From assembly GCF_004354015.1 (NCBI RefSeq), contig NZ_SMRU01000011.1, forward strand, positions 62,001-126,000: a DNA stretch of 64,000 bases, read 5' to 3'. The first letter of the stretch is position 1, and each line of letters opens with the position of its first letter. The stretch comes from Arthrobacter terricola. Lineage in GTDB: Bacteria > Actinomycetota > Actinomycetes > Actinomycetales > Micrococcaceae. The translations under genes were made by a program, and so were the position numbers. Positions 1 through 64,000 of the stretch are shown in pieces. The notes beneath the pieces were generated by a model. That model was given only the letters and a program-made list of their open reading frames with translations. It had not been told where the DNA came from and did not search any database.

Positions 1-2
1 TC

Positions 3-104
3 CGCACCGCCGTCGAACGCAAGTACGGACCCTTCGTTCCCGGAAACCCCGACGACGACTTCGCCCGACTCGCGCGCGAACACGCGGCACGCCGGCCGCG
101 TTAG
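3..104 (+). CDS. C-terminal end of an unidentified protein (partial)
   Basis: An open frame enters from the left edge and ends at a TAG at 102-104. The last 33 residues are hydrophilic and end in an Arg/Ala-rich tail. The visible piece holds no motif I can assign to a family. It converges on pdxS, and the two are separated by a nested inverted repeat and a strong hairpin. The frame could be only the tail of a larger gene, so no function is offered. Confidence 0.45.
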   Translation, partial: RTAVERKYGPFVPGNPDDDFARLAREHAARRPR

Positions 105-114
105 GCGCCACGTC

Positions 115-179
115 GAGTTTGTGTACACGTCACACCCCTTAAAGAGCGTTTTAAGGGGGTGCGATCTGTACACAAACTC
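115..179. repeat. Nested inverted repeat in a convergent intergenic gap
   Basis: The outer arms, 115-127 (GAGTTTGTGTACA) and 167-179, are perfect 13-base reverse complements. Inside them CACCCCTTAAA (133-143) pairs imperfectly with TTTTAAGGGGGTG (149-161). The whole block could fold as one long cruciform or hairpin. It lies just past the stop of the plus-strand gene and before the pdxS terminator. It could be a terminator, a REP-like dispersed element or a protein-binding site. The sequence alone does not decide. Confidence 0.6.
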
Positions 180-187
180 TGGGGACG

Positions 188-231
188 ACGACGGCGGTGG
201 GCCTCCCTTCGAGGGGACCCACCGCCGTCGT
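188..231 (-). terminator. Rho-independent-like hairpin after pdxS
   Basis: ACGACGGCGGTGGG (188-201) pairs perfectly with 218-231 over 14 bases, with a 16-base loop that can pair further. It sits 26 bases beyond the pdxS stop and is GC-rich without a clear T-run, as is common in high-GC actinobacteria. Confidence 0.7.
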
Positions 232-256
232 ACTGCTGAGGCGTTAGCGCCGAACG

Positions 257-1183
257 TTACCAGCCGCGTTCTGCGAGGCGGTGGGGTTCGGGGATTTCCT
301 CGACGTTGATGCCGACCATGGCTTCGCCCAGGCCGCGGGAGACCTTGGCGATGACGTCGGGGTCGTCGTAGAAGGTGGTGGCCTTCACGACGGCGGCCGC
401 GCGCTGGGCCGGGTTGCCGGACTTGAAGATGCCCGAGCCGACGAACACGCCGTCCGCGCCCAGCTGCATCATCATCGCGGCGTCGGCCGGGGTGGCGATG
501 CCGCCGGCGGTGAACAGCACGACCGGGAGCTTGCCGGTAGCGGCAACTTCCTTCACGAGCTCGTACGGGGCCTGCAGTTCCTTGGCCGCGACGTAGAGCT
601 CGTCCTCGGGCAGGGAGGAAAGGTTCTTGATCTGCGCACGGATCTGGCGCATGTGCGTGGTGGCGTTGGAGACATCACCGGTGCCGGCCTCGCCCTTGGA
701 ACGGATCATGGCCGCGCCCTCGTTGATGCGGCGCAGCGCCTCACCGAGGTTGGTGGCACCGCAGACGAAGGGAACGGTGAAGTTCCACTTGTCGATGTGG
801 TGGGTGTAGTCGGCCGGGGTCAGGACCTCGGACTCGTCGATGTAGTCCACGCCCAAAGACTGCAGGACCTGGGCTTCGACGAAGTGGCCGATGCGGGCCT
901 TGGCCATGACCGGGATGGACACGGCACCAATGATCTGGTCGATCATGTCCGGGTCCGACATGCGGGACACGCCGCCCTGGGCGCGGATGTCCGCGGGAAC
1001 ACGCTCGAGCGCCATGACCGCCACGGCACCGGCGTCTTCGGCGATGCGGGCCTGCTCGACGTTGACGACGTCCATGATGACGCCGCCCTTGAGCATCTCC
1101 GCCATACCGCGCTTAACGCGGCTGCTGCCCGTGACGCTGGCTGCGGACGAACCGGCTTCGTTGCTTACATCAGGTGTAGACAC
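257..1183 (-). CDS. pdxS: Pyridoxal 5'-phosphate synthase lyase subunit PdxS
   Basis: PdxS makes pyridoxal 5'-phosphate from ribose 5-phosphate, glyceraldehyde 3-phosphate and ammonia supplied by the glutaminase PdxT. The 308-residue protein has the family's TIM-barrel signatures, including the VMAKARIGH segment with a Schiff-base lysine near residue 94 and the glycine-rich phosphate-binding [13 protein letters not shown] region. The start is taken as GTG at 1183, giving a VSTPDVS amino end, because the open frame extends upstream only into sequence without family similarity. An AGGGG lies 5 bases before it. No pdxT is adjacent; the downstream side is a terminator facing a convergent gene. 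The identification is very secure; the exact start is moderately so. Confidence 0.95.
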
Positions 1184-1376
1184 AAAAACCCCTATGGGTA
1201 GATAGAAGACCTTGGCCGGGGCGCACACGGACAGGGCCACGCGCTGCGCACACCGGATTTCCAGGTCACATTGACCAAGTAACTTCAATACTAGTCCCCT
1301 GCGCGGGACGTGCAGAATTCGAAGACCGGCAGGACGTAAGCCCTCCCGACCGGCCCGACTAAGGTGCGCTGAACCG

Positions 1377-2006
1377 CTAAGCCGGCTTCCCGCCGTCGAC
1401 GTTTGCCAGAGCCTGTTGACGGACGGCGGCCATCCGTTGCACTACGGTCACGGCGGTCGCTACAGAGAGGACGACGAGCGTCACGAGCAGCACGACAGGA
1501 GGCAGGCCGAGACCCGTCAGCCCGGTCACGAGGAGGACCGATATGAGCCGCTCGGCCCTCTCGGCGATGCCGACGTTGGCGTAGAAGCCCAACGATTCAG
1601 CCTTGGCGCGTGCGTAGGAAACCACCATCCCGAGCACGAGGCAGGCCAACGCCGCGATGGCGGTTGCCCGGTTGGCGCCGCCCGTGAAGAACCAGATGGC
1701 CACGCCGCCGAAAATGGCACCATCCGCGATCCGGTCCAAAGTGGAGTCGAGGAAGTTACCCCACGGTCCGCTGCGTCCCCGCTCCCGCGCCATGATGCCG
1801 TCCAAGACGTCGGAAAGCGCGAACACAGTAATCAACAACGAGCCCCACCAGAGCTGGCCCATGGGATAAAGCGTCAGGGCGCCGACCACGACACCCACGG
1901 TCCCGACGACGGTGACGGTGTCTGGCGACACCCCCGCCCTCAGCAGGAATCTGGCTATGGGCGAGAACAATCCCGTGAAAAAACCGCGGGCGTGCCGGTT
2001 AAGCAT
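1377..2006 (-). CDS. CDP-alcohol phosphatidyltransferase, probable phosphatidylinositol phosphate synthase
   Basis: This 209-residue membrane enzyme has the complete CDP-alcohol phosphotransferase signature D-x2-DG-x2-AR-x8-G-x3-D-x3-D. The key residues are D66, D69, G70, A73, R74, G83, D87 and D91, and several hydrophobic helices surround them. The order thrS, HIT protein, this gene matches mycobacteria, where the equivalent enzyme joins CDP-diacylglycerol to inositol 1-phosphate, the first step towards phosphatidylinositol and its mannosides. The chosen ATG at 2006 is preceded by GGGGAG and overlaps the HIT gene by 8 bases; a longer start at 2045 is possible. Phosphatidylglycerophosphate synthase is the main alternative, and gene context favours the inositol enzyme. 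Confidence 0.85.
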
Positions 2007-2607
2007 CCGGCTCCCCGGACGCAGCGGACTCCCCCGGCCAAGCATCGGCTACTTGCTCACGGACCTCGGCGAGGGTCTGGGTGATGGCCTTCGTCTGCGC
2101 GATGATGGGGAAGAAGTTCCCGTCGCCGCCCCAACGCGGGACCACATGCTGATGGAGGTGGGCGGCAATTCCGGCGCCTCCTGCGACCCCCTGGTTCATG
2201 CCCAGGTTGAAACCACTGGGGTTCGCGACTTTCCGCAGCACCCGCATGGCCGTCTGCGTGAGCTCGGCCATTTCGGCGGTTTCCTCAACCGTGATGTCCG
2301 TGTAGTCCGGGACGTGCCGGTACGGGCACACGAGCAAGTGGCCCGGGTTGTAGGGGAACAGGTTGAGCACGACGTAGCAGCTCTTGCCACGGTGCACGAT
2401 CAAGGATTCCTCGTCCGTGCGGCCGGGCGCCACACAGAACGGGCAGTCGTCCTGGTCTTTGAACTGTTGGGGACCGCCCTTGATGTAGGCCATGCGATGC
2501 GGAGTCCACAGGCGTTGGAAGGCATCGGGAACCCCGGCGAGGCCGAAGTCGTCGGTTACTTCGGCATCGCCTGGATAGTCAGCTGTCACGCCTGTGTACT
2601 CCTGCAC
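1999..2607 (-). CDS. HIT-family hydrolase/phosphorylase (Ap4A phosphorylase-like)
   Basis: A 202-residue histidine triad protein. The active-site motif HLHQHVVPRW gives His150, His152 and His154, and a CPFC pair (Cys55, Cys58) is a probable zinc site. Homologues next to thrS in mycobacteria cleave diadenosine tetraphosphate, a by-product of aminoacyl-tRNA synthetases, which would fit its place 30 bases downstream of thrS. It also overlaps the phosphatidyltransferase start, so the three genes form one transcription unit. The family assignment is secure. The exact substrate is inferred from gene order. Confidence 0.9.
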   Translation of the reverse strand: MQEYTGVTADYPGDAEVTDDFGLAGVPDAFQRLWTPHRMAYIKGGPQQFKDQDDCPFCVAPGRTDEESLIVHRGKSCYVVLNLFPYNPGHLLVCPYRHVPDYTDITVEETAEMAELTQTAMRVLRKVANPSGFNLGMNQGVAGGAGIAAHLHQHVVPRWGGDGNFFPIIAQTKAITQTLAEVREQVADAWPGESAASGEPDA

Positions 2608-2637
2608 TGTTGTCCGCCCCCGTCGTCGTCCGCTTGG

Positions 2638-4647
2638 TCAGCTTTCGCGGTTCTTGACCGCATCCACGATCCGGCGGACCGCCTCCTCGACCGGAACGCC
2701 GTTGTCCTGGCTGCCGTCGCGGAAGCGGAACGATACTGCCCCGGCCTCTGCATCTTCGCCACCGGCGATCAGGACGAACGGGATCTTGTCCTTGCTGGCT
2801 GTGCGGATCTTCTTCGGGAAACGATCCGAGGAAATATCCACCTCTGCGCGGATGCCTGCCGCCTTGAGCTGGTCAACGACGTCGAACATGTAGTCGTTGA
2901 ACGCTTCGGCCACGGGAATACCGACCACCTGCACGGGGGCAAGCCAGGCAGGGAATGCGCCGGCGTAGTGCTCGGTGAGGACACCCATGAACCGCTCTAC
3001 CGAACCGAACAGGGCGCGGTGGATCATCACGGGGCGCTGGCGGGTGCCGTCGGCAGCCTGGAACTCGAGCTCGAACCGTTCGGGGAGGTTGAAGTCGAGC
3101 TGGATAGTGGACATTTGCCACGTGCGTCCGAGCGCGTCCTTGGCCTGTACCGAAATCTTGGGTCCGTAGAACGCGGCTCCGCCCGGATCCGGGACCAATT
3201 CCAGTCCGGAGGCCTGTGCAACTTCGGCGAGGGTACGGGTGGCTTCTTCCCAGGTGGCGTCGTCACCGACGAACTTGTCCTCGTTCTTTGTGGACAGCTC
3301 AAGGTAGAAATCATCCAGGCCGTAGTCCTTGAGCAGGCCAAGGACGAAGTTCAGGGTGTTGGTGAGCTCGTCCTTCATCTGCTCGCGGGTGCAGTAGATG
3401 TGGGCATCGTCCTGTGTCATTCCGCGGACACGGGTCAGCCCGTGGACAACGCCGGATTTCTCGTAGCGGTACACGGAACCGAACTCGAAGAGCCGCAACG
3501 GCAACTCGCGGTAGGAGCGTCCGCGCGAACGGAAGATGAGGTTGTGCATGGGGCAGTTCATCGGCTTCAGGTAGTAGTCCTGGCCGGGCTTGCGCACGGT
3601 GCCGTCCTCATTGAGTTCCGCGTCCACGTGCATGGCGGGGAACATGCCGTCCTTGTACCAGTCGAGGTGGCCAGAGACTTCGTAAAGGTGTCCCTTGGTG
3701 ATGTGCGGCGTGTACACGAACTCGTAACCGGCGTCGACGTGGCGCTGGCGCGAGTAATCCTCCATCGCCTTGCGGATGATGCCGCCCTTGGGATGGAACA
3801 CCGGCAAGCCGGAACCGAGCTCGTCAGGGAACGAGAACAAGTCCAGTTCGGCGCCGAGCTTGCGGTGGTCGCGGCGTTCGGCTTCGGCGATGCGGTCCTG
3901 GTAAGCCTTGAGGGCTTCCTTGGTGGGCCAGGCGGTGCCGTAAATCCGCTGGAGCTGCTGGTTGTTCTGGTTGCCGAGCCAGTAGGCGGCCGAGGACCGG
4001 GTCAGAGCGAAGGCATTCGAAATCAGCTTGGTGTTGGGCAAGTGCGGTCCGCGGCACAGATCGCACCAGACGACGTCGCCGCTCTTGCGGTCCACATTGT
4101 CGTAGATCGTGATATCGCCCGCGCCCACCTCGACGTTGACGCCTTCGCCGGCGTCCACGGCGTCGTTCTTCTTGCCCAGGAGTTCGAGCTTGTAGGGCTC
4201 GTCCTTCATGGCGACGCGGGCTTCGTCCTCGGTGACCACGCGACGCACGAACTTCTGGTTCTGGTTGATGATCTTCTGCATCATCTTTTCGAGCTGGCGC
4301 AGGTCTTCCGGAGTGAACGGTTCTGCGACATCGAAGTCAAAGTAGAAACCGTCTGTGATGTACGGGCCGATGCCAAGCTTGGCGTCCGGGCGCAGCTGCT
4401 GCACAGCCTGCGCCATGACGTGCGCGGTGGAGTGGCGGAGGACATTCAGTCCGTCCGGCGAATCGATGGTGATGCCTTCGACCGTGGCGCCTTCAGGCAG
4501 CACTTGGTCGAGGTCCTTGAGCTCGCCGTCAACGCGGGCCACCACAACTTCGCGGCGCTCAAAGAAGAGGTCCGCGCCGGTGGTCCCTTCCGTCACCTTG
4601 GTCTCTTCGCCATCGACGATGAGGGTGATCTGCTGGGCATCTGACAC
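2638..4647 (-). CDS. thrS: Threonyl-tRNA synthetase
   Basis: Class II synthetase charging tRNA-Thr. The 669 residues are full length. An N-terminal TGS domain (about 1-70) is followed by the editing domain with its HSTAH zinc-type motif. The catalytic core contains MNCPMHN with the zinc-ligand cysteine and a motif 2 arginine in [10 protein letters not shown]. The anticodon-binding domain occupies the last 110 residues. It heads the operon with the HIT and phosphatidyltransferase genes. About 250 bases upstream are gene-free apart from the terminator of the next gene. I looked there for a T-box core and saw none. Confidence 0.97.
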
Positions 4648-4856
4648 GGGTGTCTCCTATTCATTGATAAGGCTTCATAGCTTGTGGCGTACGGGGACCA
4701 CAGCCAGCCATCGTCCATCGTATCCGCTCCGGCGGGGGCCGCCAAAGCACGCCACGGCAAGGGGTTTCGCTCCCCTGGCGAAGGGGATTAGGGCGCCGCC
4801 TAGGGGATGCCATCGACAACGTAGCTGCCGGCGACGAATGGGAACGGCAGACAAAG

Positions 4857-4883
4857 AAGGGACCCCACGGTGTGGAGTCCCTT
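4857..4883 (-). terminator. Terminator of the DUF1508 gene at 4900-5181
   Basis: AAGGGACCCCAC (4857-4868) pairs with 4872-4883 with one mismatch and a three-base loop. Read on the minus strand the hairpin is followed by CTTTGTC, a weak T-run. It separates the DUF1508 gene from thrS. Confidence 0.75.
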
Positions 4884-4899
4884 GGTGGCATTTGGCCTG

Positions 4900-5181
4900 T
4901 CAGGCGCTCATTGCCTTCCTTAGCTCGTGCGTCCGCCAAGCCGGCGTGTGGTGCAGGTGCCGCCTGTGGACTTGCCGTTCGAGGGAAGGACTCCATTGAC
5001 CGTGACTGCGGTCCTTGATGAGAGCCGTACCGGCGATTTCCCTGACAGTGGAAATCCCGCGCACTGCCGCCTGTTTGGTGGGAAAGGTGGTTGTCATCGC
5101 CAAAATATCGCCGTTGCCGTCCCGCAGTGCAATCCTGTACATGCCATCAGGCGCGTCGACCAATTCAAAATATCCAGCCAT
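4900..5181 (-). CDS. DUF1508 (YegP-like) small protein, copy 1
   Basis: A 93-residue protein starting MAGYFELVDAPDG, with the single DUF1508 unit (strand, strand, helix) ending in VREIAGTALIKD. The family is small and basic; E. coli YegP has two tandem units and no settled function. A perfect AAAGGAGG lies just upstream of the ATG, so the gene should be well translated. The C-terminal 35 residues are rich in His and Arg and unlike the other two copies in this window (15779-16132 and 54926-55291). It is a single-gene unit with its own terminator. Confidence 0.85.
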   Translation of the reverse strand: MAGYFELVDAPDGMYRIALRDGNGDILAMTTTFPTKQAAVRGISTVREIAGTALIKDRSHGQWSPSLERQVHRRHLHHTPAWRTHELRKAMSA

Positions 5182-5298
5182 TGCCTAGCCTCCTTTGAAA
5201 CCAGCGGTTGTAAAGGACATTAGCCAGTCTACTGAGGATGGGGACCGATGGCAGCAGGATTTTGCCGACTTCTGCCACTTCGAACCACCATCGATCGT

Positions 5299-6897
5299 TC
5301 AGGATGCGGACTGGACCAGCTGAAGGAGCGCCTTCCCGTCAGGACTGCCCAGGCCGGTGCACGGATCCCAGCCCACCCCCGCCCGGTAGCTTCCGTTGGA
5401 ACCGACGGTAATGTCGTGGAAGCCCGACGCCGGATGGGTCCCGTTTTGGTAGAGGAGCGGCTGGATGAGGCCGAACCGGCGATTGCTGGCCTGCGCCAAG
5501 CGGGCGATCAGCGCGGCCCAGAGGGGCGCCACCGCGCTGGTTCCGCCGATCACCATGTCCTTTCCGTCGACGCGGACGCGGTAGCCGGTCTGCGGATCTG
5601 CGACACCACAGACATCGGGCACTCCCCGGCCCGGATTCCTGGGCGCGGGTTTGTGCTTGGCGTGCCCAGCAACCCCGGATTGCCATGACGGAACAGGGAA
5701 GACGTCGCTGTAACCGCCGCCGGTGGCTGAGTTCGGGCCATCGTTCCACACGGTTTCGGAGCTGATCGCGCCAGTTTGGACATCCGCTGTCAGCCGGGTG
5801 CCGCCGCAGGCGAGCACGTGCGGGCTCGACGCCGGAAAGTCGGCATGGTCGCGATGGTCCGTTACGCCGTCGGCACTTCCGTTATCCCCCGCCGCCGCGG
5901 TGACGGTAACGCCGAGGGCCGCGGCATCCGCCATCGCTTGGTCGAAGGCCGTCCGGGCCTGGGCCGTCCAGGCGTCTTCGCTCTGGCCCCAGCTGATGCT
6001 GATCGCCGCGGGCGCGGGGCTCGCGTGGGATGCCGCAATGATCGCGTCCAGGAAGCCGGCGTCCGTATTGGGCGCAAAATAGACCACGATGCTTGCCTTC
6101 GGTGCGAGTGCTCCCACCACTTCGATGTCGAGCAGGACTTCCCCGTCGGCTCCCGACGGATCCTGCCCGGGTTGATTGGCTCCGCCGTCAACCCCCACGG
6201 CCGAGATGTCCGGCGTCGGAATCCCGAGCCCTAGGAAGTAGGCGTCGAGATCCGCCTGCCCGAATCCGCCGCCCAGCTCGAGGATCGCTACGACTTGGCC
6301 GCTGCCGTCGGTATCACTCGGAAAGTTGTAGATCATTCCCAACTGTGGCGGGGTGTAGCTCGTACCTGTCGCAGCCAGCGGGATCGCATGAAATTGTGCC
6401 CTGGCCTGCGGCCGGTCATCGAGGCCAAGTACGGCCACCACGACGCCATCCAGCACTTCGGGAATGTGCAGTCCCCCGGTGCGGTGCCGGTGCGTGACTG
6501 TGTTGCCGTCAGGCGCCCGGCTTGTGAGCTCGTCAAGGGAGGTTCCGAAAACGCTGCTTAGCTGCTCCACGGTCCCCTCCAGCCGGATCCTTCGGCTGGC
6601 GGCATCGGCGTCGGCAATATCCAGCCCAAGCCCGGCAAAGGTCCGCACTGCCAGGTCGAGATCGTCGCTTGATGCTCCATACCGCGACGCCAATTCGTCT
6701 TTCGAGATGGGACTGGACGGAACCTCCGTCATTTCCTCCTGGCGCCGGAGGACGACCGTTGCCTCGATCCGGCGGGCGGGATCGACGAGGCCGAGGATAT
6801 CCCGGGCGCCCGGGGCCGGCTCTCTCTCAGATCCCGGCAAAGGGACCTTCCGTGGTTCCTCTTGATTGGGGGTTTCGGGGCTGTTCTGGTTGGACAC
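5299..6897 (-). CDS. Sedolisin (S53) serine-carboxyl peptidase, kumamolisin-like
   Basis: A 532-residue proenzyme of peptidase family S53. Residues up to about 180 are the Pro-kumamolisin prodomain. The mature domain has the catalytic Glu253 and Asp257 (GEVLLDIEV), the oxyanion Asp338 (AAGDNGS) and the nucleophile Ser454 (GGTSAVAP). The carboxyl end carries the calcium-site pattern, with DITVGSNG and a glycine-rich segment. The start is GTG at 6897 with AGGAGA before it. The amino end is charged and proline-rich and I see no Sec, Tat or lipoprotein signal, so the export route is unclear. The family peptidases work at acidic pH. A glutamate decarboxylase lies divergently next door. Confidence 0.93.
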   Translation of the reverse strand: MSNQNSPETPNQEEPRKVPLPGSEREPAPGARDILGLVDPARRIEATVVLRRQEEMTEVPSSPISKDELASRYGASSDDLDLAVRTFAGLGLDIADADAASRRIRLEGTVEQLSSVFGTSLDELTSRAPDGNTVTHRHRTGGLHIPEVLDGVVVAVLGLDDRPQARAQFHAIPLAATGTSYTPPQLGMIYNFPSDTDGSGQVVAILELGGGFGQADLDAYFLGLGIPTPDISAVGVDGGANQPGQDPSGADGEVLLDIEVVGALAPKASIVVYFAPNTDAGFLDAIIAASHASPAPAAISISWGQSEDAWTAQARTAFDQAMADAAALGVTVTAAAGDNGSADGVTDHRDHADFPASSPHVLACGGTRLTADVQTGAISSETVWNDGPNSATGGGYSDVFPVPSWQSGVAGHAKHKPAPRNPGRGVPDVCGVADPQTGYRVRVDGKDMVIGGTSAVAPLWAALIARLAQASNRRFGLIQPLLYQNGTHPASGFHDITVGSNGSYRAGVGWDPCTGLGSPDGKALLQLVQSAS

Positions 6898-7320
6898 TGC
6901 TTCTCCTAACCTTGGGCCGCGCTGGGGTCCTGTCCGCGGCTGGACGCGTCACCTAAGGTACGCGCTACAAAAGGAACGGGTTGTCGTGGGACATTCCGGA
7001 TTCAGGCGGTGCTTCTTGCGCCCGGGCGGGACGCAGCAGAGGAGACGGAAATTCGCCCGGCGTCCGGGGCCCCCGTCCCCTCGCCGCGCGATCGCGCTGC
7101 GCTCTTCTGCTCGCCATGAGGAGACCTCTCTGGGCCTGGCAGTCGGGACCGCACGGTCCCACTTGAGATTATGCATCCGCCAGGCCCGCGGCCACCATGC
7201 CCAAGGGAAGATGGTGGCGGTGGAAAGCCTTGGGTGCAGCTGCCGGCAGAGGTAGCGTAGGGCTTTGGCAGGCCCTGCCGTTGCAACCGTGAGCGCCCCG
7301 GCAAGTCAAAGGAGCACACC
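6898..7320. other. Divergent intergenic region between sedolisin and gadB
   Basis: These 423 bases must hold the promoters of both divergent genes. I see a short inverted repeat, CCCAAGG at 7200-7206 with CCTTGGG at 7228-7234, inside a purine-rich stretch about 90 bases before gadB. The open frames here have no family resemblance and overlap each other, so I call no gene. No clear -35/-10 pair was recognised. Confidence 0.5.
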
Positions 7321-8721
7321 ATTAACAGGTCATACCGTACATCGGCCCATGAAACAGACACCGCAGTGGAGCTCAACCCCGTATTCAGCCGTCCGGGCGA
7401 GTCCACAATCTTCCCTCGCTTCACTCTCCCGGCAGGTGAATCACTTCCCTCGACCGCGTACCAGATCGTGCACGATGAGGCGATGCTGGACGGGAACTCG
7501 CGATTGAACCTGGCGACGTTCGTCGGCACCTGGATGGAGCCGGAAGCATCCAGGCTTTATGCGGAGACGTTCGACAAGAACATGATCGACAAGGATGAGT
7601 ACCCCCAGACGGCGCTGATTGAGACCCGGTGTTGGCGCATGCTCGCGGATTTGTGGAATGCTCCCGACGCCGAAAAGGCGGTGGGGACGTCCACTATTGG
7701 ATCCTCGGAGGCCTGCATGCTGGGCGGCTTGGCGCTGAAGCGCCGCTGGCAGCACGCACGTCGGGCTGCCGGGCTGCCGGCCGACACGCCGAACCTGGTC
7801 CTCAGTTCGGCCGTGCAGGTTTGTTGGGAGAAGTTCTGCAACTATTGGGACGTCGAAGCGAGGTATGTTCCGATCTCTCAGGAGCATCCGGTGCTTGACG
7901 GCCATGACCTCGATAAGTACGTGGATGAGAACACGATCGGTGTGGTCGCGATCATGGGTGTGACCTACACCGGTGCGTATGAGCCCGTTGCGGCAATCGC
8001 GGCGGCGTTGGATGAGATCCAGGCGCAGCGCGGATTCGATGTCCCGATCCATGTCGATGGAGCTTCCGGCGGCATGGTCGCTCCCTTCCTTCAGCCGGAG
8101 ACTTCGTGGGATTTCCGCTTGCCCAGGGTTGCGTCCATCAACACGTCAGGTCATAAATACGGGTTGGTGTACCCGGGCTTGGGGTGGATCGTCTGGCGCG
8201 ACGAGGACGCCCTCCCGGCGGACTTGGTGTTCCATGTGAGCTATCTGGGCGGGGACATGTCCAGCTTTGCCCTGAACTTCTCGCGTCCCGGCGCGCAGGT
8301 GCTGTTGCAGTATTACCTTTTCCTGCGGCTTGGATTCGAAGGCTACCGTTCCGTTCAAGCTACTTCTCGGGATGTAGCACTGTACCTTTCCGCGGAAATC
8401 GGGGCGCTGGAGCCATTCACGTTGCTGAGCGAGGGGGCGGACATCCCGGTCTTTGCCTGGCGGCTGACTGAGGGGTACACGGACAAATGGAATCTCCACC
8501 ATCTCTCAGAGCGGCTTCGGATGAATGGGTGGCTGGTTCCCGCCTATCCACTGCCGGCAAGCCTAAGTGAGGTCACCGTGCAGCGGATTGTTGTCCGCAA
8601 TGGTTTCACGCGCGATCTCGCGTCGAGCTTCCTGACTGACCTCAAGAAGGAAGTGGCCTATTTGGACAGCCTCTTGGCCCCTATGCCTGCCGACGGCCAG
8701 ACTCCCGCGTTCCATCACTAG
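7321..8721 (+). CDS. gadB: Glutamate decarboxylase, apparent ATT start
   Basis: PLP enzyme converting glutamate to 4-aminobutyrate while consuming a proton. The PLP lysine is in SGHKYG (residue 279 of 466) and the cofactor Asp in HVDGASGG. The frame contains the family's amino-terminal block INRSYRTSAHETDTA upstream of the first standard start (GTG at 7366). Between the in-frame stop at 7258-7260 and that GTG there is no ATG, GTG or TTG, but an ATT at 7321 sits 6 bases after AAAGGAG (7308-7314). I therefore place the start at ATT, giving 466 residues, the same length as E. coli GadB. A GTG start at 7366 (451 residues) would delete conserved sequence. Confidence 0.93.
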   Translation: MNRSYRTSAHETDTAVELNPVFSRPGESTIFPRFTLPAGESLPSTAYQIVHDEAMLDGNSRLNLATFVGTWMEPEASRLYAETFDKNMIDKDEYPQTALIETRCWRMLADLWNAPDAEKAVGTSTIGSSEACMLGGLALKRRWQHARRAAGLPADTPNLVLSSAVQVCWEKFCNYWDVEARYVPISQEHPVLDGHDLDKYVDENTIGVVAIMGVTYTGAYEPVAAIAAALDEIQAQRGFDVPIHVDGASGGMVAPFLQPETSWDFRLPRVASINTSGHKYGLVYPGLGWIVWRDEDALPADLVFHVSYLGGDMSSFALNFSRPGAQVLLQYYLFLRLGFEGYRSVQATSRDVALYLSAEIGALEPFTLLSEGADIPVFAWRLTEGYTDKWNLHHLSERLRMNGWLVPAYPLPASLSEVTVQRIVVRNGFTRDLASSFLTDLKKEVAYLDSLLAPMPADGQTPAFHH

Positions 8722-8747
8722 GCACCGCGAAGCAAGGAGGCCGGCCG

Positions 8748-9614
8748 ATGTGCCGAATGTTTGGATTGCATGCCGGTTCCGATTCGGTCCGGGCCACCTT
8801 CTGGCTGCTGGACGCTCCGGACAGCCTTGCCGACCAAAGCAAGCGGGAGCCGGACGGTGCGGGCATAGGCACGTTCGACACCGAGGGGAATCCGCACGTC
8901 GCGAAGCAGCCGTTGGCCGCTTGGGAGGACCACGCCTTTGCGCGTGAGGCCCGGGTCCTTAAGAGCGCGACGTTCCTTGCCCATGTCCGGTATGCGAGCA
9001 CTGGAGCGCATACCTTGGTTAATACGCACCCGTTTGAGCAAGACGGGCGGTTGTTTGCCCATAACGGCGCGTTCTCTGGCCTTGGCGTGCTGGACCGCCG
9101 CCTGGCAGAGTACGGCGTGAGCGATCTGGTGCTGGGCCAGACGGACAGTGAGCGGCTCTTCGCGTTGATTACGGCTGAAATCCGGCGTTCGGACGGTGAT
9201 GTAGGGAAGGGAGTCATCAAGGCGGTCAGGTGGGTAGCGGCCCACCTGCCTGTCTTGAGTTTGAATTTTATCTTGACGACGGCAACCGATCTTTGGGCCG
9301 TGAGATACCCGGATACCCACGAGTTGCACTTGCTGAAGCGCCCGCCGGCGAATCCCGACGGCGAGGATCCCTTGGATGCGCGGAGCCCGCGGATTCGCGC
9401 CCATAGCCGGGACCTTTCGCGGTCCGGTCACGTTCTGGTTGCCACCGAACCGATGGATGGGAATCCGGGGTGGCACGCGTTGGATCCCGGCGCGTTTGTC
9501 CACGTCGGCCCGGACTTGGAGGTGGAGGTCACTTATCCATTCCCGGAAGCTCCTGCCCGTCGCCTCATGTTGTCCGACTTGTCGCCGTCCGCTGCCGCTT
9601 CGCAGACTCCCTGA
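8748..9614 (+). CDS. Class II glutamine amidotransferase (YafJ-like)
   Basis: A 288-residue Ntn-type amidotransferase. The start MCRMFG leaves Cys2 as the N-terminal nucleophile after methionine removal. HVRYAST and HNGAFSG carry the usual glutamine-binding Arg and the oxyanion Asn-Gly. No synthase domain follows, so ammonia would be released or passed to a partner. It lies 26 bases after gadB with AAGGAGG before the ATG, so the two are probably co-transcribed. A glutaminase role feeding glutamate to GadB is conceivable but inferred only from position. EgtC-type peptidases are related; nothing else of ergothioneine synthesis is nearby. Confidence 0.88.
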   Translation: MCRMFGLHAGSDSVRATFWLLDAPDSLADQSKREPDGAGIGTFDTEGNPHVAKQPLAAWEDHAFAREARVLKSATFLAHVRYASTGAHTLVNTHPFEQDGRLFAHNGAFSGLGVLDRRLAEYGVSDLVLGQTDSERLFALITAEIRRSDGDVGKGVIKAVRWVAAHLPVLSLNFILTTATDLWAVRYPDTHELHLLKRPPANPDGEDPLDARSPRIRAHSRDLSRSGHVLVATEPMDGNPGWHALDPGAFVHVGPDLEVEVTYPFPEAPARRLMLSDLSPSAAASQTP

Positions 9615-9729
9615 GTGTGCTCCGTTCGTGACTGCGCTCCCTGACGGAGCATGAATCGCCGGGTGACTGCCGGAGTGTGGTCCGCGTGTTCTTCGCCGTC
9701 TCTTGCCTTGTCACGCATAGGATCGAACC

Positions 9730-9882
9730 ATGACCGCCGAAGTGGAATCCGAGCCGGCTTTCGTCCCGGTGGTGCAACTGGACGGGCAGCTGACCATCAA
9801 TGATGTCCTGCTTGAATTGGGACGCGAGCCCGTGGTGTACCCGTCAGCGAATGCAGACGCGGGCGATTACCGGATCTTCTGA
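9730..9882 (+). CDS. Small hypothetical protein, 50 residues
   Basis: An ATG at 9730 opens a 50-residue frame beginning MTAEVESEPAFVPV and ending in DYRIF. It is acidic, with no membrane segment or Cys. Codon use follows the high-GC pattern of its neighbours. It lies 115 bases after the amidotransferase. I do not recognise the family; a short conserved actinobacterial orphan is likely. Confidence 0.5.
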   Translation: MTAEVESEPAFVPVVQLDGQLTINDVLLELGREPVVYPSANADAGDYRIF

Positions 9883-9953
9883 AGTCCGAATCGGCAGTTC
9901 AGCTTTCACTCCTTTTTCAACCGTTATGGTCGCGGAATTTCATTCGACACTTG

Positions 9954-9967
9954 CTAAGCATACTTAG
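9954..9967. promoter_or_regulatory. Palindromic CTAAG-N4-CTTAG element upstream of the DUF6458 gene
   Basis: CTAAGCATACTTAG is a near-perfect palindrome. Its reverse complement, in context ACTAAGTATGCTTAG, resembles the elements at 11264-11280 and 12132-12151. It is 105 bases ahead of the DUF6458 start. It could be an operator or an AT-rich promoter core. Confidence 0.5.
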
Positions 9968-10071
9968 TAGTGCGAATAATGGGACCTGTAGTCGCCTAGC
10001 GACCCAAGGCGGCAACTCCGTATGGGGAACCGCCGGCAGAAATGTCCGGCATCGACCGAAGGAGCATGACC

Positions 10072-10329
10072 ATGTATATCGGTTCTTCGATTTTCCTGAT
10101 TGCCGTGGGTGCAATCCTGGCATTTGCGATCACGCCCGGCCTCATTCCCTATGTCGATCAAACAGTCGTCGGCTACATCCTGATGGGGGCAGGCGTGCTG
10201 GGAGTCATCCTGTCCTTGGTGTTCGCAGCACCCCGCAGGCAGCGCACGGTCAGCGAAAGCCGGCGATTCGCCGATCCCGCCAATGGCGACACAGTCACCC
10301 GGCATGAAATGCGCGAAGACGGCATCTAG
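10072..10329 (+). CDS. DUF6458 small membrane protein
   Basis: An 85-residue protein starting MYIGSSIFLIAVGAILAF, the usual opening of the DUF6458 family, with two predicted membrane helices (about 1-22 and 36-56) and a short charged tail. The ATG at 10072 is 7 bases after AAGGAG; an in-frame ATG at 10066 is too close to it. The function is unknown. Its neighbours are other small envelope or stress-type genes, and a palindromic element lies upstream. A strong bidirectional hairpin follows. Confidence 0.85.
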   Translation: MYIGSSIFLIAVGAILAFAITPGLIPYVDQTVVGYILMGAGVLGVILSLVFAAPRRQRTVSESRRFADPANGDTVTRHEMREDGI

Positions 10330-10346
10330 CGTTCCAGGCGCCTCCC

Positions 10347-10383
10347 GGGCCGTCCCGCCGAGCCGCACCCGGCGGGACGGCCC
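10347..10383. terminator. Bidirectional hairpin terminator
   Basis: GGGCCGTCCCGCC (10347-10359) pairs perfectly with 10371-10383 over 13 bases, loop 11. It lies between the convergent DUF6458 gene and the coiled-coil gene at 10417-10839 and probably ends both transcripts. Confidence 0.8.
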
Positions 10384-10416
10384 GACTTAGTTGACAGCCC
10401 GACGTCGTTATTGCCG

Positions 10417-10839
10417 CTAATCCCCGCGCCGGTCGTTACGCAAGCCCCGCCGGCCGCCGTCGTCCGGATCGTTGCGCTCATCCCGGTCACCGCGCTCGTC
10501 CGGAACGTTTCCCGCATCCGGATCGAGCGCCTCAGCCTGACGAAGCCGCTCTTTCGAAATCCTGTCAGCCTTTTCGGATGCTTCCTGCCGCTCGGCAGCC
10601 TCGTTGCGAAGGCGTTCGGCCTCACTTTCGGCACGCCGGGCATCGGCCTCGGCCCTGGCGGCCTGGGCGCTGTGTTCGTGAGCTCCTGCCGCGTCCGCGC
10701 GGGCGCGTTCCCGAAGGTCAGCGGCGCGTCGACGGTCGACGGCGGCTTTCGCGCGCCGTCCGAACAAAATTGCGACAACAACAATCACCGCAATGACCAC
10801 GATTGCGACGACGATCCAGATCCAGAGCTGCCCGTTCAT
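10417..10839 (-). CDS. Single-pass membrane protein with charged coiled coil
   Basis: A 140-residue protein. Residues 1-27 form one Val/Ile-rich membrane helix. From about 30 to 110 the chain is almost all Ala, Arg, Glu and Asp in heptad-like order, a long helix or coiled coil. The last 30 residues are Asp/Arg-rich and disordered-looking. AGGGAG lies 8 bases before the ATG. I do not recognise a named family. It resembles envelope tethering or stress-associated proteins only in architecture. Confidence 0.7.
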   Translation of the reverse strand: MNGQLWIWIVVAIVVIAVIVVVAILFGRRAKAAVDRRRAADLRERARADAAGAHEHSAQAARAEADARRAESEAERLRNEAAERQEASEKADRISKERLRQAEALDPDAGNVPDERGDRDERNDPDDGGRRGLRNDRRGD

Positions 10840-10882
10840 ATCAGTACTCCCTTGTATTTCATTCCCATCGCGCAGCTGTCCG

Positions 10883-11222
10883 CTACTCGACGATTGCCGA
10901 TGGCGTTCCGCCTTCGAAAGTCAGGGCGTCCTCATCGGGCGTAGCCAGCGTCAATACCGCTTCCTCGACAATGTCCTGCTCCTTAAGGTTGCGTTCCACG
11001 CGGCGAAGGGCCGCGGCCACTTCGTGCTCCCTCAGATCCCCATTGATGTCGCGCCTCGGCAACAATCGAGGCCGAGCCGGTCATCAAGGCCGCCACTGTC
11101 TTGGCGACGGCAACCAGCAGGTTTGCGATGAAAGCGACGATGACCGTCGCGAGTGACGTCAATGACAGACCGGCCTTCTTTGATTGCCCATACAACCCAC
11201 CGTATCCAGCGTCCGCGGTCAT
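10883..11222 (-). pseudogene. Cation diffusion facilitator transporter, internally deleted remnant
   Basis: Two pieces of one CDF gene lie on the minus strand in different frames. The amino piece (from ATG at 11222) reads MTADAGYGGLYGQSKKAGLS and runs through the first membrane helix to GSASIVAEA, where intact CDF proteins continue into the AHSWAD metal-site helix. At about 11050-11056 the frame jumps to a CDF C-terminal tail (RDINGDLREHEVAAALRRVE), ending at 10883. Most of the roughly 300-residue protein, including all metal-binding aspartates, is missing. A divalent cation exporter was therefore lost here by deletion. Some short product could still be made from the first frame, but not a transporter. 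Confidence 0.75.
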
Positions 11223-11263
11223 CGGTTCGAGCCGTCGACCGGAAGCCCTATGGCACAGAGAAC

Positions 11264-11280
11264 TTAATAAGTAAGCTTAT
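11264..11280. promoter_or_regulatory. AATAAGTAAGCTTAT element
   Basis: TTAATAAGTAAGCTTAT lies 38 bases ahead of the small membrane gene at 11318. It closely matches the elements at 12132-12151 and, inverted, 9954-9967. It is AT-rich against GC-rich surroundings, so it may double as a promoter core. Confidence 0.5.
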
Positions 11281-11317
11281 GATATCCGGAATCGATGAGA
11301 GGTTGGTCGATGGAAAG

Positions 11318-11521
11318 ATGCGTTTAGGATCGATTTTCGGGCTGATCATCGTCATTTGGCTCATAGTGGGAGCGGTCGCCGCCGGTCAGCGCGGCTACTA
11401 TCGCGCTATGCCGGCACAGTGTTCCCAGGTCGCAACGATCGCGCTCAACATCGTTGCGGGCCCGTTGAACTACATGGGGTTGAATCCCGTAACGGGCTGT
11501 GAGCTGCCCAAGCCGTCATGA
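11318..11521 (+). CDS. Small membrane protein, 67 residues
   Basis: MRLGSIFGLIIVIWLIVGAV starts a protein with one N-terminal membrane helix. A short extracytoplasmic-looking part follows with Cys residues (AQCS and TGC) and the phrase AGPLNYMGLNP. I know similar small proteins in Arthrobacter as uncharacterised. The ATG at 11318 has GGAAAG directly before it, so a TTG at 11303 is an alternative start. The stop overlaps the next gene's ATG (ATGA at 11518), indicating translational coupling. Confidence 0.65.
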   Translation: MRLGSIFGLIIVIWLIVGAVAAGQRGYYRAMPAQCSQVATIALNIVAGPLNYMGLNPVTGCELPKPS

Positions 11522-12090
11522 GCCGGCAGGAGAATGAATGGCCGCTTGAACCGGCCGAATTCAAGGACACCAGGAGCGAGACAAAAGACGAGCGGATGGA
11601 CCGCAACTGGAACGAATTGCTCCAGGAGATGCGCGTACTGCAAACCGGCACGCAGATCATCGGCGGCTTCCTGCTAACCCTGCCTTTCCAGCAGCGGTTC
11701 GGCGTCCTCACTGAAGTTGAAAAATGGTGGTTTCTTGCGCTCGTAGTGCTCGCCGCCCTCACAACGGGGCTCATGCTGGTTCCTGTCAGCCTCCATCGGC
11801 GCCTGTTCCGGCATCACGTGAAGGACAAGCTGGTGGCTGCCGGCAACAGGATCGTGAAAATCGTGGTCGGCTGCGTGGCATTGCTCATCGCGGGCTGCGC
11901 AGGCCTGATTTTCAGCGTGGCGCTGGGGCAGGATGCCGGCTTGGCAGTGGGTGTGGGGGTCGTCGTCGTTCTTGCCGTCCTGGTTTTGCTGTACCCGGTA
12001 CTGTCCTGGTCCCCGGGCAAGATCCGGGTTTCCGAGGATCCTGAACAAATCGAACCCTCGGATCGCGGCTCGGATCGCGGGGAACCTTGA
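11518..12090 (+). CDS. DUF6328 family membrane protein
   Basis: 190 residues with the DUF6328 pattern RNWNELLQEMRVLQTGTQII followed by GFLLTLPFQQRF. About four membrane helices follow, between residues 45 and 165, with an acidic C-terminal tail. It is coupled to the preceding small membrane gene by an ATGA overlap. The function is unknown; these genes are often near other small membrane proteins in actinobacteria. An internal ATG at 11596 would remove a poorly conserved leader. Confidence 0.8.
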   Translation: MSRQENEWPLEPAEFKDTRSETKDERMDRNWNELLQEMRVLQTGTQIIGGFLLTLPFQQRFGVLTEVEKWWFLALVVLAALTTGLMLVPVSLHRRLFRHHVKDKLVAAGNRIVKIVVGCVALLIAGCAGLIFSVALGQDAGLAVGVGVVVVLAVLVLLYPVLSWSPGKIRVSEDPEQIEPSDRGSDRGEP

Positions 12091-12131
12091 TTCCAGACCC
12101 CGGTCCTGCCTAGCCTAGGGGTTCGGCGAAG

Positions 12132-12151
12132 TTACTAAGTAAGCTGATGAT
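12132..12151. promoter_or_regulatory. ACTAAGTAAGCTGATGAT element upstream of the SRPBCC gene
   Basis: TTACTAAGTAAGCTGATGAT is the third member of the motif family seen at 9954-9967 and 11264-11280. It is 140 bases before the preferred SRPBCC start and 11 bases before an alternative in-frame ATG at 12163. Confidence 0.5.
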
Positions 12152-12291
12152 TCTTTGGATCCATGAATTCCCAAGCCAGCATGATCAACCACCACGGAAA
12201 GGTCACCATGGACATGGACACGAACCACACGGAGGAGCAACAGGCGGGCGGCTACGGAACGCCAAGCGAATTGACGCAAGGAGCAAAGCGA

Positions 12292-13029
12292 ATGAGCACC
12301 GTCAACCAAACAATCGATGTGGAAGTTCCCGTGTCCGTTGCTTACAACCAATGGACCCAGTTCGAGTCGTTCCCGGAATTTATGAAGGGGGTGGAAACCG
12401 TTGCGCAGATCGACGAGACCGCTTTGCACTTCTCCACCAACGTCGGAGGCGTCAAGCGGGACTACAACGCCCAAATCCTCGATCAGGTGCCCGACTCCTT
12501 GGTGAGCTGGGCCAGCATCGACGGCCCACGGAACGCCGGCTCCGTGCGTTTCGAGCCCTTGAGCGCCGATCGCACCCGCGTCAGCGTGGAAATCGAATGG
12601 GAACCGGAAACGTTCGCCGAAAAGGCCGGCTCTTTGGTGGGCGTTGACGACCTCCGGGTGGCGGCCGACCTCGACAAGTTCAAGGATTTCATCGAAAAGC
12701 GCGGCGGCGAGACCGGTGCGTGGCGCGGCACGGTAGCTGACGGCGATGTTGAGGACAGCGGACTCGCAGCGGGCCTTGCGGGCACTTCAACATTGCCCAC
12801 CATCGACCCGGACCTCAGGGCTTCTGCCGACACAGATCCGGCGGAGCCGACCACCAGGGCACAAGAGGGGACAGTGGCGGATCGCGCGCTGGCAAACGAG
12901 GACTTGCGACGCGGGCAGTACACCGAAGGCGACTACGGCGCCGAGCGGGTGGGCGACATACCGGTCGAAGACCTCGAAGGCGACTACACCCTCGAAGAAG
13001 ACCGCAATGACGGGAGGCCGAAAGAATGA
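12292..13029 (+). CDS. SRPBCC-fold protein with C-terminal EGDYG tail
   Basis: Residues 1-145 form a polyketide cyclase/START-like SRPBCC domain (MSTVNQTIDVEVPVSVAYNQ and a central EFMKGVE), a fold that binds hydrophobic ligands. Residues 145-245 are acidic and disordered-looking and include GQYTEGDYG (208-216), a motif repeated four times in the protein at 29790-30230. The ATG at 12292 has AAGGAG upstream; an in-frame ATG at 12163 would add 43 residues without family similarity. The stop overlaps the next ATG (ATGA). The ligand is unknown. Stress-related expression is suggested by context only. Confidence 0.8.
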   Translation: MSTVNQTIDVEVPVSVAYNQWTQFESFPEFMKGVETVAQIDETALHFSTNVGGVKRDYNAQILDQVPDSLVSWASIDGPRNAGSVRFEPLSADRTRVSVEIEWEPETFAEKAGSLVGVDDLRVAADLDKFKDFIEKRGGETGAWRGTVADGDVEDSGLAAGLAGTSTLPTIDPDLRASADTDPAEPTTRAQEGTVADRALANEDLRRGQYTEGDYGAERVGDIPVEDLEGDYTLEEDRNDGRPKE

Positions 13030-13310
13030 GCAAGTTCCCTCCGGACCCGTCACGGGACCCGGACCCCACGCGGGAACCTGGACCGTCGCCGACCCCGGAG
13101 CCCGTGCCGCTGCCGGAACCGGGTCCGGCTCCTGTCCCTCCCCCGGGACGGGAGCCGCAGCCCGGTCCGCAGCCAGGCAGGCCGGATCCGGTGCCGTTCC
13201 CGGAGCCCGGTCCATCTCCGGTCCCGGAGCCGGACCCGGATCTTCCTTTCCCGCCTACGCCATTCCCGCCCACACGGCCGCCGGGAGAACCACCCGTGAC
13301 TCTGAATTAG
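13026..13310 (+). CDS. Proline-rich small protein
   Basis: A 94-residue frame coupled to the SRPBCC gene by ATGA. More than a third of the residues are Pro, mostly as PxP and EPGP units with Asp, Glu and Arg between them, so the chain must be extended and disordered. It has no signal peptide or membrane helix. Low-complexity high-GC frames can arise by chance, but the coupling to the gene before it supports a real gene. The function is unknown. Confidence 0.5.
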   Translation: MSKFPPDPSRDPDPTREPGPSPTPEPVPLPEPGPAPVPPPGREPQPGPQPGRPDPVPFPEPGPSPVPEPDPDLPFPPTPFPPTRPPGEPPVTLN

Positions 13311-13361
13311 AAACGCGGACAGATAGCCAGCCAACAACAACTTAAGGAAGCGGGGTTGGAC

Positions 13362-13628
13362 ATGGGATTCATAGGATTTCTGATTCTTGGCCTGATTGCC
13401 GGCGCCATCGCAAAAGCCCTGATCCCCGGACGCCAAGGCGGAGGCATACTGATTACTATGCTGCTTGGCGTCATCGGCGCCATATTGGGCGGCTGGATCG
13501 GAGGCCTGATTTTCGGCGGCGGGTTGCAGGACTTCTTCTCCATACGAACCTGGATTCTCGCCATCGTTGGCTCCGTGATCGTCCTCTTGATTTACGGGGC
13601 GCTCGTGGGCAATAGAAGAAGGGTTTAG
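13362..13628 (+). CDS. GlsB/YeaQ/YmgE family stress-response membrane protein
   Basis: A small all-membrane protein of about 88 residues with the transglycosylase-associated (Transgly_assoc) pattern: MGFIGFLILGLIAGAIAKAL, a second glycine-rich helix (GVIGAILGGWIGG) and a third helix near the end. Family members are induced by general or envelope stress. The ATG at 13362 gives the usual family start, but a TTG at 13356 is better spaced (5 bases) from AAGGAAG. It closes the run of small envelope genes, and a hairpin follows directly. Confidence 0.88.
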   Translation: MGFIGFLILGLIAGAIAKALIPGRQGGGILITMLLGVIGAILGGWIGGLIFGGGLQDFFSIRTWILAIVGSVIVLLIYGALVGNRRRV

Positions 13629-13649
13629 CCTGTCCCCGGCCGGGACAGG
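13629..13649 (+). terminator. Hairpin after the GlsB gene
   Basis: CCTGTCCC (13629-13636) and GGGACAGG (13642-13649) are perfect 8-base arms around a five-base loop, starting right after the stop codon of the GlsB gene. Confidence 0.65.
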
Positions 13650-13681
13650 GACCCGCCTGACGTCAAGAAAGGCAGATCGAC

Positions 13682-15574
13682 ATGACTCAAGACGCCACCG
13701 TTCAACCTGGGCCTTTGGCCAGCACGGCTTCCGAAGGGCTCAAGGCTTTGGCCACGCAGCTCCGCGTCGACTCGATCAGATGCAGCACCAAAGCGGGGTC
13801 GGGGCATCCGACGTCGTCCTTGTCGGCGGCAGACGTCATGGCGGTCCTCCTCACCCGTCATCTGCACTACGACTGGGACAACCCCTCCCTGGCGAACAAT
13901 GACCACCTCATTTTTTCGAAAGGGCACGCTTCTCCCTTGCTGTATTCGATGTACCGGGCCGTGGGTGTGGTCGATGAAGATGAACTCATCGACACCTACC
14001 GGACGTTCGGAGCGAGACTGCAGGGCCACCCAACGCCAACCCTTCCTTGGGTTGACGTAGCGACCGGCTCACTGGGGCAGGGGCTGCCGGTCGCCGTCGG
14101 GGTGGCCCTCGCGGGCCGCTCGCTCGATAAGCTCCCGTTCCACACCTGGGTCCTGTGCGGTGATAGCGAGCTGGCCGAGGGCTCCATATGGGAGGCCATC
14201 GACAAAGCCGCATATTACAAGCTCGGCAATCTGACCGCGGTTGTGGACGTCAACCGCCTCGGACAGGACGGTCCCACCGAACTTCAATGGGACATGGAGG
14301 CTTATGCCAAGCGGGTCGAGGCGTTCGGAGCCCGGGCGATCGTCATCGACGGCCACGACTTCGGCCAAATAGACGACGCCCTCAGCAAGGCGCGAAGCGA
14401 TGGGGACACGCCGACAGTCATCTTGGCCAAGACAATCAAGGGGAAAGGGGTCCCCGAGGTCGAAGACCGCAATGGCTGGCACGGCAAGGCGCTCCCGGCC
14501 GACATGGCAGAAAAAGCCATCGCTGCGCTGGGCGGGCCCACGAACCTACGCGTCAGCTGCCCCAAGCCGGTAAGCGGCGAGGCCGCGATTGCGCAAGGCA
14601 CCCATCCGGACGTGAGCCTCCCGCACTGGGAAGTCGGCGACAAGGTCGCCACAAGGGCGGCGTTCGGGGCAGCGGTGTCGGCGCTCTCCGCGCGGCCCGA
14701 CGTCGTAGTCCTGGACGGCGAGGTGGGAAACTCCACGCACGCCGGCGATTTCAAGGACGCCGCCCCCGAACGCTATTTCGAAGTTTTCATTGCCGAGCAA
14801 CAACTCGTGGCAACCGCTGTGGGGCTTTCCGTCCGCGGATACATCGCCTTCGCTGCGAGTTTTGCGGCCTTCCTCATCTCCAGGCCTTTCGACTTCATCC
14901 GGATGGCGGGGGTCTCCGAGGCAACCATTCGGTTAGTCGGCAGCCACGCCGGTGTCGAAATCGGCCAGGACGGGCCATCGCAGATGGCTTTGGAGGACAT
15001 CGCCGCGATGCGGGCAGTGCACGGCTCCACCGTGCTGTACCCCGCCGACGCACCTTCTGCCGCACGCCTCGTGAATGCCATGGCCGACACGAAGGGAATC
15101 TCCTACCTCCGCGCAACACGAGGTGCATACCCGGTCATTTACGGACCCGAGGAAGACTTCACGGTAGGCGGGTCTAAGGTCCATGGTGCAAGCCCGGACG
15201 ACCAAGTGACACTCATCGGCGCCGGAGTCACGCTCCATGAGTGCCTTTCAGCCGCCGATGAACTGGCCGCTTCCGGAATAAAGGCCCGCGTGATCGACCT
15301 CTACTCCGTCAAGCCGGTCGACGTCGAAACCGTCCGCAAAGCCTGCCGCGACACCGGAGGCCGGCTGGTCATTGCCGAAGACCACTACCCGCAGGGCGGC
15401 ATCGGGTCTGCAGTCCTCGAGGCCCTCGCCGGTCCGGATACTCCAGAACTCCACGTTGCCCTGCTTTCGGTCACGGGCCTGCCTGGCTCCGGTAAGCCGG
15501 CGGAGTTGCTCGACGCGGCAGGAGTTTCGGCGCGCCACATCGTCGCGGCCGCCCGCGGCCTGGTCGGCGCCTGA
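13682..15574 (+). CDS. tkt: Transketolase, short animal-type
   Basis: ThDP enzyme moving two-carbon units between sugar phosphates. The 630 residues match the short eukaryote-like class (about 620) rather than the 670-700-residue bacterial type. The N domain has SGHPTSSLSAAD and the ThDP motif beginning GDSELAEGS, where the usual GDG is GDS, ending in DVN about 30 residues on. The Pyr domain has the catalytic Glu in VFIAEQQ, and the C-terminal domain ends near residue 625. AAAGG lies upstream of the ATG. No pentose-phosphate partner gene is adjacent, so it is probably a second, accessory transketolase. Confidence 0.9.
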   Translation: MTQDATVQPGPLASTASEGLKALATQLRVDSIRCSTKAGSGHPTSSLSAADVMAVLLTRHLHYDWDNPSLANNDHLIFSKGHASPLLYSMYRAVGVVDEDELIDTYRTFGARLQGHPTPTLPWVDVATGSLGQGLPVAVGVALAGRSLDKLPFHTWVLCGDSELAEGSIWEAIDKAAYYKLGNLTAVVDVNRLGQDGPTELQWDMEAYAKRVEAFGARAIVIDGHDFGQIDDALSKARSDGDTPTVILAKTIKGKGVPEVEDRNGWHGKALPADMAEKAIAALGGPTNLRVSCPKPVSGEAAIAQGTHPDVSLPHWEVGDKVATRAAFGAAVSALSARPDVVVLDGEVGNSTHAGDFKDAAPERYFEVFIAEQQLVATAVGLSVRGYIAFAASFAAFLISRPFDFIRMAGVSEATIRLVGSHAGVEIGQDGPSQMALEDIAAMRAVHGSTVLYPADAPSAARLVNAMADTKGISYLRATRGAYPVIYGPEEDFTVGGSKVHGASPDDQVTLIGAGVTLHECLSAADELAASGIKARVIDLYSVKPVDVETVRKACRDTGGRLVIAEDHYPQGGIGSAVLEALAGPDTPELHVALLSVTGLPGSGKPAELLDAAGVSARHIVAAARGLVGA

Positions 15575-15778
15575 CGGCTTGCTCATCGGATTATCCGCCA
15601 CCCGGCTGTTGGGGTGGTTGGTTAGGTTTTACACGGCCTTTACCCGCCTGGACATCAGGGCGTTACATCCGGCGCGCACACTGGATTCCACAACAGTTGC
15701 CAAGGTGCGCAGCGATGCGGCCAGCCTGCTTCCCGGCGCAGCAGCCGGAATGCGGGCACCTGAACCCGGAGGTTGATC

Positions 15779-16132
15779 ATGGCTGGAACATTCGAAGTAT
15801 TCGTAGACGCGGACTCCCTCTTCAGGTTCCGGCTCATTTCTCCGAACGGGGCGGTCATCGCCGTCTCGGCGGCCTTCCCGGACAAACCGGGAGTCGCGGC
15901 CGGGATCAGGGACGCGCGCGAGTGCGCCGGAACAGGCTTGGTGACCGACCTTTGTCCGCAGCCGGCAGTAGCCAGGCCCACGGCGCCGCGTAGCGTTGCA
16001 CCCGCCGTCGTTTCAGAGGCTTGCGATACACGGCTCAAGCTTGATGGACGCGCCGTTGATGAACACGGGCACCCGCGCCCGAAGAAGCCTCGGCGTGCCG
16101 CAGCAATAGCGAGATGGACAGGCGCCGCGTAG
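15779..16132 (+). CDS. DUF1508 (YegP-like) small protein, copy 2
   Basis: A 117-residue protein starting MAGTFEVFVDADSLFRFRL with one DUF1508 unit (to about residue 60, ending ECAGTGLVTDLCP). A long Pro/Arg/Lys-rich tail unlike copy 1 follows. GGAGG stands 6 bases before the ATG. It resembles copy 3 (54926-55291) more than copy 1, sharing LFRFRL/SFRFRL and LVTDLCP/LITDLCP. The function is unknown; stress or nucleic-acid association is only a guess from the basic tail. Confidence 0.8.
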   Translation: MAGTFEVFVDADSLFRFRLISPNGAVIAVSAAFPDKPGVAAGIRDARECAGTGLVTDLCPQPAVARPTAPRSVAPAVVSEACDTRLKLDGRAVDEHGHPRPKKPRRAAAIARWTGAA

Positions 16133-16363
16133 CGGCAAAACCCCCGAGCCTGTCCTATCCCGACGAGACCTGCCCAGGCATTGAAGACCGACGGCGCACT
16201 GGGGGACTCACCTGGGTCTCAGCAGGCGAGATGCGCCGCCGGCCGACTCGAACCACTTGTAATTCTCCCACTCTTCGGGAGTCAATCACAGCACGCGCCC
16301 GGTAGGGCGCGGTACCAATTCTGTCTCTCCATGCAGCCCCTCCGTGCACCTTCATGAAAACCG

Positions 16364-16393
16364 TTGACAAACTTGTACAAGTCTTTCCATACT
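16364..16393 (+). promoter_or_regulatory. Promoter of the sugar-acid operon
   Basis: TTGACA (16364-16369) and CATACT (16388-16393), 18 bases apart, form a good housekeeping-type promoter 38 bases ahead of the LacI gene. The operator at 16371-16382 lies in the spacer, so a bound repressor would block RNA polymerase. Confidence 0.7.
16371..16382. promoter_or_regulatory. LacI-type operator ACTTGTACAAGT
   Basis: A perfect 12-base palindrome lying inside the promoter spacer. A second partial copy, ACTTGTAC, overlaps the -10 region at 16391-16398. The position argues for autorepression and control of the whole operon by the LacI protein encoded immediately downstream. Confidence 0.7.
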
Positions 16394-16430
16394 TGTACTG
16401 CAAGGTTTCAACGAAGCAACTGGAGGACAG

Positions 16431-17420
16431 ATGCCGGCAAAACTCACCGACGTCGCAAAGCTGGCAGGGGTGTCCCTGGCAACCGCTTCAAGGGCGTTCG
16501 GAGATCCGGGAAGGCTCGCTGCGGAAACTCGCCAGAAAGTGATGGCGGCGGCCGAAGAGCTTGGCTACGACATTCCCGGAGTCACGGGCAGCCGGACGTT
16601 CGGCGTCATTGTCCCGGACGTCTCCAACGCCGTCTTCGCCGCACTTATCAAGGCCATCCAAGACCAGGCCTGGCACGGCCGGCACCGCATGGTCCTCGCC
16701 GACACGTCTGAGTCTTCGTCGCGGGAACGCTCGCATTTGGAATCGTTCGCAACGGGAGTGGACGGCATCATTCTTTGCTCGCCGCGCTTGCCTTCCGCAC
16801 AGATCCACGATTTGGCCGGAAACGCTCCACTCGTTGTCATCAACGGCGAGGCCGAACACGCGGCAAGGGTGCTGATGGAAGCCGGTGAGGGGATTCGCCA
16901 GGCGATCGAGCATCTCCATGCGCTTGGACATCGCAAACTCGCCTATATTCCGGGCCCTGCCTCGTCATGGGCAAACGGACAGCGACTGGCCGCCATCACG
17001 CGCTTCTGTGCTGATTGGGGCATCGAGCTCGTGACGGTCGGCAACCAGAACGCAACGGTCGACGGCGGTCTGGCCGCTGCGGCGTCGGTCGTTGCCAGCG
17101 GCGCCACTGCGGTCATCGCGTACAACGACCTCGTCGCCATCGGAATGCTCGCCGGCGCCCGGACGCTCGGGTATCACTGCCCCGAAGACATCAGCGTGGT
17201 GGGCATCGACGATCTCGACATTGCCGCCGCCGCAGAACCCGGGCTCACCTCCGTCCGGGTCCCGATCGACCGAAGCGGCGCCCTCAGCCTCGAACTCCTC
17301 CTCGAGCAGATGTCCGGAAAACCGACGGCCACGGAAGCCGTGCACCTTAGCTCCCAACTCATCGTGCGCGGTTCCACCTTTGCCGCCCGCACCGCCGAAC
17401 AAGCCCTCCAGGGAAAGTAG
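16431..17420 (+). CDS. LacI-family regulator of the sugar-acid operon
   Basis: 329 residues. The N-terminal helix-turn-helix is LTDVAKLAGVSLATASRAF with the hinge helix near residues 45-55. The rest is a periplasmic-binding-protein-like effector domain (VVGIDDLDIAAAAEP is the conserved late segment). It is first in an operon whose promoter contains a LacI-type palindrome, so it probably represses its own transcript and is released by a sugar acid or pathway intermediate. The next gene starts 2 bases after its stop. Confidence 0.92.
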   Translation: MPAKLTDVAKLAGVSLATASRAFGDPGRLAAETRQKVMAAAEELGYDIPGVTGSRTFGVIVPDVSNAVFAALIKAIQDQAWHGRHRMVLADTSESSSRERSHLESFATGVDGIILCSPRLPSAQIHDLAGNAPLVVINGEAEHAARVLMEAGEGIRQAIEHLHALGHRKLAYIPGPASSWANGQRLAAITRFCADWGIELVTVGNQNATVDGGLAAAASVVASGATAVIAYNDLVAIGMLAGARTLGYHCPEDISVVGIDDLDIAAAAEPGLTSVRVPIDRSGALSLELLLEQMSGKPTATEAVHLSSQLIVRGSTFAARTAEQALQGK

Positions 17421-17422
17421 CC

Positions 17423-18403
17423 ATGAGAATCGTCATCGCAGACCCCAACCTGATGCCCCATCGCGCCCTCTTTGAGGCATCGCTCCCCGACGGATCACTC
17501 GCGTCCTGGCATGACAGCTGGAACGAACACGCCGTCCTCACAGACCTGAAAGACGCCGACGTTTACGTGGGCCCACGCTTCACGGGTGCCATGGGTAAGG
17601 CCGCGGTCAACCTGCGTCTCGTCCATGTTGGTGGTGCCGGATACGACGGGATCGAGGCGGACGCCTTGCCGCCTGGAGCCGTCTGCGCCAACACGTTCCA
17701 TCACGAAAACTCCATCGCCGAACACATCGCCACGGTCCTTGTGGCCCTCCGCCGCAACCTGATCGGCCAGGACGCCGCACTTCGCAGCGGCGTGTGGTCC
17801 TCGTCTGTGTACTCCCCCACCGTCCACCAGCCGGAAACGCTCCGGGGCGCCGTAGTGACATTCCTCGGGTTCGGACACATCGGCGGGGCTGCCTGGCGGC
17901 TGCTTAACGCATTCGGGGCCGAAGGAATAGCCATTACCCGCAGTGGAAACACCAACGCAGAGGAAAACGGCTTGCGATGGGCCGGGACCACGGACCGGCT
18001 TGGCGAGGCATTGAGCGAATCGGACATCCTGGTGGTCAGCATCCCCCTGAGCCAGGAAACCACAAGCCTCGTGGGCGCCGGCGAAATTGATGACCTCGGC
18101 CCGGACGGACTTCTGGTGAACATTGCGCGCGGACCCGTCGTCGATGAAACCGCCCTTTACGAAGCGCTTAAGGATCGCCGGATCGCGGGCGCCGCGATCG
18201 ATGTCTGGTACCAATACCCCGGCACCGACGGGCGCGGCGAGCCCTCAAGCCTCCCGTTCGCCCGCTTGGACAACATCGTCATGACTCCGCACTCGTCCGG
18301 AGTCACCGCGGAGACTTTCCGCAACCGCGCGCTTGAAATCGCCGAAAACATCACCCGACTTTCCAAAAACGAACCACTGAAGAATGTAGTGATTTCCCGA
18401 TGA
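17423..18403 (+). CDS. D-isomer-specific 2-hydroxyacid dehydrogenase family protein
   Basis: 326 residues with the NAD(P)-binding GFGHIG motif near 150 and the catalytic Arg in [10 protein letters not shown]. The His lies in MTPHSSG, and an acidic partner near residue 270 is expected but not obvious in the altered DVWYQYPG segment. It reduces or oxidises a 2-keto/2-hydroxy acid. Its place second in a mannonate operon suggests a sugar-acid substrate, for example salvage of a 2-keto acid side product, but no such step is required by the pathway. The stop overlaps the next ATG. The family is secure and the substrate unknown. Confidence 0.88.
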
Positions 18404-19617
18404 CCCGAAAAATCGTCGACGTCGACGTCCTGGTAACCAGCCCGGGCCGCAACTTCGTCACGCTCAAGATCACCACCGACGACGGCCTGACAGGTTGGGG
18501 CGACGCCACCCTGAACGGCCGGGAACTTTCCGTCGCCAGCTACTTGCGGGACCACCTTGTCCCGGCCCTCCTGGGAAGGGATGCCGACCGCATCGAAGAC
18601 ACGTGGCAATACTTCTACAAAGGAGCGTATTGGAGGCGCGGTCCGGTCACCATGGCTGCGATCGGCGCTATCGACCTCGCGCTATGGGACATCAAGGGAA
18701 AAGCCTTGGGAGTCCCGGTCTATCAGCTCCTCGGCGGCGCTGCCCGCGACAAGATCCTCACCTACACGCACGCCACCGGCTGGGACCTCCCCGAACTGCT
18801 TGATTCAGTGGACCGGCGGCGCGAACAAGGGTTCCGGGCAGTGCGTGCCCAGTCCGGTGTCCCGGGACTCGACAAGGTGTATGGCGTCACCAAGGGCGCC
18901 GCAAGCTACGAGCCGGCAGGCCGCGGCGCAGGACCGGTCGAAGAAGACTGGGACACGTCCGCCTACCTGCGTCACGCTCCGAAAATCCTGTCGGCTGTCC
19001 GTGAGCATGTCGGACCGGAGCTGAAGCTCCTTCACGACGTCCACCACCGGCTCAACCCCACAGAAGCGGCCCGCCTCGGCCGCTCCCTCGAAGATGTGGA
19101 CCTGTTCTGGCTTGAAGACGTCACCCCTGCCGAGAACCAGCGCCTCCTGCGTATGCTGCGTCAGCAGACCACCATCCCGCTCGCCATCGGCGAAGTCTTC
19201 AACACGGTCTGGGATGCCGAGTTGCTCATTACCGAACGGCTCATCGACTACGTGCGCACCGCCGTCGTGCACGCTGGAGGTATCTCCCATGTCAGGAAGA
19301 TCCTGGCTCTCGCGGAGGTCTATCAGATCAAGGGTGCGCCGCACGGGCCTTCCGATGTCTCCCCCATCAATCTCTCGGCGTCCCTGCACCTTGGCCTCGC
19401 CACGAGCAACTTCGCCATCCAGGAATACATGGGGTACGACCCCCTGGTCTCCGAAGTCTTCCGCCCAAGCTACCGTTTCGAGGACGGCTACCTGCACCCG
19501 GGCGACGAGCCCGGACTCGGCATCGAGGTGGACGAAGAAGCCGCTGCCCGCTTCCCGTACGCGCAGGCCTACCTCCCGATCGCCCGGGAACTCGACGGCG
19601 CCATGAAGGACTGGTGA
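18400..19617 (+). CDS. manD: D-mannonate dehydratase, enolase superfamily (ManD/RspA type)
   Basis: Dehydrates D-mannonate to 2-keto-3-deoxy-D-gluconate. The 405 residues match the ManD subgroup length. Mg ligands sit in HDVHH, LEDV and GEVF, and the late HGPSDVSP segment is the ManD active-site His region. An early [11 protein letters not shown] stretch is also typical. ManD and D-gluconate dehydratase activities occur within this subgroup, so substrate strictness is uncertain. The presence of mannonate reductase, KDG kinase and KDPG aldolase in the same operon supports mannonate. It overlaps both neighbours (ATGA, GTGA). Confidence 0.9.
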
Positions 19618-21155
19618 AGATGGGCACCCCAAGCATCACGCCCCTAAACGCCGGAACTCCGGGAATCCTCCGACGGACTTCAGCTCCCGCTCCCGGAATC
19701 GTGCACCTCGGCCTCGGAAACTTCCACCGCGCACACCAGGCCGTCTACACGGACGCCGCCATCGAGGCCCACGGCGGGGACTGGGGAATCATCGGCGTGT
19801 CGAACCGTTCCACAGCAATCACCGACGCCCTGCGAGCGCAGGACATGCTCTACACCGTTGTCGAGATCTCCCCCGAGGGCTCTGCATTCTCGGTTCCGCG
19901 TGTCCATTCGGAGGCGTTCACGGCTGCCGGTAACCCGGAGCGACTCCGCGAGGCCATCGGCGCCCCGGAAACACGGATCGTCTCGTTGACGGTGACCGAG
20001 AACGGATACACGTACTCTCCTGCCACGGGGTCGTTGAACTTGAATGATCCGGCGGTCCAGCACGACCTGGCCACATTTGAAAGTCCCCGCACGCCGATCG
20101 GCCAGATCGTCCGCGGCCTCCAGCAGCGGGCCCGCACCCACGGTGAGCCGGTGACGATCCTGAGCTGCGACAACCTTGCCGACAACGGACACCACTCTCG
20201 GCGGCTCGTCCGCGAGTTCGCGTCGCGTTTGCCGGGAAAGGAGGCTGCTGAAGCGTTGGATTGGATCGACGCCCGGGTGACGTTCCCGTCGTCGATGGTG
20301 GACAGGATCGTGCCGGCCACTACTGAGCACTACCGGCGGCTTGTGGCCGGCAGTTGCGGCTACTCGGACCGGATTCCGGTTCCCGCAGAGCCATTCACTA
20401 TGTGGATCGTGGAGGACGACTTTATTGCCGGTCGCCCTGCATGGGAGGCGGGCGGGGCTGTGTTCTCGGATGAAGTGGCCGGGTACGAGCAACTAAAGGT
20501 CCGGCTCTTGAACGGCACCCACTCCCTGATCGCCTATCTCGGTGCGCTGTCCGGGGCGGCGACCATTCCGGACTCGGTGGCCCACCCCTTCATTGAGCAG
20601 GCGGCGCGCTCAGTCCTCCGCCGGGAATACCTCCCGAGTGTGTCCGTGCCCGCCGATGTTGACGTCGATGCGTACGAGGTGCAGCTCTTCTCCCGGTGGC
20701 GGAACACTGCCCTCGGGCACCGTAGCAGCCAGGTTGGCTCGGATGGTTCGGTGAAGCTGAGGCAGCGGATCCCGGTTCCGGCTCTCCAGATGCTCGACGC
20801 CGGCCGGATGCCGCACCTTCTTGCCCTCACCACCGCCGCCTACCTCACGTGCGTCGCCCCGCTTGCCGGCTTCAATCCCGGGCAGCACGCGGCGGCCATG
20901 GACGATCCCGCCCGGGCATTGCTGACCGGGCTGGCGGCACAGTCCCGTTCGGGGCGTGAATTGGCTGAACGGGTGTTGGCAAACCACCACTTGCTCGGCG
21001 AAGAGCTTGCAGCCCGTGCCGACTTCATCGAACGCACGGGCGAACTCATCGATACCTTGCGCGCCCATGGACCGCTCGCCGCTGTGGCCGAAGCGGAAAA
21101 TTCGGCGGACTTCCTCAACGCTTCCTCGTTTGCTACCACCAAAGGCACCCCATGA
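19614..21155 (+). CDS. Mannitol dehydrogenase-family fructuronate reductase (D-mannonate oxidoreductase)
   Basis: 513 residues of the polyol-specific long-chain dehydrogenase family. An N-terminal Rossmann motif is in [15 protein letters not shown] and the catalytic Lys in [12 protein letters not shown]. In this operon it should interconvert D-fructuronate and D-mannonate, feeding ManD. It begins at GTG 19614, overlapping the ManD stop; an ATG at 19620 is almost equivalent. Mannitol or arabinitol dehydrogenase would be family alternatives, but context strongly favours the uronate route. Confidence 0.88.
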
Positions 21156-22213
21156 CCACCCAGACATATTCACAACCCCGGCACACCGTGCTGCCGGGCA
21201 GCACCGAAGCTGCCGTCCTGCACGGCGCGGGCGACCTCCGCATTGAACAGAAGCCCCTCAAGCCCATCGGTCCCCGCGACGTCCTGGTCGAAATGCGCTC
21301 CGGCGGCGTTTGCGGCTCGGACATGCACTACTTCGCCGAGGGCCGCAACGGTACCAACGTCCTCCGCCAGCCGACCATCCTCGGACACGAAGGGGCCGGG
21401 GTCGTCATCGCAAGAGGCGAGCTGGCAAGCATCGCGGTGGGCACCGCCGTCGTCATTGAACCCGCGCTGCCGTGCCGCGAGTGCGCGGCGTGCTTGTCCG
21501 GCCGGTACAACGTGTGCGCCGCCGGGACATGCTTCGGTTCCCCGCCCACGGACGGGCTGTTCGCCCGGCACGTTGTGGTACCGGAGGCGGCCCTGCATAT
21601 CCTGCCGGACAGCATTCCGGCAGGAATCGGCGCGGTGATCGAACCGCTGGCTGTCGCTGTTTGGGCGGTCGAGCGCGCTGAGGTACAGGCGGGGCACAGG
21701 GTGCTCATCACAGGCGCGGGACCGATCGGCTTGCTTGTTGCGCAGGTGGCGGCGGCGCGTGGAGCGAGGGAAATCATCGTGACCGATGTCAACGACGACC
21801 GCCTGGCCGTCGCGGGCAAGCTCGGCGCCACCCGGACCATCAACACGGCAAAGCAGGACCTGGGCTCTGCGGGCGTCCGCGATCTGGACCGCCTCATCGA
21901 ATGCTCCGGCAATGCCCGCGCCCTGTCGGACGGGATCCAGGCGCTCGCCCCCGCCACCCGGGCGACTGTAGTAGGCCAGGCCCGGCCGACGGTTGACGGC
22001 ATCCCGCTTGGATTCCTCCAACGTTACGAAATCGACCTCGTGACCGCGTTCCGTTACGCGAACGCTTTCCCGACGGCGATCAAACTCGCCTCCGCCGGGA
22101 CGGTGGACCTGCAGGCAATCGTCACCGCCTCGTATCCGCTTTCCGACAGCGCGGCTGCCCTCACAGCCCCTGTCAACGATCCCACCAACCTCAAGGTACT
22201 CATCACTTACTGA
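21152..22213 (+). CDS. Zinc polyol dehydrogenase, probable L-gulonate 5-dehydrogenase (or L-idonate 5-dehydrogenase)
   Basis: 353-residue medium-chain dehydrogenase. The catalytic zinc residues are in GVCGSDMH and GHE, and the structural zinc set is C-x2-C-x2-C-x7-C in CRECAACLSGRYNVC. The NAD motif is GAGPIG. L-idonate 5-dehydrogenases and L-gulonate 5-dehydrogenases share this fold. Where such a gene stands with ManD and mannonate oxidoreductase, oxidation of L-gulonate to D-fructuronate completes a pathway, whereas L-idonate oxidation gives 5-keto-gluconate, for which no reductase is evident here. L-gulonate is therefore my preferred substrate, by inference. The ATGA overlaps the previous stop. 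Confidence 0.85.
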   Translation: MTTQTYSQPRHTVLPGSTEAAVLHGAGDLRIEQKPLKPIGPRDVLVEMRSGGVCGSDMHYFAEGRNGTNVLRQPTILGHEGAGVVIARGELASIAVGTAVVIEPALPCRECAACLSGRYNVCAAGTCFGSPPTDGLFARHVVVPEAALHILPDSIPAGIGAVIEPLAVAVWAVERAEVQAGHRVLITGAGPIGLLVAQVAAARGAREIIVTDVNDDRLAVAGKLGATRTINTAKQDLGSAGVRDLDRLIECSGNARALSDGIQALAPATRATVVGQARPTVDGIPLGFLQRYEIDLVTAFRYANAFPTAIKLASAGTVDLQAIVTASYPLSDSAAALTAPVNDPTNLKVLITY

Positions 22214-22259
22214 CCCGGCCTTCCCCGGCCACAGGACATCCATTCAAAGGAGTATGGAC

Positions 22260-23645
22260 ATGACCTCTGCAGCAAACCTGCCTCCCGCCCCGGTGGACCA
22301 AGGCAAAGTCCGGAAGGCCGCCGTCGCAGGCCTCATCGGCACCACGCTGGAACTCTACGATTTCGTCATCTACGGAACGGCGTCGGCACTGGTCTTCAGC
22401 AAGCTGTTCTTCCCCAACATTTCCCCTGCCGCGGCCCTCCTGGCGAGCTTCACTACGTTCGCCGTCGGATTCCTGTTCCGGCCCCTTGGCGGCATCTTCT
22501 TCTCGCACTTCGGTGACCGGCTCGGCCGCAAATGGGTTCTTGTTGTCACCCTTCTCCTCATGGGCGGTGCGACCCTCGCGATCGGGCTGCTCCCGACCTA
22601 CGGGCAGATCGGCCTTTTTGCCCCGGTGCTGTTGTGCCTTTGCCGGGCCGCGCAAGGCTTCGGTGCCGGCGCCGAACAATCCGGCGGAGCAACCCTGCTC
22701 ACCGAATCGGCTGCCCCTGGGACGCGCGGCAAGCTTGCTTCGCTGATCATGGTCGGCGCAGCGGCGGGCACGGCGTTGGGAGCGCTCGTCTGGATCGCGG
22801 CCCAGTCCCTCGCACCGAATGACATGCTGACGTGGGGCTGGAGGCTGGTCTTCCTTTCCAGCATCTTTGTCACAGTCGCGGCCCTCGTCATCCGGCGCAA
22901 GCTGGACGAATCCCCCGTATTCGAAGAGATCAAGCAGGCCCGGACAGAGCCCCCGGCACCGCTGAAGGAAGTCGCGAAGCACGGCAAGGCGAACGTATTG
23001 CGGGTCATCCTGATGAACCTCGGCGTCAGCACCCAGTCCTACACGATCCAGGTGTTCATGGCGTCCTACCTCATCACGGTGATAGGCACCGACCCGAAGT
23101 TCATCCCTCCGGTCCTCCTCATCGGTTCCCTGTGCGGCGGCGTGGCAGCCGTCTCGTTCGGTGTCCTGTCGGACAAGATCGGCCGTCGGCGCGTCGTCTC
23201 CATCATTACCGGCGTACTGGTCCTTTTCCCCGCCCCGGCGTTCCTGTTGCTGACCACGGGCTCCCCAGTCGCCATCATCCTGGTGATCGTCGTTGGTTTC
23301 GTCCTGGCATGCCAAGGCGTCGTCGGCGTGCACATGAGCTACTTCCCGGAAGTTTTCGGGAGCCGCTACCGGTACGCTGGCGTCACCCTCGGCCGCGAAT
23401 TCTCCTCCATCATCGGCGGCGGTATCGCACCGATGATCTGCGCAGCCCTGCTGGGCATGTTCAGCAACTCCTGGATTCCGGTGGCCATCTACATGTCGGC
23501 GACCATGCTCATCAGCTTCATCGCCACGCGCATGAGCCCCGAAACCCTTAACCGCGACCTCACCGCTCCGCAGGATGCCAGCCACGATCCTTTTCCCGCC
23601 CCTGAAGTAGCTGGCGGCGAACTGTCCGTGGTAGACACCAAGTAA
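22260..23645 (+). CDS. MHS-family (MFS) sugar-acid/H+ symporter
   Basis: 461 residues with about 12 membrane helices. The loop 2-3 signature DRLGRKWVL and the opening LIGTTLELYDFVIYG are typical of the metabolite:H+ symporter family (ProP, ShiA, KgtP relatives). Being mid-operon it should import the operon's substrate, a hexonate such as L-gulonate or D-mannonate. The ATG at 22260 is 7 bases after AAAGGAG; the ATG at 22254 is only one base from it. Confidence 0.9.
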   Translation: MTSAANLPPAPVDQGKVRKAAVAGLIGTTLELYDFVIYGTASALVFSKLFFPNISPAAALLASFTTFAVGFLFRPLGGIFFSHFGDRLGRKWVLVVTLLLMGGATLAIGLLPTYGQIGLFAPVLLCLCRAAQGFGAGAEQSGGATLLTESAAPGTRGKLASLIMVGAAAGTALGALVWIAAQSLAPNDMLTWGWRLVFLSSIFVTVAALVIRRKLDESPVFEEIKQARTEPPAPLKEVAKHGKANVLRVILMNLGVSTQSYTIQVFMASYLITVIGTDPKFIPPVLLIGSLCGGVAAVSFGVLSDKIGRRRVVSIITGVLVLFPAPAFLLLTTGSPVAIILVIVVGFVLACQGVVGVHMSYFPEVFGSRYRYAGVTLGREFSSIIGGGIAPMICAALLGMFSNSWIPVAIYMSATMLISFIATRMSPETLNRDLTAPQDASHDPFPAPEVAGGELSVVDTK

Positions 23646-23659
23646 CCCGAAGGAACCCC

Positions 23660-24364
23660 ATGTCCCAGACCAACTTGCGGGAGTCGCCCGCCACGCAGCC
23701 CGCCACCCGGTCCGCGCCCGCACGGCCTGCTCCCAGCACAATCCTCCGCACCTCGGGCGTGGTCGCGGTGCTGAGGGCGCGGCACGCCAAGGACTACGCG
23801 CCTGTGATCGACGGACTCCGCGAGGGCGGTGTGCTCAGCGCCGAATTGACGCTGAGCACACCGGGGGTATGGGATGAGCTGCCCCGCCTCCTGGACCGCT
23901 TCGGCGACGAGATGGAGATCGGTGTCGGGACAGTCACTACGGCCGCGGAAGCTGGCACTGCCCTCGATCTCGGGGCTTCGTACATCGTCACCCCCATCAT
24001 GGTTCCTGAGATCGTGGAGCTCTGCGCCGAACGCGCGGTTCCGGTCTTCCCGGGCGGATTGACGCCGACGGAACTCCACGCCGGGTGGGCAGCGGGAGCG
24101 ACGGCGGTCAAGGTCTTCCCGGCTTCTACCGTCGGCCCCGGCTACATCCACCAGCTTCGCGGACCGTTTCCGGAGCTCCAGGTGGTGCCGTCCGGAGGTG
24201 TCGACATCGATGATGTTCCGGCCTGGATTCGAGCCGGCGCCCTGGCCGTCAGCCTTGGCGGTCCGCTCCTCGGGGATGCGTTCAAGGGCGGGGACCTGCG
24301 GGACCTGACCGCCCGCGCACACCGCGTCCGCAGCCTTGTGGACGAAGCGCGAGGCGAACGATGA
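23660..24364 (+). CDS. eda: KDPG/KHG aldolase
   Basis: Cleaves 2-keto-3-deoxy-6-phosphogluconate to pyruvate and glyceraldehyde 3-phosphate. 234 residues, class I TIM barrel. The Schiff-base Lys is in ATAVKVFPAS and the phosphate site in VPSGGVDIDDV; GVGTVTTAAEA is also typical. About 25 extra residues precede the core. AAGGAA stands before the ATG. It overlaps kdgK by ATGA, so kinase and aldolase are co-translated. Confidence 0.93.
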   Translation: MSQTNLRESPATQPATRSAPARPAPSTILRTSGVVAVLRARHAKDYAPVIDGLREGGVLSAELTLSTPGVWDELPRLLDRFGDEMEIGVGTVTTAAEAGTALDLGASYIVTPIMVPEIVELCAERAVPVFPGGLTPTELHAGWAAGATAVKVFPASTVGPGYIHQLRGPFPELQVVPSGGVDIDDVPAWIRAGALAVSLGGPLLGDAFKGGDLRDLTARAHRVRSLVDEARGER

Positions 24365-25314
24365 ACGCCGCGCCCTACGTTGTCACTTTCGGGGAAACCA
24401 TGGCGCTCATGTCGGCAAACCAAGCCGGACCGCTTGCCCACGCCAGCACTATGAGCGTCGGCATCGGAGGATCTGAATCCAACGTGGCAATCGGACTTCA
24501 ACGCCTCGGCGTCCAGGCAGTCTGGTGCGGCCGGATCGGAGCCGACTCGCTCGGTCGGTTGGTCGAACGGGAAATCCGGGCCGAGGGCGTTGACGTCCGC
24601 GCCACAGTGGATCCCGAGGCTCCCACCGGGCTGATGATCAAAGAGCGCCGCACGCCTACTGCCCAAAAAGTTGCGTACTACCGTTCCGGTAGTGCGGGCT
24701 CGCGACTTGCCCCCGACGACGTCGACCCTCAGCTGATTGCCGACGCGGCGTTGCTGCACACCAGCGGTATTACTCCGGCCCTTTCTTCGCAGGCGGCGGC
24801 CGCCTTGAAGTATGCGGTGGCCGTCGCACGCGAGTCCGGGATTCCCGTCTCCTTCGACCTGAACTACCGGAGCAAGCTCTGGGACGCCGGCACCGCTGGG
24901 AGCGCCTACCGGGAGATCATCCCGCTCGCGGACATTGTGTTCGCCGGACTTGAAGAGGCTGAAATCGCCGTCGGGACGGTCTGCGACGCAGAAGAAGCAG
25001 CGCGCCGCATCGCTGCCATGGGTCCACGGCAAGTCGTCATCAAACTCGGCGCGGACGGGGCGCTTGCGCTTATCGACGGAAATCTCTACCTGCAGGAAGC
25101 CCACCCCATCGAGGCCATCGACACGGTGGGCGCGGGAGATGCGTTCGTTGCAGGCTACCTCGCCGAGTTCGTGGCGGGACTCGAGCCTGTGGAACGCTTG
25201 CTGACAGCCGCGAAGTCCGGAGCGTTCGTGTGCCTGGTCCCCGGCGACTGGGAAGGCCTGCCGCGCCGCGACGAACTAGGCCTCCTGGCTCACCACGAAC
25301 CGGTCAGCCGCTGA
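24361..25314 (+). CDS. kdgK: 2-keto-3-deoxygluconate kinase (PfkB family)
   Basis: 317-residue ribokinase-like enzyme phosphorylating KDG to KDPG. The PfkB signature DTVGAGDAFVAGYLAEF near residue 260 contains the catalytic Asp and anion hole. The N-terminal GGSESNVAIGLQRLG is the sugar-binding glycine motif. It is the last gene of the operon; a hairpin follows the stop. With the aldolase it joins mannonate catabolism to central metabolism. Confidence 0.92.
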   Translation: MNAAPYVVTFGETMALMSANQAGPLAHASTMSVGIGGSESNVAIGLQRLGVQAVWCGRIGADSLGRLVEREIRAEGVDVRATVDPEAPTGLMIKERRTPTAQKVAYYRSGSAGSRLAPDDVDPQLIADAALLHTSGITPALSSQAAAALKYAVAVARESGIPVSFDLNYRSKLWDAGTAGSAYREIIPLADIVFAGLEEAEIAVGTVCDAEEAARRIAAMGPRQVVIKLGADGALALIDGNLYLQEAHPIEAIDTVGAGDAFVAGYLAEFVAGLEPVERLLTAAKSGAFVCLVPGDWEGLPRRDELGLLAHHEPVSR

Positions 25315-25317
25315 TGC

Positions 25318-25348
25318 CCGGCTGGTGCTGACTGCCAGCGCCAGCCGG
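25318..25348. terminator. Hairpin at the end of the sugar-acid operon
   Basis: CCGGCTGG (25318-25325) pairs with CCAGCCGG (25341-25348). It lies in the 42-base gap between kdgK and the convergent oxygenase gene and may serve both. Confidence 0.6.
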
Positions 25349-25356
25349 ATCGACGC

Positions 25357-26367
25357 CTAGCCTACGAGGTCCGAGTGATGCTCCTCGACGACGTTCGGGT
25401 GCGCCCGGATGCGGTAGCGAAGGGCATTGTCGCCGTAGGTCTCGAGTATAGGGCTGTTGGTCGGGTCAACCGACAAGCCGCGGGCCTTGGACTGAAACTC
25501 CTCGCTGACGGCCAGTTGGGGCATTGTTGCGTCGAGGGCGGGATTGTAGAAGAAGGGGATGGAAATCCGGTCCGTGCCGCGAAGCGGCGAGATCACGCGG
25601 TGGAGGGTCGCCTTGAGATACCCGTTCGTGGCGAGCTCCAGCATTTCGCCGATGTTGACCACGAAGGTTCCCGGGACTTGGGGAGCGTCGATCCACTGTC
25701 CCTCGTACTCGACTTGGAGGCCGCCCTTCCCGGGCTCGACGAGCAACAGTGTCAGGACACCGCCGTCGCGGTGGGAACCCACGCCCTGTTTTGGTTCGGG
25801 GTTGGATTCTCCTGGATAACGCACGATCTTGAGGACCGGGAAGGCGCGCGCGGCGAAGGCGGCGTCAAACGTGTCCTCGGGCGCCCCGAGGGACACGGCC
25901 AAAGCCCTGAGGAGCTCGAGCGAAACGGCACTCAGGCGTTCCATCCATTCCGAGACGATCCCTCGCATTTCCGGCAGCGCGCCGGGCCACAGATTCGGCC
26001 CCTCCAGCCGCCAGTAGTCGGCCACTCCCGGGCCGGGTGGCACAGCTTCACGCTCGACGCCGACATCGATTTGTTCGCGCCAGTCAATCGCGCCGTCCGT
26101 GAGTTCCCCGCCGACCCTCGTGTAGCCGCGGAATTGCGGGCTTCGGACGTTCTCTACAGCGAGTTTTTCCTCTTCGGGCAACTCGAAAAAGCGTCGCGAG
26201 ACCTCGAGCATCGAGTCCGTCAGTTCCTGCGGGATGCCGTGGCCCGCCAAGTAGAGGAACCCAACCTCGTGCATGGCGTCGCGTAGCTCGTCACGGAACC
26301 GGGCGGCTTCTTCCGCTCCGGCCTTCAGGCGCGAGAAATCAAGTACGGGCAGTGTGTCGAGTGTCAA
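25357..26367 (-). CDS. 2-oxoglutarate/Fe(II) oxygenase, isopenicillin N synthase-like
   Basis: 336 residues. The DIOX_N domain (about 1-120) is followed by the jelly-roll with Fe ligands HRD (GSHRDGG) and His in TLHRV. The 2-oxoglutarate or substrate Arg lies in RISIPFF. The enzyme hydroxylates or oxidises a small molecule using O2. Similar actinobacterial and plant-like enzymes have many substrates. No biosynthetic partners are adjacent, only small VOC and monooxygenase-like genes, so the substrate cannot be named. Confidence 0.88.
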   Translation of the reverse strand: MTLDTLPVLDFSRLKAGAEEAARFRDELRDAMHEVGFLYLAGHGIPQELTDSMLEVSRRFFELPEEEKLAVENVRSPQFRGYTRVGGELTDGAIDWREQIDVGVEREAVPPGPGVADYWRLEGPNLWPGALPEMRGIVSEWMERLSAVSLELLRALAVSLGAPEDTFDAAFAARAFPVLKIVRYPGESNPEPKQGVGSHRDGGVLTLLLVEPGKGGLQVEYEGQWIDAPQVPGTFVVNIGEMLELATNGYLKATLHRVISPLRGTDRISIPFFYNPALDATMPQLAVSEEFQSKARGLSVDPTNSPILETYGDNALRYRIRAHPNVVEEHHSDLVG

Positions 26368-26418
26368 TGTGCCAATTCCTTTCGTTCACGGCCGCGAGGG
26401 CCGTCTTCCGCCGTGGTC

Positions 26419-26766
26419 CTACTCAGCCTGCTTGGGTCGCCACACACCGAACCTGTTGCCTTGGGGGTCGAGAAGATGCGCAAACTCGATGGCGCCGTTG
26501 TCGACGTACGGAAGGGCGACCCGCGCACCGAGCGACTCGGCCTTAGCGATCGCCGCGTTCACATCGTCGACTTGCACGTAGAAAATCGCCCACGAGGTTC
26601 CGCCTATGGACGCGGTGTCCCACAGGCCGCCCTTGTCGCCGTCGACCATCTGGTAACCGGCGGGCGAAGACTCGCCGAAACTCCAGTCGAAAAGCGGCCC
26701 GTAGAAGCCCCTCACGGCCTCGGGATCGGAGGAACCGATTTCGAAGTAATTGACTTTGGCTGTCAT
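26419..26766 (-). CDS. VOC (glyoxalase/bleomycin-resistance) family protein
   Basis: 115 residues starting MTAKVNYFEIGSSDPEAVRG, with two beta-alpha-beta modules of the vicinal oxygen chelate fold and a C-terminal DPQGNRFGVW that holds the usual metal Glu/Gln region. It resembles the CFP-32/27-kDa-antigen type of VOC protein more than true glyoxalase I. The function is unknown. It lies on the same strand as its neighbours but a strong hairpin precedes it. Confidence 0.85.
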   Translation of the reverse strand: MTAKVNYFEIGSSDPEAVRGFYGPLFDWSFGESSPAGYQMVDGDKGGLWDTASIGGTSWAIFYVQVDDVNAAIAKAESLGARVALPYVDNGAIEFAHLLDPQGNRFGVWRPKQAE

Positions 26767-26791
26767 CCGCCGTTGCCCTTCCGTTGTTGAG

Positions 26792-26826
26792 GGGAGGCCG
26801 CCAGCCGATTACGACGGCGGCCTCCC
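26792..26826. terminator. Hairpin between the small minus-strand genes
   Basis: GGGAGGCCGCC (26792-26802) and GGCGGCCTCCC (26816-26826) are perfect 11-base arms with a 13-base loop. The element separates the monooxygenase-like gene from the VOC gene. On the plus strand it is followed by GGCTTTT. Confidence 0.7.
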
Positions 26827-26840
26827 GGCTTTTCAGCCCA

Positions 26841-27149
26841 TCACGCCATCGTCAGCGTGAGGACTTTGTAGAGGTCGATGACGGTTTCTTCCGGAGGCGC
26901 CTCGAAACCACCTTCGATGCCGGCCTGCATCCGCGGCATGAGGATGTCGTTGCGGAATTTCTCCCAGCTGTCCTTCGACTCATGGACGGCCATAATGGTC
27001 CAACCGCCGGCCGAAGGTCCGGCAGCGTGGAATGTCTGGCCCTCGGGCAGGAGTCCCTCGCCGGGGTGGACAGCGGCGATAGAGGCTTCGTATTGCTCCT
27101 TCGTGCCTCCCGGGAAAAAGTGGACCACTCCGTATGGGGTCCCTTCCAT
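26841..27149 (-). CDS. Small ABM-like (antibiotic biosynthesis monooxygenase fold) protein
   Basis: 102 residues: GTPYGVVHFFPGGTKEQYEA, a central GWTIMAVHESKDSWEKF and a C-terminal segment with a short helix and final strand. This is the ferredoxin-like dimeric alpha-beta barrel pattern of ABM proteins. No catalytic residue is certain. AAGGAG precedes the ATG at 27149, and a 19-base tandem duplication lies directly upstream. Confidence 0.7.
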   Translation of the reverse strand: MEGTPYGVVHFFPGGTKEQYEASIAAVHPGEGLLPEGQTFHAAGPSAGGWTIMAVHESKDSWEKFRNDILMPRMQAGIEGGFEAPPEETVIDLYKVLTLTMA

Positions 27150-27158
27150 GTCTGCTCC

Positions 27159-27196
27159 TTAAAAATTGTGCGGGTGTTTAAAAATAATGCGGGTGT
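27159..27196. repeat. Tandem duplication of 19 bases upstream of the ABM-like gene
   Basis: TTAAAAATTGTGCGGGTGT (27159-27177) is followed without a gap by TTAAAAATAATGCGGGTGT (27178-27196), differing at two positions. Read in the gene direction the unit is ACACCCGCA then an AT-rich block. The copy nearest the gene contains its ribosome binding site. It could be a duplicated operator or promoter core. Confidence 0.65.
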
Positions 27197-27216
27197 TCGT
27201 ATTCCTCGACGGACTC

Positions 27217-27609
27217 TCAGGTCCAGAAGCTGTCCGCTATGGCCGTGTCTTCGAAGAATTCCTTTCCTTCAACAACCTTTCCGTCGCGGAGGACAAAGGA
27301 AATGGCGGTTCCCAGATCCAGGGTCTTCCCGTTGGCTTCAGCATGGCTTTGCTGAATTGCGATGGTGTGGTCTTCTCCGCCGACGACGTCGTGGACCGTC
27401 GCTTTGAAGGACCCTTGGGAGCGTGTTGCCAATTCGCCGAAGTAGGCCAATATGGCGTCGCGGCCCTGTTTGGTCCCGGAAAGTACGCCGCTGCCGGCGA
27501 CGTACCAAACTGCGTCCTCCGCGAATAGCTCGCTGAGTGCCGCCAAATCCCCTGAATTGAACGCTTCGTATCCGCGCCGAACCAGTTCGACGTTTTCCTC
27601 AGCACCCAT
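27217..27609 (-). CDS. NTF2-like/SnoaL-type protein
   Basis: 130 residues of the cystatin-like cone fold. The N-terminal helix is ENVELVRRGYEAFNSGDLAA, then LFAEDAVWYV, and late strands VLRDGKVVEGKEFF. Proteins of this family bind or isomerise small hydrophobic molecules; most are uncharacterised. It precedes the ABM-like gene on the same strand by 67 bases, so the two may form one unit reading from this gene. Confidence 0.85.
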   Translation of the reverse strand: MGAEENVELVRRGYEAFNSGDLAALSELFAEDAVWYVAGSGVLSGTKQGRDAILAYFGELATRSQGSFKATVHDVVGGEDHTIAIQQSHAEANGKTLDLGTAISFVLRDGKVVEGKEFFEDTAIADSFWT

Positions 27610-27761
27610 GTGTGGACACCTTCTTCGCTAGTCCTCGTGGATCAAAAAGGGACGGCTTAAGGCTATTCCTGCCCCGGATGCGTGTCGATGGAAATGCGCA
27701 ATGATCTGCTAGGCACGCCCCGACCTTGAGGCCGGGCACGGACCGGTGGGACGATGAAGCC

Positions 27762-28445
27762 GTGCAGCCCTTTTTCGATTTTGTCAACCACAATTGGTGG
27801 TTGATCTTTCCCTTGAGCGGACTGGCCGGCGGCTGGGCCCGCTCGTGGTCAAGCGCCAGCGAACGGCGGTACCGCCGTCGAGTGGAGCTTTACAGGCTCA
27901 AGAACCAGGCGGCCCAGGCGGAGCAAGCGAGCCAATCCGAAGTGCTCAGGTTGCGGGAGGCTCACGACGCAGTGAACCAGCGGTGGCTCTCTTACGAGCT
28001 TGACGTCGGGAAACTGATTGACTTCCCGGTGATGTCCGACGTACGCGAGCCGCTCACCGTGGACTTCCTGCGCGCCAAGCGCGAAGCAGACGGTTTGCGT
28101 CCCGCCGCCCCGGGAGAAATCACGACGGCGGCCCGGCTGGCCGAGTACCGCGCGGCTGTGCGCAACTTCGAGCTGGCTTTCGACGTGGCTGAACGGGAAG
28201 CCAAACGCATCAAGGACGGCAACTTTTCGGAGCCCGAACGGCAGCGGCTGGCGACGGCCCGGAAACTGCTCAGGATCGCTTCCGACTCGGCTGCCACGCC
28301 GGCGGAGCGGCAGACAGCGTATAAGCGTGCGCGGCACGAACTAGACGGGCTCATTGTGCTGCCGGACGCCACTGTGGCCGCCCTTGAGGAGAAGGTTGCC
28401 GGCGCACTCGACGCGCCCAAGGCACCGGATTTCCACCAGAACTGA
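27762..28445 (+). CDS. Membrane-anchored coiled-coil protein of unknown function
   Basis: 227 residues from GTG 27762 (reading QPFFDFVNHNWWLIFPLSGL), with a single short N-terminal membrane helix. A charged helix (about 30-75) and a mostly helical Arg/Glu/Ala-rich cytoplasmic body follow. I do not recognise a domain. A TTG at 27726 would add 12 residues. The gene stands alone between divergent and convergent neighbours. Confidence 0.7.
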   Translation: MQPFFDFVNHNWWLIFPLSGLAGGWARSWSSASERRYRRRVELYRLKNQAAQAEQASQSEVLRLREAHDAVNQRWLSYELDVGKLIDFPVMSDVREPLTVDFLRAKREADGLRPAAPGEITTAARLAEYRAAVRNFELAFDVAEREAKRIKDGNFSEPERQRLATARKLLRIASDSAATPAERQTAYKRARHELDGLIVLPDATVAALEEKVAGALDAPKAPDFHQN

Positions 28446-28479
28446 CCGTGGCCAGTGCCCGTGGGTTCGTGTGCTTGGG

Positions 28480-28677
28480 TCAGTGGCCGTGGCGATGGAT
28501 TATCACGTAGCGATGATGCTTCCGGTGACGGGTCTTGGACCGGATCGGAGTCAATCCCAAAGGAGGCAAGCCCAAGGATTTCCGTCGACGTGACAATCGA
28601 ATGTTTACAACCACCAGGAAAACAAAGAATCCCAGCGAGGGGATGAGCAGCACGAGTATCCACGCTAGGTTTTCCAC
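28480..28677 (-). CDS. Small membrane protein with basic tail
   Basis: 65 residues starting at GTG 28677, 6 bases after GGAGG. Residues 4-25 form one membrane helix (LAWILVLLIPSLGFFVFLVV). The rest is strongly basic and ends in a His-rich stretch (RHRKHHR, HRHGH) that might bind metal or nucleic acid. It is recognised only by architecture. It converges on the previous gene and diverges from hsp20. Confidence 0.6.
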   Translation of the reverse strand: MENLAWILVLLIPSLGFFVFLVVVNIRLSRRRKSLGLPPLGLTPIRSKTRHRKHHRYVIIHRHGH

Positions 28678-28841
28678 GGCCCGCCTCCTACCCCCAGTTT
28701 CCGGCGCCGGAAATCGGGCGTCAAGCAGCCTCTGGGGCTACCCAGTGCACGACGGGAAGGGTAGTTTTTCTTCCATGGGAATGGCCGGTTCCGGCCCGCA
28801 TCCGGTTCCGGTCGCAAGTCGGCACAGATCAGGAGATCATC

Positions 28842-29303
28842 ATGGACAACTTTCTCCGCCACAGCGGAATTGAAGTTCCGGAGCCTGTCCGGCGCTTCCT
28901 CCAAGGCGAAAGCGATGGGTCACTTCGGGTGGAGCAATACCAAGAAGGAAACACCTTGGTCATCCGGGTGGAACTGCCGGGAATCGACCCGGAATCGGAT
29001 GTGGACATCAGCGTCACGGACGACACGCTCCACGTCCAGGCCTGGCGGGAGGAAAACGCCGAGCGCGCGGGCCAGTTGGGATACCGCAGCGAATTCCGCT
29101 ATGGCAAACGCTCACGGAGCATTCCGTTGCCACGCGGCGTGAACCAGGACAGCATCGCGGCAACGTACGAAGACGGGGTGCTCGATATCCGCATCGAACT
29201 CCCCGAACAGTCAGAACCTCAGCCCACGAAAATCCGAGTGGTTCGCACGGGCGGCAGCACCGCTACCCAGCCGCCACAAGAGCCGGAGGACTATGTCGGT
29301 TGA
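28842..29303 (+). CDS. Hsp20/alpha-crystallin small heat-shock protein
   Basis: 153 residues. The alpha-crystallin domain spans about 30-125 with ELPGIDPESDVDISVTDDTL and the GVLDIRIEL motif (A-x-x-x-n-GvL signature). Short disordered N- and C-terminal arms complete the chaperone. It should hold unfolding proteins in large oligomers. AGGAG precedes the ATG. I see no HspR/HAIR inverted repeat in the 160 bases upstream. Confidence 0.93.
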   Translation: MDNFLRHSGIEVPEPVRRFLQGESDGSLRVEQYQEGNTLVIRVELPGIDPESDVDISVTDDTLHVQAWREENAERAGQLGYRSEFRYGKRSRSIPLPRGVNQDSIAATYEDGVLDIRIELPEQSEPQPTKIRVVRTGGSTATQPPQEPEDYVG

Positions 29304-29503
29304 GGCCCTCCTCGCGCGGTTTGATGAACAGCGGTTGGATGAACATACGGGAAAGTCCAGCTGAACGTACCATCCCAACAGGCTGCGTCCTGTGCAACCC
29401 CAGGCACGCCACGTATCCTGATCATGCTTCCGGCATCGGTTTTAGCCGACGTCAACCGGCCCGGCCGGAGTCTTCTCTGCAACTACTCAATGAGGCGGCG
29501 TCC

Positions 29504-29752
29504 ATGGAGTTGAACATCAGGGGTCACTGGGACCAGCTTGCCCCCGAAACGCGGCAGTGGCTGATCGACAACCCCGGGTGCGTGGTTCTTCCACGCACCG
29601 TTGCCGAGATCATCCATCGGGCGACCGGAATAACTCCCGATGCGGACCAGCACGGCCAAGTCAGCCTTTCGCCCGAGGACGTCAGTTTCATCCATGGCCA
29701 ATCGGAGGCGGCGGCAAGTACACACCGGACCGAGACGACGGCGACCGGCTAG
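29504..29752 (+). CDS. Small conserved hypothetical protein
   Basis: 82 residues from ATG 29504, beginning MELNIRGHWDQLAPETRQWL and continuing with IDNPGCVVLPRTVAEII and LSPEDVSFI. It looks like a compact helical protein, and similar short orphans are known to me in Arthrobacter. The open frame extends upstream to about 29300 but that part is not protein-like. No function is evident. The 200 bases between hsp20 and this start hold nothing I can name. Confidence 0.65.
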   Translation: MELNIRGHWDQLAPETRQWLIDNPGCVVLPRTVAEIIHRATGITPDADQHGQVSLSPEDVSFIHGQSEAAASTHRTETTATG

Positions 29753-29789
29753 CTATTCCTGGCCGGCACCATATTCCTGGCTGGCACCT

Positions 29790-30230
29790 TCAGGCATCAT
29801 CCGGCTCATCGCGCTCTTCACTGGCTCGCGCTTCAGCGCGGTCCGCCGTCCCGCCGGCTGGTTGTTCAGCCGTCGCCGTCCGCAAGGGCCCGACGGTTCC
29901 ATCCGAGCCGTAGTCGCCTTCGGCGTATTGGCCGATTTCGGAACCGGCCGTGCGCCCGGGAAGCGATCCAGCAACACCGAGGTCGGCGCGCGCGTACCGT
30001 CCGGATTCCTTGGCCTGGTTACCGAGCGGCTCGGGCAGACCGCCTACGTTGCCGGCGGCGCCGTAGTCGCCCTCACCGTATTGGCCTTCTTCGTCGTCCG
30101 GGTGCCTGCCCGGTTCCCTTCCCGTCTTTCCGTAGTCGCCTTCGACGTATCGTCCGCGTAGATCGGGTTCTTCAAGCGTGCCGTCGTTCGCCTCTTCGAT
30201 GGGTTTGTCGTCGCCGGTGTTCTCTGTCAT
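29790..30230 (-). CDS. EGDYG-repeat acidic protein
   Basis: 146 residues, acidic, Gly-rich, without membrane helix or Cys. A unit G-[RQ]-Y-x-E-G-D-Y-G occurs at residues 26, 49, 77 (degenerate, GRYARADLG) and 100, spaced 23, 28 and 23. The same unit ends the SRPBCC protein at 12292-13029. AGGAAGGG lies 8 bases before the ATG at 30230; a longer frame to 30302 lacks support. The function is unknown. The chain is probably disordered, like hydrophilin or stress-tolerance proteins. Confidence 0.7.
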   Translation of the reverse strand: MTENTGDDKPIEEANDGTLEEPDLRGRYVEGDYGKTGREPGRHPDDEEGQYGEGDYGAAGNVGGLPEPLGNQAKESGRYARADLGVAGSLPGRTAGSEIGQYAEGDYGSDGTVGPLRTATAEQPAGGTADRAEARASEERDEPDDA

Positions 30231-30343
30231 GACCGTGCCCTTCCTGCAAGCACTTCGCGTCGCTTCGGCGCCCTTTAAGTTTATCGAGGCTGTTTCCAGC
30301 ACGACAGGGATCGACAGGCCCCGAACTACCGAGGCAGAACCAT

Positions 30344-31849
30344 TCAGTTTCCGTGGAACGCGTGGCTGGGATGTGGCTCGTATTGCGTGAGGTGGGTGCT
30401 CGCGCGTGCGGTGCGGCGTAGTTCGGGCAGGCCGCCGGTGATGGTTCCGGCGGTGCGGGCTTGGAGGAGGATGTTGCCGAGTGCTGTTGCTTCGACGGGG
30501 CCGGCGATGACTGTTTTGTTGGTGGCGTTGGCGGTGAGTTGGCAGAGGAGCTGGTTTTGGGAGCCGCCGCCGACGATGTGCACGACGTCGACGCTGCGTC
30601 CGGCGAGCCGTTCGGCATCAGCGAGGGTGCGGGCGTAGCCGGCGGCGAGGCTGTCCAGGATGCAGCGTACGACGGCGGCAGGGCGGTCCGGGAGCACGTC
30701 TCCGGTGTTTCGCACGGCTGCGCGGATGCGGTGGGGCATGTTGTCCGGGGCGGTGAAGGCGGGGTCGTCGGCGTTGATCACCGGCCCACCGGGACGCAGG
30801 GCCGCGGCGGATTCCAGCAGGCCGGGCAACGGTAAGGCGTAGCCTTCGGCGGCCCAGGTGCGTTGGCATTCGCTGAGCAGCCAGAGTCCGCCGACGTTGC
30901 GCAGGTACCGGATGGTGCCGTCCACGCCGTGTTCGTTGGTGAAGTTCGCCAGCCGGCTGGCCTTGTCCAGGACGGGGTGGTCGAGTTCGACGCCGACCAG
31001 GGACCAGGTCCCGGAGGAAATGTAGGCAAAGCCCTCCTCGGTGGCCGGGACCGCAGCGACGGCGGAGGCGGTGTCGTGCGAGCCGACCGCGACCACCTTC
31101 GTGTCCGCGGGAAGCCCGGTCGTGTCCGCGATGCCCGGCAACAGGGTGCCGATGGTTTCACCGGGCTGGACCAAGGGGGCGAAGAGGCCAGTGGGCAGCC
31201 CCAAGGGTTTGAAGAACTCCGTGGCCCATTCCCCCGCCACGGCATCGAACAGGCCCGTGGTGGAGGCGTTGGTGGCCTCGGTACGGCGTTGCCCGGTGAG
31301 TTTGAAGGCGATCAGGTCCGGGATCAGCAACGCCTGCACCCCGTCGAGGTCCTTCTCGGTCGCGAGCTGGTAGATGGTGTTGAACGCCAGGAACTGCAGG
31401 CCCGTAGTGGCATAGAGCCGGGACTGGTCGATCTTGGCATGGACCTGGGCAACAGCGGCCTTGCTGCGTTCGTCGCGATAACTGTAGGGATGGGCGGTGA
31501 GCTCTCCGGCTTTGTTGACGAGTCCGTAGTCCACGGCCCAGGTGTCGATGCCGATGCTGGCGATCGTCTCGCCTTTGGCGGCGGCGGTCTTTGCCGCGGC
31601 CGTCAGGCCTGTGAGGACCTGCGCGAAGAGGGAGTCGAAGTCCCAGCGGAGTCCGCCGTCGAGCTCCACGACGCCGTTGGGGAAGCGGTGCACGGTTTCC
31701 AGGGACACGGTTCCGTCCGTGAGGCGGCCGAGGATGACCCGACCGGAGGAGGCGCCGATATCGACGGCGGCAAACACGGAGGAAGGAGCCACGGCGGGCA
31801 CCGCCCCGGCGTGGGCCGGGGCGGTGCTGGTTGGTGATGGGTTGGTCAC
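30344..31849 (-). CDS. rhaB: Rhamnulokinase
   Basis: 501-residue FGGY kinase phosphorylating L-rhamnulose at O1. The ATPase-fold N domain begins FAAVDIGASSGRVILG, with GIDTWAVDYGL (catalytic Asp region) and the C domain SSGTWSLVGVE plus VHIVGGGSQN for ATP binding, typical of RhaB. It starts at GTG 31849, 8 bases after the aldolase gene's stop, without a clear ribosome binding site, so coupling is likely. The open frame runs on upstream over the aldolase gene but that part is a shadow. Confidence 0.93.
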   Translation of the reverse strand: MTNPSPTSTAPAHAGAVPAVAPSSVFAAVDIGASSGRVILGRLTDGTVSLETVHRFPNGVVELDGGLRWDFDSLFAQVLTGLTAAAKTAAAKGETIASIGIDTWAVDYGLVNKAGELTAHPYSYRDERSKAAVAQVHAKIDQSRLYATTGLQFLAFNTIYQLATEKDLDGVQALLIPDLIAFKLTGQRRTEATNASTTGLFDAVAGEWATEFFKPLGLPTGLFAPLVQPGETIGTLLPGIADTTGLPADTKVVAVGSHDTASAVAAVPATEEGFAYISSGTWSLVGVELDHPVLDKASRLANFTNEHGVDGTIRYLRNVGGLWLLSECQRTWAAEGYALPLPGLLESAAALRPGGPVINADDPAFTAPDNMPHRIRAAVRNTGDVLPDRPAAVVRCILDSLAAGYARTLADAERLAGRSVDVVHIVGGGSQNQLLCQLTANATNKTVIAGPVEATALGNILLQARTAGTITGGLPELRRTARASTHLTQYEPHPSHAFHGN

Positions 31850-31857
31850 GGTGTGGC

Positions 31858-33906
31858 CTATCGGAGGAACGCAGCTGCGACGCCGGCATCCACGGGGATG
31901 TGCAGGCCGGTGGTGTGGGAGAGTTCGTCGCTGGTCAGGACCGCGGCGGCGTTGGCCACGTGTTCGGGCAGGACTTCGCGTTTGAGCAAGGTGCGCTGGG
32001 CGTAGTACTCGCCCAGTTTTTCCTCGTCGACGCCGTAGACCGCGGCGCGTTTGGCGCCCCAGCCGCCGGCGAAGATCCCGGAGCCGCGGACCACCCCGTC
32101 GGGGTTGATGCCGTTGACGCGGATGCCGTACTCGCCCAGTTCCGCGGCGAGGAGGCGGACCTGGTGGGCCTGGTCTGCTTTCGTGGCGGAGTAGGCGATG
32201 TTGTTCGGCCCGGCGAACACGGAATTCTTGGAGGAAATGTACACAATGTCCCCGCCGAGGCCTTGGTCGATCATGACCTTCGCCGCGGCCTTGGAGACCA
32301 GGAAGGAGCCCTTGGCCATGACGTTGTGCTGGAGGTCCCAGTCTTTCCCGGTGGTTTCGAGCAGGGGCTTGGAGATGGACAGACCGGCGTTGTTCACGAT
32401 CAGGTCCAGCCCGCCGAAGGCCAGGACGGCTTCCTGGATGGCTCCCTGCACCTGGGCTTCGTCGGTGACATCTGCCTGCACGCCGATGGCGACGTCCGCG
32501 CCGCCCAACTCTTCGGCCACCTTTTGGGCGTTCTCGAGGTTCAGGTCGGCGATCACCACGCACGCGCCCTCGGCAGCCAGCCGGGTCGCGATGGCCTTGC
32601 CGATGCCCGAGGCCGCCCCGGTCACCAAAGCGATGCGCGTGGCATGGGACTTCGGCTTGGGCATCCGGGCAAGCTTGGCCTCCTCGAGCGCCCAGTATTC
32701 GATCCGGAACTTCTCGGACTCCTCGATCGGGGCGTAGGAGGAGATCGCCTCGGCCCCGCGCATCACGTTGATGGCGTTGAGGTAGAACTCACCGGCAACC
32801 CGGGCGGTCTGCTTGTCCTTGCCGTAGGAGAACATGCCCACGCCCGGAACCAGCACGATCGCCGGGTCGGCACCCCGCAGGGCTGGGGACTCGGCGTCGG
32901 CGTGCCGGTCGTAGTAGGCCTGGTAATCCTCACGGTATTCGGCGTGCAGTTCCTTCAACCGTGCCACCGAGTCCTCGATCGATGCGTCGGCGGGCAGGTC
33001 CAGAATCAACGGCTTGACCTTGGTCCGCAGGAAATGATCCGGACAGGAGGTCCCCAACGCGCCCAGCCGCGGATGCTCCGCCGCGGCCAGGAAATCCAGC
33101 ACCCGTACGTCGTCGCTGAAGTGCCCCAGGACCGGTTTGTCCGTGGACGCCAGGCCCCGGATCACCGGCGTCAACGCCGCGGCCTTCGCCCGGCGTTCGG
33201 CCTCGGGCAGGGCGGCGTAGCCGGCAAGCTCAGGTCCGAAAGGCTCGGCCTTGCCGTTCTCCTTGATGTACTTCTCCGCGGTGTCGATGATCCACAACGA
33301 ATTCTGCTCGGCTTCTTCGCTCGTGGCGCCCCAGGCCGTGATGCCGTGCCCGCCCAGAATCGTCCCGATCGCCTGCGGGTTCGCTTCCTTGATCGCGGCG
33401 ATGTCCAGGCCCAGCTGGAACCCGGGACGGCGCCAGGGAACCCACACCGCTTTGTCGCCGAAAATCTTCTGGGTGAGGGCTTCGTCGTCCACGGCGGTCG
33501 CGATCGCGATGCCCGAATCCGGGTGCAGATGGTCCACGTGCGCGGCGTCCACGAGCCCGTGCATGGCCGTGTCGATCGAGGGTGCTGCCCCGCCCTTGCC
33601 GTGGAGGCAGTAGTCGAACGCGGCCACCATCTCATCCTCCCGCTCCACCCCCGGATACACGGCCTTGAGCGCCTGCAAACGGTCCAGGCGCAGCACCGCG
33701 AGGTTCCCGGCCGTCAACGTGCCCAGGTCCCCGCCGGAACCCTTCACCCAGAGGAGTTCGATGTCCTGCCCGGTGACGGGGTCCGTCGCGGTGCCTTTGG
33801 CGGAGGTGTTGCCGCCGGCGAAGTTGGTGTTCCGTTTGTCCGCGCCGAGGCGGTTGGAACGGGCGATCAGGTCTTCAACAGTGGTGTTCATGTTTTGCGT
33901 GCTCAT
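31858..33906 (-). CDS. rhaD: Bifunctional rhamnulose-1-phosphate aldolase / short-chain dehydrogenase
   Basis: 682 residues in two enzymes. Residues 1 to about 400 are a class II aldolase with zinc histidines in HVDHLHPDSG and GGHGITAWG, cleaving rhamnulose 1-phosphate to dihydroxyacetone phosphate and L-lactaldehyde. From about 420 to the end is an SDR with TGAASGIGKA, NNAGLS and the YSATK catalytic motif, expected to oxidise L-lactaldehyde to lactate. This fusion is the known RhaE/YuxG type of actinobacteria and bacilli. The ATG at 33906 lies 5 bases after rhaI. Confidence 0.93.
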   Translation of the reverse strand: MSTQNMNTTVEDLIARSNRLGADKRNTNFAGGNTSAKGTATDPVTGQDIELLWVKGSGGDLGTLTAGNLAVLRLDRLQALKAVYPGVEREDEMVAAFDYCLHGKGGAAPSIDTAMHGLVDAAHVDHLHPDSGIAIATAVDDEALTQKIFGDKAVWVPWRRPGFQLGLDIAAIKEANPQAIGTILGGHGITAWGATSEEAEQNSLWIIDTAEKYIKENGKAEPFGPELAGYAALPEAERRAKAAALTPVIRGLASTDKPVLGHFSDDVRVLDFLAAAEHPRLGALGTSCPDHFLRTKVKPLILDLPADASIEDSVARLKELHAEYREDYQAYYDRHADAESPALRGADPAIVLVPGVGMFSYGKDKQTARVAGEFYLNAINVMRGAEAISSYAPIEESEKFRIEYWALEEAKLARMPKPKSHATRIALVTGAASGIGKAIATRLAAEGACVVIADLNLENAQKVAEELGGADVAIGVQADVTDEAQVQGAIQEAVLAFGGLDLIVNNAGLSISKPLLETTGKDWDLQHNVMAKGSFLVSKAAAKVMIDQGLGGDIVYISSKNSVFAGPNNIAYSATKADQAHQVRLLAAELGEYGIRVNGINPDGVVRGSGIFAGGWGAKRAAVYGVDEEKLGEYYAQRTLLKREVLPEHVANAAAVLTSDELSHTTGLHIPVDAGVAAAFLR

Positions 33907-33911
33907 GTGTT

Positions 33912-35078
33912 CTATGCGCCCCATCCGGCTTGCTGGCCGCCTGCGCGGTCCTCGTTGATTTTCTTCTGGTAGCCGCTGGCCTTATAGGCGGCGATCGGGT
34001 CGGCGGGCAGGCCACGGGATTCACGCCATTCGGCCAGCACCGGGCGGACATCGGTATAAAACGCGTCATTGAATACAGCATTCGCGGCCAGCACATCCCC
34101 GGCCCGCTGCGCCTCGGCCAGCGCCTCCTCATCGATGAGCAGCGTGCGGGCCGTCATCTCCTGCACGTTAAGCACCGAACGGATCTGGCCCGGAATCTTT
34201 TCCTCCAGGTTGTGGCACTGGTCCAGCATCAGCGCGACGCCGGACTCCGTCCCGTACCCGCCGCCGCGGATGACCTCGTGCATGATGCGGAACAACTGGA
34301 ACGGATCCGCCGCACCGACAATCAGGTCGTCATCGGCATAGAAGCGGGAGTTGAAGTCAAAGGACCCCAGCTTGCCCAACCGCAGCAACTGCATCACGAT
34401 GAACTCGATATTCGTCCCCGGCGCATGATGACCCGTATCCAGGCACACGAACGCCTTCTCCCCCAACGCCAACGTCTGAGCATACGAGGTACCCCAGTCC
34501 GGGACATCCGTGTGGTAGAAAGCCGGCTCGAAGAACTTGTACTCCAACACCAGGCGCTGATCATCACCCAGCGCCGCGTAAATCTCCCGCAACGAATCAG
34601 CCAAACGGTCCTGCCGACCCCGCATATCATCCTGGCCCGGGTAATTCGTCCCGTCCGCGAGCCAGATCTTCAAATCCCGCGACCCCGTGGCGTGCATGAT
34701 CCGGATGCATTCGAGGTGGTGGTCGACCGCGCGGCGGCGCACCGACTCATCGGAGGAGGTCAGGGAGCCGAACTTGTACTCATCATCCTGGAACGTGTTC
34801 GAGTTGATCGTTCCCAGGCCCACCCCGAGGCCTTCGGCGTACTCACGAAGCGCGCCATAGTCATCGACCTTGTCCCAGGGAATGTGCAACGCCACCGTCG
34901 GCGCCAAACCCGTCAACTCGTGGACCATCGCCGCGTCCGCCAGCTTCTCCTGGATGGTCCGCGGAGTACCCGGCGTGCCGAACACCCTGAACCGCGTCCC
35001 CGAATTCCCATACGCCCACGACGGAACCTCAATCGCAAGCTCCCCCAAACGGCCCAAAACCGACTCAAAACTGTTCAT
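33912..35078 (-). CDS. rhaI: L-rhamnose isomerase
   Basis: 388-residue TIM-barrel isomerase converting L-rhamnose to L-rhamnulose, of the RhaI type common in actinobacteria and Pseudomonas, distinct from E. coli RhaA. Metal-binding acidic and His residues lie in LEYKFFEPAFYHTD, CLDTGHHAPGTN and FDFNSRFYADDD. It is the first gene of rhaI-rhaD-rhaB and faces the divergent LacI regulator across 231 bases that contain an operator. Confidence 0.92.
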   Translation of the reverse strand: MNSFESVLGRLGELAIEVPSWAYGNSGTRFRVFGTPGTPRTIQEKLADAAMVHELTGLAPTVALHIPWDKVDDYGALREYAEGLGVGLGTINSNTFQDDEYKFGSLTSSDESVRRRAVDHHLECIRIMHATGSRDLKIWLADGTNYPGQDDMRGRQDRLADSLREIYAALGDDQRLVLEYKFFEPAFYHTDVPDWGTSYAQTLALGEKAFVCLDTGHHAPGTNIEFIVMQLLRLGKLGSFDFNSRFYADDDLIVGAADPFQLFRIMHEVIRGGGYGTESGVALMLDQCHNLEEKIPGQIRSVLNVQEMTARTLLIDEEALAEAQRAGDVLAANAVFNDAFYTDVRPVLAEWRESRGLPADPIAAYKASGYQKKINEDRAGGQQAGWGA

Positions 35079-35220
35079 GGTGTGTCTTTCTTGGCTAAAG
35101 TCAGCGAGTTTTGCTTGCCGGGACCCGGTAACAGGGCCGCCGCAAGCACTTCCAGGTTCTGCGGCTTCGCAAGCACCCTTGCATTGGTATCCACGTCAAA
35201 AATCCATAGATCGATTCAAT

Positions 35221-35251
35221 CTTTGAAACGATTCATTGTTACGTTTCAAAG
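35221..35251. promoter_or_regulatory. Rhamnose operator region
   Basis: CTTTGAAACG (35221-35230) and CGTTTCAAAG (35242-35251) are perfect 10-base inverted arms. The left arm also contains the 12-base near-palindrome TGAAACGATTCA (35224-35235), the usual shape of a LacI-family operator. It lies between divergent rhaI and the regulator, so it probably controls both. Confidence 0.75.
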
Positions 35252-35309
35252 TACCCTTGAGGAAGGAACGTGTCAACAGCGAAGTGAAATGCAGAAAGCA
35301 GGAAAGCGG

Positions 35310-36368
35310 ATGCAGCGCTCGGTCAGCATCAAGGATGTAGCCAACCTGGCGGAAGTCGCCGTCGGCACGGTCTCAAACGTCCTGAACAATCCGGACCGGG
35401 TTTCCAACCGCACCAAAGAGAAAGTCCTGCGCGCCATCGATGAACTTGGCTTCGTGCGCAACGACGCCGCCCGCCAACTCCGGGCAGGGCACAGCCGCAC
35501 TATCGGCGTCGTGGTCCTCGACGTCGGCAACCCCTTCTTCACGGCCATCGCTCGGGCCGCCGAGGACGCAGCCGAAGCACACGGAAGCGCGGTCCTGCTC
35601 GGCGACAGCGGCCAGGACTCCGCCCGCGAATCGCACTACATCGACCTATTCCAGGAACAAGCCGTCCAAGGACTGCTCATCTCCCCCGTCGGCAACATCC
35701 TCGACCGCATCGACAACCTCCGTGAACGCGGGATACCCACGGTCCTGGTCGATCGCCGGGCGGACGAATCACGCTACAGTTCCGTCTCGGTCGATGACGA
35801 CGCCGGAGGGTACCTTGCTGCCCGGCACCTCCTCGATCTCGGGCGCCGAAGACTGGCCTTCGTCGGCGGACCCCTGCACCTCGCCCAGGTCGCAGAGCGT
35901 CTGGCAGGTGCCCGGCGCGCCATCGACAATACACCCGGCGCAACCCTCGAAGTACTCGACTCCGGAGCGCAATCCGTCTTGGCCGGCCGTCGCATCGGCG
36001 ACAGCCTCGCCGCCCGCGACAAGGCAGGGATTCCCGACGGAATCTTCTGCGCGAACGACCTCCTGGCCCTTGGCGTGATGCAATCCATCACCATGATGAA
36101 CGGCCTGGCCATCCCGGACGACGTGGCCCTCATCGGGTACGACGACATCGATTTCGCAGCATCCGCCGTCGTGCCGCTTTCCTCCATCAGGCAGCCCACG
36201 GAAGCAATCGGCCGCTCGGCAATCCAACTGCTCATGGCAGATCTCGGCAACCCCGGCCACAAACACCAAGCGATTACCTTCACGCCTGAACTCGTCATCC
36301 GCCGCAGCACCGCGGGACCAGCAGCCCCGGCAGAACAACACACCGAAGCCCCCGCCCTTTCAAACTGA
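35310..36368 (+). CDS. LacI-family regulator of rhamnose catabolism
   Basis: 352 residues: helix-turn-helix SIKDVANLAEVAVGTVSNVL, hinge near residue 50 and a sugar-binding effector domain ending with the usual GYDDIDFAASAVVPLSS segment. It is divergent from rhaI-rhaD-rhaB with the TGAAACGATTCA operator between. It should act as a repressor released by rhamnose or a derivative. The ATG at 35310 follows AGGAAAG; ATG 35289 would add 7 residues. Confidence 0.9.
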   Translation: MQRSVSIKDVANLAEVAVGTVSNVLNNPDRVSNRTKEKVLRAIDELGFVRNDAARQLRAGHSRTIGVVVLDVGNPFFTAIARAAEDAAEAHGSAVLLGDSGQDSARESHYIDLFQEQAVQGLLISPVGNILDRIDNLRERGIPTVLVDRRADESRYSSVSVDDDAGGYLAARHLLDLGRRRLAFVGGPLHLAQVAERLAGARRAIDNTPGATLEVLDSGAQSVLAGRRIGDSLAARDKAGIPDGIFCANDLLALGVMQSITMMNGLAIPDDVALIGYDDIDFAASAVVPLSSIRQPTEAIGRSAIQLLMADLGNPGHKHQAITFTPELVIRRSTAGPAAPAEQHTEAPALSN

Positions 36369-36391
36369 CAGCGCAGGCCGGCTGGGTGAAG

Positions 36392-37003
36392 TTACCCCTC
36401 GGCGTCCACGACGTCGTTGGAAATGAGTGAGATGTAGGTCTCCAACTGGGACCGCAACTGGTCCGCCGAGTGGTGTTCGGACGTCAAAGTCGCCGTGATC
36501 TGAGCACCGAGCACGAACGTCATGATCGCGCCGACGAGGTCGTCGTCGTCGAGCCCTTCTTTCAGTTCGCCAAGCTCGCGTGCCTCCCGAAGCTTCGAAA
36601 AAAGGGACTCCCGCCATTGCTCCATTGAGGAATCGTGCAAGGCCGACTTGGCAGGATCGGTCAGCGCGCGCTGCCAGAAGGCGATCGCAATGCGAGCCTC
36701 GTTGAGCCTCTCGGCGTCCAGCGGCAGGATCTCATGGCAATAGCTGCGCAAGGCCGGGAGCCCCCGGAGCCCGGAAGTCGCACTGTCCATGCGGGTATTC
36801 GTCTGGTTGAAGACGTGGGCGAAGGCGAACGTCAGGAGATCGTCCTTTGTGGGGAAGTACGGCTTGAGCGCACCGTTCGCAAAGCCGGCCTCCGTGGCGA
36901 TTTCGCGCATGGTGGCCCCCTCGATTCCCCTCGTGGCAATGATGCGCCACGTGGCTTCCACCAGCTCGAGCCGACGCTTCTCATGGTCGACGATCTTCGG
37001 CAC
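36392..37003 (-). CDS. TetR-family regulator of the amine oxidase operon
   Basis: 203 residues. The N-terminal helix-turn-helix (ATMREIATEAGFANGALKPY) ends by about residue 50 and a helical ligand domain follows. BetI/PksA-like by its opening KRRLELVEATWRIIATRGI. It is divergent from the copper amine oxidase gene across 101 bases, so it most likely represses that operon and responds to an amine or aldehyde. Its stop faces the rhamnose regulator. Confidence 0.88.
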   Translation of the reverse strand: MPKIVDHEKRRLELVEATWRIIATRGIEGATMREIATEAGFANGALKPYFPTKDDLLTFAFAHVFNQTNTRMDSATSGLRGLPALRSYCHEILPLDAERLNEARIAIAFWQRALTDPAKSALHDSSMEQWRESLFSKLREARELGELKEGLDDDDLVGAIMTFVLGAQITATLTSEHHSADQLRSQLETYISLISNDVVDAEG

Positions 37004-37104
37004 GCGTTCCCCAAATCTTTTTTTCTACAACCGTTGTGACTCAGGTTACACGATGTTATTCTCTACACACATAGAAAATAAACCGCCACTCACAAAGGCC
37101 TTCC

Positions 37105-39054
37105 ATGAGCACAACTTCCTCTCCCGAAATCGCCGAAATGATTGAAGGTGCCGCGCTGTCGCCCTACGCACTGACCAGCCCGGCCGATGTCGAGGCGGTC
37201 ACCGCGATCCTCGCCGAGGCAGGACTCTTCAACGAATCCACCAGGGTCGCCTACCTCGGCCTGCTTGATCCGGCACGCGACGCCGACGTCGCGGACCGCC
37301 GTTTCCGGGTCTTCCTGCACAACGTGGCCACCGGCGAAGCCAAGGACGTCGTCGCCTCAGTGACGCACGGAACCGTACTTTCCAAGATCGACCTCGACAC
37401 CTCCGTAACCGGCGAACTTCCCGTCATCGAAGAGGAATTCGAAATGGTCGAAGAGATCCTCGCCCAGGACGAACGCTGGCTCAAGGCACTGGCCGACCGG
37501 AACCTCGATGTCACCAAAGTCAGGGTCGCTCCCCTGTCGGCAGGCGTATTCGAATACCCCGAGGAAAAGGGCCGCCGAATCCTGCGCGGACTCGCCTTCG
37601 TCCAGGAATTCCCGGAAGACAGCGCATGGGCCCGCCCGGTCGATGGCCTGGTCGCGTACATCGACGTCGTCAGCAAGACGGTCGACCAGATCCTGGACTT
37701 CGGGCCTGTTCCGGTTCCCGCCGAGCACGGCAACTTCACCGATCCTGAACTGACCGGACCGCTGCGCACCACGCAGAAGCCCATCCAAATCACCCAGCCG
37801 GAAGGTCCGAGCTTCGCGCTCACGGATGGCAACCACGTGGAATGGGAAAAGTGGAGCCTCGACATCGGATTCGATGTCCGCGAAGGCGTGGTGCTCCACA
37901 ACATAGCGTTCGACGACGGCGATCGCCGCCGCAGTATCCTCAAGCGCGCTTCCATCGCCGAAATGGTGGTTCCGTACGGCGACCCCTCACCCGTGCGTTC
38001 GTGGCAGAACTACTTCGACACGGGCGAATACCTCGTTGGCCAGTACGCCAACTCGCTGGAACTCGGCTGCGATTGCCTCGGCGAAATCACATACCTCAGC
38101 CCTGTGGTGAGCGACGCCTTCGGACGTCCGCGCGAAATCCGCAACGGGATCTGCATGCACGAGGAAGACTGGAGCATCCTCGCCAAGCACAGCGATTTCT
38201 GGAGCGGAGTGAACTACACCCGCCGCAACCGCCGGCTCGTCATCAGCTTCTTCACCACCATCGGTAACTACGATTACGGCTTCTACTGGTACTTGTACCT
38301 CGACGGCACCATCGAATTCGAAGCCAAGGCCACCGGTGTTGTCTTCACAAGCGCCCACCCCGGCAAGGGATACCCCTACGCCTCGGAGTTGGCTCCGGGC
38401 CTCGGCGCCCCCTTCCACCAGCACCTCTTCAGCGCACGCCTCGACTTCGCCATCGACGGACTGTGCAACAGGGTCGAGGAAGAAGACGCCGTGAGGGTTC
38501 CCATGGGAGAAGGCAACGAGCGCGGAAACGCATTCACCCGCCGTCGTACTGTCCTGGCCCGCGAATCGGAAGCCGTCCGCGAATCGGACATGGCAGCCGG
38601 TCGGGCCTGGGTGATTTCGAATCCGGAATCCCTCAACCGCTTGGGAGAGCCCGTCGCCTACAAGCTCCACGGCCAAGGCCATCCCATGTTGCTGGCGGAT
38701 CCCGAATCGTCCATCGCGAAGCGCGCCACCTTCGCCACGAAGGACTTGTGGGTGACCCGCCACCACGAGGACGAACGCTACCCGAGCGGCGATTTCGTCA
38801 ACCAGAATGCCGGCGGCGCCGGATTGCCGTCCTACATTGCCGCGGACCGCGACATCGACGGCCAGGACATCGTCGTTTGGCACACATTCGGTTTGACCCA
38901 TTACCCCCGCCCGGAAGACTGGCCCATCATGCCCGTGGACACAGTCGGCTTCAAACTCCGCCCCGAAGGCTTCTTCGACCGCAGCCCGGTCCTCGATGTT
39001 CCCGCCGCGAAGCGTGAAGAGGGTGGCCATTGCCACATGGAGGCCCAAAAATGA
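37105..39054 (+). CDS. tynA: Copper-containing primary amine oxidase
   Basis: Oxidises primary amines (phenylethylamine, tyramine, histamine type) to aldehydes, with ammonia and peroxide. 649 residues, as in Arthrobacter amine oxidases. The topaquinone precursor is Tyr389 in TIGNYDYG. Copper His residues are in FHQHLFS and the late [11 protein letters not shown]. The catalytic base Asp lies near residue 300 ([13 protein letters not shown] region). No signal peptide, so it is cytoplasmic. The next gene, a permease, overlaps by ATGA, and the TetR gene is divergent. Confidence 0.94.
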
Positions 39055-40562
39055 GCATGACAGCAGGAAAGGAGTCGATCGAAACGCAACACCCGCACCA
39101 CCATCGACGCCGCTTAGGCGTTCCGGCCGTGACCTTCATGATCATCGCCGCCTCCGCGCCGCTCACCGTTCTTGCGGGAGGGGTGACGACGACGTTCGGC
39201 GTCACCGGAGTCACTGGCGTGCCGCTGTCCTTCCTCCTGCTAGGCGGGACCCTCGCCATCTTCGCCGTCGGCTACGCCGCCATGAGCAGGTATGTGGTCA
39301 ACGCCGGCGCTTTCTATTCCTACGTGTCCCAGGGAATCTCAAGGCCGGTCGGCGTCGGAGTCTCGATGGTGGCGCTCATGGCCTACAACCTGATGCAGGT
39401 GGGCATCTACGGACTCTTCGGCTTCACTGTCTCCTACCTGCTGAACGAACGCTTCGGGATATCGGTCCCGTGGTGGATTCCCGTTCTGGTGTGCATCGCC
39501 GTCGTCGCGTTCCTCGGCGTGAGCCGTGTTGACCTGTCCGCGAAAGTCCTCGGGATCCTCGTGGGACTGGAATTCCTGGTAGTCATCATCTATGACGTCG
39601 TGTCCTTCGTGGTGGCACCGGAAGGCGTGAGCGGAGCACCGCTAACGCCGCAAAGCCTCTTCGTTCCCGGCGTCGGAGCCGTCTTCTCGTTCGGTATCGC
39701 AGCGTTCATGGGATTCGAATCCGCGGCGATCTACGGCGAGGAGAGCAAGGATCCCAAGCACACCGTGGCACGGGCAACGTACACAGCGGTGGCCATCATC
39801 GCTTTGTTCTACTCCGTCTCGTCGTGGGCCATGGCCGTCGGAACCGGACCGTCGGACGTCGTCGACGCTTCGGCCAAGCAGGGACCGGACCTGATGTTCG
39901 GTTTCCTGGGCGACCACGCCGGGATCCTGCTAGCCGACCTCGCACGACTGCTCTTCGTCACCAGCCTCTTCGCCGCTCTGGTCAGCTTCCACAACGCAGC
40001 CGCGAGGTATTTCTTCTCACTGGGACGGGAACAGGTCCTCCCCCGGAAGCTTGGCGCAGTCAGGAAGCATAGCGGTGCGCCGTACGCGGGATCGTTCGCC
40101 CAGACGATCATTGCCGTCATCGTGACCGTCGGCTTCGCGATCGCCGGGACCGGTTCGAGCCTTGGCGACCTCTACCCGGTGCTCACCATGTTCACGTGGC
40201 TGACCAACGACGGCGCGATGGGCCTTGTCCTCCTCATGACCGTCGTCTCCCTGGCCGTGATCGGATTCTTCCGAAAAAACAAGCACGACGCCGGAGTATG
40301 GACCCGCATGATTGCCCCCGCATTGGGCTTCGTGCTCCTCGCTGCGATCTTCGTCCTGATCGTGGTCAACTTCAATGTTCTCCTGGGACAAGACCAGACG
40401 AATGCGCTGACGTTCATCTTGCCGGCCACGATCGTCCTGCCCGGACTGGCCGGGATTGCCTGGGCGCTCCGGCTTCGACGAAGCCGCCCGGCCATCTACA
40501 AGAAGATCGGCCACGGCGAAGAGCCCGCCGGCGCCGTGCACCTCGGCGAAGAAGAAGACTAA
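39051..40562 (+). CDS. APC-superfamily amine/amino acid permease
   Basis: 503 residues with about 12 membrane helices; the helix 1 motif [18 protein letters not shown] and [18 protein letters not shown] match the APC family. A His-rich cytoplasmic N-terminus (HPHHHRRR) is notable. GGAGG is 8 bases before the ATG, which overlaps the amine oxidase stop. It should import the amine substrate. Confidence 0.9.
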
Positions 40563-40592
40563 GCGGCTCCGGTCCCGATCAACGGCGAATCA

Positions 40593-41123
40593 ATGCACAC
40601 CATTCTCACCATCGTCATGCTGGGCTGTTGCGCCCTGGGAATCTGGGGACCGATGCGCACTGGAGCCATCCGGAACCTCAGCCAGTGGGGACCCATGGCC
40701 CTCATGCTCGTGGCCATGGTGGATACGACTATCGGGCCCGGCGTCCTTCCCGCCGTCGTGTGGGGGCTGCTCTTGCTCCTCGCTTCCCCGCTTCCACTGG
40801 TGCTCCTGCCCAAGGCACGCCGCGGCGACATGGAAAGGCACCGTTCCCTTTCGATCCTGGCCATGTTCGCCATCCTCGTCACCACCCTCACTGCCGCGCC
40901 AAACAGTTCGCTGCACCAAGCCCATTCCCACGCCGGAATGGGCGGAGTGAATCCGGGCCTGGCCCTCTCCCTGGCGGGGGCGGTCATCGCCTACTCGATC
41001 TTCATGGTCGCCCGGCAGGTCCTGCCAAGCGGCAACGCATCCGCTAAACCTCGCCTGTGCGAGCCGATCGAAGTACTTTCTTCCGCGGGAGCCCTCGGAG
41101 CCATGCTCCTGATGATGCTGTGA
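40593..41123 (+). CDS. Polytopic membrane protein with His/Met motif (DUF5134-like)
   Basis: 176 residues, about five membrane helices. A loop between helices carries HQAHSHAGM (His108, His111, His113, Met116), a plausible copper-binding cluster. The general layout resembles DUF5134 proteins, though I am not certain of the family. It lies 30 bases after the permease and ahead of the aldehyde dehydrogenase, inside the copper amine oxidase operon. A role in copper supply is attractive but only inferred. Confidence 0.7.
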   Translation: MHTILTIVMLGCCALGIWGPMRTGAIRNLSQWGPMALMLVAMVDTTIGPGVLPAVVWGLLLLLASPLPLVLLPKARRGDMERHRSLSILAMFAILVTTLTAAPNSSLHQAHSHAGMGGVNPGLALSLAGAVIAYSIFMVARQVLPSGNASAKPRLCEPIEVLSSAGALGAMLLMML

Positions 41124-41213
41124 TCCTGATGGCGCTGTAACCCACCACCTAGAACCACCGTCCGCGGCCATTCCGGCCGACAGATTCAACCAACTCAGAG
41201 TGGAGTAAGAACC

Positions 41214-42623
41214 TTGGAAACCTACGACGCCCTTCTCTCTTCCATCACCCCCGCCACAGGCGAAACCCGCACGATTTTTGATCCGGCGACCGGTGAGGCG
41301 GTCGGTGAAGCGCCCGTGCACACTGTGGCGGACTTGGACGCGGCGGTCGCGGCCGCGGCTGCCGCGCAACCCGCGTGGGCTGCTGCCGGGCACGAGGCCC
41401 GGTCGACGGCGCTGCTCAAGGCCGCCGACGCCGTCGAACGCTCCGCCGAGGAACTCGCCCGCCTGCTCTCCCGCGAGCAAGGCAAACCGCTGAACGGCCC
41501 GAACGCCCGCTTCGAAGTCGGCGCCTGCGCGGCCTGGCTGCGCGCCGCCGCCACCACACCCCTGGAACCGGAAACAGTCGTCGACGACGGGACCACCCGG
41601 GCCGTGCTGCACTACCGCCCCATCGGGGTCGTCGGCGCGATCGGGCCCTGGAACTGGCCCATGATGATCACCGTCTGGCAGATCGGCCCCGCCCTGCGCA
41701 TGGGCAACACCGTGGTGGTCAAACCCTCCGAATACACGCCCCTGTCCGCGCTCGCCCTGATCCACGTCATCAACCAGGAACTCCCCGAGGGGCTGCTCAC
41801 CGTGGTCTCCGGCGGGCGGGACGTCGGCGAAGCCCTCGCCACCCACCCGAACGTCGGGAAAATCATGTTCACCGGCTCCACCGCCACCGGCAAGGCGATC
41901 ATCCGCTCCAGTGCGGACACCGTCAAACGCCTCACCCTGGAACTGGGCGGCAACGACGCCGGCATCATCCTGCCCGACGCCGACCCCGCGGCGATCGCGC
42001 AGGACCTGTTCTGGGGCGCGTTCATCAACACCGGCCAAACCTGCGCCGCCCTCAAACGCCTCTACGTCCCCGACTCGTTGTACGAGGCCGTCTGCGACGA
42101 GCTCACCGCCGTCGCCCAGTCCATGCCCATGGGTGTCGGCCTGGACGAGGCCAACGTCCTGGGACCCTTGCAGAACCGGGCCCAGTACGAGATCGTCGCC
42201 CGCCTCGTGGACGCAGCACGCGACGCCGGTGCCCGGATCCTGACCGGCGGGAACCCGGACACCAGCAAACCCGGCAACTTCTACCCCGCCACCCTCGTCG
42301 CGGACATCGAGAACACCAACCCGCTCGTGACCGAGGAGCAGTTCGGACCCGCCCTGCCCATCATCCGCTACAGCACCGTCGACGAAGCAGTGGAAATGGC
42401 GAACGCCCTCGACGTCGGACTCGGCGCCTCCGTCTGGTCCCCCGACCTCGAAGCCGCCCGCAACGTCGCCGCCCGGCTACAAGCCGGGACCGTGTGGATC
42501 AACAAACACGGCGCCGTGGACCCCCGCATCCCCTTCGGCGGCGCCAAACAATCCGGCTACGGCCTCGAATTCGGCACCGAAGGCCTCAAACACCTCGGCG
42601 TGCCACAAGTGATCAACGGCTAG
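41214..42623 (+). CDS. NAD(P)-dependent aldehyde dehydrogenase
   Basis: 469 residues of the ALDH superfamily. GPWNWPMM is the cofactor Asn region, FTGSTATGK the Rossmann loop, LELGGNDAGI holds the catalytic Glu and NTGQTCAALKR the catalytic Cys; EQFGPALPI follows. It starts at TTG 41214 with GGAG upstream. It is 90 bases after the amine operon's membrane gene on the same strand and should oxidise the aldehyde made by the amine oxidase. Succinate-semialdehyde dehydrogenase is another possibility. Confidence 0.92.
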   Translation: METYDALLSSITPATGETRTIFDPATGEAVGEAPVHTVADLDAAVAAAAAAQPAWAAAGHEARSTALLKAADAVERSAEELARLLSREQGKPLNGPNARFEVGACAAWLRAAATTPLEPETVVDDGTTRAVLHYRPIGVVGAIGPWNWPMMITVWQIGPALRMGNTVVVKPSEYTPLSALALIHVINQELPEGLLTVVSGGRDVGEALATHPNVGKIMFTGSTATGKAIIRSSADTVKRLTLELGGNDAGIILPDADPAAIAQDLFWGAFINTGQTCAALKRLYVPDSLYEAVCDELTAVAQSMPMGVGLDEANVLGPLQNRAQYEIVARLVDAARDAGARILTGGNPDTSKPGNFYPATLVADIENTNPLVTEEQFGPALPIIRYSTVDEAVEMANALDVGLGASVWSPDLEAARNVAARLQAGTVWINKHGAVDPRIPFGGAKQSGYGLEFGTEGLKHLGVPQVING

Positions 42624-43825
42624 CCAAGTGGCAATAGAGGCGGCGGCACCGAGGCACCACGCCTGTGCCGCCGCCTCTGCAGTTCCACGTATCCGGTGAC
42701 AGCGAGCAAGAGAAGTACGGCCATAGCCAGGAGCACTGTCCCGGACACCACCGTACTCACCGGAATGAGGGAGACGGCGAGGACAACGGAAGGCAGCGCC
42801 CACGGCAGGACGGACCGCGGCGAGCGGCCATACCGCACCGTGACGATCGCGTTGCATCCATAGAAAAGCGCGATCCCGCCGCCCAGCGAAATTCCCGAGC
42901 CCAGCGGAAGGTGCCCGAAGGGGTCCGGGATGGCGGTGGCAATGGCACCGGCGATGGCCGTTACCCCTATGACCAGGAGGAACGGCAGGAAAAGCGTGGT
43001 CTGGAGAATTCCGGCGAAGTCGGCCCGCGCCTGCAATCGCTCAAGCCCCGCCGTCATGGCCCCCGTCCCGTACTGGAAGAATGCCCAGCCGAGGATCGCT
43101 ACGATCAGGAAGCCGAGTGCGGCCACTAATCCCGCGGAGGCGCCCCAGTCATCGGACGCCTCGGTGACGATGGTGAACACACTCTCGCCGAGGACTATGA
43201 CGACGAACAGGCCCAGCCGTTCCGATGCGTGCTCGATGTTGATCCCGCTGATACCCCGCTCCGGCCAAAGACGCCCGCCGAGGAACGCCATGCCCACCTC
43301 GATGACAATGGCTGCCGCCCACAAAACCACCGCGGCCTGAAACGGAAGGAATGATGCCGCCAGCCAAAGAGCGGCGGTTCCGCCGTTGTAGATCCAAATT
43401 CTCCACGGAACCTCGTCCGAGTGCTCCCGGTGTTGATGGAGCCAAAGGACCAAGAGGACAATCCGCATTGCGACGTTCGCGAGCGAAAATGCCCATGCCC
43501 GCTCCCCGAAAGCGGCGGGCGCAGCCGCGGCCATGACGCCGGCAGACGCCATGGCCGCAAGCATCGCCACTCCGAGTGCCCGCGACGACAGCCGTGGCAG
43601 GAGGTTGACGACGGACGCAATGTTCACCCAGGCCCACCAAGCCGGGAAGAAGAGCAACACGTACGTGCCGAATTCGGACCATCCCGGGTTGCCGTGGATC
43701 CCGCGGGCAAGCTGGCCGACGAAAGCCACGAAGACGAGGTCGAAAAGCAGCTCCATCCAATGCACGCGGCCCGGATCCCGGGCCGTTTCGTGCGCCAGGC
43801 CGGCAGAAGCCGAAGACTCATCCAT
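42620..43825 (-). CDS. ltrA: Low-temperature requirement protein A (LtrA) family
   Basis: 401 residues with about 10-12 membrane helices and the LtrA opening VHWMELLFDLVFVAFVGQLA, then ERLGLFVVIVLGESVF. The family was first tied to growth of Listeria at low temperature; its transport function is unknown. Its TAG overlaps the aldehyde dehydrogenase TAG within one CTAG, with no room for a terminator between them. Confidence 0.92.
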   Translation of the reverse strand: MDESSASAGLAHETARDPGRVHWMELLFDLVFVAFVGQLARGIHGNPGWSEFGTYVLLFFPAWWAWVNIASVVNLLPRLSSRALGVAMLAAMASAGVMAAAAPAAFGERAWAFSLANVAMRIVLLVLWLHQHREHSDEVPWRIWIYNGGTAALWLAASFLPFQAAVVLWAAAIVIEVGMAFLGGRLWPERGISGINIEHASERLGLFVVIVLGESVFTIVTEASDDWGASAGLVAALGFLIVAILGWAFFQYGTGAMTAGLERLQARADFAGILQTTLFLPFLLVIGVTAIAGAIATAIPDPFGHLPLGSGISLGGGIALFYGCNAIVTVRYGRSPRSVLPWALPSVVLAVSLIPVSTVVSGTVLLAMAVLLLLAVTGYVELQRRRHRRGASVPPPLLPLG

Positions 43826-43867
43826 TGCTGAACTTATCCGTCATGGGCCAATGCTATTGGCAATCGG

Positions 43868-44836
43868 TCAGAACCCCGTGGGCAAACGCAGCCTGTAGGG
43901 CTTTTCGAGGAACTCCGCCTGCTCGTCCGTCAACTTGATGTCCAATGCGGCCGCGGCGTCGGCAAGGTGGTGGCTCTTCGTCGCCCCGACGATGGGAGCT
44001 GTAACGTTCGGATTCCGCAGCACCCACGCCAGCGCGAGCTGTGCCATCGGTACTTCCAGCTCCTGCGCGAGCTGCTGCACGGCGTCGACGATCGGTTGGT
44101 CTTCGTCGCCGAAGAAGCGCCGCTGGACGGGATCAGTATCGGCGCGCTTGGTGTGTTCGCCCCACGGCCTGGTGAGCCGTCCTTTGGCGAGCGGGCTCCA
44201 CGGGATGCTGCCCACCCCCTGATCGGCAAGGAGGGGGAACATTTCGCGTTCCTCCTCCCGCTGGACCAGGCTGTACTGGTTCTGCATCGAAATGAACCTG
44301 GTCCAGCCATGAAGATCGGCGGTGTGCTGCATTTTCGCGAACTGCCAAGCCCACATCGAGGACGCGCCGATGTACCGGGCCTTGCCGGACTTAACGACGT
44401 CGTGGAGGGCTTCCATGGTTTCTTCGACGGGTACTTCCGGGTCGAAGCGGTGAATCTGGTACAGATCCACATAATCGGTGCCGAGCCGGCCCAGGGAAGC
44501 GTCGATTTGTTCCATGATCGACTTGCGGGACAGCCCGGAGCCACCGGGGCCGTCGTGCATCTTGAAATTGACCTTGGTTGCGAGGACGACATCTTCGCGA
44601 CGAGTGTATTTCTTGATGGCGCGCCCGACGATTTCTTCCGACGTACCGTATCCGTAGACATTTGCGGTGTCCCAGAACGTGATTCCCAGCTCGACGGCTT
44701 GCCGGAAAAGCGGCTCGGCTTCCTCGTCGCCGAGCGCCCATTCATTGAAGCCGCGGCTTGTGTCTCCGAAGCTCATGCAACCAAGCGTTATTCGGCTGAC
44801 TTTCAGGCCTGATTTCCCGAGGCGCGTATATTCCAT
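43868..44836 (-). CDS. Aldo/keto reductase
   Basis: 322 residues, NADPH-dependent barrel. Tetrad: Asp in FWDTANVYGYG and its Tyr, Lys in VLATKV and His in LYQIHRFD. The MEYTRLGKSGLKVSRI opening matches the YajO/Tas-like group. The substrate is unknown. AAGGAGA precedes the ATG. The SDR gene lies 36 bases upstream on the same strand, so the two may be one detoxification unit. Confidence 0.92.
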   Translation of the reverse strand: MEYTRLGKSGLKVSRITLGCMSFGDTSRGFNEWALGDEEAEPLFRQAVELGITFWDTANVYGYGTSEEIVGRAIKKYTRREDVVLATKVNFKMHDGPGGSGLSRKSIMEQIDASLGRLGTDYVDLYQIHRFDPEVPVEETMEALHDVVKSGKARYIGASSMWAWQFAKMQHTADLHGWTRFISMQNQYSLVQREEEREMFPLLADQGVGSIPWSPLAKGRLTRPWGEHTKRADTDPVQRRFFGDEDQPIVDAVQQLAQELEVPMAQLALAWVLRNPNVTAPIVGATKSHHLADAAAALDIKLTDEQAEFLEKPYRLRLPTGF

Positions 44837-44872
44837 TGGTCTCTCCTTGCCGGTTCCAGTCGGTTATTCCAG

Positions 44873-45700
44873 TCAGGCGTCAATGCCCGTGCCGACGCTT
44901 GTTTCACTCCATTGGTCGAGCTCGTCCCGCTGCGCTTCCGCCACTGCGGCAAAGGCATCGAAAGCGTCCCGGCCGAGCACCAGGAGCGACGGCGGATTAG
45001 GACTTTCGACCACCGACAGCATCGCCGCGGCTGCTTTCATCGGATCCCCCGGCTGGGTGCCGTGGACCGTGTCGTTCTCCTTGCGGCGTTTGCCGGCTGT
45101 TTCCGCGTAGTCGTCGATAGCACTTGCCGATTGCGTGAGCGAGCGTCCGGCGAAATCCGTGCGGAACGCTCCAGGCTCGATCGCGGTCACCGTGCCGAGC
45201 GGCCGAAGCTCTTTGTTGAGGGATCCCGACAAGCCTTCGAGGGCCGCCTTCGTCGCTGAGTAGTACCCGGATCCTGCCGGTGAAATCCGGGCCCCGATGG
45301 AGGAAATGTTGAGGATCGCACCCGAACGCTTCGCCCTCATGTCCGGAAGGACTGCCTTGATCATGTCCACCGCGCCGAAGAAGTTCGTGTCGAACAGAAG
45401 CCGGATGTCGGCGTCGTCGGCTTCCTCAACCGCCGCGCGGTAGCCGTATCCGGCGTTGTTCACGAGCACATCGACACCGCCGAAGCGGGCCTGGGAGCGC
45501 TCGACGACGTCCCTGATCTGTGCGCGGTCAGTGACGTCGAGGGAGACGGCGAGCGCAGTTTCCGGATATTCAGCGGCGAGGTCCTGCAGCGTGCTTTCGT
45601 CGCGGGCGGTGACGACGGCGTTGTGGCCTTTGGCGAGGACCGTCCGGGCGAGCGCCCGGCCGAGGCCGGTGGAGCATCCGGTAATGAGCCACGTGGACAT
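44873..45700 (-). CDS. Short-chain dehydrogenase/reductase
   Basis: 275 residues of the classical SDR family. The cofactor loop is TGCSTGLG (residues 8-15), then NNAGYG and the catalytic YYSATKAALEG. It belongs to the group often annotated as oxidoreductases paired with AKRs. AAAGGAAA precedes the ATG. The substrate is unknown. Confidence 0.92.
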   Translation of the reverse strand: MSTWLITGCSTGLGRALARTVLAKGHNAVVTARDESTLQDLAAEYPETALAVSLDVTDRAQIRDVVERSQARFGGVDVLVNNAGYGYRAAVEEADDADIRLLFDTNFFGAVDMIKAVLPDMRAKRSGAILNISSIGARISPAGSGYYSATKAALEGLSGSLNKELRPLGTVTAIEPGAFRTDFAGRSLTQSASAIDDYAETAGKRRKENDTVHGTQPGDPMKAAAAMLSVVESPNPPSLLVLGRDAFDAFAAVAEAQRDELDQWSETSVGTGIDA

Positions 45701-45930
45701 GAGTTTCCTTTCGTGGAGGGCGACGATGCGCCCTGGCGAGGCCGGTTGTTACGCCTTAAGGAAACTCCGGTTTCCCGAGCTGCGGGAGATGCTGCCGGTA
45801 TAGGTAATCGCAGCACCCCCCAATTCCTTGCCCATTCATCGACTCCCGGGGATAGTAGCATTTGCCATGCGAGAATAATTTGGCGCACGGTGGTCCGTGC
45901 GCATGGGGGAACGAGGGGTGGCACTACGCC

Positions 45931-46155
45931 GTGAATTCGGAAACGTTGCCGTTGGAAGTCAATCCGAGGTTCAGCAACACCCGTAAGCAAAACGAAGACC
46001 TGGTGATCCGACAGCTTCGGGAGGGCGGATTCACTACCGCCCAAATGGATGAATTCCTTGAGACGCTTCGCCGCATGGAAGCCGACAAGGCAATACTCGC
46101 GCCTTTGACGAACGCACTGCTGTCAATGAATGTCTCCGTGCAGTGGCTTATGTAG
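45931..46155 (+). CDS. Hypothetical protein, 74 residues
   Basis: From GTG 45931 the frame reads NSETLPLEVNPRFSNTRKQN after the start, then a helical body DLVIRQLREGGFTTAQMDEF and a hydrophobic end. It is weakly similar in feel to short regulatory helical proteins, with no recognised domain. An ATG at 45862 would add 23 residues of poor quality. I see no strong ribosome binding site at either. Confidence 0.4.
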   Translation: MNSETLPLEVNPRFSNTRKQNEDLVIRQLREGGFTTAQMDEFLETLRRMEADKAILAPLTNALLSMNVSVQWLM

Positions 46156-46197
46156 GGAGCCACTGCATCTGCGTTCGAGTGTCGGTAGCTTAGGAGC

Positions 46198-46578
46198 ATG
46201 AGACTGAAAATGTGCAGCATCCATGTCCAGGACCCCGCAACCGCCCACACGTTCTACACGGAAACGCTGGGCTTTGAAACGCTCATGGCAATGCCCGAAT
46301 ACAACTTGTTCATCATCAAGGACCCTGGGGCCGGTGAAGGCGCTGTGGGCCTCCTCCTGGAACCCAGCGACAATCCGATCGGCTCCGACTACATGAACGC
46401 CGTGTACGACGCCGGCCTGCCGGCCATCGTTTTCGGCGTGCCGGATGTGCGCGCCGAGTACGACCGCCTCGTGGGCGCGGGCGTGAAATTCCAAGCTGAC
46501 CCTGCGGAAGGGCCGATGGGCGTCACCGCCGTTTTCGATGACGGCTGCGGGAACTTCATCCAACTGCACCAGGACTAG
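46198..46578 (+). CDS. VOC family (glyoxalase-like) protein
   Basis: 126 residues with the VOC fold: MRLKMCSIHVQDPATAHTFY, AIVFGVPDVRAEYDRL and the last strand DDGCGNFIQLHQ with its metal-type Gln. Dioxygenase, fosfomycin-resistance and glyoxalase members share this fold; nothing decides between them. It lies 39 bases before the alcohol dehydrogenase and may be co-transcribed. Confidence 0.88.
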   Translation: MRLKMCSIHVQDPATAHTFYTETLGFETLMAMPEYNLFIIKDPGAGEGAVGLLLEPSDNPIGSDYMNAVYDAGLPAIVFGVPDVRAEYDRLVGAGVKFQADPAEGPMGVTAVFDDGCGNFIQLHQD

Positions 46579-46617
46579 ACTCGACCAAGCCCAACAACCA
46601 CCACCTGAGGAGCCACT

Positions 46618-47673
46618 ATGCGCGCCACCATCATCCACGGCCCAGGCGACATCCGCGTTGAAGAACGCGACTACCCGACCATCCAGCTTCCCACGGACGC
46701 GGTAGTCAAAGTCTCGGCCGCCTGCGTATGCGGTTCGGACCTCTGGCCATACCGGGGCGTGCGGGAGGTACGGAAACCGACTGCGATCGGACACGAGTTC
46801 ATCGGCACGGTCGAAAGCGTCGGCGAGGACGTCACTGGCTTGGCTGTCGGCGACTTCGTGATTGCGCCGTTCGTGGTCAGTTGCGGCGCGTGTCCGCAGT
46901 GCCTCAACGGAGTCACCGTGGCTTGCGAACATTTGGCGGGGTGGGGCAGCAAGGATGACACCGGGCACGCGATCGACGGCGGCCAAGGCCAAGCCGTCCG
47001 GGTCCCGTTGGCCGATTCAACGCTGGTAAAGGTTCCCGGCGTCACGGAACCGGAGGATGCCCTGCGTGCAAGCCTGTTGACGCTGTCCGATGTGATGGCC
47101 ACCGGACACCACGCCGCCCTTGCCGCGAAAGCCGGTCCCGGCCGGACCGTCGTCGTGGTTGGCGACGGCGCCGTCGGGCTCTGTGGAGTGCTGGCGGCAA
47201 AGCGGCTCGGCGCCGAGCGCGTGATTGCCATGTCCCGGCATGCCGATCGCCAGGCCATCGCCCGCGAGTTCGGGGCCACCGACATTGTCGAGGAGCGCGG
47301 CGAAGCCGGCGTGGCAAGGGTGCGTGAACTCCTGGGCGGTGTCCTTGCCGATTCGGTCCTCGAGTGCGTCGGGACCAAGGAATCCATGGAACAAGCCCTG
47401 CACAGCGTGCGTCCCGGCGGCGCTTTGGGCTTCGTGGGCGTTCCGACGGGTGGAGCCGAGATCCCCCCGCGCTACCTGTTCGACACCAACATCTCCGTTT
47501 CAGGTGGGATGGCGCCCGCGCGCACCTACATCCCGGAACTCCTGGCCGACGTGCTCGACGGCAAGATCAATCCGGGCCGGGTTTTCGACTCGGTGATGCC
47601 GCTCGAGGAAGCACCCGAGGCCTACCGCGCCATGGATGAACGGCGTGCCATCAAGGTCCTCCTCGAGCCCTGA
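46618..47673 (+). CDS. Zinc-dependent alcohol dehydrogenase family protein
   Basis: 351-residue medium-chain dehydrogenase. ACVCGSDLWPYRG and GHEFIG give the catalytic zinc, CGACPQCLNGVTVAC the structural zinc, GDGAVG the cofactor loop. It is closest in layout to threonine or general alcohol dehydrogenases used as 'IMP-dehydrogenase-like' ADHs in actinobacteria. The substrate is unknown. A hairpin at 47680-47711 ends the unit. Confidence 0.9.
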   Translation: MRATIIHGPGDIRVEERDYPTIQLPTDAVVKVSAACVCGSDLWPYRGVREVRKPTAIGHEFIGTVESVGEDVTGLAVGDFVIAPFVVSCGACPQCLNGVTVACEHLAGWGSKDDTGHAIDGGQGQAVRVPLADSTLVKVPGVTEPEDALRASLLTLSDVMATGHHAALAAKAGPGRTVVVVGDGAVGLCGVLAAKRLGAERVIAMSRHADRQAIAREFGATDIVEERGEAGVARVRELLGGVLADSVLECVGTKESMEQALHSVRPGGALGFVGVPTGGAEIPPRYLFDTNISVSGGMAPARTYIPELLADVLDGKINPGRVFDSVMPLEEAPEAYRAMDERRAIKVLLEP

Positions 47674-47679
47674 TCGCGA

Positions 47680-47711
47680 GCCTCCGCACCTTTCATCGAA
47701 GGGTGCGGAGG
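47680..47711 (+). terminator. Hairpin after the alcohol dehydrogenase
   Basis: GCCTCCGCACC (47680-47690) and GGTGCGGAGGC (47702-47711 plus the preceding pair) form an 11-base stem with an 11-base loop just after the stop at 47673. Confidence 0.75.
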
Positions 47712-47799
47712 CGTAGCGTCTATCCCGCAGAGTGCGGCGGCGAACGGCCTTCGGCACGGTTTAGGCGCCGCCCCGATCCTCATCGTTGAAGGAGCAGGG

Positions 47800-49959
47800 A
47801 TGGCTGGATGGAACGCGGACACGGCCGCGGGACCAGTAGGAGCCGGCACGATCACGTTGGTGGAGGGCTCGTCCTTCTGCATTTCCTCGGCGAACGGAGA
47901 CATCCATCCCGAGCAGCCGCACGGGGTCTTCCACGAAGACACACGCATCCTTTCCCGCTGGAACCTCACGGTCAACGGCCAACGCCTCGAGGCGCTGACC
48001 GCGGAGACCAAGGAACCCTACCGGGCCCTGTTCATCGGCCGTGTCCCGCGTTCCGAGGGGTACGCGGACAGCCACCTGATCGTCGAGCGGCTCCGGGAGG
48101 TCGGCGGAGGCATCGTTGAAGAGATCACCGTCAGGAACTATTCCACTGCCCCGGCGGAGTGCACGGTTGACATCGGCGCGGAGTCGGACTTCGCGGACCT
48201 CTTCGAAGTGAAGGAGGCCCGCGTCCAGCGGCGCTGGAAGGAATCGCGCGTCGCGGCTGCGGACTCGCTCACCATTAGCGCTGAGTGGCATGACGTGCGC
48301 AAGGGAATCGTGGTTACGGGAGGCGCGGCCGCCGTCGGGCATGATGGCCTCAGGTACCTGGTGCTTGTTCCGCCGCACGGCGAGTGGAGCACGACCCTCC
48401 GTGTGGCGCCGTTCACGGCGGACAAGGCGGAACCTGCGGGCCGGTTCGCGACGCAGTCCGCGGGCGAATTGTCGCCGAGCGACCGGCGCCGCCAGGAGTG
48501 GGTCGCGAAGATTCCCAAGCTTCACATGGGCAACAGATCCATCGAACGGACTTTGCGCCGAAGCTACGACGACCTCGGCGCGCTCCGCATCGAGGATCCG
48601 GCACACCCGGAGCGGATCGTCGTGGCGGCCGGAGCGCCGTGGTTCATGACGCTGTTCGGACGCGACTCCCTGTGGGCTTCGGAAATGGCCCTTCCCGTGG
48701 ATCCCTCCTTGGCCCTCGGAACACTGCAGACTTTGGCCGAACGCCAGGGGAAAGTCGTGGATCCGATGAGCGAAGAGGAACCCGGAAAGATCCTGCACGA
48801 AGTCAGGCTTGGCGTCTCCACGGGATTGGCCTTGGGCGGCAAATCCGTCTACTACGGGAGCGTCGATGCCACTCCGCAATTCGTGATGACGCTCGGATCG
48901 GTGAGCCGCTGGGGTTTCGCCAAGGACACTATTGCCGCACTGCTGCCGCACGCCGACCGCGCGTTGGACTGGGTCCGGACATACGGCGACAAGGACGGCG
49001 ACGGTTTCGTGGAGTACGCGCGCCTCAATGACCAAGGGCTTATCAACCAGGGCTGGAAGGACTCGTGGGACGGCATCAATTTTGCCGACGGGACGCTCGC
49101 GGAGCCGCCAATCGCCCTGTGCGAGGTGCAGGCGCTGGTGTATACGGCGTTGCTCTCGCGTGCGTGGATGGCGTACGACGCCGGTGACGCACCTTTGGCG
49201 GCCCGGCTCACCGAGGAGGCGGCACAGCTTAAGAATCGGTTCAACGAGCAATTCTGGCTCCCGGACCGCGGCTACTTCGCCGTCGCCCTGGACGGCAGGA
49301 AACGGCCCGTCGACGCATGCGCTTCCAACATGGGGCAATGCTTGTGGCACGGCATCATCGACGACGACAAAGTCCCCTTGGTAGTGGAGCGCCTCATGTC
49401 GCCGGAGATGTTCAGCGGATGGGGCGTCCGCACCCTGGCCAGCAACATGGGTGCGTACAATCCGGCCAGCTACCACAACGGATCGGTGTGGCCGCACGAC
49501 AACGCCATCATCGCGGCGGGCCTCGTCCGCTACGGCTTCATCGAAGAAGCACAGAGGATCGCTACGGCCCTCCTCGAGGCTGCCGACTACTCCAACGGCC
49601 GCTTGCCCGAGCTCTTTTGCGGATTCGACCGTGAGCAACTCGCCGAGCCCGTACCGTATCCCACTGCGTGCTCGCCGCAGGCCTGGGCCGCGACCACTCC
49701 GATCATGCTGGTGACAAGCCTCATGCGGTATGACGCGCACGTGTCCCGGGGCGGATTCTGGATGGATCCCGTCCTGCCGGAGTCCTACGGGGACCTCCAC
49801 ATCACCAACGCACCGATGGCAGGAGGCCGCATGACCATCGACATCACGGGATCCGAACCCACCGTGCAGGGATTGCCCGAGGGAATAGTATTCCACCGTG
49901 AGCACCGGCCTTGGCTTACCGAACTCGTAGCGGAGGCCGGGCTGGGAAAGACCCAATAG
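47800..49959 (+). CDS. Glycogen-debranching-like glycoside hydrolase (amylo-alpha-1,6-glucosidase family)
   Basis: 719 residues. An N-terminal beta-rich 'glycogen debranching N-terminal' domain (about 10-240, HEDTRILSRW) is followed by an (alpha/alpha)6 barrel. This contains APWFMTLFGRDSLWASEM, WKDSWDGINFADG and YHNGSVWPHDNAII, the acidic residues of GH15/GH63-like catalysis. In actinobacteria such genes accompany trehalose or glycogen genes, but none are here. It ends 17 bases before the HhH-GPD gene. The precise substrate is uncertain; an alpha-glucoside is expected. Confidence 0.88.
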   Translation: MAGWNADTAAGPVGAGTITLVEGSSFCISSANGDIHPEQPHGVFHEDTRILSRWNLTVNGQRLEALTAETKEPYRALFIGRVPRSEGYADSHLIVERLREVGGGIVEEITVRNYSTAPAECTVDIGAESDFADLFEVKEARVQRRWKESRVAAADSLTISAEWHDVRKGIVVTGGAAAVGHDGLRYLVLVPPHGEWSTTLRVAPFTADKAEPAGRFATQSAGELSPSDRRRQEWVAKIPKLHMGNRSIERTLRRSYDDLGALRIEDPAHPERIVVAAGAPWFMTLFGRDSLWASEMALPVDPSLALGTLQTLAERQGKVVDPMSEEEPGKILHEVRLGVSTGLALGGKSVYYGSVDATPQFVMTLGSVSRWGFAKDTIAALLPHADRALDWVRTYGDKDGDGFVEYARLNDQGLINQGWKDSWDGINFADGTLAEPPIALCEVQALVYTALLSRAWMAYDAGDAPLAARLTEEAAQLKNRFNEQFWLPDRGYFAVALDGRKRPVDACASNMGQCLWHGIIDDDKVPLVVERLMSPEMFSGWGVRTLASNMGAYNPASYHNGSVWPHDNAIIAAGLVRYGFIEEAQRIATALLEAADYSNGRLPELFCGFDREQLAEPVPYPTACSPQAWAATTPIMLVTSLMRYDAHVSRGGFWMDPVLPESYGDLHITNAPMAGGRMTIDITGSEPTVQGLPEGIVFHREHRPWLTELVAEAGLGKTQ

Positions 49960-49976
49960 CGACGGAGGACTGATCC

Positions 49977-50561
49977 ATGGAACTGCATATCACTGGCGAT
50001 GCCGCAGCCGACAAGCTGCTCGGCGATGATGCGTTTGCCCTTCTCACGGGCATGCTGCTCGACCAGCAAGTGACCATGGAATCGGCGTTCGCCGGGCCTG
50101 AAAAAATCAAAACCCGCATCGGATCCATCGATCCGGCCACGATTGCCGAATACGATCCCGCGGGGTTCATCGAAGTCTTCAAGGAGACCCCGGCAGTCCA
50201 CCGGTTCCCGGGTTCGATGGCCGGCCGGGTCCAGGCCCTTGCCGAGACGGTCCATCACGATTGGGACGGGGACGCCACCGCCATCTGGACCCGGGACAAC
50301 CCGGACGGCGGCGAAGTCCTGCGCAGGTTGAAGGAACTGCCGGGGTTCGGCGAGCAGAAAGCGAGGATCTTCCTGGCCCTGCTCGGCAAGCAGTGCGGAT
50401 TGCAAGCCGAAGGCTGGCGGGAAGCGGCCGGATCCTACGGCCTCGAAGGATCCTTTGCCTCGGTCGCGGATATCGTGGACCCTGAATCGCTGGCGAAGGT
50501 CCGGGCAACCAAGCAGGCGGCCAAGGCAGCCGCAAAAGCCGCGAAAACGTCCAAGGCTTAA
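49977..50561 (+). CDS. HhH-GPD family base-excision repair protein with basic tail
   Basis: 194 residues. The helix-hairpin-helix is LKELPGFGEQKARIFLALLG (about 120-140), and the early LLTGMLLDQQVTME segment matches the HhH-GPD superfamily form found in actinobacteria. The iron-sulfur loop of Nth/MutY is absent. The last 20 residues (KQAAKAAAKAAKTSKA) are Lys/Ala repeats like a histone H1 tail and could bind DNA. Glycosylase specificity is unknown. Confidence 0.88.
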   Translation: MELHITGDAAADKLLGDDAFALLTGMLLDQQVTMESAFAGPEKIKTRIGSIDPATIAEYDPAGFIEVFKETPAVHRFPGSMAGRVQALAETVHHDWDGDATAIWTRDNPDGGEVLRRLKELPGFGEQKARIFLALLGKQCGLQAEGWREAAGSYGLEGSFASVADIVDPESLAKVRATKQAAKAAAKAAKTSKA

Positions 50562-50633
50562 GGCGGGAACTCCCGCGCGCGAAGCCTTGATAAGCACAAA
50601 CTTCGGGTCTACAACGTAGTCATAGAACATATT

Positions 50634-50666
50634 GACGAACGTGCCGGGAGTACCGGCACGTTCGTC
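50634..50666. repeat. Perfect 14-base hairpin upstream of the ABC transporter operon
   Basis: GACGAACGTGCCGG (50634-50647) and its exact complement (50653-50666) surround a five-base loop. It lies 72 bases after the HhH-GPD stop and about 180 before the binding-protein gene. It is probably the terminator of the former, but without a T-run. A second repeat, AGCCAGCA with TGCTGGCT, follows at 50710-50728. Confidence 0.6.
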
Positions 50667-50848
50667 CGGAAAGGATCCCGTAATCTCGCGTCCCTGGACC
50701 TTGATTCCCAGCCAGCACGTTGCTGGCTTACCGGCACGCCCGGCGTGAATCGCCTCGATCTCCAGCGTCGTCCTGCGCCCCGGGCGGCAGCGCTCAGATC
50801 GCGACCCGCCGTCTCGCCTGCATTCCGCAAGTCATGAGAAGGAAAGAA

Positions 50849-52072
50849 ATGTTCAAGCACATGAAGGTCCCTGCCCGAGGCGCCGGAACCACCTTCATTG
50901 CAGCCCTCGCCGTCACGGCGCTCGCCGCCTGTTCAAGCCCAAGCACCCCGTCCACCCCCAGCACCGCAAGTTCCGGCGGAGCCGTCCCGCAGATTTCGGC
51001 GGACGCGTTCACGGCGGATTTCTCGGCAATGAAGCAACTCACTTCCCTCGCATCGCAAGGCAAGGGACTCATCGGTGTCCTGCTTCCCGATACCACCACC
51101 TCCGCGCGATATGTCACTTTTGACGCTCCGTACTTGAAGAAGGCCTTCGAAGCGGCCGGCCTTGACGCGAGCAAGTTCAAGATCGACAACGCACAAGGCA
51201 GTGCAAGCACCATGCAGACCCAGGCCGAGGCAGACATCACGGCCGGAGCGTCCGTCCTGCTCGTCGACGCCCTCGACTCCGGATCCGGTGCCGCCATCGA
51301 GGCTGCAGCCACCGCCCGCGGCGTTAAAGTGATCGACTACGACCGGCTCGTCAAGGGAGGCGCGAAGGATCGGACCTACGTCAGTTTTGACAACGTCAAA
51401 GTGGGCCAGTTGATCGGGCAGGGCGAAGTCACCTGCATCGGTGACTGGAAGGTCACCAAGCCGAACGTCCTGATCATGGACGGCGACCCGACCGACAACA
51501 ACGCGAAGTTGTTCGCCCAAGGCTACAACGCAGTGCTCAAACCGCATTTCGACAGTAACGAGTACGTGAATGCAGGCGAACCCGCCGGCACCTGGACGCC
51601 ATCTGTGGCACAGACGACCTTCGCCCAGCAGTACACCGCCCACCCGGACATCAACGCCGTGGTCACGCCCAACGATGACAACGCCAACGCAGTGATCGCC
51701 TACCTCCAGAGCAAGCAGGTTCCAGCCAAGACCTTCCCGACCACCGGCCAGGACGCGTCCTTGTCCGGACTGCAGAACATCCTGAAGGGCTACCAATGCG
51801 GAACGGTCTACAAGCCGATCTACTTCGAGGCCCAGGCTGCCGCCGCGGCAGCGCTCTACCTCCGGGCGAGCATGAGCATTCCTTCAACCCTGCTGAACGG
51901 CAAAACTACAGACGATACAGCCAAGAGCGACGTCGCATCCGTTCTGTTGACCCCGCTGTGGGTGACCACGAAGAACATGGCTGACACGGTGGTCAAGGAT
52001 GGCGCCGTGAGCGTCCCCGCCCTCTGCATTACGCAGCTCAAGGACGCGTGCACCGCTGCGGGTATCCAGTAG
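50849..52072 (+). CDS. Sugar ABC transporter substrate-binding lipoprotein
   Basis: 407 residues of the periplasmic-binding-protein type I (XylF/RbsB) class. The signal peptide ends in a lipobox LAAC (about residues 26-29), then a Ser/Thr/Pro linker and the two-lobed domain with DALDSGSGAAIEAAATARGV and VTPNDDNANAVIAYL. The ATG at 50849 follows AAGGAAAG. It precedes the fused ATPase-permease by 19 bases, so the two genes make a complete importer. The substrate is probably a pentose or similar monosaccharide, not determined. Confidence 0.9.
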   Translation: MFKHMKVPARGAGTTFIAALAVTALAACSSPSTPSTPSTASSGGAVPQISADAFTADFSAMKQLTSLASQGKGLIGVLLPDTTTSARYVTFDAPYLKKAFEAAGLDASKFKIDNAQGSASTMQTQAEADITAGASVLLVDALDSGSGAAIEAAATARGVKVIDYDRLVKGGAKDRTYVSFDNVKVGQLIGQGEVTCIGDWKVTKPNVLIMDGDPTDNNAKLFAQGYNAVLKPHFDSNEYVNAGEPAGTWTPSVAQTTFAQQYTAHPDINAVVTPNDDNANAVIAYLQSKQVPAKTFPTTGQDASLSGLQNILKGYQCGTVYKPIYFEAQAAAAAALYLRASMSIPSTLLNGKTTDDTAKSDVASVLLTPLWVTTKNMADTVVKDGAVSVPALCITQLKDACTAAGIQ

Positions 52073-52091
52073 TTCGCCAAAAGGAAACAGC

Positions 52092-54233
52092 GTGATTCCT
52101 GAAACGCCGTCGCGGGCAGGGAGTCCGGCCAGCACCGAGGCCGGTCCCCTGCTCCGCTTGGCCGATATCGACAAGAATTTCGGACCCGTCCAGGCTTTGG
52201 TGGATGTGACCCTTGAAGTGCCGACTGGGAAGGTGACCGCACTCGCCGGCGACAACGGCGCGGGCAAATCGGTCCTGATCAAATGCATTGCCGGCATCCA
52301 CGCACCCGACGACGGCCAGTTGTTTTGGGAGGGCAGGCCAGTTCGCTTGAACTCGCCGCACGAGGCCGCAGCGCTTGGTATCGAGACCGTCTACCAGGAT
52401 CTGGCACTGTGCGACAACCTCGACATCGTCCAAAACTTGTTCCTGGGCCGCGAGCGTGTGCGCCATTTTCTCCTCGATGAGGAGAGCATGGAGATCACCG
52501 CCCGCGAAACGCTGAAGGGCCTGGCCGTGACCACTGTCCGGTCGATCCGCCAGCCTGTGGCGTCGTTGTCCGGCGGGCAGCGCCAGTCCGTGTCCATCGC
52601 GAAATCAGTGCTGTGGAACTCGAAACTCGTCATCATGGACGAACCGACGGCTGCCCTCGGCGTCGCCCAGACCGAGGTGGTCCTGCACCTGATCCGCCAG
52701 CTCGCGGACCGCGGAGTGGCCGTCCTCGTGGTCTCGCACAACATGAACGATGTTTTCCACGTTGCGGACCGCATCGCCGTGCTCCATCTTGGCCGGCTCG
52801 TAGCGATTCGGCCCGTCACTGAACTCGACCGACAGATCGTGGTCGATCTGATGACGTCCGGCTTCTCCGATCGGGCAAGGCACGAAATCGCGGGGTCACC
52901 GCAGATCGAACGCCCGATCGTACCCGCCCCCGAGCCTCCTCCTGACGAGACGACGACCACAGCTATCGCCCCGGACGAGCCGACGACCGCGGCTGCCAAG
53001 CGGGACGCAGCTCTGGCCCTCAACCCTGTCATCACGGCCACGTCGCTGCCCGACTATTTCCGAGCGGCATTCGCTCGGGTTCGGGGCGGCGAGAGCGGAG
53101 TGTTGCCGGTGCTCGGCGGGCTGCTCCTGATCTCGGTGCTTTTCCAGACGCTCAATCCGAATTTCCTCACTGCCGGCAACTTGGTGAACCTGCTGATTCA
53201 AGGTTCCGTCTTCATGCTGCTCGCCATGGGGCAGATCTTCGTACTCCTGCTCGGCGAGATCGACCTGTCCATCGGATACGTCGGTGGCGTGGGCGGTGTC
53301 ATCATGGCCGAACTCGTCCAGGAATCGACCGGCTGGCCGTGGTGGGCCGCGATGGCTGTCGGGCTGATCGCCTGCGCCGGGATTGGGGTGCTGCAGGGCA
53401 CTATCATTACCCGCCTCCACCTGCCATCCTTCGTCGTGACGCTCGGCGGCCAACTCGGGTGGCTCGGAGTGATGCTGATCATCCTCGGTAGTGGCGGTGT
53501 GGTGCCCATCAATGACACCGTGATCAACAACATCGCCAGCGGAAACCTGAGTCCGGTCACCAGCTGGATCGTGATGCTCGTGGTCGCCGGCGCGTTCAGC
53601 GCCTGGACCTGGCTGCGGGACGCCCGCCGGCGAAGGAGCGGGCTGGTCGCGCCGCCCGCAAGTGTGAGCGCCCTCAAAATCACGGGCGTGCTCGCCGCCG
53701 GGATCGCCGTCGTCTGGTTGTGCAACACCAACCGCGGCAATCTGGTGGAAATCAGCGGCGTGCCGTGGGTGCTGCTTGTTGTCCTCGGAGTCCTCGCCGC
53801 CTGGACGTTGCTGCTGGGCCGCACGCGGTTCGGTCGCTACGTCTACGCTATCGGCGGCAATGCCGAGGCCGCGCGACGGGCCGGCGTCAGCCTTGCGCGC
53901 ATCCGTACGCTCGCGTTCATGCTCGCCTCCTTCACGGCAGGCATAGGCGGCGTCGTCTATGCGTCCCGGCTCCGCTCGGTCTCTACTTCGTACGACGGCG
54001 GCACGCTGGTCCTCTACGCAGTGGCGGCTGCCGTAATCGGCGGCACGAGCCTGTTCGGTGGCCGGGGCAAGGTGTTGCACGGCGTCCTCGGCGGGCTGGT
54101 AATCGCGGCGATCGACAACGGGATGGGACTGCAGGGCTACAGTGCGCCGGCCAAGTACGTTGTCACGGCACTGGTTCTGGTCGCTGCGGTGACGATCGAC
54201 GCCGTCGCCCGCCGCGGCCGTGCACAGTCGTAA
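52092..54233 (+). CDS. Fused sugar ABC transporter ATPase-permease
   Basis: 713 residues. Residues 20-270 form one ABC ATPase: Walker A GDNGAGKS (53-60), signature LSGGQRQ (159-165), Walker B LVIMDEP (179-185), H-loop in VSHNMN. A Pro/Thr linker follows, and from about 330 a BPD_transp_2 permease with 8-10 helices (QIFVLLLGEIDLSIGYVGG). Ribose/xylose-type systems usually have separate ATPase and permease genes, and often a double ATPase, so this single chain is a domain fusion of XylG-like and XylH-like halves. GTG start after AAGGAAA. A homodimer would supply two ATPase and two permease halves. Confidence 0.9.
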   Translation: MIPETPSRAGSPASTEAGPLLRLADIDKNFGPVQALVDVTLEVPTGKVTALAGDNGAGKSVLIKCIAGIHAPDDGQLFWEGRPVRLNSPHEAAALGIETVYQDLALCDNLDIVQNLFLGRERVRHFLLDEESMEITARETLKGLAVTTVRSIRQPVASLSGGQRQSVSIAKSVLWNSKLVIMDEPTAALGVAQTEVVLHLIRQLADRGVAVLVVSHNMNDVFHVADRIAVLHLGRLVAIRPVTELDRQIVVDLMTSGFSDRARHEIAGSPQIERPIVPAPEPPPDETTTTAIAPDEPTTAAAKRDAALALNPVITATSLPDYFRAAFARVRGGESGVLPVLGGLLLISVLFQTLNPNFLTAGNLVNLLIQGSVFMLLAMGQIFVLLLGEIDLSIGYVGGVGGVIMAELVQESTGWPWWAAMAVGLIACAGIGVLQGTIITRLHLPSFVVTLGGQLGWLGVMLIILGSGGVVPINDTVINNIASGNLSPVTSWIVMLVVAGAFSAWTWLRDARRRRSGLVAPPASVSALKITGVLAAGIAVVWLCNTNRGNLVEISGVPWVLLVVLGVLAAWTLLLGRTRFGRYVYAIGGNAEAARRAGVSLARIRTLAFMLASFTAGIGGVVYASRLRSVSTSYDGGTLVLYAVAAAVIGGTSLFGGRGKVLHGVLGGLVIAAIDNGMGLQGYSAPAKYVVTALVLVAAVTIDAVARRGRAQS

Positions 54234-54250
54234 AAGGAGAGGAAACTGCC

Positions 54251-54715
54251 ATGGGTACCTTGAAACAACGCCTGCACGCCGACGTCGTTGTCCATATGAG
54301 GGACGGCAACAAGACCGCGCTCACCACGGTGCGCAACGTCCTGGGCGAGATCGAGACGCGTGAGAAGTCCGGCAAGACACCAATCGAGCTGGACGACACG
54401 CAGGTAACTGCCCTGCTGCAGAAGGAGGCCGCCAAGCGCCACGACACCGCCCGGATCTACGCGGAAGCCGGAGAAACGGTGCGCGCCGAAGCGGAAATCG
54501 CCGAAGCCGAAGTCATCGAGACGTACCTCCCCGCGATGTTGACCCAGGCTGAAGTCGAGGCGATCGTCGATGAGGTGGTCGCGGCGCTCAAGGCCGATGG
54601 CCAAGAGCTCTCGAGCCGGCAGATGGGCGCAGTAATGAAGCCCGTCACGGCCAAGGTCGCCGGCCGCTTCGACGGCAAGGCCGTCAGCGAGATCGTCCGG
54701 AACCGGCTCGCCTAG
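54251..54715 (+). CDS. GatB/YqeY domain protein
   Basis: 154 residues of the YqeY family (tRNA amidotransferase GatB tail-like helical domain), with TLKQRLHADVVVHMRDGNKTA... opening and VETYLPAML-like centre (IETYLPAMLTQAEVEAIV). The family is linked to aminoacyl-tRNA amidation but free-standing members are of uncertain role. AGGAGAGGAAA precedes the ATG. It lies only 17 bases after the transporter yet is functionally unrelated. Confidence 0.88.
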   Translation: MGTLKQRLHADVVVHMRDGNKTALTTVRNVLGEIETREKSGKTPIELDDTQVTALLQKEAAKRHDTARIYAEAGETVRAEAEIAEAEVIETYLPAMLTQAEVEAIVDEVVAALKADGQELSSRQMGAVMKPVTAKVAGRFDGKAVSEIVRNRLA

Positions 54716-54925
54716 ACGGAAAGAATGCTCAAAGCCGTGCCCCACGTGCACTAGCCAGCCCACGCTCTTACCCGTAGGGTGGTTAATCACACTGTGGCGG
54801 GCATCACCCACCGTGAGTCAAATGATCCAACTGCCGGACTAAGACGACTGGGGCGCGACGATGCGCCCTGGACCCGGCGAGACCTACCGGGCGTCGCCAG
54901 GCGCCCGCAGTTCAGGAGGATTTAC

Positions 54926-55291
54926 GTGGCCGGTATGTTTGAACTCTTTATCGACGAGGACACGAGCTTCAGATTCAGGCTCAAAGCTCCGGACGGAACC
55001 GTGGTGGCCGTCTCAAGGTCTTTTCCCGACAAGCCCGCCGCCGTGGTGGGCATCAGCGATGTGCGGGAATATGCCGGAATGGGCCTGATCACCGATTTGT
55101 GCCCGGAAGTCCCGGTCCGCGCAACACCGGCGACGGCGCCAACGCGGCAGCCGTCAAGCGCCGAGGTGCTGCCGCCGCTACCCGTTCCGAAACCGCGCCA
55201 CCATCCTCTTCCGCCACGGGAACGTACCGGCCGCCCGTGGCATACCGGGGCATTGGTGGAGGCGCCGTGCACGGCGATGGCTGAAGCGTAA
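54926..55291 (+). CDS. DUF1508 (YegP-like) small protein, copy 3
   Basis: 121 residues from GTG 54926, 5 bases after AGGAGGA. A single DUF1508 unit (AGMFELFIDEDTSFRFRL to GLITDLCPEVP) is followed by a Pro/Arg/His-rich tail. It is close to copy 2 (15779-16132) in the core and different in the tail. The 210 bases before it contain no gene. Confidence 0.82.
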   Translation: MAGMFELFIDEDTSFRFRLKAPDGTVVAVSRSFPDKPAAVVGISDVREYAGMGLITDLCPEVPVRATPATAPTRQPSSAEVLPPLPVPKPRHHPLPPRERTGRPWHTGALVEAPCTAMAEA

Positions 55292-55699
55292 GAAACGCTT
55301 ACCCGCCGGGCAATCCGGAAGATTTCGTATGGCGCGGCGGTGCCGGATTTCGCTTGGCACTGCAGTATGGACACGGGCAGGAGGCCGGAGGAGACTTCAC
55401 ATCATGGGGTCCATTTTGGAAGGAGCCTCAGGTGGACCGTGGCGGCAGGACGGGCCGGAATTTCACGAATCGATGTCTTCGGGATGACATAGGACACCAC
55501 CGGGAAGAACTCGTTCTTGTGGTCGGCGTAGGGCGGCCGCCGCAATTATCCGGCCCCGGGCCAGCGAATTTCCCGTTCGCTTTGATTCCTGTTCGCCTTG
55601 ATAGCGTGCGGGATCCTTCGTTTGGTACTTCCACGCGAGGAAGACTGATCATCAATCCCGTCCTGCATCCCGCGGACGTCTGGCCCTAAGGGGTGGATA
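55292..55699. other. Region upstream of the CO dehydrogenase operon
   Basis: These 408 bases separate the DUF1508 gene from coxM and should hold the cox promoter. No convincing -35/-10 pair or palindrome was recognised. A GTG frame at 55432-55689 has a good AAGGAG but rare codons and no protein-like pattern, so I do not call it a gene. A strong AAGGGG precedes the coxM GTG. Confidence 0.45.
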
Positions 55700-56578
55700 G
55701 TGCAGATTCCGGCTCCATTCGATTATGAGCGCGCAAGCGATGTCGCCAACGCGCTGGCACTCCTCGAACGCCACGGTCCGGAGTCCCGGGCCATTGCCGG
55801 CGGCCACAGTTTGCTGCCAATGATGAAACTGAGGCTCGCCCGGCCGGAATGGCTGATCGACATCAACGACCTCGCGGAACTGGACTTCATTCGCCGGGAA
55901 GGCGACCAGCTGTGCGTGGGTGCATTAACCCGCCACACAGCGCTCCTCGAGTCAACCGAAGTCGCAGGCCTCTTTCCTATAGTGAGAGACGCCGAGCTTG
56001 TGATCGCGGACCCTGTAGTCCGCAACCGCGGCACTATTGGCGGTTCGCTCTGCCAAGCGGATCCGGCCGAGGACCTGTCCACGGTCTGCGATGTCCTGCG
56101 GGCCAAGGCCGTGATCCGCGGGCCTGGCGGCGAACGGATCGTCCCCATGTCGGACTTCCATCGCGGCCCCTACGAAACCGCCGTAGCTCAGAACGAGTTG
56201 CTCTGCGAGATCCGCTTCACGATCCGCCCGCGTTCGGGAAGCGCCTACGAGAAGGTCGAACGCAGGGTCGGTGACTGGGCCGTCGTAGCGGCGGGGGCCG
56301 CCGTCGTGCTCTCCGCAGACGGAACGATCGAAGAGGCTGCTGTAGGGCTCACGTCGGTTGGACTGGACGGTACGGTCGGAGAGGCCGAAGCCGTGCTCCG
56401 AGGACAGCAGCCACAGGAGGATCTGTTCGTCGAGGCCGCGCGCATCGCAGCCGCCGCCTGTCACCCGGTCGACGACCAGCGCGGACCGGTGGACTATAAG
56501 CGGCATCTGGCCGACGAACTCACCCGGCGGGTCCTTCGGCGTGCGTGTGTCCGCGCCACAGGTGCAGAGGAAGGCTGA
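55700..56578 (+). CDS. coxM: Carbon monoxide dehydrogenase, FAD-binding medium subunit
   Basis: 292 residues of the xanthine oxidase FAD-binding family. FAD-contact motifs are AGGHSLLPMMKLRL (about 32-45) and TIGGSLCQADPAED (about 112-125), both characteristic of CoxM. It carries electrons from the iron-sulfur subunit to the respiratory chain. Starts at GTG 55700 after AAGGGG. The order coxM-coxS-coxL is the classical one for aerobic CO dehydrogenase. Confidence 0.92.
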   Translation: MQIPAPFDYERASDVANALALLERHGPESRAIAGGHSLLPMMKLRLARPEWLIDINDLAELDFIRREGDQLCVGALTRHTALLESTEVAGLFPIVRDAELVIADPVVRNRGTIGGSLCQADPAEDLSTVCDVLRAKAVIRGPGGERIVPMSDFHRGPYETAVAQNELLCEIRFTIRPRSGSAYEKVERRVGDWAVVAAGAAVVLSADGTIEEAAVGLTSVGLDGTVGEAEAVLRGQQPQEDLFVEAARIAAAACHPVDDQRGPVDYKRHLADELTRRVLRRACVRATGAEEG

Positions 56579-56583
56579 AGACA

Positions 56584-57108
56584 ATGCAGGTCAGCATGAC
56601 AGTCAACGGGGAGGCAGTGACCCGGGACATCGAACCCCGCGTGTTGCTCGTCCACTTCATTCGCGAGAACCTCGGACTGACGGGCACCCACTGGGGATGC
56701 GACACCAGCAACTGCGGCACCTGCGTCGTCCTGATGGATGGCCAACCGGTGAAATCCTGCACCGTGCTCGCGGCCATGGCCGACGGACACGACATCCGCA
56801 CCGTCGAGGGACTGGTGGTCGGCGGCGCTCTCGATCCTGTTCAACAAGGATTCATGGAAGAACACGGACTGCAGTGCGGATTCTGCACGCCAGGCATGAT
56901 GCTCACCGCCAGGGCCTTGCTGGACCGCAATCCGCATCCCGACGACTCCGAAATCCGCCAAGCGATTTCCGGCCAGATCTGCCGGTGCACCGGTTATGCG
57001 ACCATCGTCCGTTCGGTTCAGTGGGCCGCCGCCCATCCCGCCGTGACGGACACCGCGGCGGATGGCGCCGGTACCGGCGAGAGCAACTCTGAAGAGGTGA
57101 CAGCATGA
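56584..57108 (+). CDS. coxS: Carbon monoxide dehydrogenase, [2Fe-2S] small subunit
   Basis: 174 residues with two iron-sulfur clusters. The ferredoxin-like set is GCDTSNCGTC plus VKSC, and the helical set is CGFC and CRCTGY. These relay electrons from the Mo-Cu site to FAD. AGGAAGG lies upstream of the ATG; overlap with coxL by ATGA. Confidence 0.95.
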   Translation: MQVSMTVNGEAVTRDIEPRVLLVHFIRENLGLTGTHWGCDTSNCGTCVVLMDGQPVKSCTVLAAMADGHDIRTVEGLVVGGALDPVQQGFMEEHGLQCGFCTPGMMLTARALLDRNPHPDDSEIRQAISGQICRCTGYATIVRSVQWAAAHPAVTDTAADGAGTGESNSEEVTA

Positions 57109-59498
57109 CCACCACACAGGAGCATGCGCCCAACCCGGCAGCCGGAGACCCAAACCGCCCGATCGGGTTCGGCCGCATCCAGCGCAAGGAAGACCCGCGG
57201 TTCGTCCGCGGCAAGGGCAACTATATTGACGACATCGTCCTGCCGGGCATGCTGCATGGCGCCATCCTGCGCGCACCCGTTGCGCATGCCCGGTTGGTTT
57301 CAATAGACACCACCGAGGCGTTGGCACATCCCAAAGTACGTGCCGTCATCACCGGCAAGGACCTGCAAGGCCTCAACCTGGCGTGGGCACCTACCCTGTC
57401 CGCCGACGTTCAGGCAGTCCTCGTGACCGACAAGGTGCGGTTCCAAGGCCAGGAGGTCGCATTCGTCGTCGCTGAGGACCGCTACGCCGCGCGGGACGCA
57501 CTGGAGCTGATCGACGTCGAATACGACGTGCTGCCGCCCTTGGTTGATGCCCGCCGCGCCCTGGACCCCGGAGCGCCAGTCATCCGTGACGATATCGAAG
57601 GGCGGACGGACAACCGGATCTTCGACTGGGAAGTCGGCGACGCGGCCGAAACCGAAGCGGTGTTCGCCACCGCCGACGTCGTGGTCGCCCAGGAGGTTGT
57701 GTACCCGCGCGTGCACCCTGCGCCCATGGAAACGTGCGGTGCCGTGGCGGACTTCGATCCGGTCGACGGGAGGCTGACCCTCTACGAAACCACCCAGGCC
57801 CCGCATGCCCACCGGACGTTGTACGCAATAGTCGCCGGCATTCCAGAGCACAAAATCAGGATCGTCTCCCCCGATATCGGCGGAGGCTTTGGCAACAAAG
57901 TGGGTATCTATCCCGGTTACGTCCTGGCTGTCGTCGGCTCGATCGTCACCGGCAAGCCGGTGAAGTGGGTGGAGGACCGCTCGGAAAACCTGATGTCGAC
58001 GTCGTTTGCCCGCGATTACATCATGCAGGGCGAGATCGCAGCCACCAAGGAAGGCAAGATCCTCGCAGTCCGGACAAGTGTGCTGGCTGACCACGGCGCC
58101 TTCAATGCCACTGCGCAGCCCACGAAAAACCCGGCCGGATTCTTCTCCATCTTCACGGGCAGTTACGACCTGAAGGCGGCCTATTGCAAAGTCACGGGCG
58201 TTTACACCAACAAGGCACCGGGCGGTGTGGCATACGCCTGCTCATTCCGCGTCACGGAAGCCGTATACCTGGTGGAGCGCATGGTGGATGTCCTGGCCCG
58301 GAAACTGGACATGGACCCGGCCGAGCTCCGGCTGAAGAATTTCATCAAGCCGGAACAATTCCCCTATGCGAACAAGACAGGCTGGGTATATGACTCGGGC
58401 AACTACGAGCCAGCCATGCGGCTGTCCATGCAAATGGCCGGGTACGAGGACCTCCGACGCGAACAGCGCGAAAAGCGCGGGCGCGGCGAGTTGATGGGTA
58501 TCGGAGTGTCCTTCTTCACGGAGACCGTCGGCGCCGGGCCGCGCAAGCACTTTGACATCGTTGGACTCGGCATGGCCGACGGTGCTGAACTCCGCGTGCA
58601 TCCGACCGGCAAGGCCGTCGTGAGGATCTCCGTGCAGAGCCAGGGCCAGGGCCACGAAACCACCTTCGCCCAGATCGTGGCAGAGGAGCTCGGCATCCCG
58701 CCCGAGAGCATTGACGTGGTCCACGGCGACACTGACCAAACGCCCTTCGGCCTCGGCACCTACGGCAGCAGGTCGACGCCGGTCAGCGGCGGCGCAGTCG
58801 CGCTGGTGGCGCGCAAGGTCCGGGACAAGGCGAAGTTCATTGCCGCGGCGATGCTTGAAGCCCGGCCCGAAGACCTCGAGTGGGAAAAGGGCCGCTGGTT
58901 CGTCAAGGGCGATCCCAGCGTCGGCAAGACCATCACCGAGATCGCCTTCGCGGCCCATGGCACAGTGCCCTTGCCAGATGGCATCGACGGCAATCTGGAT
59001 GCGGAAGTGACGTATGACCCTCCGAACCTGACGTTTCCGTTCGGGGCATATATCTGCGTGGTGGACGTCGACGCGGGAACCGGCCAAGTCAAGGTCCGGC
59101 GCTTCATTGCTGTGGACGACTGCGGGACCCGGATCAACCCGATGATCATCGAGGGCCAGGTCCATGGCGGGCTCACGGACGGAGTCGGGATGGCGCTGAT
59201 GGAAATCATCGCATTCGACGAGGCAGGCAACTGCCTCAGCAGCTCGTTCATGGACTACCTTATCCCCACGGCGATGGAAGTCCCGGACTGGGAGACCGGC
59301 TTTACTGTGACGCCGTCGCCGCACCACCCGATCGGCGCCAAAGGCATCGGCGAGTCGGCCACTGTCGGGTCCCCGCCTGCCATCGTCAACGCTATCGTCG
59401 ATGCTTTGGCTCCATTCGGCGTGACGCACATGGACATGCCATGCACCCCGGCCCGGGTCTGGGAAGCCATGCAAGGACGAGCCAGGCCGCCGGTGTGA
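57105..59498 (+). CDS. coxL: Carbon monoxide dehydrogenase, form I molybdenum large subunit
   Basis: 797 residues. The active-site loop is AYACSFR (residues 376-382), matching the form I signature AYxCSFR. Cys379 corresponds to the cysteine that binds copper in the Mo-S-Cu centre. The paralogous form II and xanthine dehydrogenase types carry AYRGAGR-like loops, so this is a genuine CO oxidiser by signature. Other cofactor segments are GGGFGNKVGIYPG, QGQGHETTFAQ and IGAKGIGES near the end. The product oxidises CO with water to CO2, yielding electrons. It is coupled to coxS and followed by maturation genes. Confidence 0.95.
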   Translation: MTTTQEHAPNPAAGDPNRPIGFGRIQRKEDPRFVRGKGNYIDDIVLPGMLHGAILRAPVAHARLVSIDTTEALAHPKVRAVITGKDLQGLNLAWAPTLSADVQAVLVTDKVRFQGQEVAFVVAEDRYAARDALELIDVEYDVLPPLVDARRALDPGAPVIRDDIEGRTDNRIFDWEVGDAAETEAVFATADVVVAQEVVYPRVHPAPMETCGAVADFDPVDGRLTLYETTQAPHAHRTLYAIVAGIPEHKIRIVSPDIGGGFGNKVGIYPGYVLAVVGSIVTGKPVKWVEDRSENLMSTSFARDYIMQGEIAATKEGKILAVRTSVLADHGAFNATAQPTKNPAGFFSIFTGSYDLKAAYCKVTGVYTNKAPGGVAYACSFRVTEAVYLVERMVDVLARKLDMDPAELRLKNFIKPEQFPYANKTGWVYDSGNYEPAMRLSMQMAGYEDLRREQREKRGRGELMGIGVSFFTETVGAGPRKHFDIVGLGMADGAELRVHPTGKAVVRISVQSQGQGHETTFAQIVAEELGIPPESIDVVHGDTDQTPFGLGTYGSRSTPVSGGAVALVARKVRDKAKFIAAAMLEARPEDLEWEKGRWFVKGDPSVGKTITEIAFAAHGTVPLPDGIDGNLDAEVTYDPPNLTFPFGAYICVVDVDAGTGQVKVRRFIAVDDCGTRINPMIIEGQVHGGLTDGVGMALMEIIAFDEAGNCLSSSFMDYLIPTAMEVPDWETGFTVTPSPHHPIGAKGIGESATVGSPPAIVNAIVDALAPFGVTHMDMPCTPARVWEAMQGRARPPV

Positions 59499-59499
59499 C

Positions 59500-60453
59500 G
59501 TGCCCGCGTACGGAGAAGCCCTGGCGGCGAAGGCGCAGGAACTCGTAGGGCGCCGCGAGCCCTTTGTGCGCGCCACGGTAGTGCGCGCCCAGCACCCGAC
59601 CAGTGCCCACGCGGGCGACACGGCCTTGGTGCTCGCAAACGGGGAAATCGACGGATTCCTCGGCGGCACCTGCGTCGAGGCTTCCGTGCGCGAATATGGC
59701 CTGCAGACGCTGTCGAAGCACGAACCGCTGCTGCTGCGCGTCGTTCCGGGCGAGCCGTCCCGCATCAGCCAGGAGGGCGCCGTGGAGGTCGCAAACCCCT
59801 GCCTTAGCGGCGGCGCCGTGGAGATCTTCCTCGAGCCCCAAATGCCACCTGCACGGGTAGTCGTGGTCGGCGCGACCCCCGTGGCACAAGCCTTGGGCGC
59901 CTTGGGGACAATCCTTGACTTGGACATGGAACTCACCGACGGAAATGCTGCTGAACCACGGGCAGACGACGCCGCCCTCATTGTCGCGTCACAGGGCCGG
60001 GACGAGGAGCCTTCGCTGGAAGCCGCACTGCGCCTTGGTGTGCCATACGTCGCCCTTGTCGCGAGCCGCACGCGCGGAGCCGCCGTCCTGGCGTCACTCG
60101 ACGTCGACGACGAACAGCGTGCGCGGGTGCACAGCCCGGCCGGGCTGATGTTGGGCGGCCGAACACCCGCCGAGATCGCGCTGTCGATCCTTGCGGAACT
60201 CGTGTCCTTACGTTCCACTGGCCGGGCCGCAGAGCGGGCCCCGGCAGAGCCTGCCACTCCGGAGCCTTCGACGGCGGAACCGGCGCCCCCGGCGTCGCCG
60301 ACGAGCGCCGTCGACCCCGTCTGCGGAATGACCGTCGCTGCGGTGGAGGCTACACTGCATGCCGAATACGCCGGAACGACATACTACTTTTGTTCCCCTG
60401 GATGCAGGCGAGCCTTCCTCGCGGAACCGGAGCGCTATGCCGCCGCGTCCTGA
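59500..60453 (+). CDS. XdhC/CoxF-like maturation protein fused to a YHS domain
   Basis: 317 residues. An N-terminal XdhC/CoxI segment (1-110, FLGGTCVEASVREYG) and a truncated Rossmann-like part (118-240, VVVVGATPVAQALG) lead through a Pro/Ala/Glu linker (245-270). A C-terminal YHS metal-binding domain follows: DPVCGMTV (Cys275) and FCSPGC (Cys298, Cys302). In Oligotropha, CoxE and CoxF are needed for copper insertion into CO dehydrogenase, so a metal-binding YHS tail would suit that job. That link is inference. GTG start 1 base after the coxL stop. Confidence 0.85.
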   Translation: MPAYGEALAAKAQELVGRREPFVRATVVRAQHPTSAHAGDTALVLANGEIDGFLGGTCVEASVREYGLQTLSKHEPLLLRVVPGEPSRISQEGAVEVANPCLSGGAVEIFLEPQMPPARVVVVGATPVAQALGALGTILDLDMELTDGNAAEPRADDAALIVASQGRDEEPSLEAALRLGVPYVALVASRTRGAAVLASLDVDDEQRARVHSPAGLMLGGRTPAEIALSILAELVSLRSTGRAAERAPAEPATPEPSTAEPAPPASPTSAVDPVCGMTVAAVEATLHAEYAGTTYYFCSPGCRRAFLAEPERYAAAS

Positions 60454-60531
60454 GTTCCGGGCGGACCGACTCATTCCGGCGCCCGGAGCGTCCGGCCCCA
60501 CGCGGGCCGCCTCCCACTTGGAACGTGCCCA

Positions 60532-61452
60532 GTGACCATGCCGGCGCGGGCAGGTGCAGAAGACGATGTCCGGCGCCTGGTTCCGGACGTTTCCGCGCTC
60601 ATGAGCGCGCTGGACGACGTCGACTACCTTGCCGACGTCGGACTGGCTACCGCGCTGTTCCTCTCGGTCCGGTTGCCCCAACCTATCCTGTTGGAGGGCG
60701 AGGCCGGCGTCGGGAAGACCGAGGCGGCGAAGGCGTTGGCCAAGGTGCTCGACACTCCCTTGTATCGCTTGCAGTGCTACGAGGGCATCGATGCGGGCGA
60801 GGCACTCTACGAGTGGAATCATCCACGCCAACTCCTGAGCATCCGTTTGGCGGAGGTCCGGGATGTCCACGTCGAGGAGGCCGAGCTTTTTGGCGAAAAA
60901 TACCTGCTGCGTCGGCCGCTGCTGAAGGCGATCGAGCACCCCGGTCCGCGACCGGCCGTACTGCTGCTGGATGAGATCGACCGGGCCGACGCAGAGTTCG
61001 AAGCCTTCACCTTCGAGCTTCTCGCCGAGGCAGCGGTCTCGATTCCCGAGCTGGGTACTATCCGGGCCACGCACCCGCCTGTCGTCGTCCTGACATCGAA
61101 TAGGACCAGGGACTTGCACGACGCGCTGACCCGACGCTGCCTCTACCACTGGATTGACTACCCCCAGCCCGAGCGGATCGCCGCGATTGTTCGCCGGAGG
61201 GTGCCTGGGAGCGCCGAGCCCCTGGCCCTTGATGCAGCATCCGCCATCACCAGGTTGCGGTCCCTCGACATGGCCAAACCCCCGGGCATCGCAGAGGCCA
61301 TCGACTGGGTCTCCGCGCTGAGCGTGCTTGGCGTGGAACGCCTGGATCCGGTTGCCGTGAAGCAAACCTGGGGCGCGGTCGTGAAGAATCGCGACGATCT
61401 GGACCTTGCGTGGGCACGCGGCCCCGCATGGGTGGCTGGCGGGCATGACTAG
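60532..61452 (+). CDS. coxD: MoxR-type AAA+ ATPase CoxD
   Basis: 306 residues. Walker A is EGEAGVGKT (about 55-63), Walker B LLLDEID (about 144-150), sensor 1 TSNRTR. MoxR ATPases work as chaperones for cofactor assembly; CoxD of Oligotropha is required for sulfuration of the CO dehydrogenase Mo-Cu centre. Starts at GTG 60532 or ATG 60538. It overlaps coxE by 8 bases, its usual VWA partner. Confidence 0.93.
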   Translation: MTMPARAGAEDDVRRLVPDVSALMSALDDVDYLADVGLATALFLSVRLPQPILLEGEAGVGKTEAAKALAKVLDTPLYRLQCYEGIDAGEALYEWNHPRQLLSIRLAEVRDVHVEEAELFGEKYLLRRPLLKAIEHPGPRPAVLLLDEIDRADAEFEAFTFELLAEAAVSIPELGTIRATHPPVVVLTSNRTRDLHDALTRRCLYHWIDYPQPERIAAIVRRRVPGSAEPLALDAASAITRLRSLDMAKPPGIAEAIDWVSALSVLGVERLDPVAVKQTWGAVVKNRDDLDLAWARGPAWVAGGHD

Positions 61453-62704
61453 CGGGGCTCCCAAGGGCAGCCCGGTGGACATCGAAGCTGCCGCCTTCGC
61501 GGTGGGTTTCAGCACTGCCCTGCGCCGGGCAGGGCTGCCGAGCTCGCCGGACCGCACAGCGTGGCTCGCCCAGGCACTCAGGATCATCCCTCCAACAGCC
61601 CGTGATCGGCTGTACTGGACGTGCCGGGTGATACTCGTCTCCTCGCGGGAACAGCTGCCGGTATTCGACGCGGTCTTTTCGTCCGCATTTGACGGACTGC
61701 TCGATCCGGCCGACGCCCGCGGCGATACCAACAGTCCGCCCGCGGTTGGCTCAGCGGAGGTGACCCGGGCAGCAACCGGGCAAGGCCCGGCCAGCACAGC
61801 CAGTCACGACCCGGCGCCACGGGCACCCGTTGCCTCCCCAGGCGCCGGGACCGCTGACGAGTCCGGCGCACCGGAGCGGGAGGCAATCCTGGCCATGGCC
61901 TCCCCTGACGAGCTCCTGCGTGAGAAGTCGTTCGCCGAACTCACTCCGGACGAAACCGCCCACGTGCGGCAGCTGGTCCGGCGCATCGTGCTGTCCACTC
62001 CGGAACGCCGAAGCCGAAGGACACGCCAATGGGCACATGCCGGAGGCGAGCTGGACCTCCGGCGCACTATCCGTGCGGCACGGCGCACGGGCGCCGACAC
62101 AAGCTCGCTGGTGTTTGCCCACCGTCGCCCACGCCCGCGCCGCTTGGTGTTCCTGTGCGACGTATCCGGGTCCATGGAACCTTACACACAGGTCTTCCTG
62201 TCCCTCCTGCAGGGCGCAGTGGCTGGGGCCCAGGCCGAGGCATTCGTGTTTTCCACCCGGCTGACCCGGCTGACACGGCAGCTTTCGAACCGGAACGTTG
62301 ACAAAGCCCTGGCTCTGGGAGCAGCCGCCGCCCCCGATTGGGCCGGCGGCACAAGGCTGGCCGAGAGCCTGCGGCACTTCATCGACGGCCAAGGCCGGCG
62401 CGGGCTTGCCAGGGGCGCAGTCATTGTGGTGCTCTCCGACGGCTGGGCCCAGGACGCGCCGGCGCTCGTGGACGCCCAGATGGCGCGACTGCGGCGCTTG
62501 GCCTACCGGATCGTCTGGGTGAATCCGCGGAAGGCCGGCATGGACTACCAGCCGTTGGTGGGCGGCATGGCTGCTGCGCTCCCCTATTGTGACGCTTTTG
62601 TCAGCGGGCATAACTACGACGCCCTGGCCGAAGCGGCAGCCGCCATTCGCGCCGACCGGCGACATCCGGCAAGCGGACTCGGGACAAAGTGGCGGAACCG
62701 GTAG
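61445..62704 (+). CDS. coxE: VWA-domain protein CoxE
   Basis: 419 residues of the CoxE/VWA_CoxE family. The C-terminal half contains the MIDAS motif DVSGSMEPYT (DxSxS) and a later LSDGWAQDAP. The N-terminal region is Arg/Ala/Pro-rich. It is paired with CoxD as a AAA+/VWA chaperone and is thought to act in copper insertion. The ATG at 61445 overlaps the CoxD stop. It ends facing moaA. Confidence 0.93.
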   Translation: MTSGAPKGSPVDIEAAAFAVGFSTALRRAGLPSSPDRTAWLAQALRIIPPTARDRLYWTCRVILVSSREQLPVFDAVFSSAFDGLLDPADARGDTNSPPAVGSAEVTRAATGQGPASTASHDPAPRAPVASPGAGTADESGAPEREAILAMASPDELLREKSFAELTPDETAHVRQLVRRIVLSTPERRSRRTRQWAHAGGELDLRRTIRAARRTGADTSSLVFAHRRPRPRRLVFLCDVSGSMEPYTQVFLSLLQGAVAGAQAEAFVFSTRLTRLTRQLSNRNVDKALALGAAAAPDWAGGTRLAESLRHFIDGQGRRGLARGAVIVVLSDGWAQDAPALVDAQMARLRRLAYRIVWVNPRKAGMDYQPLVGGMAAALPYCDAFVSGHNYDALAEAAAAIRADRRHPASGLGTKWRNR

Positions 62705-62737
62705 CTCATTCGCCGTCGTTGCGCAGGTTCGGCCCCG

Positions 62738-63778
62738 TTACCCGCCGATATAGGACATCTCGATCTTCCGGGGCGCTTTTGGCGCCCCGGACGTGCGGGC
62801 CCCGCGCAGTTCGGAATAGCGGTCTGTGCGGCCACCCCAGAGCGCGGACAGCGCGGCGGAAAGTTCGACGTCGGACGCGCCGCCGCGCAATAAGGCCCGC
62901 AAGTCGGTGCCAGCCGTTGCAAAGAGGCACGTGAACAGCTTGCCGTCCGCAGACAGGCGAGCCCGGGTGCAGCCGCGGCAGAAGGCTTGCGTGACGCTTG
63001 AGATGACCCCGATTTCACCGCTGCCGTCAGTGTAGCGCCAGCGGTCGGACGTTTCTCCCGGGTAATTGGGTGGCACTTGTTCCAGCGGGAAGACCGTGTT
63101 GATGCGTGACAGGACCTCCGCGGACGGCACTACCTCGTCCATTTTCCAGCCGTTGGAGGCTCCAACATCCATGTATTCGATAAACCGCAAGATGAATCCG
63201 GTTCCTCGGAAGTGGCTGGCCATGTCGAGGATGTCCTGGTCGTTCCTCCCCCGCTTGACCACCATGTTGATCTTGACGGGTCCCAGCCCTGCGTCCCGGG
63301 CGACGTCCGCGGCGTGGAGGACCCTGGCCACGGGATAGCCGACGTCGTTCATCGCTTGGAAGGTCTCTTCCCGGAGGGAGTCCAGCGAGACTGTCACGCG
63401 ATTCAGGCCCGCATCTTTGAGGAGTTGCGCTTTCTGCGCGAGGACGGAACCGTTGGTGGTCATGGCGATATCCGGTGCTTCGCCCGCGGGTGTGCGCAGC
63501 GCTGCCAGCATCCGGACAAGATCCTCAATGTCCTTCCGCAGCAACGGTTCTCCGCCCGTGAGTCGGATCTTCCGCACTCCGTGCGCGACAGCGATGGAGG
63601 TGAGCCGGGTGATTTCCTCGAAGGTCAGGAGCTGGTCCTTGGGCATGAAGGCGAAGTCCCGGCCGAAGATCTCCTTCGGCATGCAGTACACGCAGCGGAA
63701 ATTGCAACGGTCGGTAACCGAAATCCTCAAATCCCGCAGTGGCCGGCGGAAAGTGTCAACGATCGGATCAACGTCCAT
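62738..63778 (-). CDS. moaA: GTP 3',8-cyclase MoaA
   Basis: 346-residue radical SAM enzyme for the first step of molybdenum cofactor synthesis. The SAM cluster motif is CNFRCVYC (about 22-29). The C-terminal cluster is CRGC with a later Cys in FTCLF, and the protein ends in the essential Gly-Gly (MSYIGG). CO dehydrogenase needs molybdenum cofactor (cytosine dinucleotide form), so its place 33 bases from coxE, convergent, is functionally sensible though not a shared transcript. Confidence 0.95.
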
Positions 63779-63904
63779 GCAACGCCTGTCCTAAGCCTGC
63801 TTCAATGGGGCAGATGTACCCGCCCACCATTCCACCCTATGCCCGGTTGCGGACCCCCACAATGGGGTCTCCCGTCGTCGCGATCGAGTGGCAGACTGGA
63901 CTGC

Positions 63905-64000
63905 ATGCGCGAGTTGCTCATCCTCGGCACCGCTTCCCAGGTCCCCACGCGGACCCGCAACCACAACGGATACCTGCTGCGCCGCGACGACGGAGACTTC
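63905..64000 (+). CDS. rnz: Ribonuclease Z, N-terminal fragment
   Basis: The frame starting [20 protein letters not shown] matches the amino end of RNase Z (tRNA 3' endonuclease, metallo-beta-lactamase fold); the zinc motif lies beyond the window edge. It is divergent from moaA across 126 bases. The call rests on 32 residues only. Confidence 0.8.

Follow-up and report, generated by a model that had tools for sequence, protein, structure and literature searches.

In the Mo-Cu carbon monoxide dehydrogenase, an enzyme with a bimetallic site, copper delivery is unsettled; the published model comes from one organism, and the CoxF of that organism has no YHS domain. For the Cu-S-Mo cluster the Oligotropha enzyme serves as the reference, and disruption of either coxE or coxF leaves an enzyme without Cu, its Mo mostly in the dioxo form and in part sulfurated (PMC4240915). 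CoxE is absent in the coxF mutant and CoxF in the coxE mutant, and because each protein is missing when the other gene is disrupted, the roles of the two are not separated (PMC4240915). Two motifs have been published for this CoxF, a putative Cu motif M107CPSHGTM and a phytase motif R266HGQRQS (PMC4240915). Among XdhC-like proteins in general, one Cys is conserved in almost all members according to a review (PMC2997495). The YHS domain has been described in the adenylyl cyclase of M. phlei, where its ligands are D178, C181, C204 and C208; this cyclase is activated by copper, being switched on at 1-10 uM Cu2+ but not by Zn, Fe, Cr, Co or Ni (PMC4626032).

Each of the domains considered here is already known. 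A literature search, with most subscription papers and all preprints outside its reach, found no paper in which the YHS domain is linked to CoxF, to XdhC or to carbon monoxide dehydrogenase, and the main CoxF paper makes no mention of YHS (PMC4240915).

The coxF gene of the window and its surroundings

The window, the whole stretch of 64,000 nucleotides that was analysed, contains a form I coxMSL set with adjoining coxD and coxE. In this Arthrobacter-like genome the operon order is coxM-coxS-coxL-coxF(YHS)-coxD-coxE, with the following features.

55700..56578, plus strand: coxM, FAD subunit
56545..57108, plus strand: coxS, 2Fe-2S subunit (ORF as listed; a later ATG may be the true start)
57105..59498, plus strand: coxL, form I large subunit (TIGR02416, 1365 bits, cut-off 991)
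58230-58250, plus strand: AYACSFR, the form I (Cu-type) motif of coxL, its Cys being residue 379
59500..60453, plus strand: coxF-type gene, XdhC/CoxF body with C-terminal YHS, 317 aa, GTG start
59551..59739, plus strand: XdhC_CoxI domain (PF02625), residues 18-80 (Pfam, 54.1 bits, cut-off 24.3)
59671..59673, plus strand: Cys58 codon (Cys in 144/144 CoxF and in 45/47 paralogues)
59800..59802, plus strand: Cys101 codon (Cys in 144/144 CoxF; x-Ser next in 136/144)
59857..60201, plus strand: XdhC_C Rossmann domain (PF13478), residues 120-234 (Pfam, 79.4 bits, cut-off 29.7)
60220..60300, plus strand: Ala/Pro/Glu-rich linker, residues 241-267, fast-evolving, with pLDDT below 50 at 246-265
60310..60444, plus strand: YHS domain (PF04945), residues 271-315 (57.2 bits, E 1.6e-15, cut-off 30.3)
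60532..61452, plus strand: coxD-type AAA ATPase, matching the CoxD of Oligotropha OM5 (L097) at 271 bits
61406..62704, plus strand: coxE, VWA_CoxE protein (PF05762, 195 bits)
62738-63778, minus strand: moaA-type molybdenum cofactor gene, convergent to coxE and right behind the cox operon

The coxF frame runs from the GTG at 59500 to its stop at 60453, a single base separating it from the coxL stop. A first-pass annotation had read this ORF as an XdhC/CoxF body with a YHS tail, and the intact frame together with Pfam domains over their cut-offs bears this out. It had also placed Cys275, Cys298 and Cys302 in the YHS part, and both these positions and the ORF coordinates are correct. Its impression that the Rossmann part is shortened holds in length, since this part measures 115 aa (residues 120-234) against a median of 120 in the 117 YHS-bearing CoxFs and 135 in the Oligotropha CoxF; it does not hold for the domain as such, since the match takes in the whole XdhC_C profile (positions 1-125 of 125). 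The protein is XdhC-like but lies outside the two NCBIfam XdhC equivalog families, scoring 83 bits for NF045664 (cut-off 350) and 21 for TIGR02964 (cut-off 161.6). The same fusion is present at the same place in five named Arthrobacter genomes, which rules out an assembly artefact. Both XdhC_CoxI and XdhC_C were found in 36 of 36 sampled fusions (Pfam, E 0.001). Pfam called the YHS domain in 29 of these 36 at 1e-3, so our own profile is somewhat more sensitive.

The whole protein contains five Cys residues, two in the body (58 and 101) and three in the YHS domain (275, 298 and 302). The latter three together with Asp272 are the putative metal ligands, one Asp and three Cys. Among the 117 fusions, Cys58, Cys101 and Cys302 are conserved in 117 each, Cys275 and Cys298 in 116 each and Asp272 in 113, and 108 carry the full D-x2-C-x22-C-x3-C pattern. 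The D/C/C/C ligand pattern was found in 0 of the 27 YHS-less CoxFs, even with relaxed spacing allowed. To judge from its motif, Cys58 would be the near-universal Cys of the XdhC review. At Cys101 the motif is C-x-S in CoxF, and CGG stands there in 34 of the 47 paralogues. A further site at which the two groups differ is at residues 121-130, where the dinucleotide loop of a Rossmann domain would be expected; it is mostly G-x-S/T-P in CoxF, with Pro127 in 133/144, as against Asp, His or Glu in 43/47 paralogues, and nucleotide binding may differ.

Elsewhere in the 5.57 Mb of the window genome PF04945 has no further match (E 0.01), the coxF gene being the only one. The genome does possess a second, form II cluster (L311, G000:C15:60000-76000) with AYRGAGR, coxD, coxE, XdhC, coxS, coxL and coxM; the XdhC of this cluster and a further XdhC on contig C76 are both without YHS. 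COXG (PF06240) has its sole match in the genome on this form II contig, at 71131-71541, outside the form I operon of the window. In Arthrobacter sp. Hiyo8 (L022, AP014719.1), coxL, coxD and coxE are each spread over several frames and the CoxF-YHS frame is intact, a pattern that could come from sequencing error or decay.

Distribution of the YHS tail

Form I clusters were sampled through coxL (TIGR02416 over the cut-off) and not through the fusion. This gave 58 coxL places in 396 Actinomycetota genomes (57 neighbourhoods read, the 58th being the window), 12 in 289 genomes of the alphaproteobacterial class (12 read), 54 in 251 Chloroflexota genomes (42 read, 12 not fetched) and 9 in 274 genomes of the gamma/beta class (9 read); the last three samples are named after the named record at the centre of each. 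Eleven loci without a whole CoxF-type ORF on the stretch (six Actinomycetota, three alphaproteobacterial, two gamma/beta) were left out, as was a sample around G684, labelled Acidobacteria, in which 24 of 25 places repeated Actinomycetota places. Loci L006-L024 had been found by similarity to the fusion and were excluded from the group proportions.

The YHS domain is attached to CoxF in 47 of 51 Actinomycetota loci with a CoxF-type ORF (one of the exceptions, L157, runs off its contig and was given no state in the tree), in all 42 Chloroflexota loci read, in 4 of 7 gamma/beta loci and in 0 of 9 alphaproteobacterial loci. Counting every CoxF-type ORF, the similarity-found ones included, 117 of 144 are fused to YHS. 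Far from being special to the window genome, the fusion is the form that most sampled CoxFs take. Named plasmid records with the tail include Thermomicrobium roseum, the haloarchaeon Natronorubrum bangense, Deinococcus sp. AJ005, Paraburkholderia aromaticivorans and Caballeronia sp. SBC1, and those without it are Oligotropha/Afipia OM5, Rhizobium jaguaris, Bradyrhizobium betae, Roseivivax, Marivivens, Shinella and Nonomuraea gerenzanensis. The Oligotropha CoxF, the sole CoxF with mutant data, is a YHS-less exception. In the CoxF survey no YHS-less locus had a separate, lone YHS gene; the only case, L017, turned out to be another frame of the same gene and was scored as YHS present in the tree.

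Form II enzymes, with AYRGAGR and no Cu-ligand Cys, are not expected to contain copper, and their loci use CoxD- and CoxE-type helpers too. From 75 below-cut-off coxL places in Actinomycetota, a few of which are truncated form I pieces, 40 loci were fetched as a form II set; [AS]YRGAGR was present in 39 of them, L251 being without any pattern match. None of the 40 form II loci read contained a YHS ORF though 28 hold an XdhC, a contrast with form I that represents few independent events because the split between CoxF and other XdhC proteins is deep (support 99). YHS was likewise found on 0 of the 47 other XdhC ORFs of form I loci (CoxI type and fragments). In several form II loci (L229-L247) one ORF matches the N-terminal part of XdhC and another, overlapping or next to it, the C-terminal part, which looks like a gene split in two.

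The reverse search, with a 36-row profile of the fusion against 296 Actinomycetota genomes, returned 73 matches. Full fusions made up 44 of these, and 42 of the 44 had coxL on the same contig, counting G551 with its coxL about 3.5 kb off on the other strand and G417, G396, G420, G452 and G323 with a coxL fragment at the contig edge. As for the remaining two, G401 has only coxD and coxE, its coxF lying at the contig edge, and G337 is itself cut at a contig edge. The other 29 matches comprise 22 weaker XdhC proteins (at most 120 bits) ending at profile position 275 or earlier, four cut by a contig end (G441, G481, G312 and G566), the YHS-less L103 (G442), a disrupted match without YHS (G416) and a partial piece with YHS (G513, L307). 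In the genomes sampled, the YHS fusion is restricted to form I clusters. The partial piece, an orphan short ORF (L307:2642-3046, G513:C11), consists of an XdhC end plus YHS with no cox genes in the 10 kb read, and could be a remnant or an assembly fragment.

A quick tree under a simple model was built from the bodies of 144 CoxF and 47 paralogues, YHS excluded. CoxF forms a clade apart from the paralogues (support 99), and the window CoxF groups with that of Oligotropha and not with CoxI/XdhC. The YHS state requires a minimum of seven changes on this tree, or six when the second copies of L171, L173 and L176 are taken out. The YHS-less rows are an alphaproteobacterial clade (15 alphaproteobacterial rows, that is the nine sampled and six named plasmids, plus L179), L174/L175, L116, L228, L102 and L103. 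Within the genus coded g96, four of six CoxFs have the tail (L104-L107) and two do not (L102 and L103), with no YHS in any frame downstream of these two. There are thus at least five separate YHS-less lineages, one of them with a Cu-loaded enzyme, and YHS is not universally required. Because YHS-less CoxFs recur, even inside a single genus, the domain is dispensable for some enzymes; either it is a help that certain lineages can forgo, or another part has taken over its job there.

The gamma/beta loci L171, L173 and L176 each have two CoxF-type XdhC genes, one with YHS and one without, and the YHS-less copies are basal in the CoxF clade. Among the actinobacterial CoxFs without YHS, two have a short C-terminal tail rich in Cys and His, GGGCCGHGSG in L116 (ORF 5816-9157) and QHCAAHGH in L102 (ORF 8072-9061), which could possibly be substitute metal sites. 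Across L018-L228, MHYT proteins are present in 15 of the 22 loci lacking YHS, for example the alphaproteobacterial L097 and L223-L226, versus 2 of 105 YHS-bearing loci. Their reading as a replacement copper module was dropped because the tree control, with six independent pairs, shows no trend and marks the association as a clade signal, and because CoxC has been described as a CO-responsive regulator (PMC11347149).

A proposed tethered copper module and its alternatives

The ligand spacing of the window YHS domain (3/23/4) is identical to that of the copper-activated M. phlei cyclase. Comparison of sequences leads us to the view that the YHS domain is probably a tethered copper module which helps CoxF to place Cu on the Mo=S group. 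The flexible tether would allow the domain to take up a copper ion via Asp272, Cys275, Cys298 and Cys302, while the XdhC body would dock on the folded apo-CoxL, whose Mo would already be sulfurated with the help of CoxD. YHS would then release its copper to the Mo=S sulfur and to the Cys of AYxCSFR in the active site, perhaps with Cys101 and Cys58 of the body as intermediate stations, and CoxE may assist the hand-over to the Mo site. We infer copper binding by YHS, the direction of transfer and the relay through Cys101 and Cys58.

The proposal of the first-pass annotation that a built-in copper domain gives the delivery mechanism is upheld to this extent: the protein is a CoxF, and the comparison links YHS to the copper enzyme (42 of 44 full fusions with coxL, 0 of 40 form II loci). 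As a general mechanism it fails, because the Oligotropha CoxF is without YHS and yet its enzyme is known for the Cu-S-Mo cluster.

The identical spacing also lends itself to a different role. The M. phlei domain has been described as a Cu2+ switch of the attached enzyme (PMC4626032), and the YHS of CoxF could similarly act as a copper sensor rather than a donor, switching the XdhC body so that sulfurated Mo is handled only in the presence of copper, the copper of the enzyme itself coming from elsewhere. Recurrent loss of YHS would suit such a regulatory add-on. However, the segment that connects the body to YHS (residues 239-271 in the window) varies from 13 to 83 aa among the fusions, with a median of 21, and the linker evolves fast, as one would sooner expect of a tether than of an allosteric joint; in the M. 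phlei cyclase, by contrast, the linkers have 8-11 residues (PMC4626032). CoxF furthermore has no known catalytic output to be switched, and we regard a sensor as unlikely.

The rate of evolution was estimated from six Arthrobacter orthologues, the window and the five named genomes. Over the 15 pairs, pooled dN/dS came to 0.07 in the body and 0.11 in YHS, against 0.53 in the linker. The low values in body and YHS, together with retention in the five Arthrobacter genomes, argue that the fusion is not due to chance. In an AlphaFold model (shallow alignment) the YHS blocks at 271-310 reach pLDDT of 91-97, and linker residues 246-265 stay below 50. Foldseek/VIA rows on this model align to the XdhC body, and the YHS part is barely covered since the body filled the lists. 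The predicted CoxF model matches the fold of 2we8 (Z 14.3, rmsd 4.6, 213 residues aligned).

The dN/dS values also bear on the idea that YHS is a passive or vestigial add-on and that the XdhC body alone does the work, as in Oligotropha. The natural occurrence of CoxFs without YHS, in at least five lineages separately, would fit. Purifying selection on YHS, so different from the linker, speaks against it, as do ligands that are near-invariant in 117 fusions from Actinomycetota, Chloroflexota, Deinococcus, proteobacteria and a haloarchaeon; we consider this very improbable.

Finally, the domain might bind zinc or iron, or no metal at all, and serve as a docking module for CoxE, CoxD or CoxL, in which case the link to form I would reflect partner identity only. 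Relatives of the domain offer precedents, as a crystal of the TRASH relative L24e has Cd bound, while the YHS of toluene-4-hydroxylase was solved metal-free (both as told in PMC4626032), and our fusion profile weakly matches phenol hydroxylase and L24e chains. On the other hand, conservation of the four ligands equals that of the most conserved body residues, and the 40 form II loci lack YHS despite having CoxD- and CoxE-type partners. Docking alone is thus a rather doubtful explanation, and a tethered copper module remains our preferred reading.

Tentatively, and with somewhat less than an even chance in our estimation, CoxF-YHS could have been from the start the copper chaperone dedicated to the Mo-S-Cu enzyme, uniting a Moco-handling XdhC body with a copper carrier in a single chain. 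The form I CoxF line would have acquired it early and lost it several times, which would make Oligotropha derived and its copper-phytate motifs local to a few strains. MCPSHGTM and RHGxR are both absent from the window CoxF. Among the 144 CoxFs, MCPSHGxM occurs in 2, RHGxR in 2 and RHGxRxP in 1, which rules out the Oligotropha Cu and phytase motifs as a general alternative. Should this history be correct, these motifs would not describe copper loading in most CO oxidisers.

Comparison with known systems

A tail that is common to most sampled relatives and missing in the model species provides a handle on the copper-loading question. If YHS is the copper carrier, it offers a small defined site with mutable ligands, form II as a natural control and a set of natural losses, and it would guide enzyme engineering in the choice of the accessory gene form for co-expression.

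The CoxF of Oligotropha (Afipia) carboxidovorans OM5 (pHCG3, L097:7968-8810) has, like that of the window, a CoxF-type body (278 bits to the family profile), falls in the same clade, retains both body Cys residues and sits in a form I operon with CoxD and CoxE as partners. It differs in its length of 280 aa and the absence of YHS, its chain stopping 20 residues from the site that corresponds to residue 234 in the window protein, and the gene order is MSL-D-E-F-G versus M-S-L-F-D-E in the window.

The XdhC/CoxI Moco chaperones (R. capsulatus XdhC, CoxI and form II XdhC; structures 2we7/2we8 and 3on5) share the two-domain fold of the predicted CoxF model and, in 45 of 47 paralogues, the equivalent of Cys58. 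They form a separate clade from CoxF (support 99), mostly have CGG (34 of 47) in place of C-x-S, and none of those examined has YHS.

The XdhC-YHS proteins of T. roseum, N. bangense, Deinococcus sp. AJ005 and P. aromaticivorans have the architecture of the window protein and belong to form I clusters, although lineage and gene order differ. All four records are annotated as 'XdhC family protein', a product name that makes no mention of YHS.

The YHS domains (PF04945) of the M. phlei adenylyl cyclase and of Cu-ATPases have the same D-x2-C-x22-C-x3-C spacing and are likewise C-terminal modules on a linker. Their partner is a cyclase or a transporter, whereas that of the window YHS is a molybdoenzyme maturation factor.
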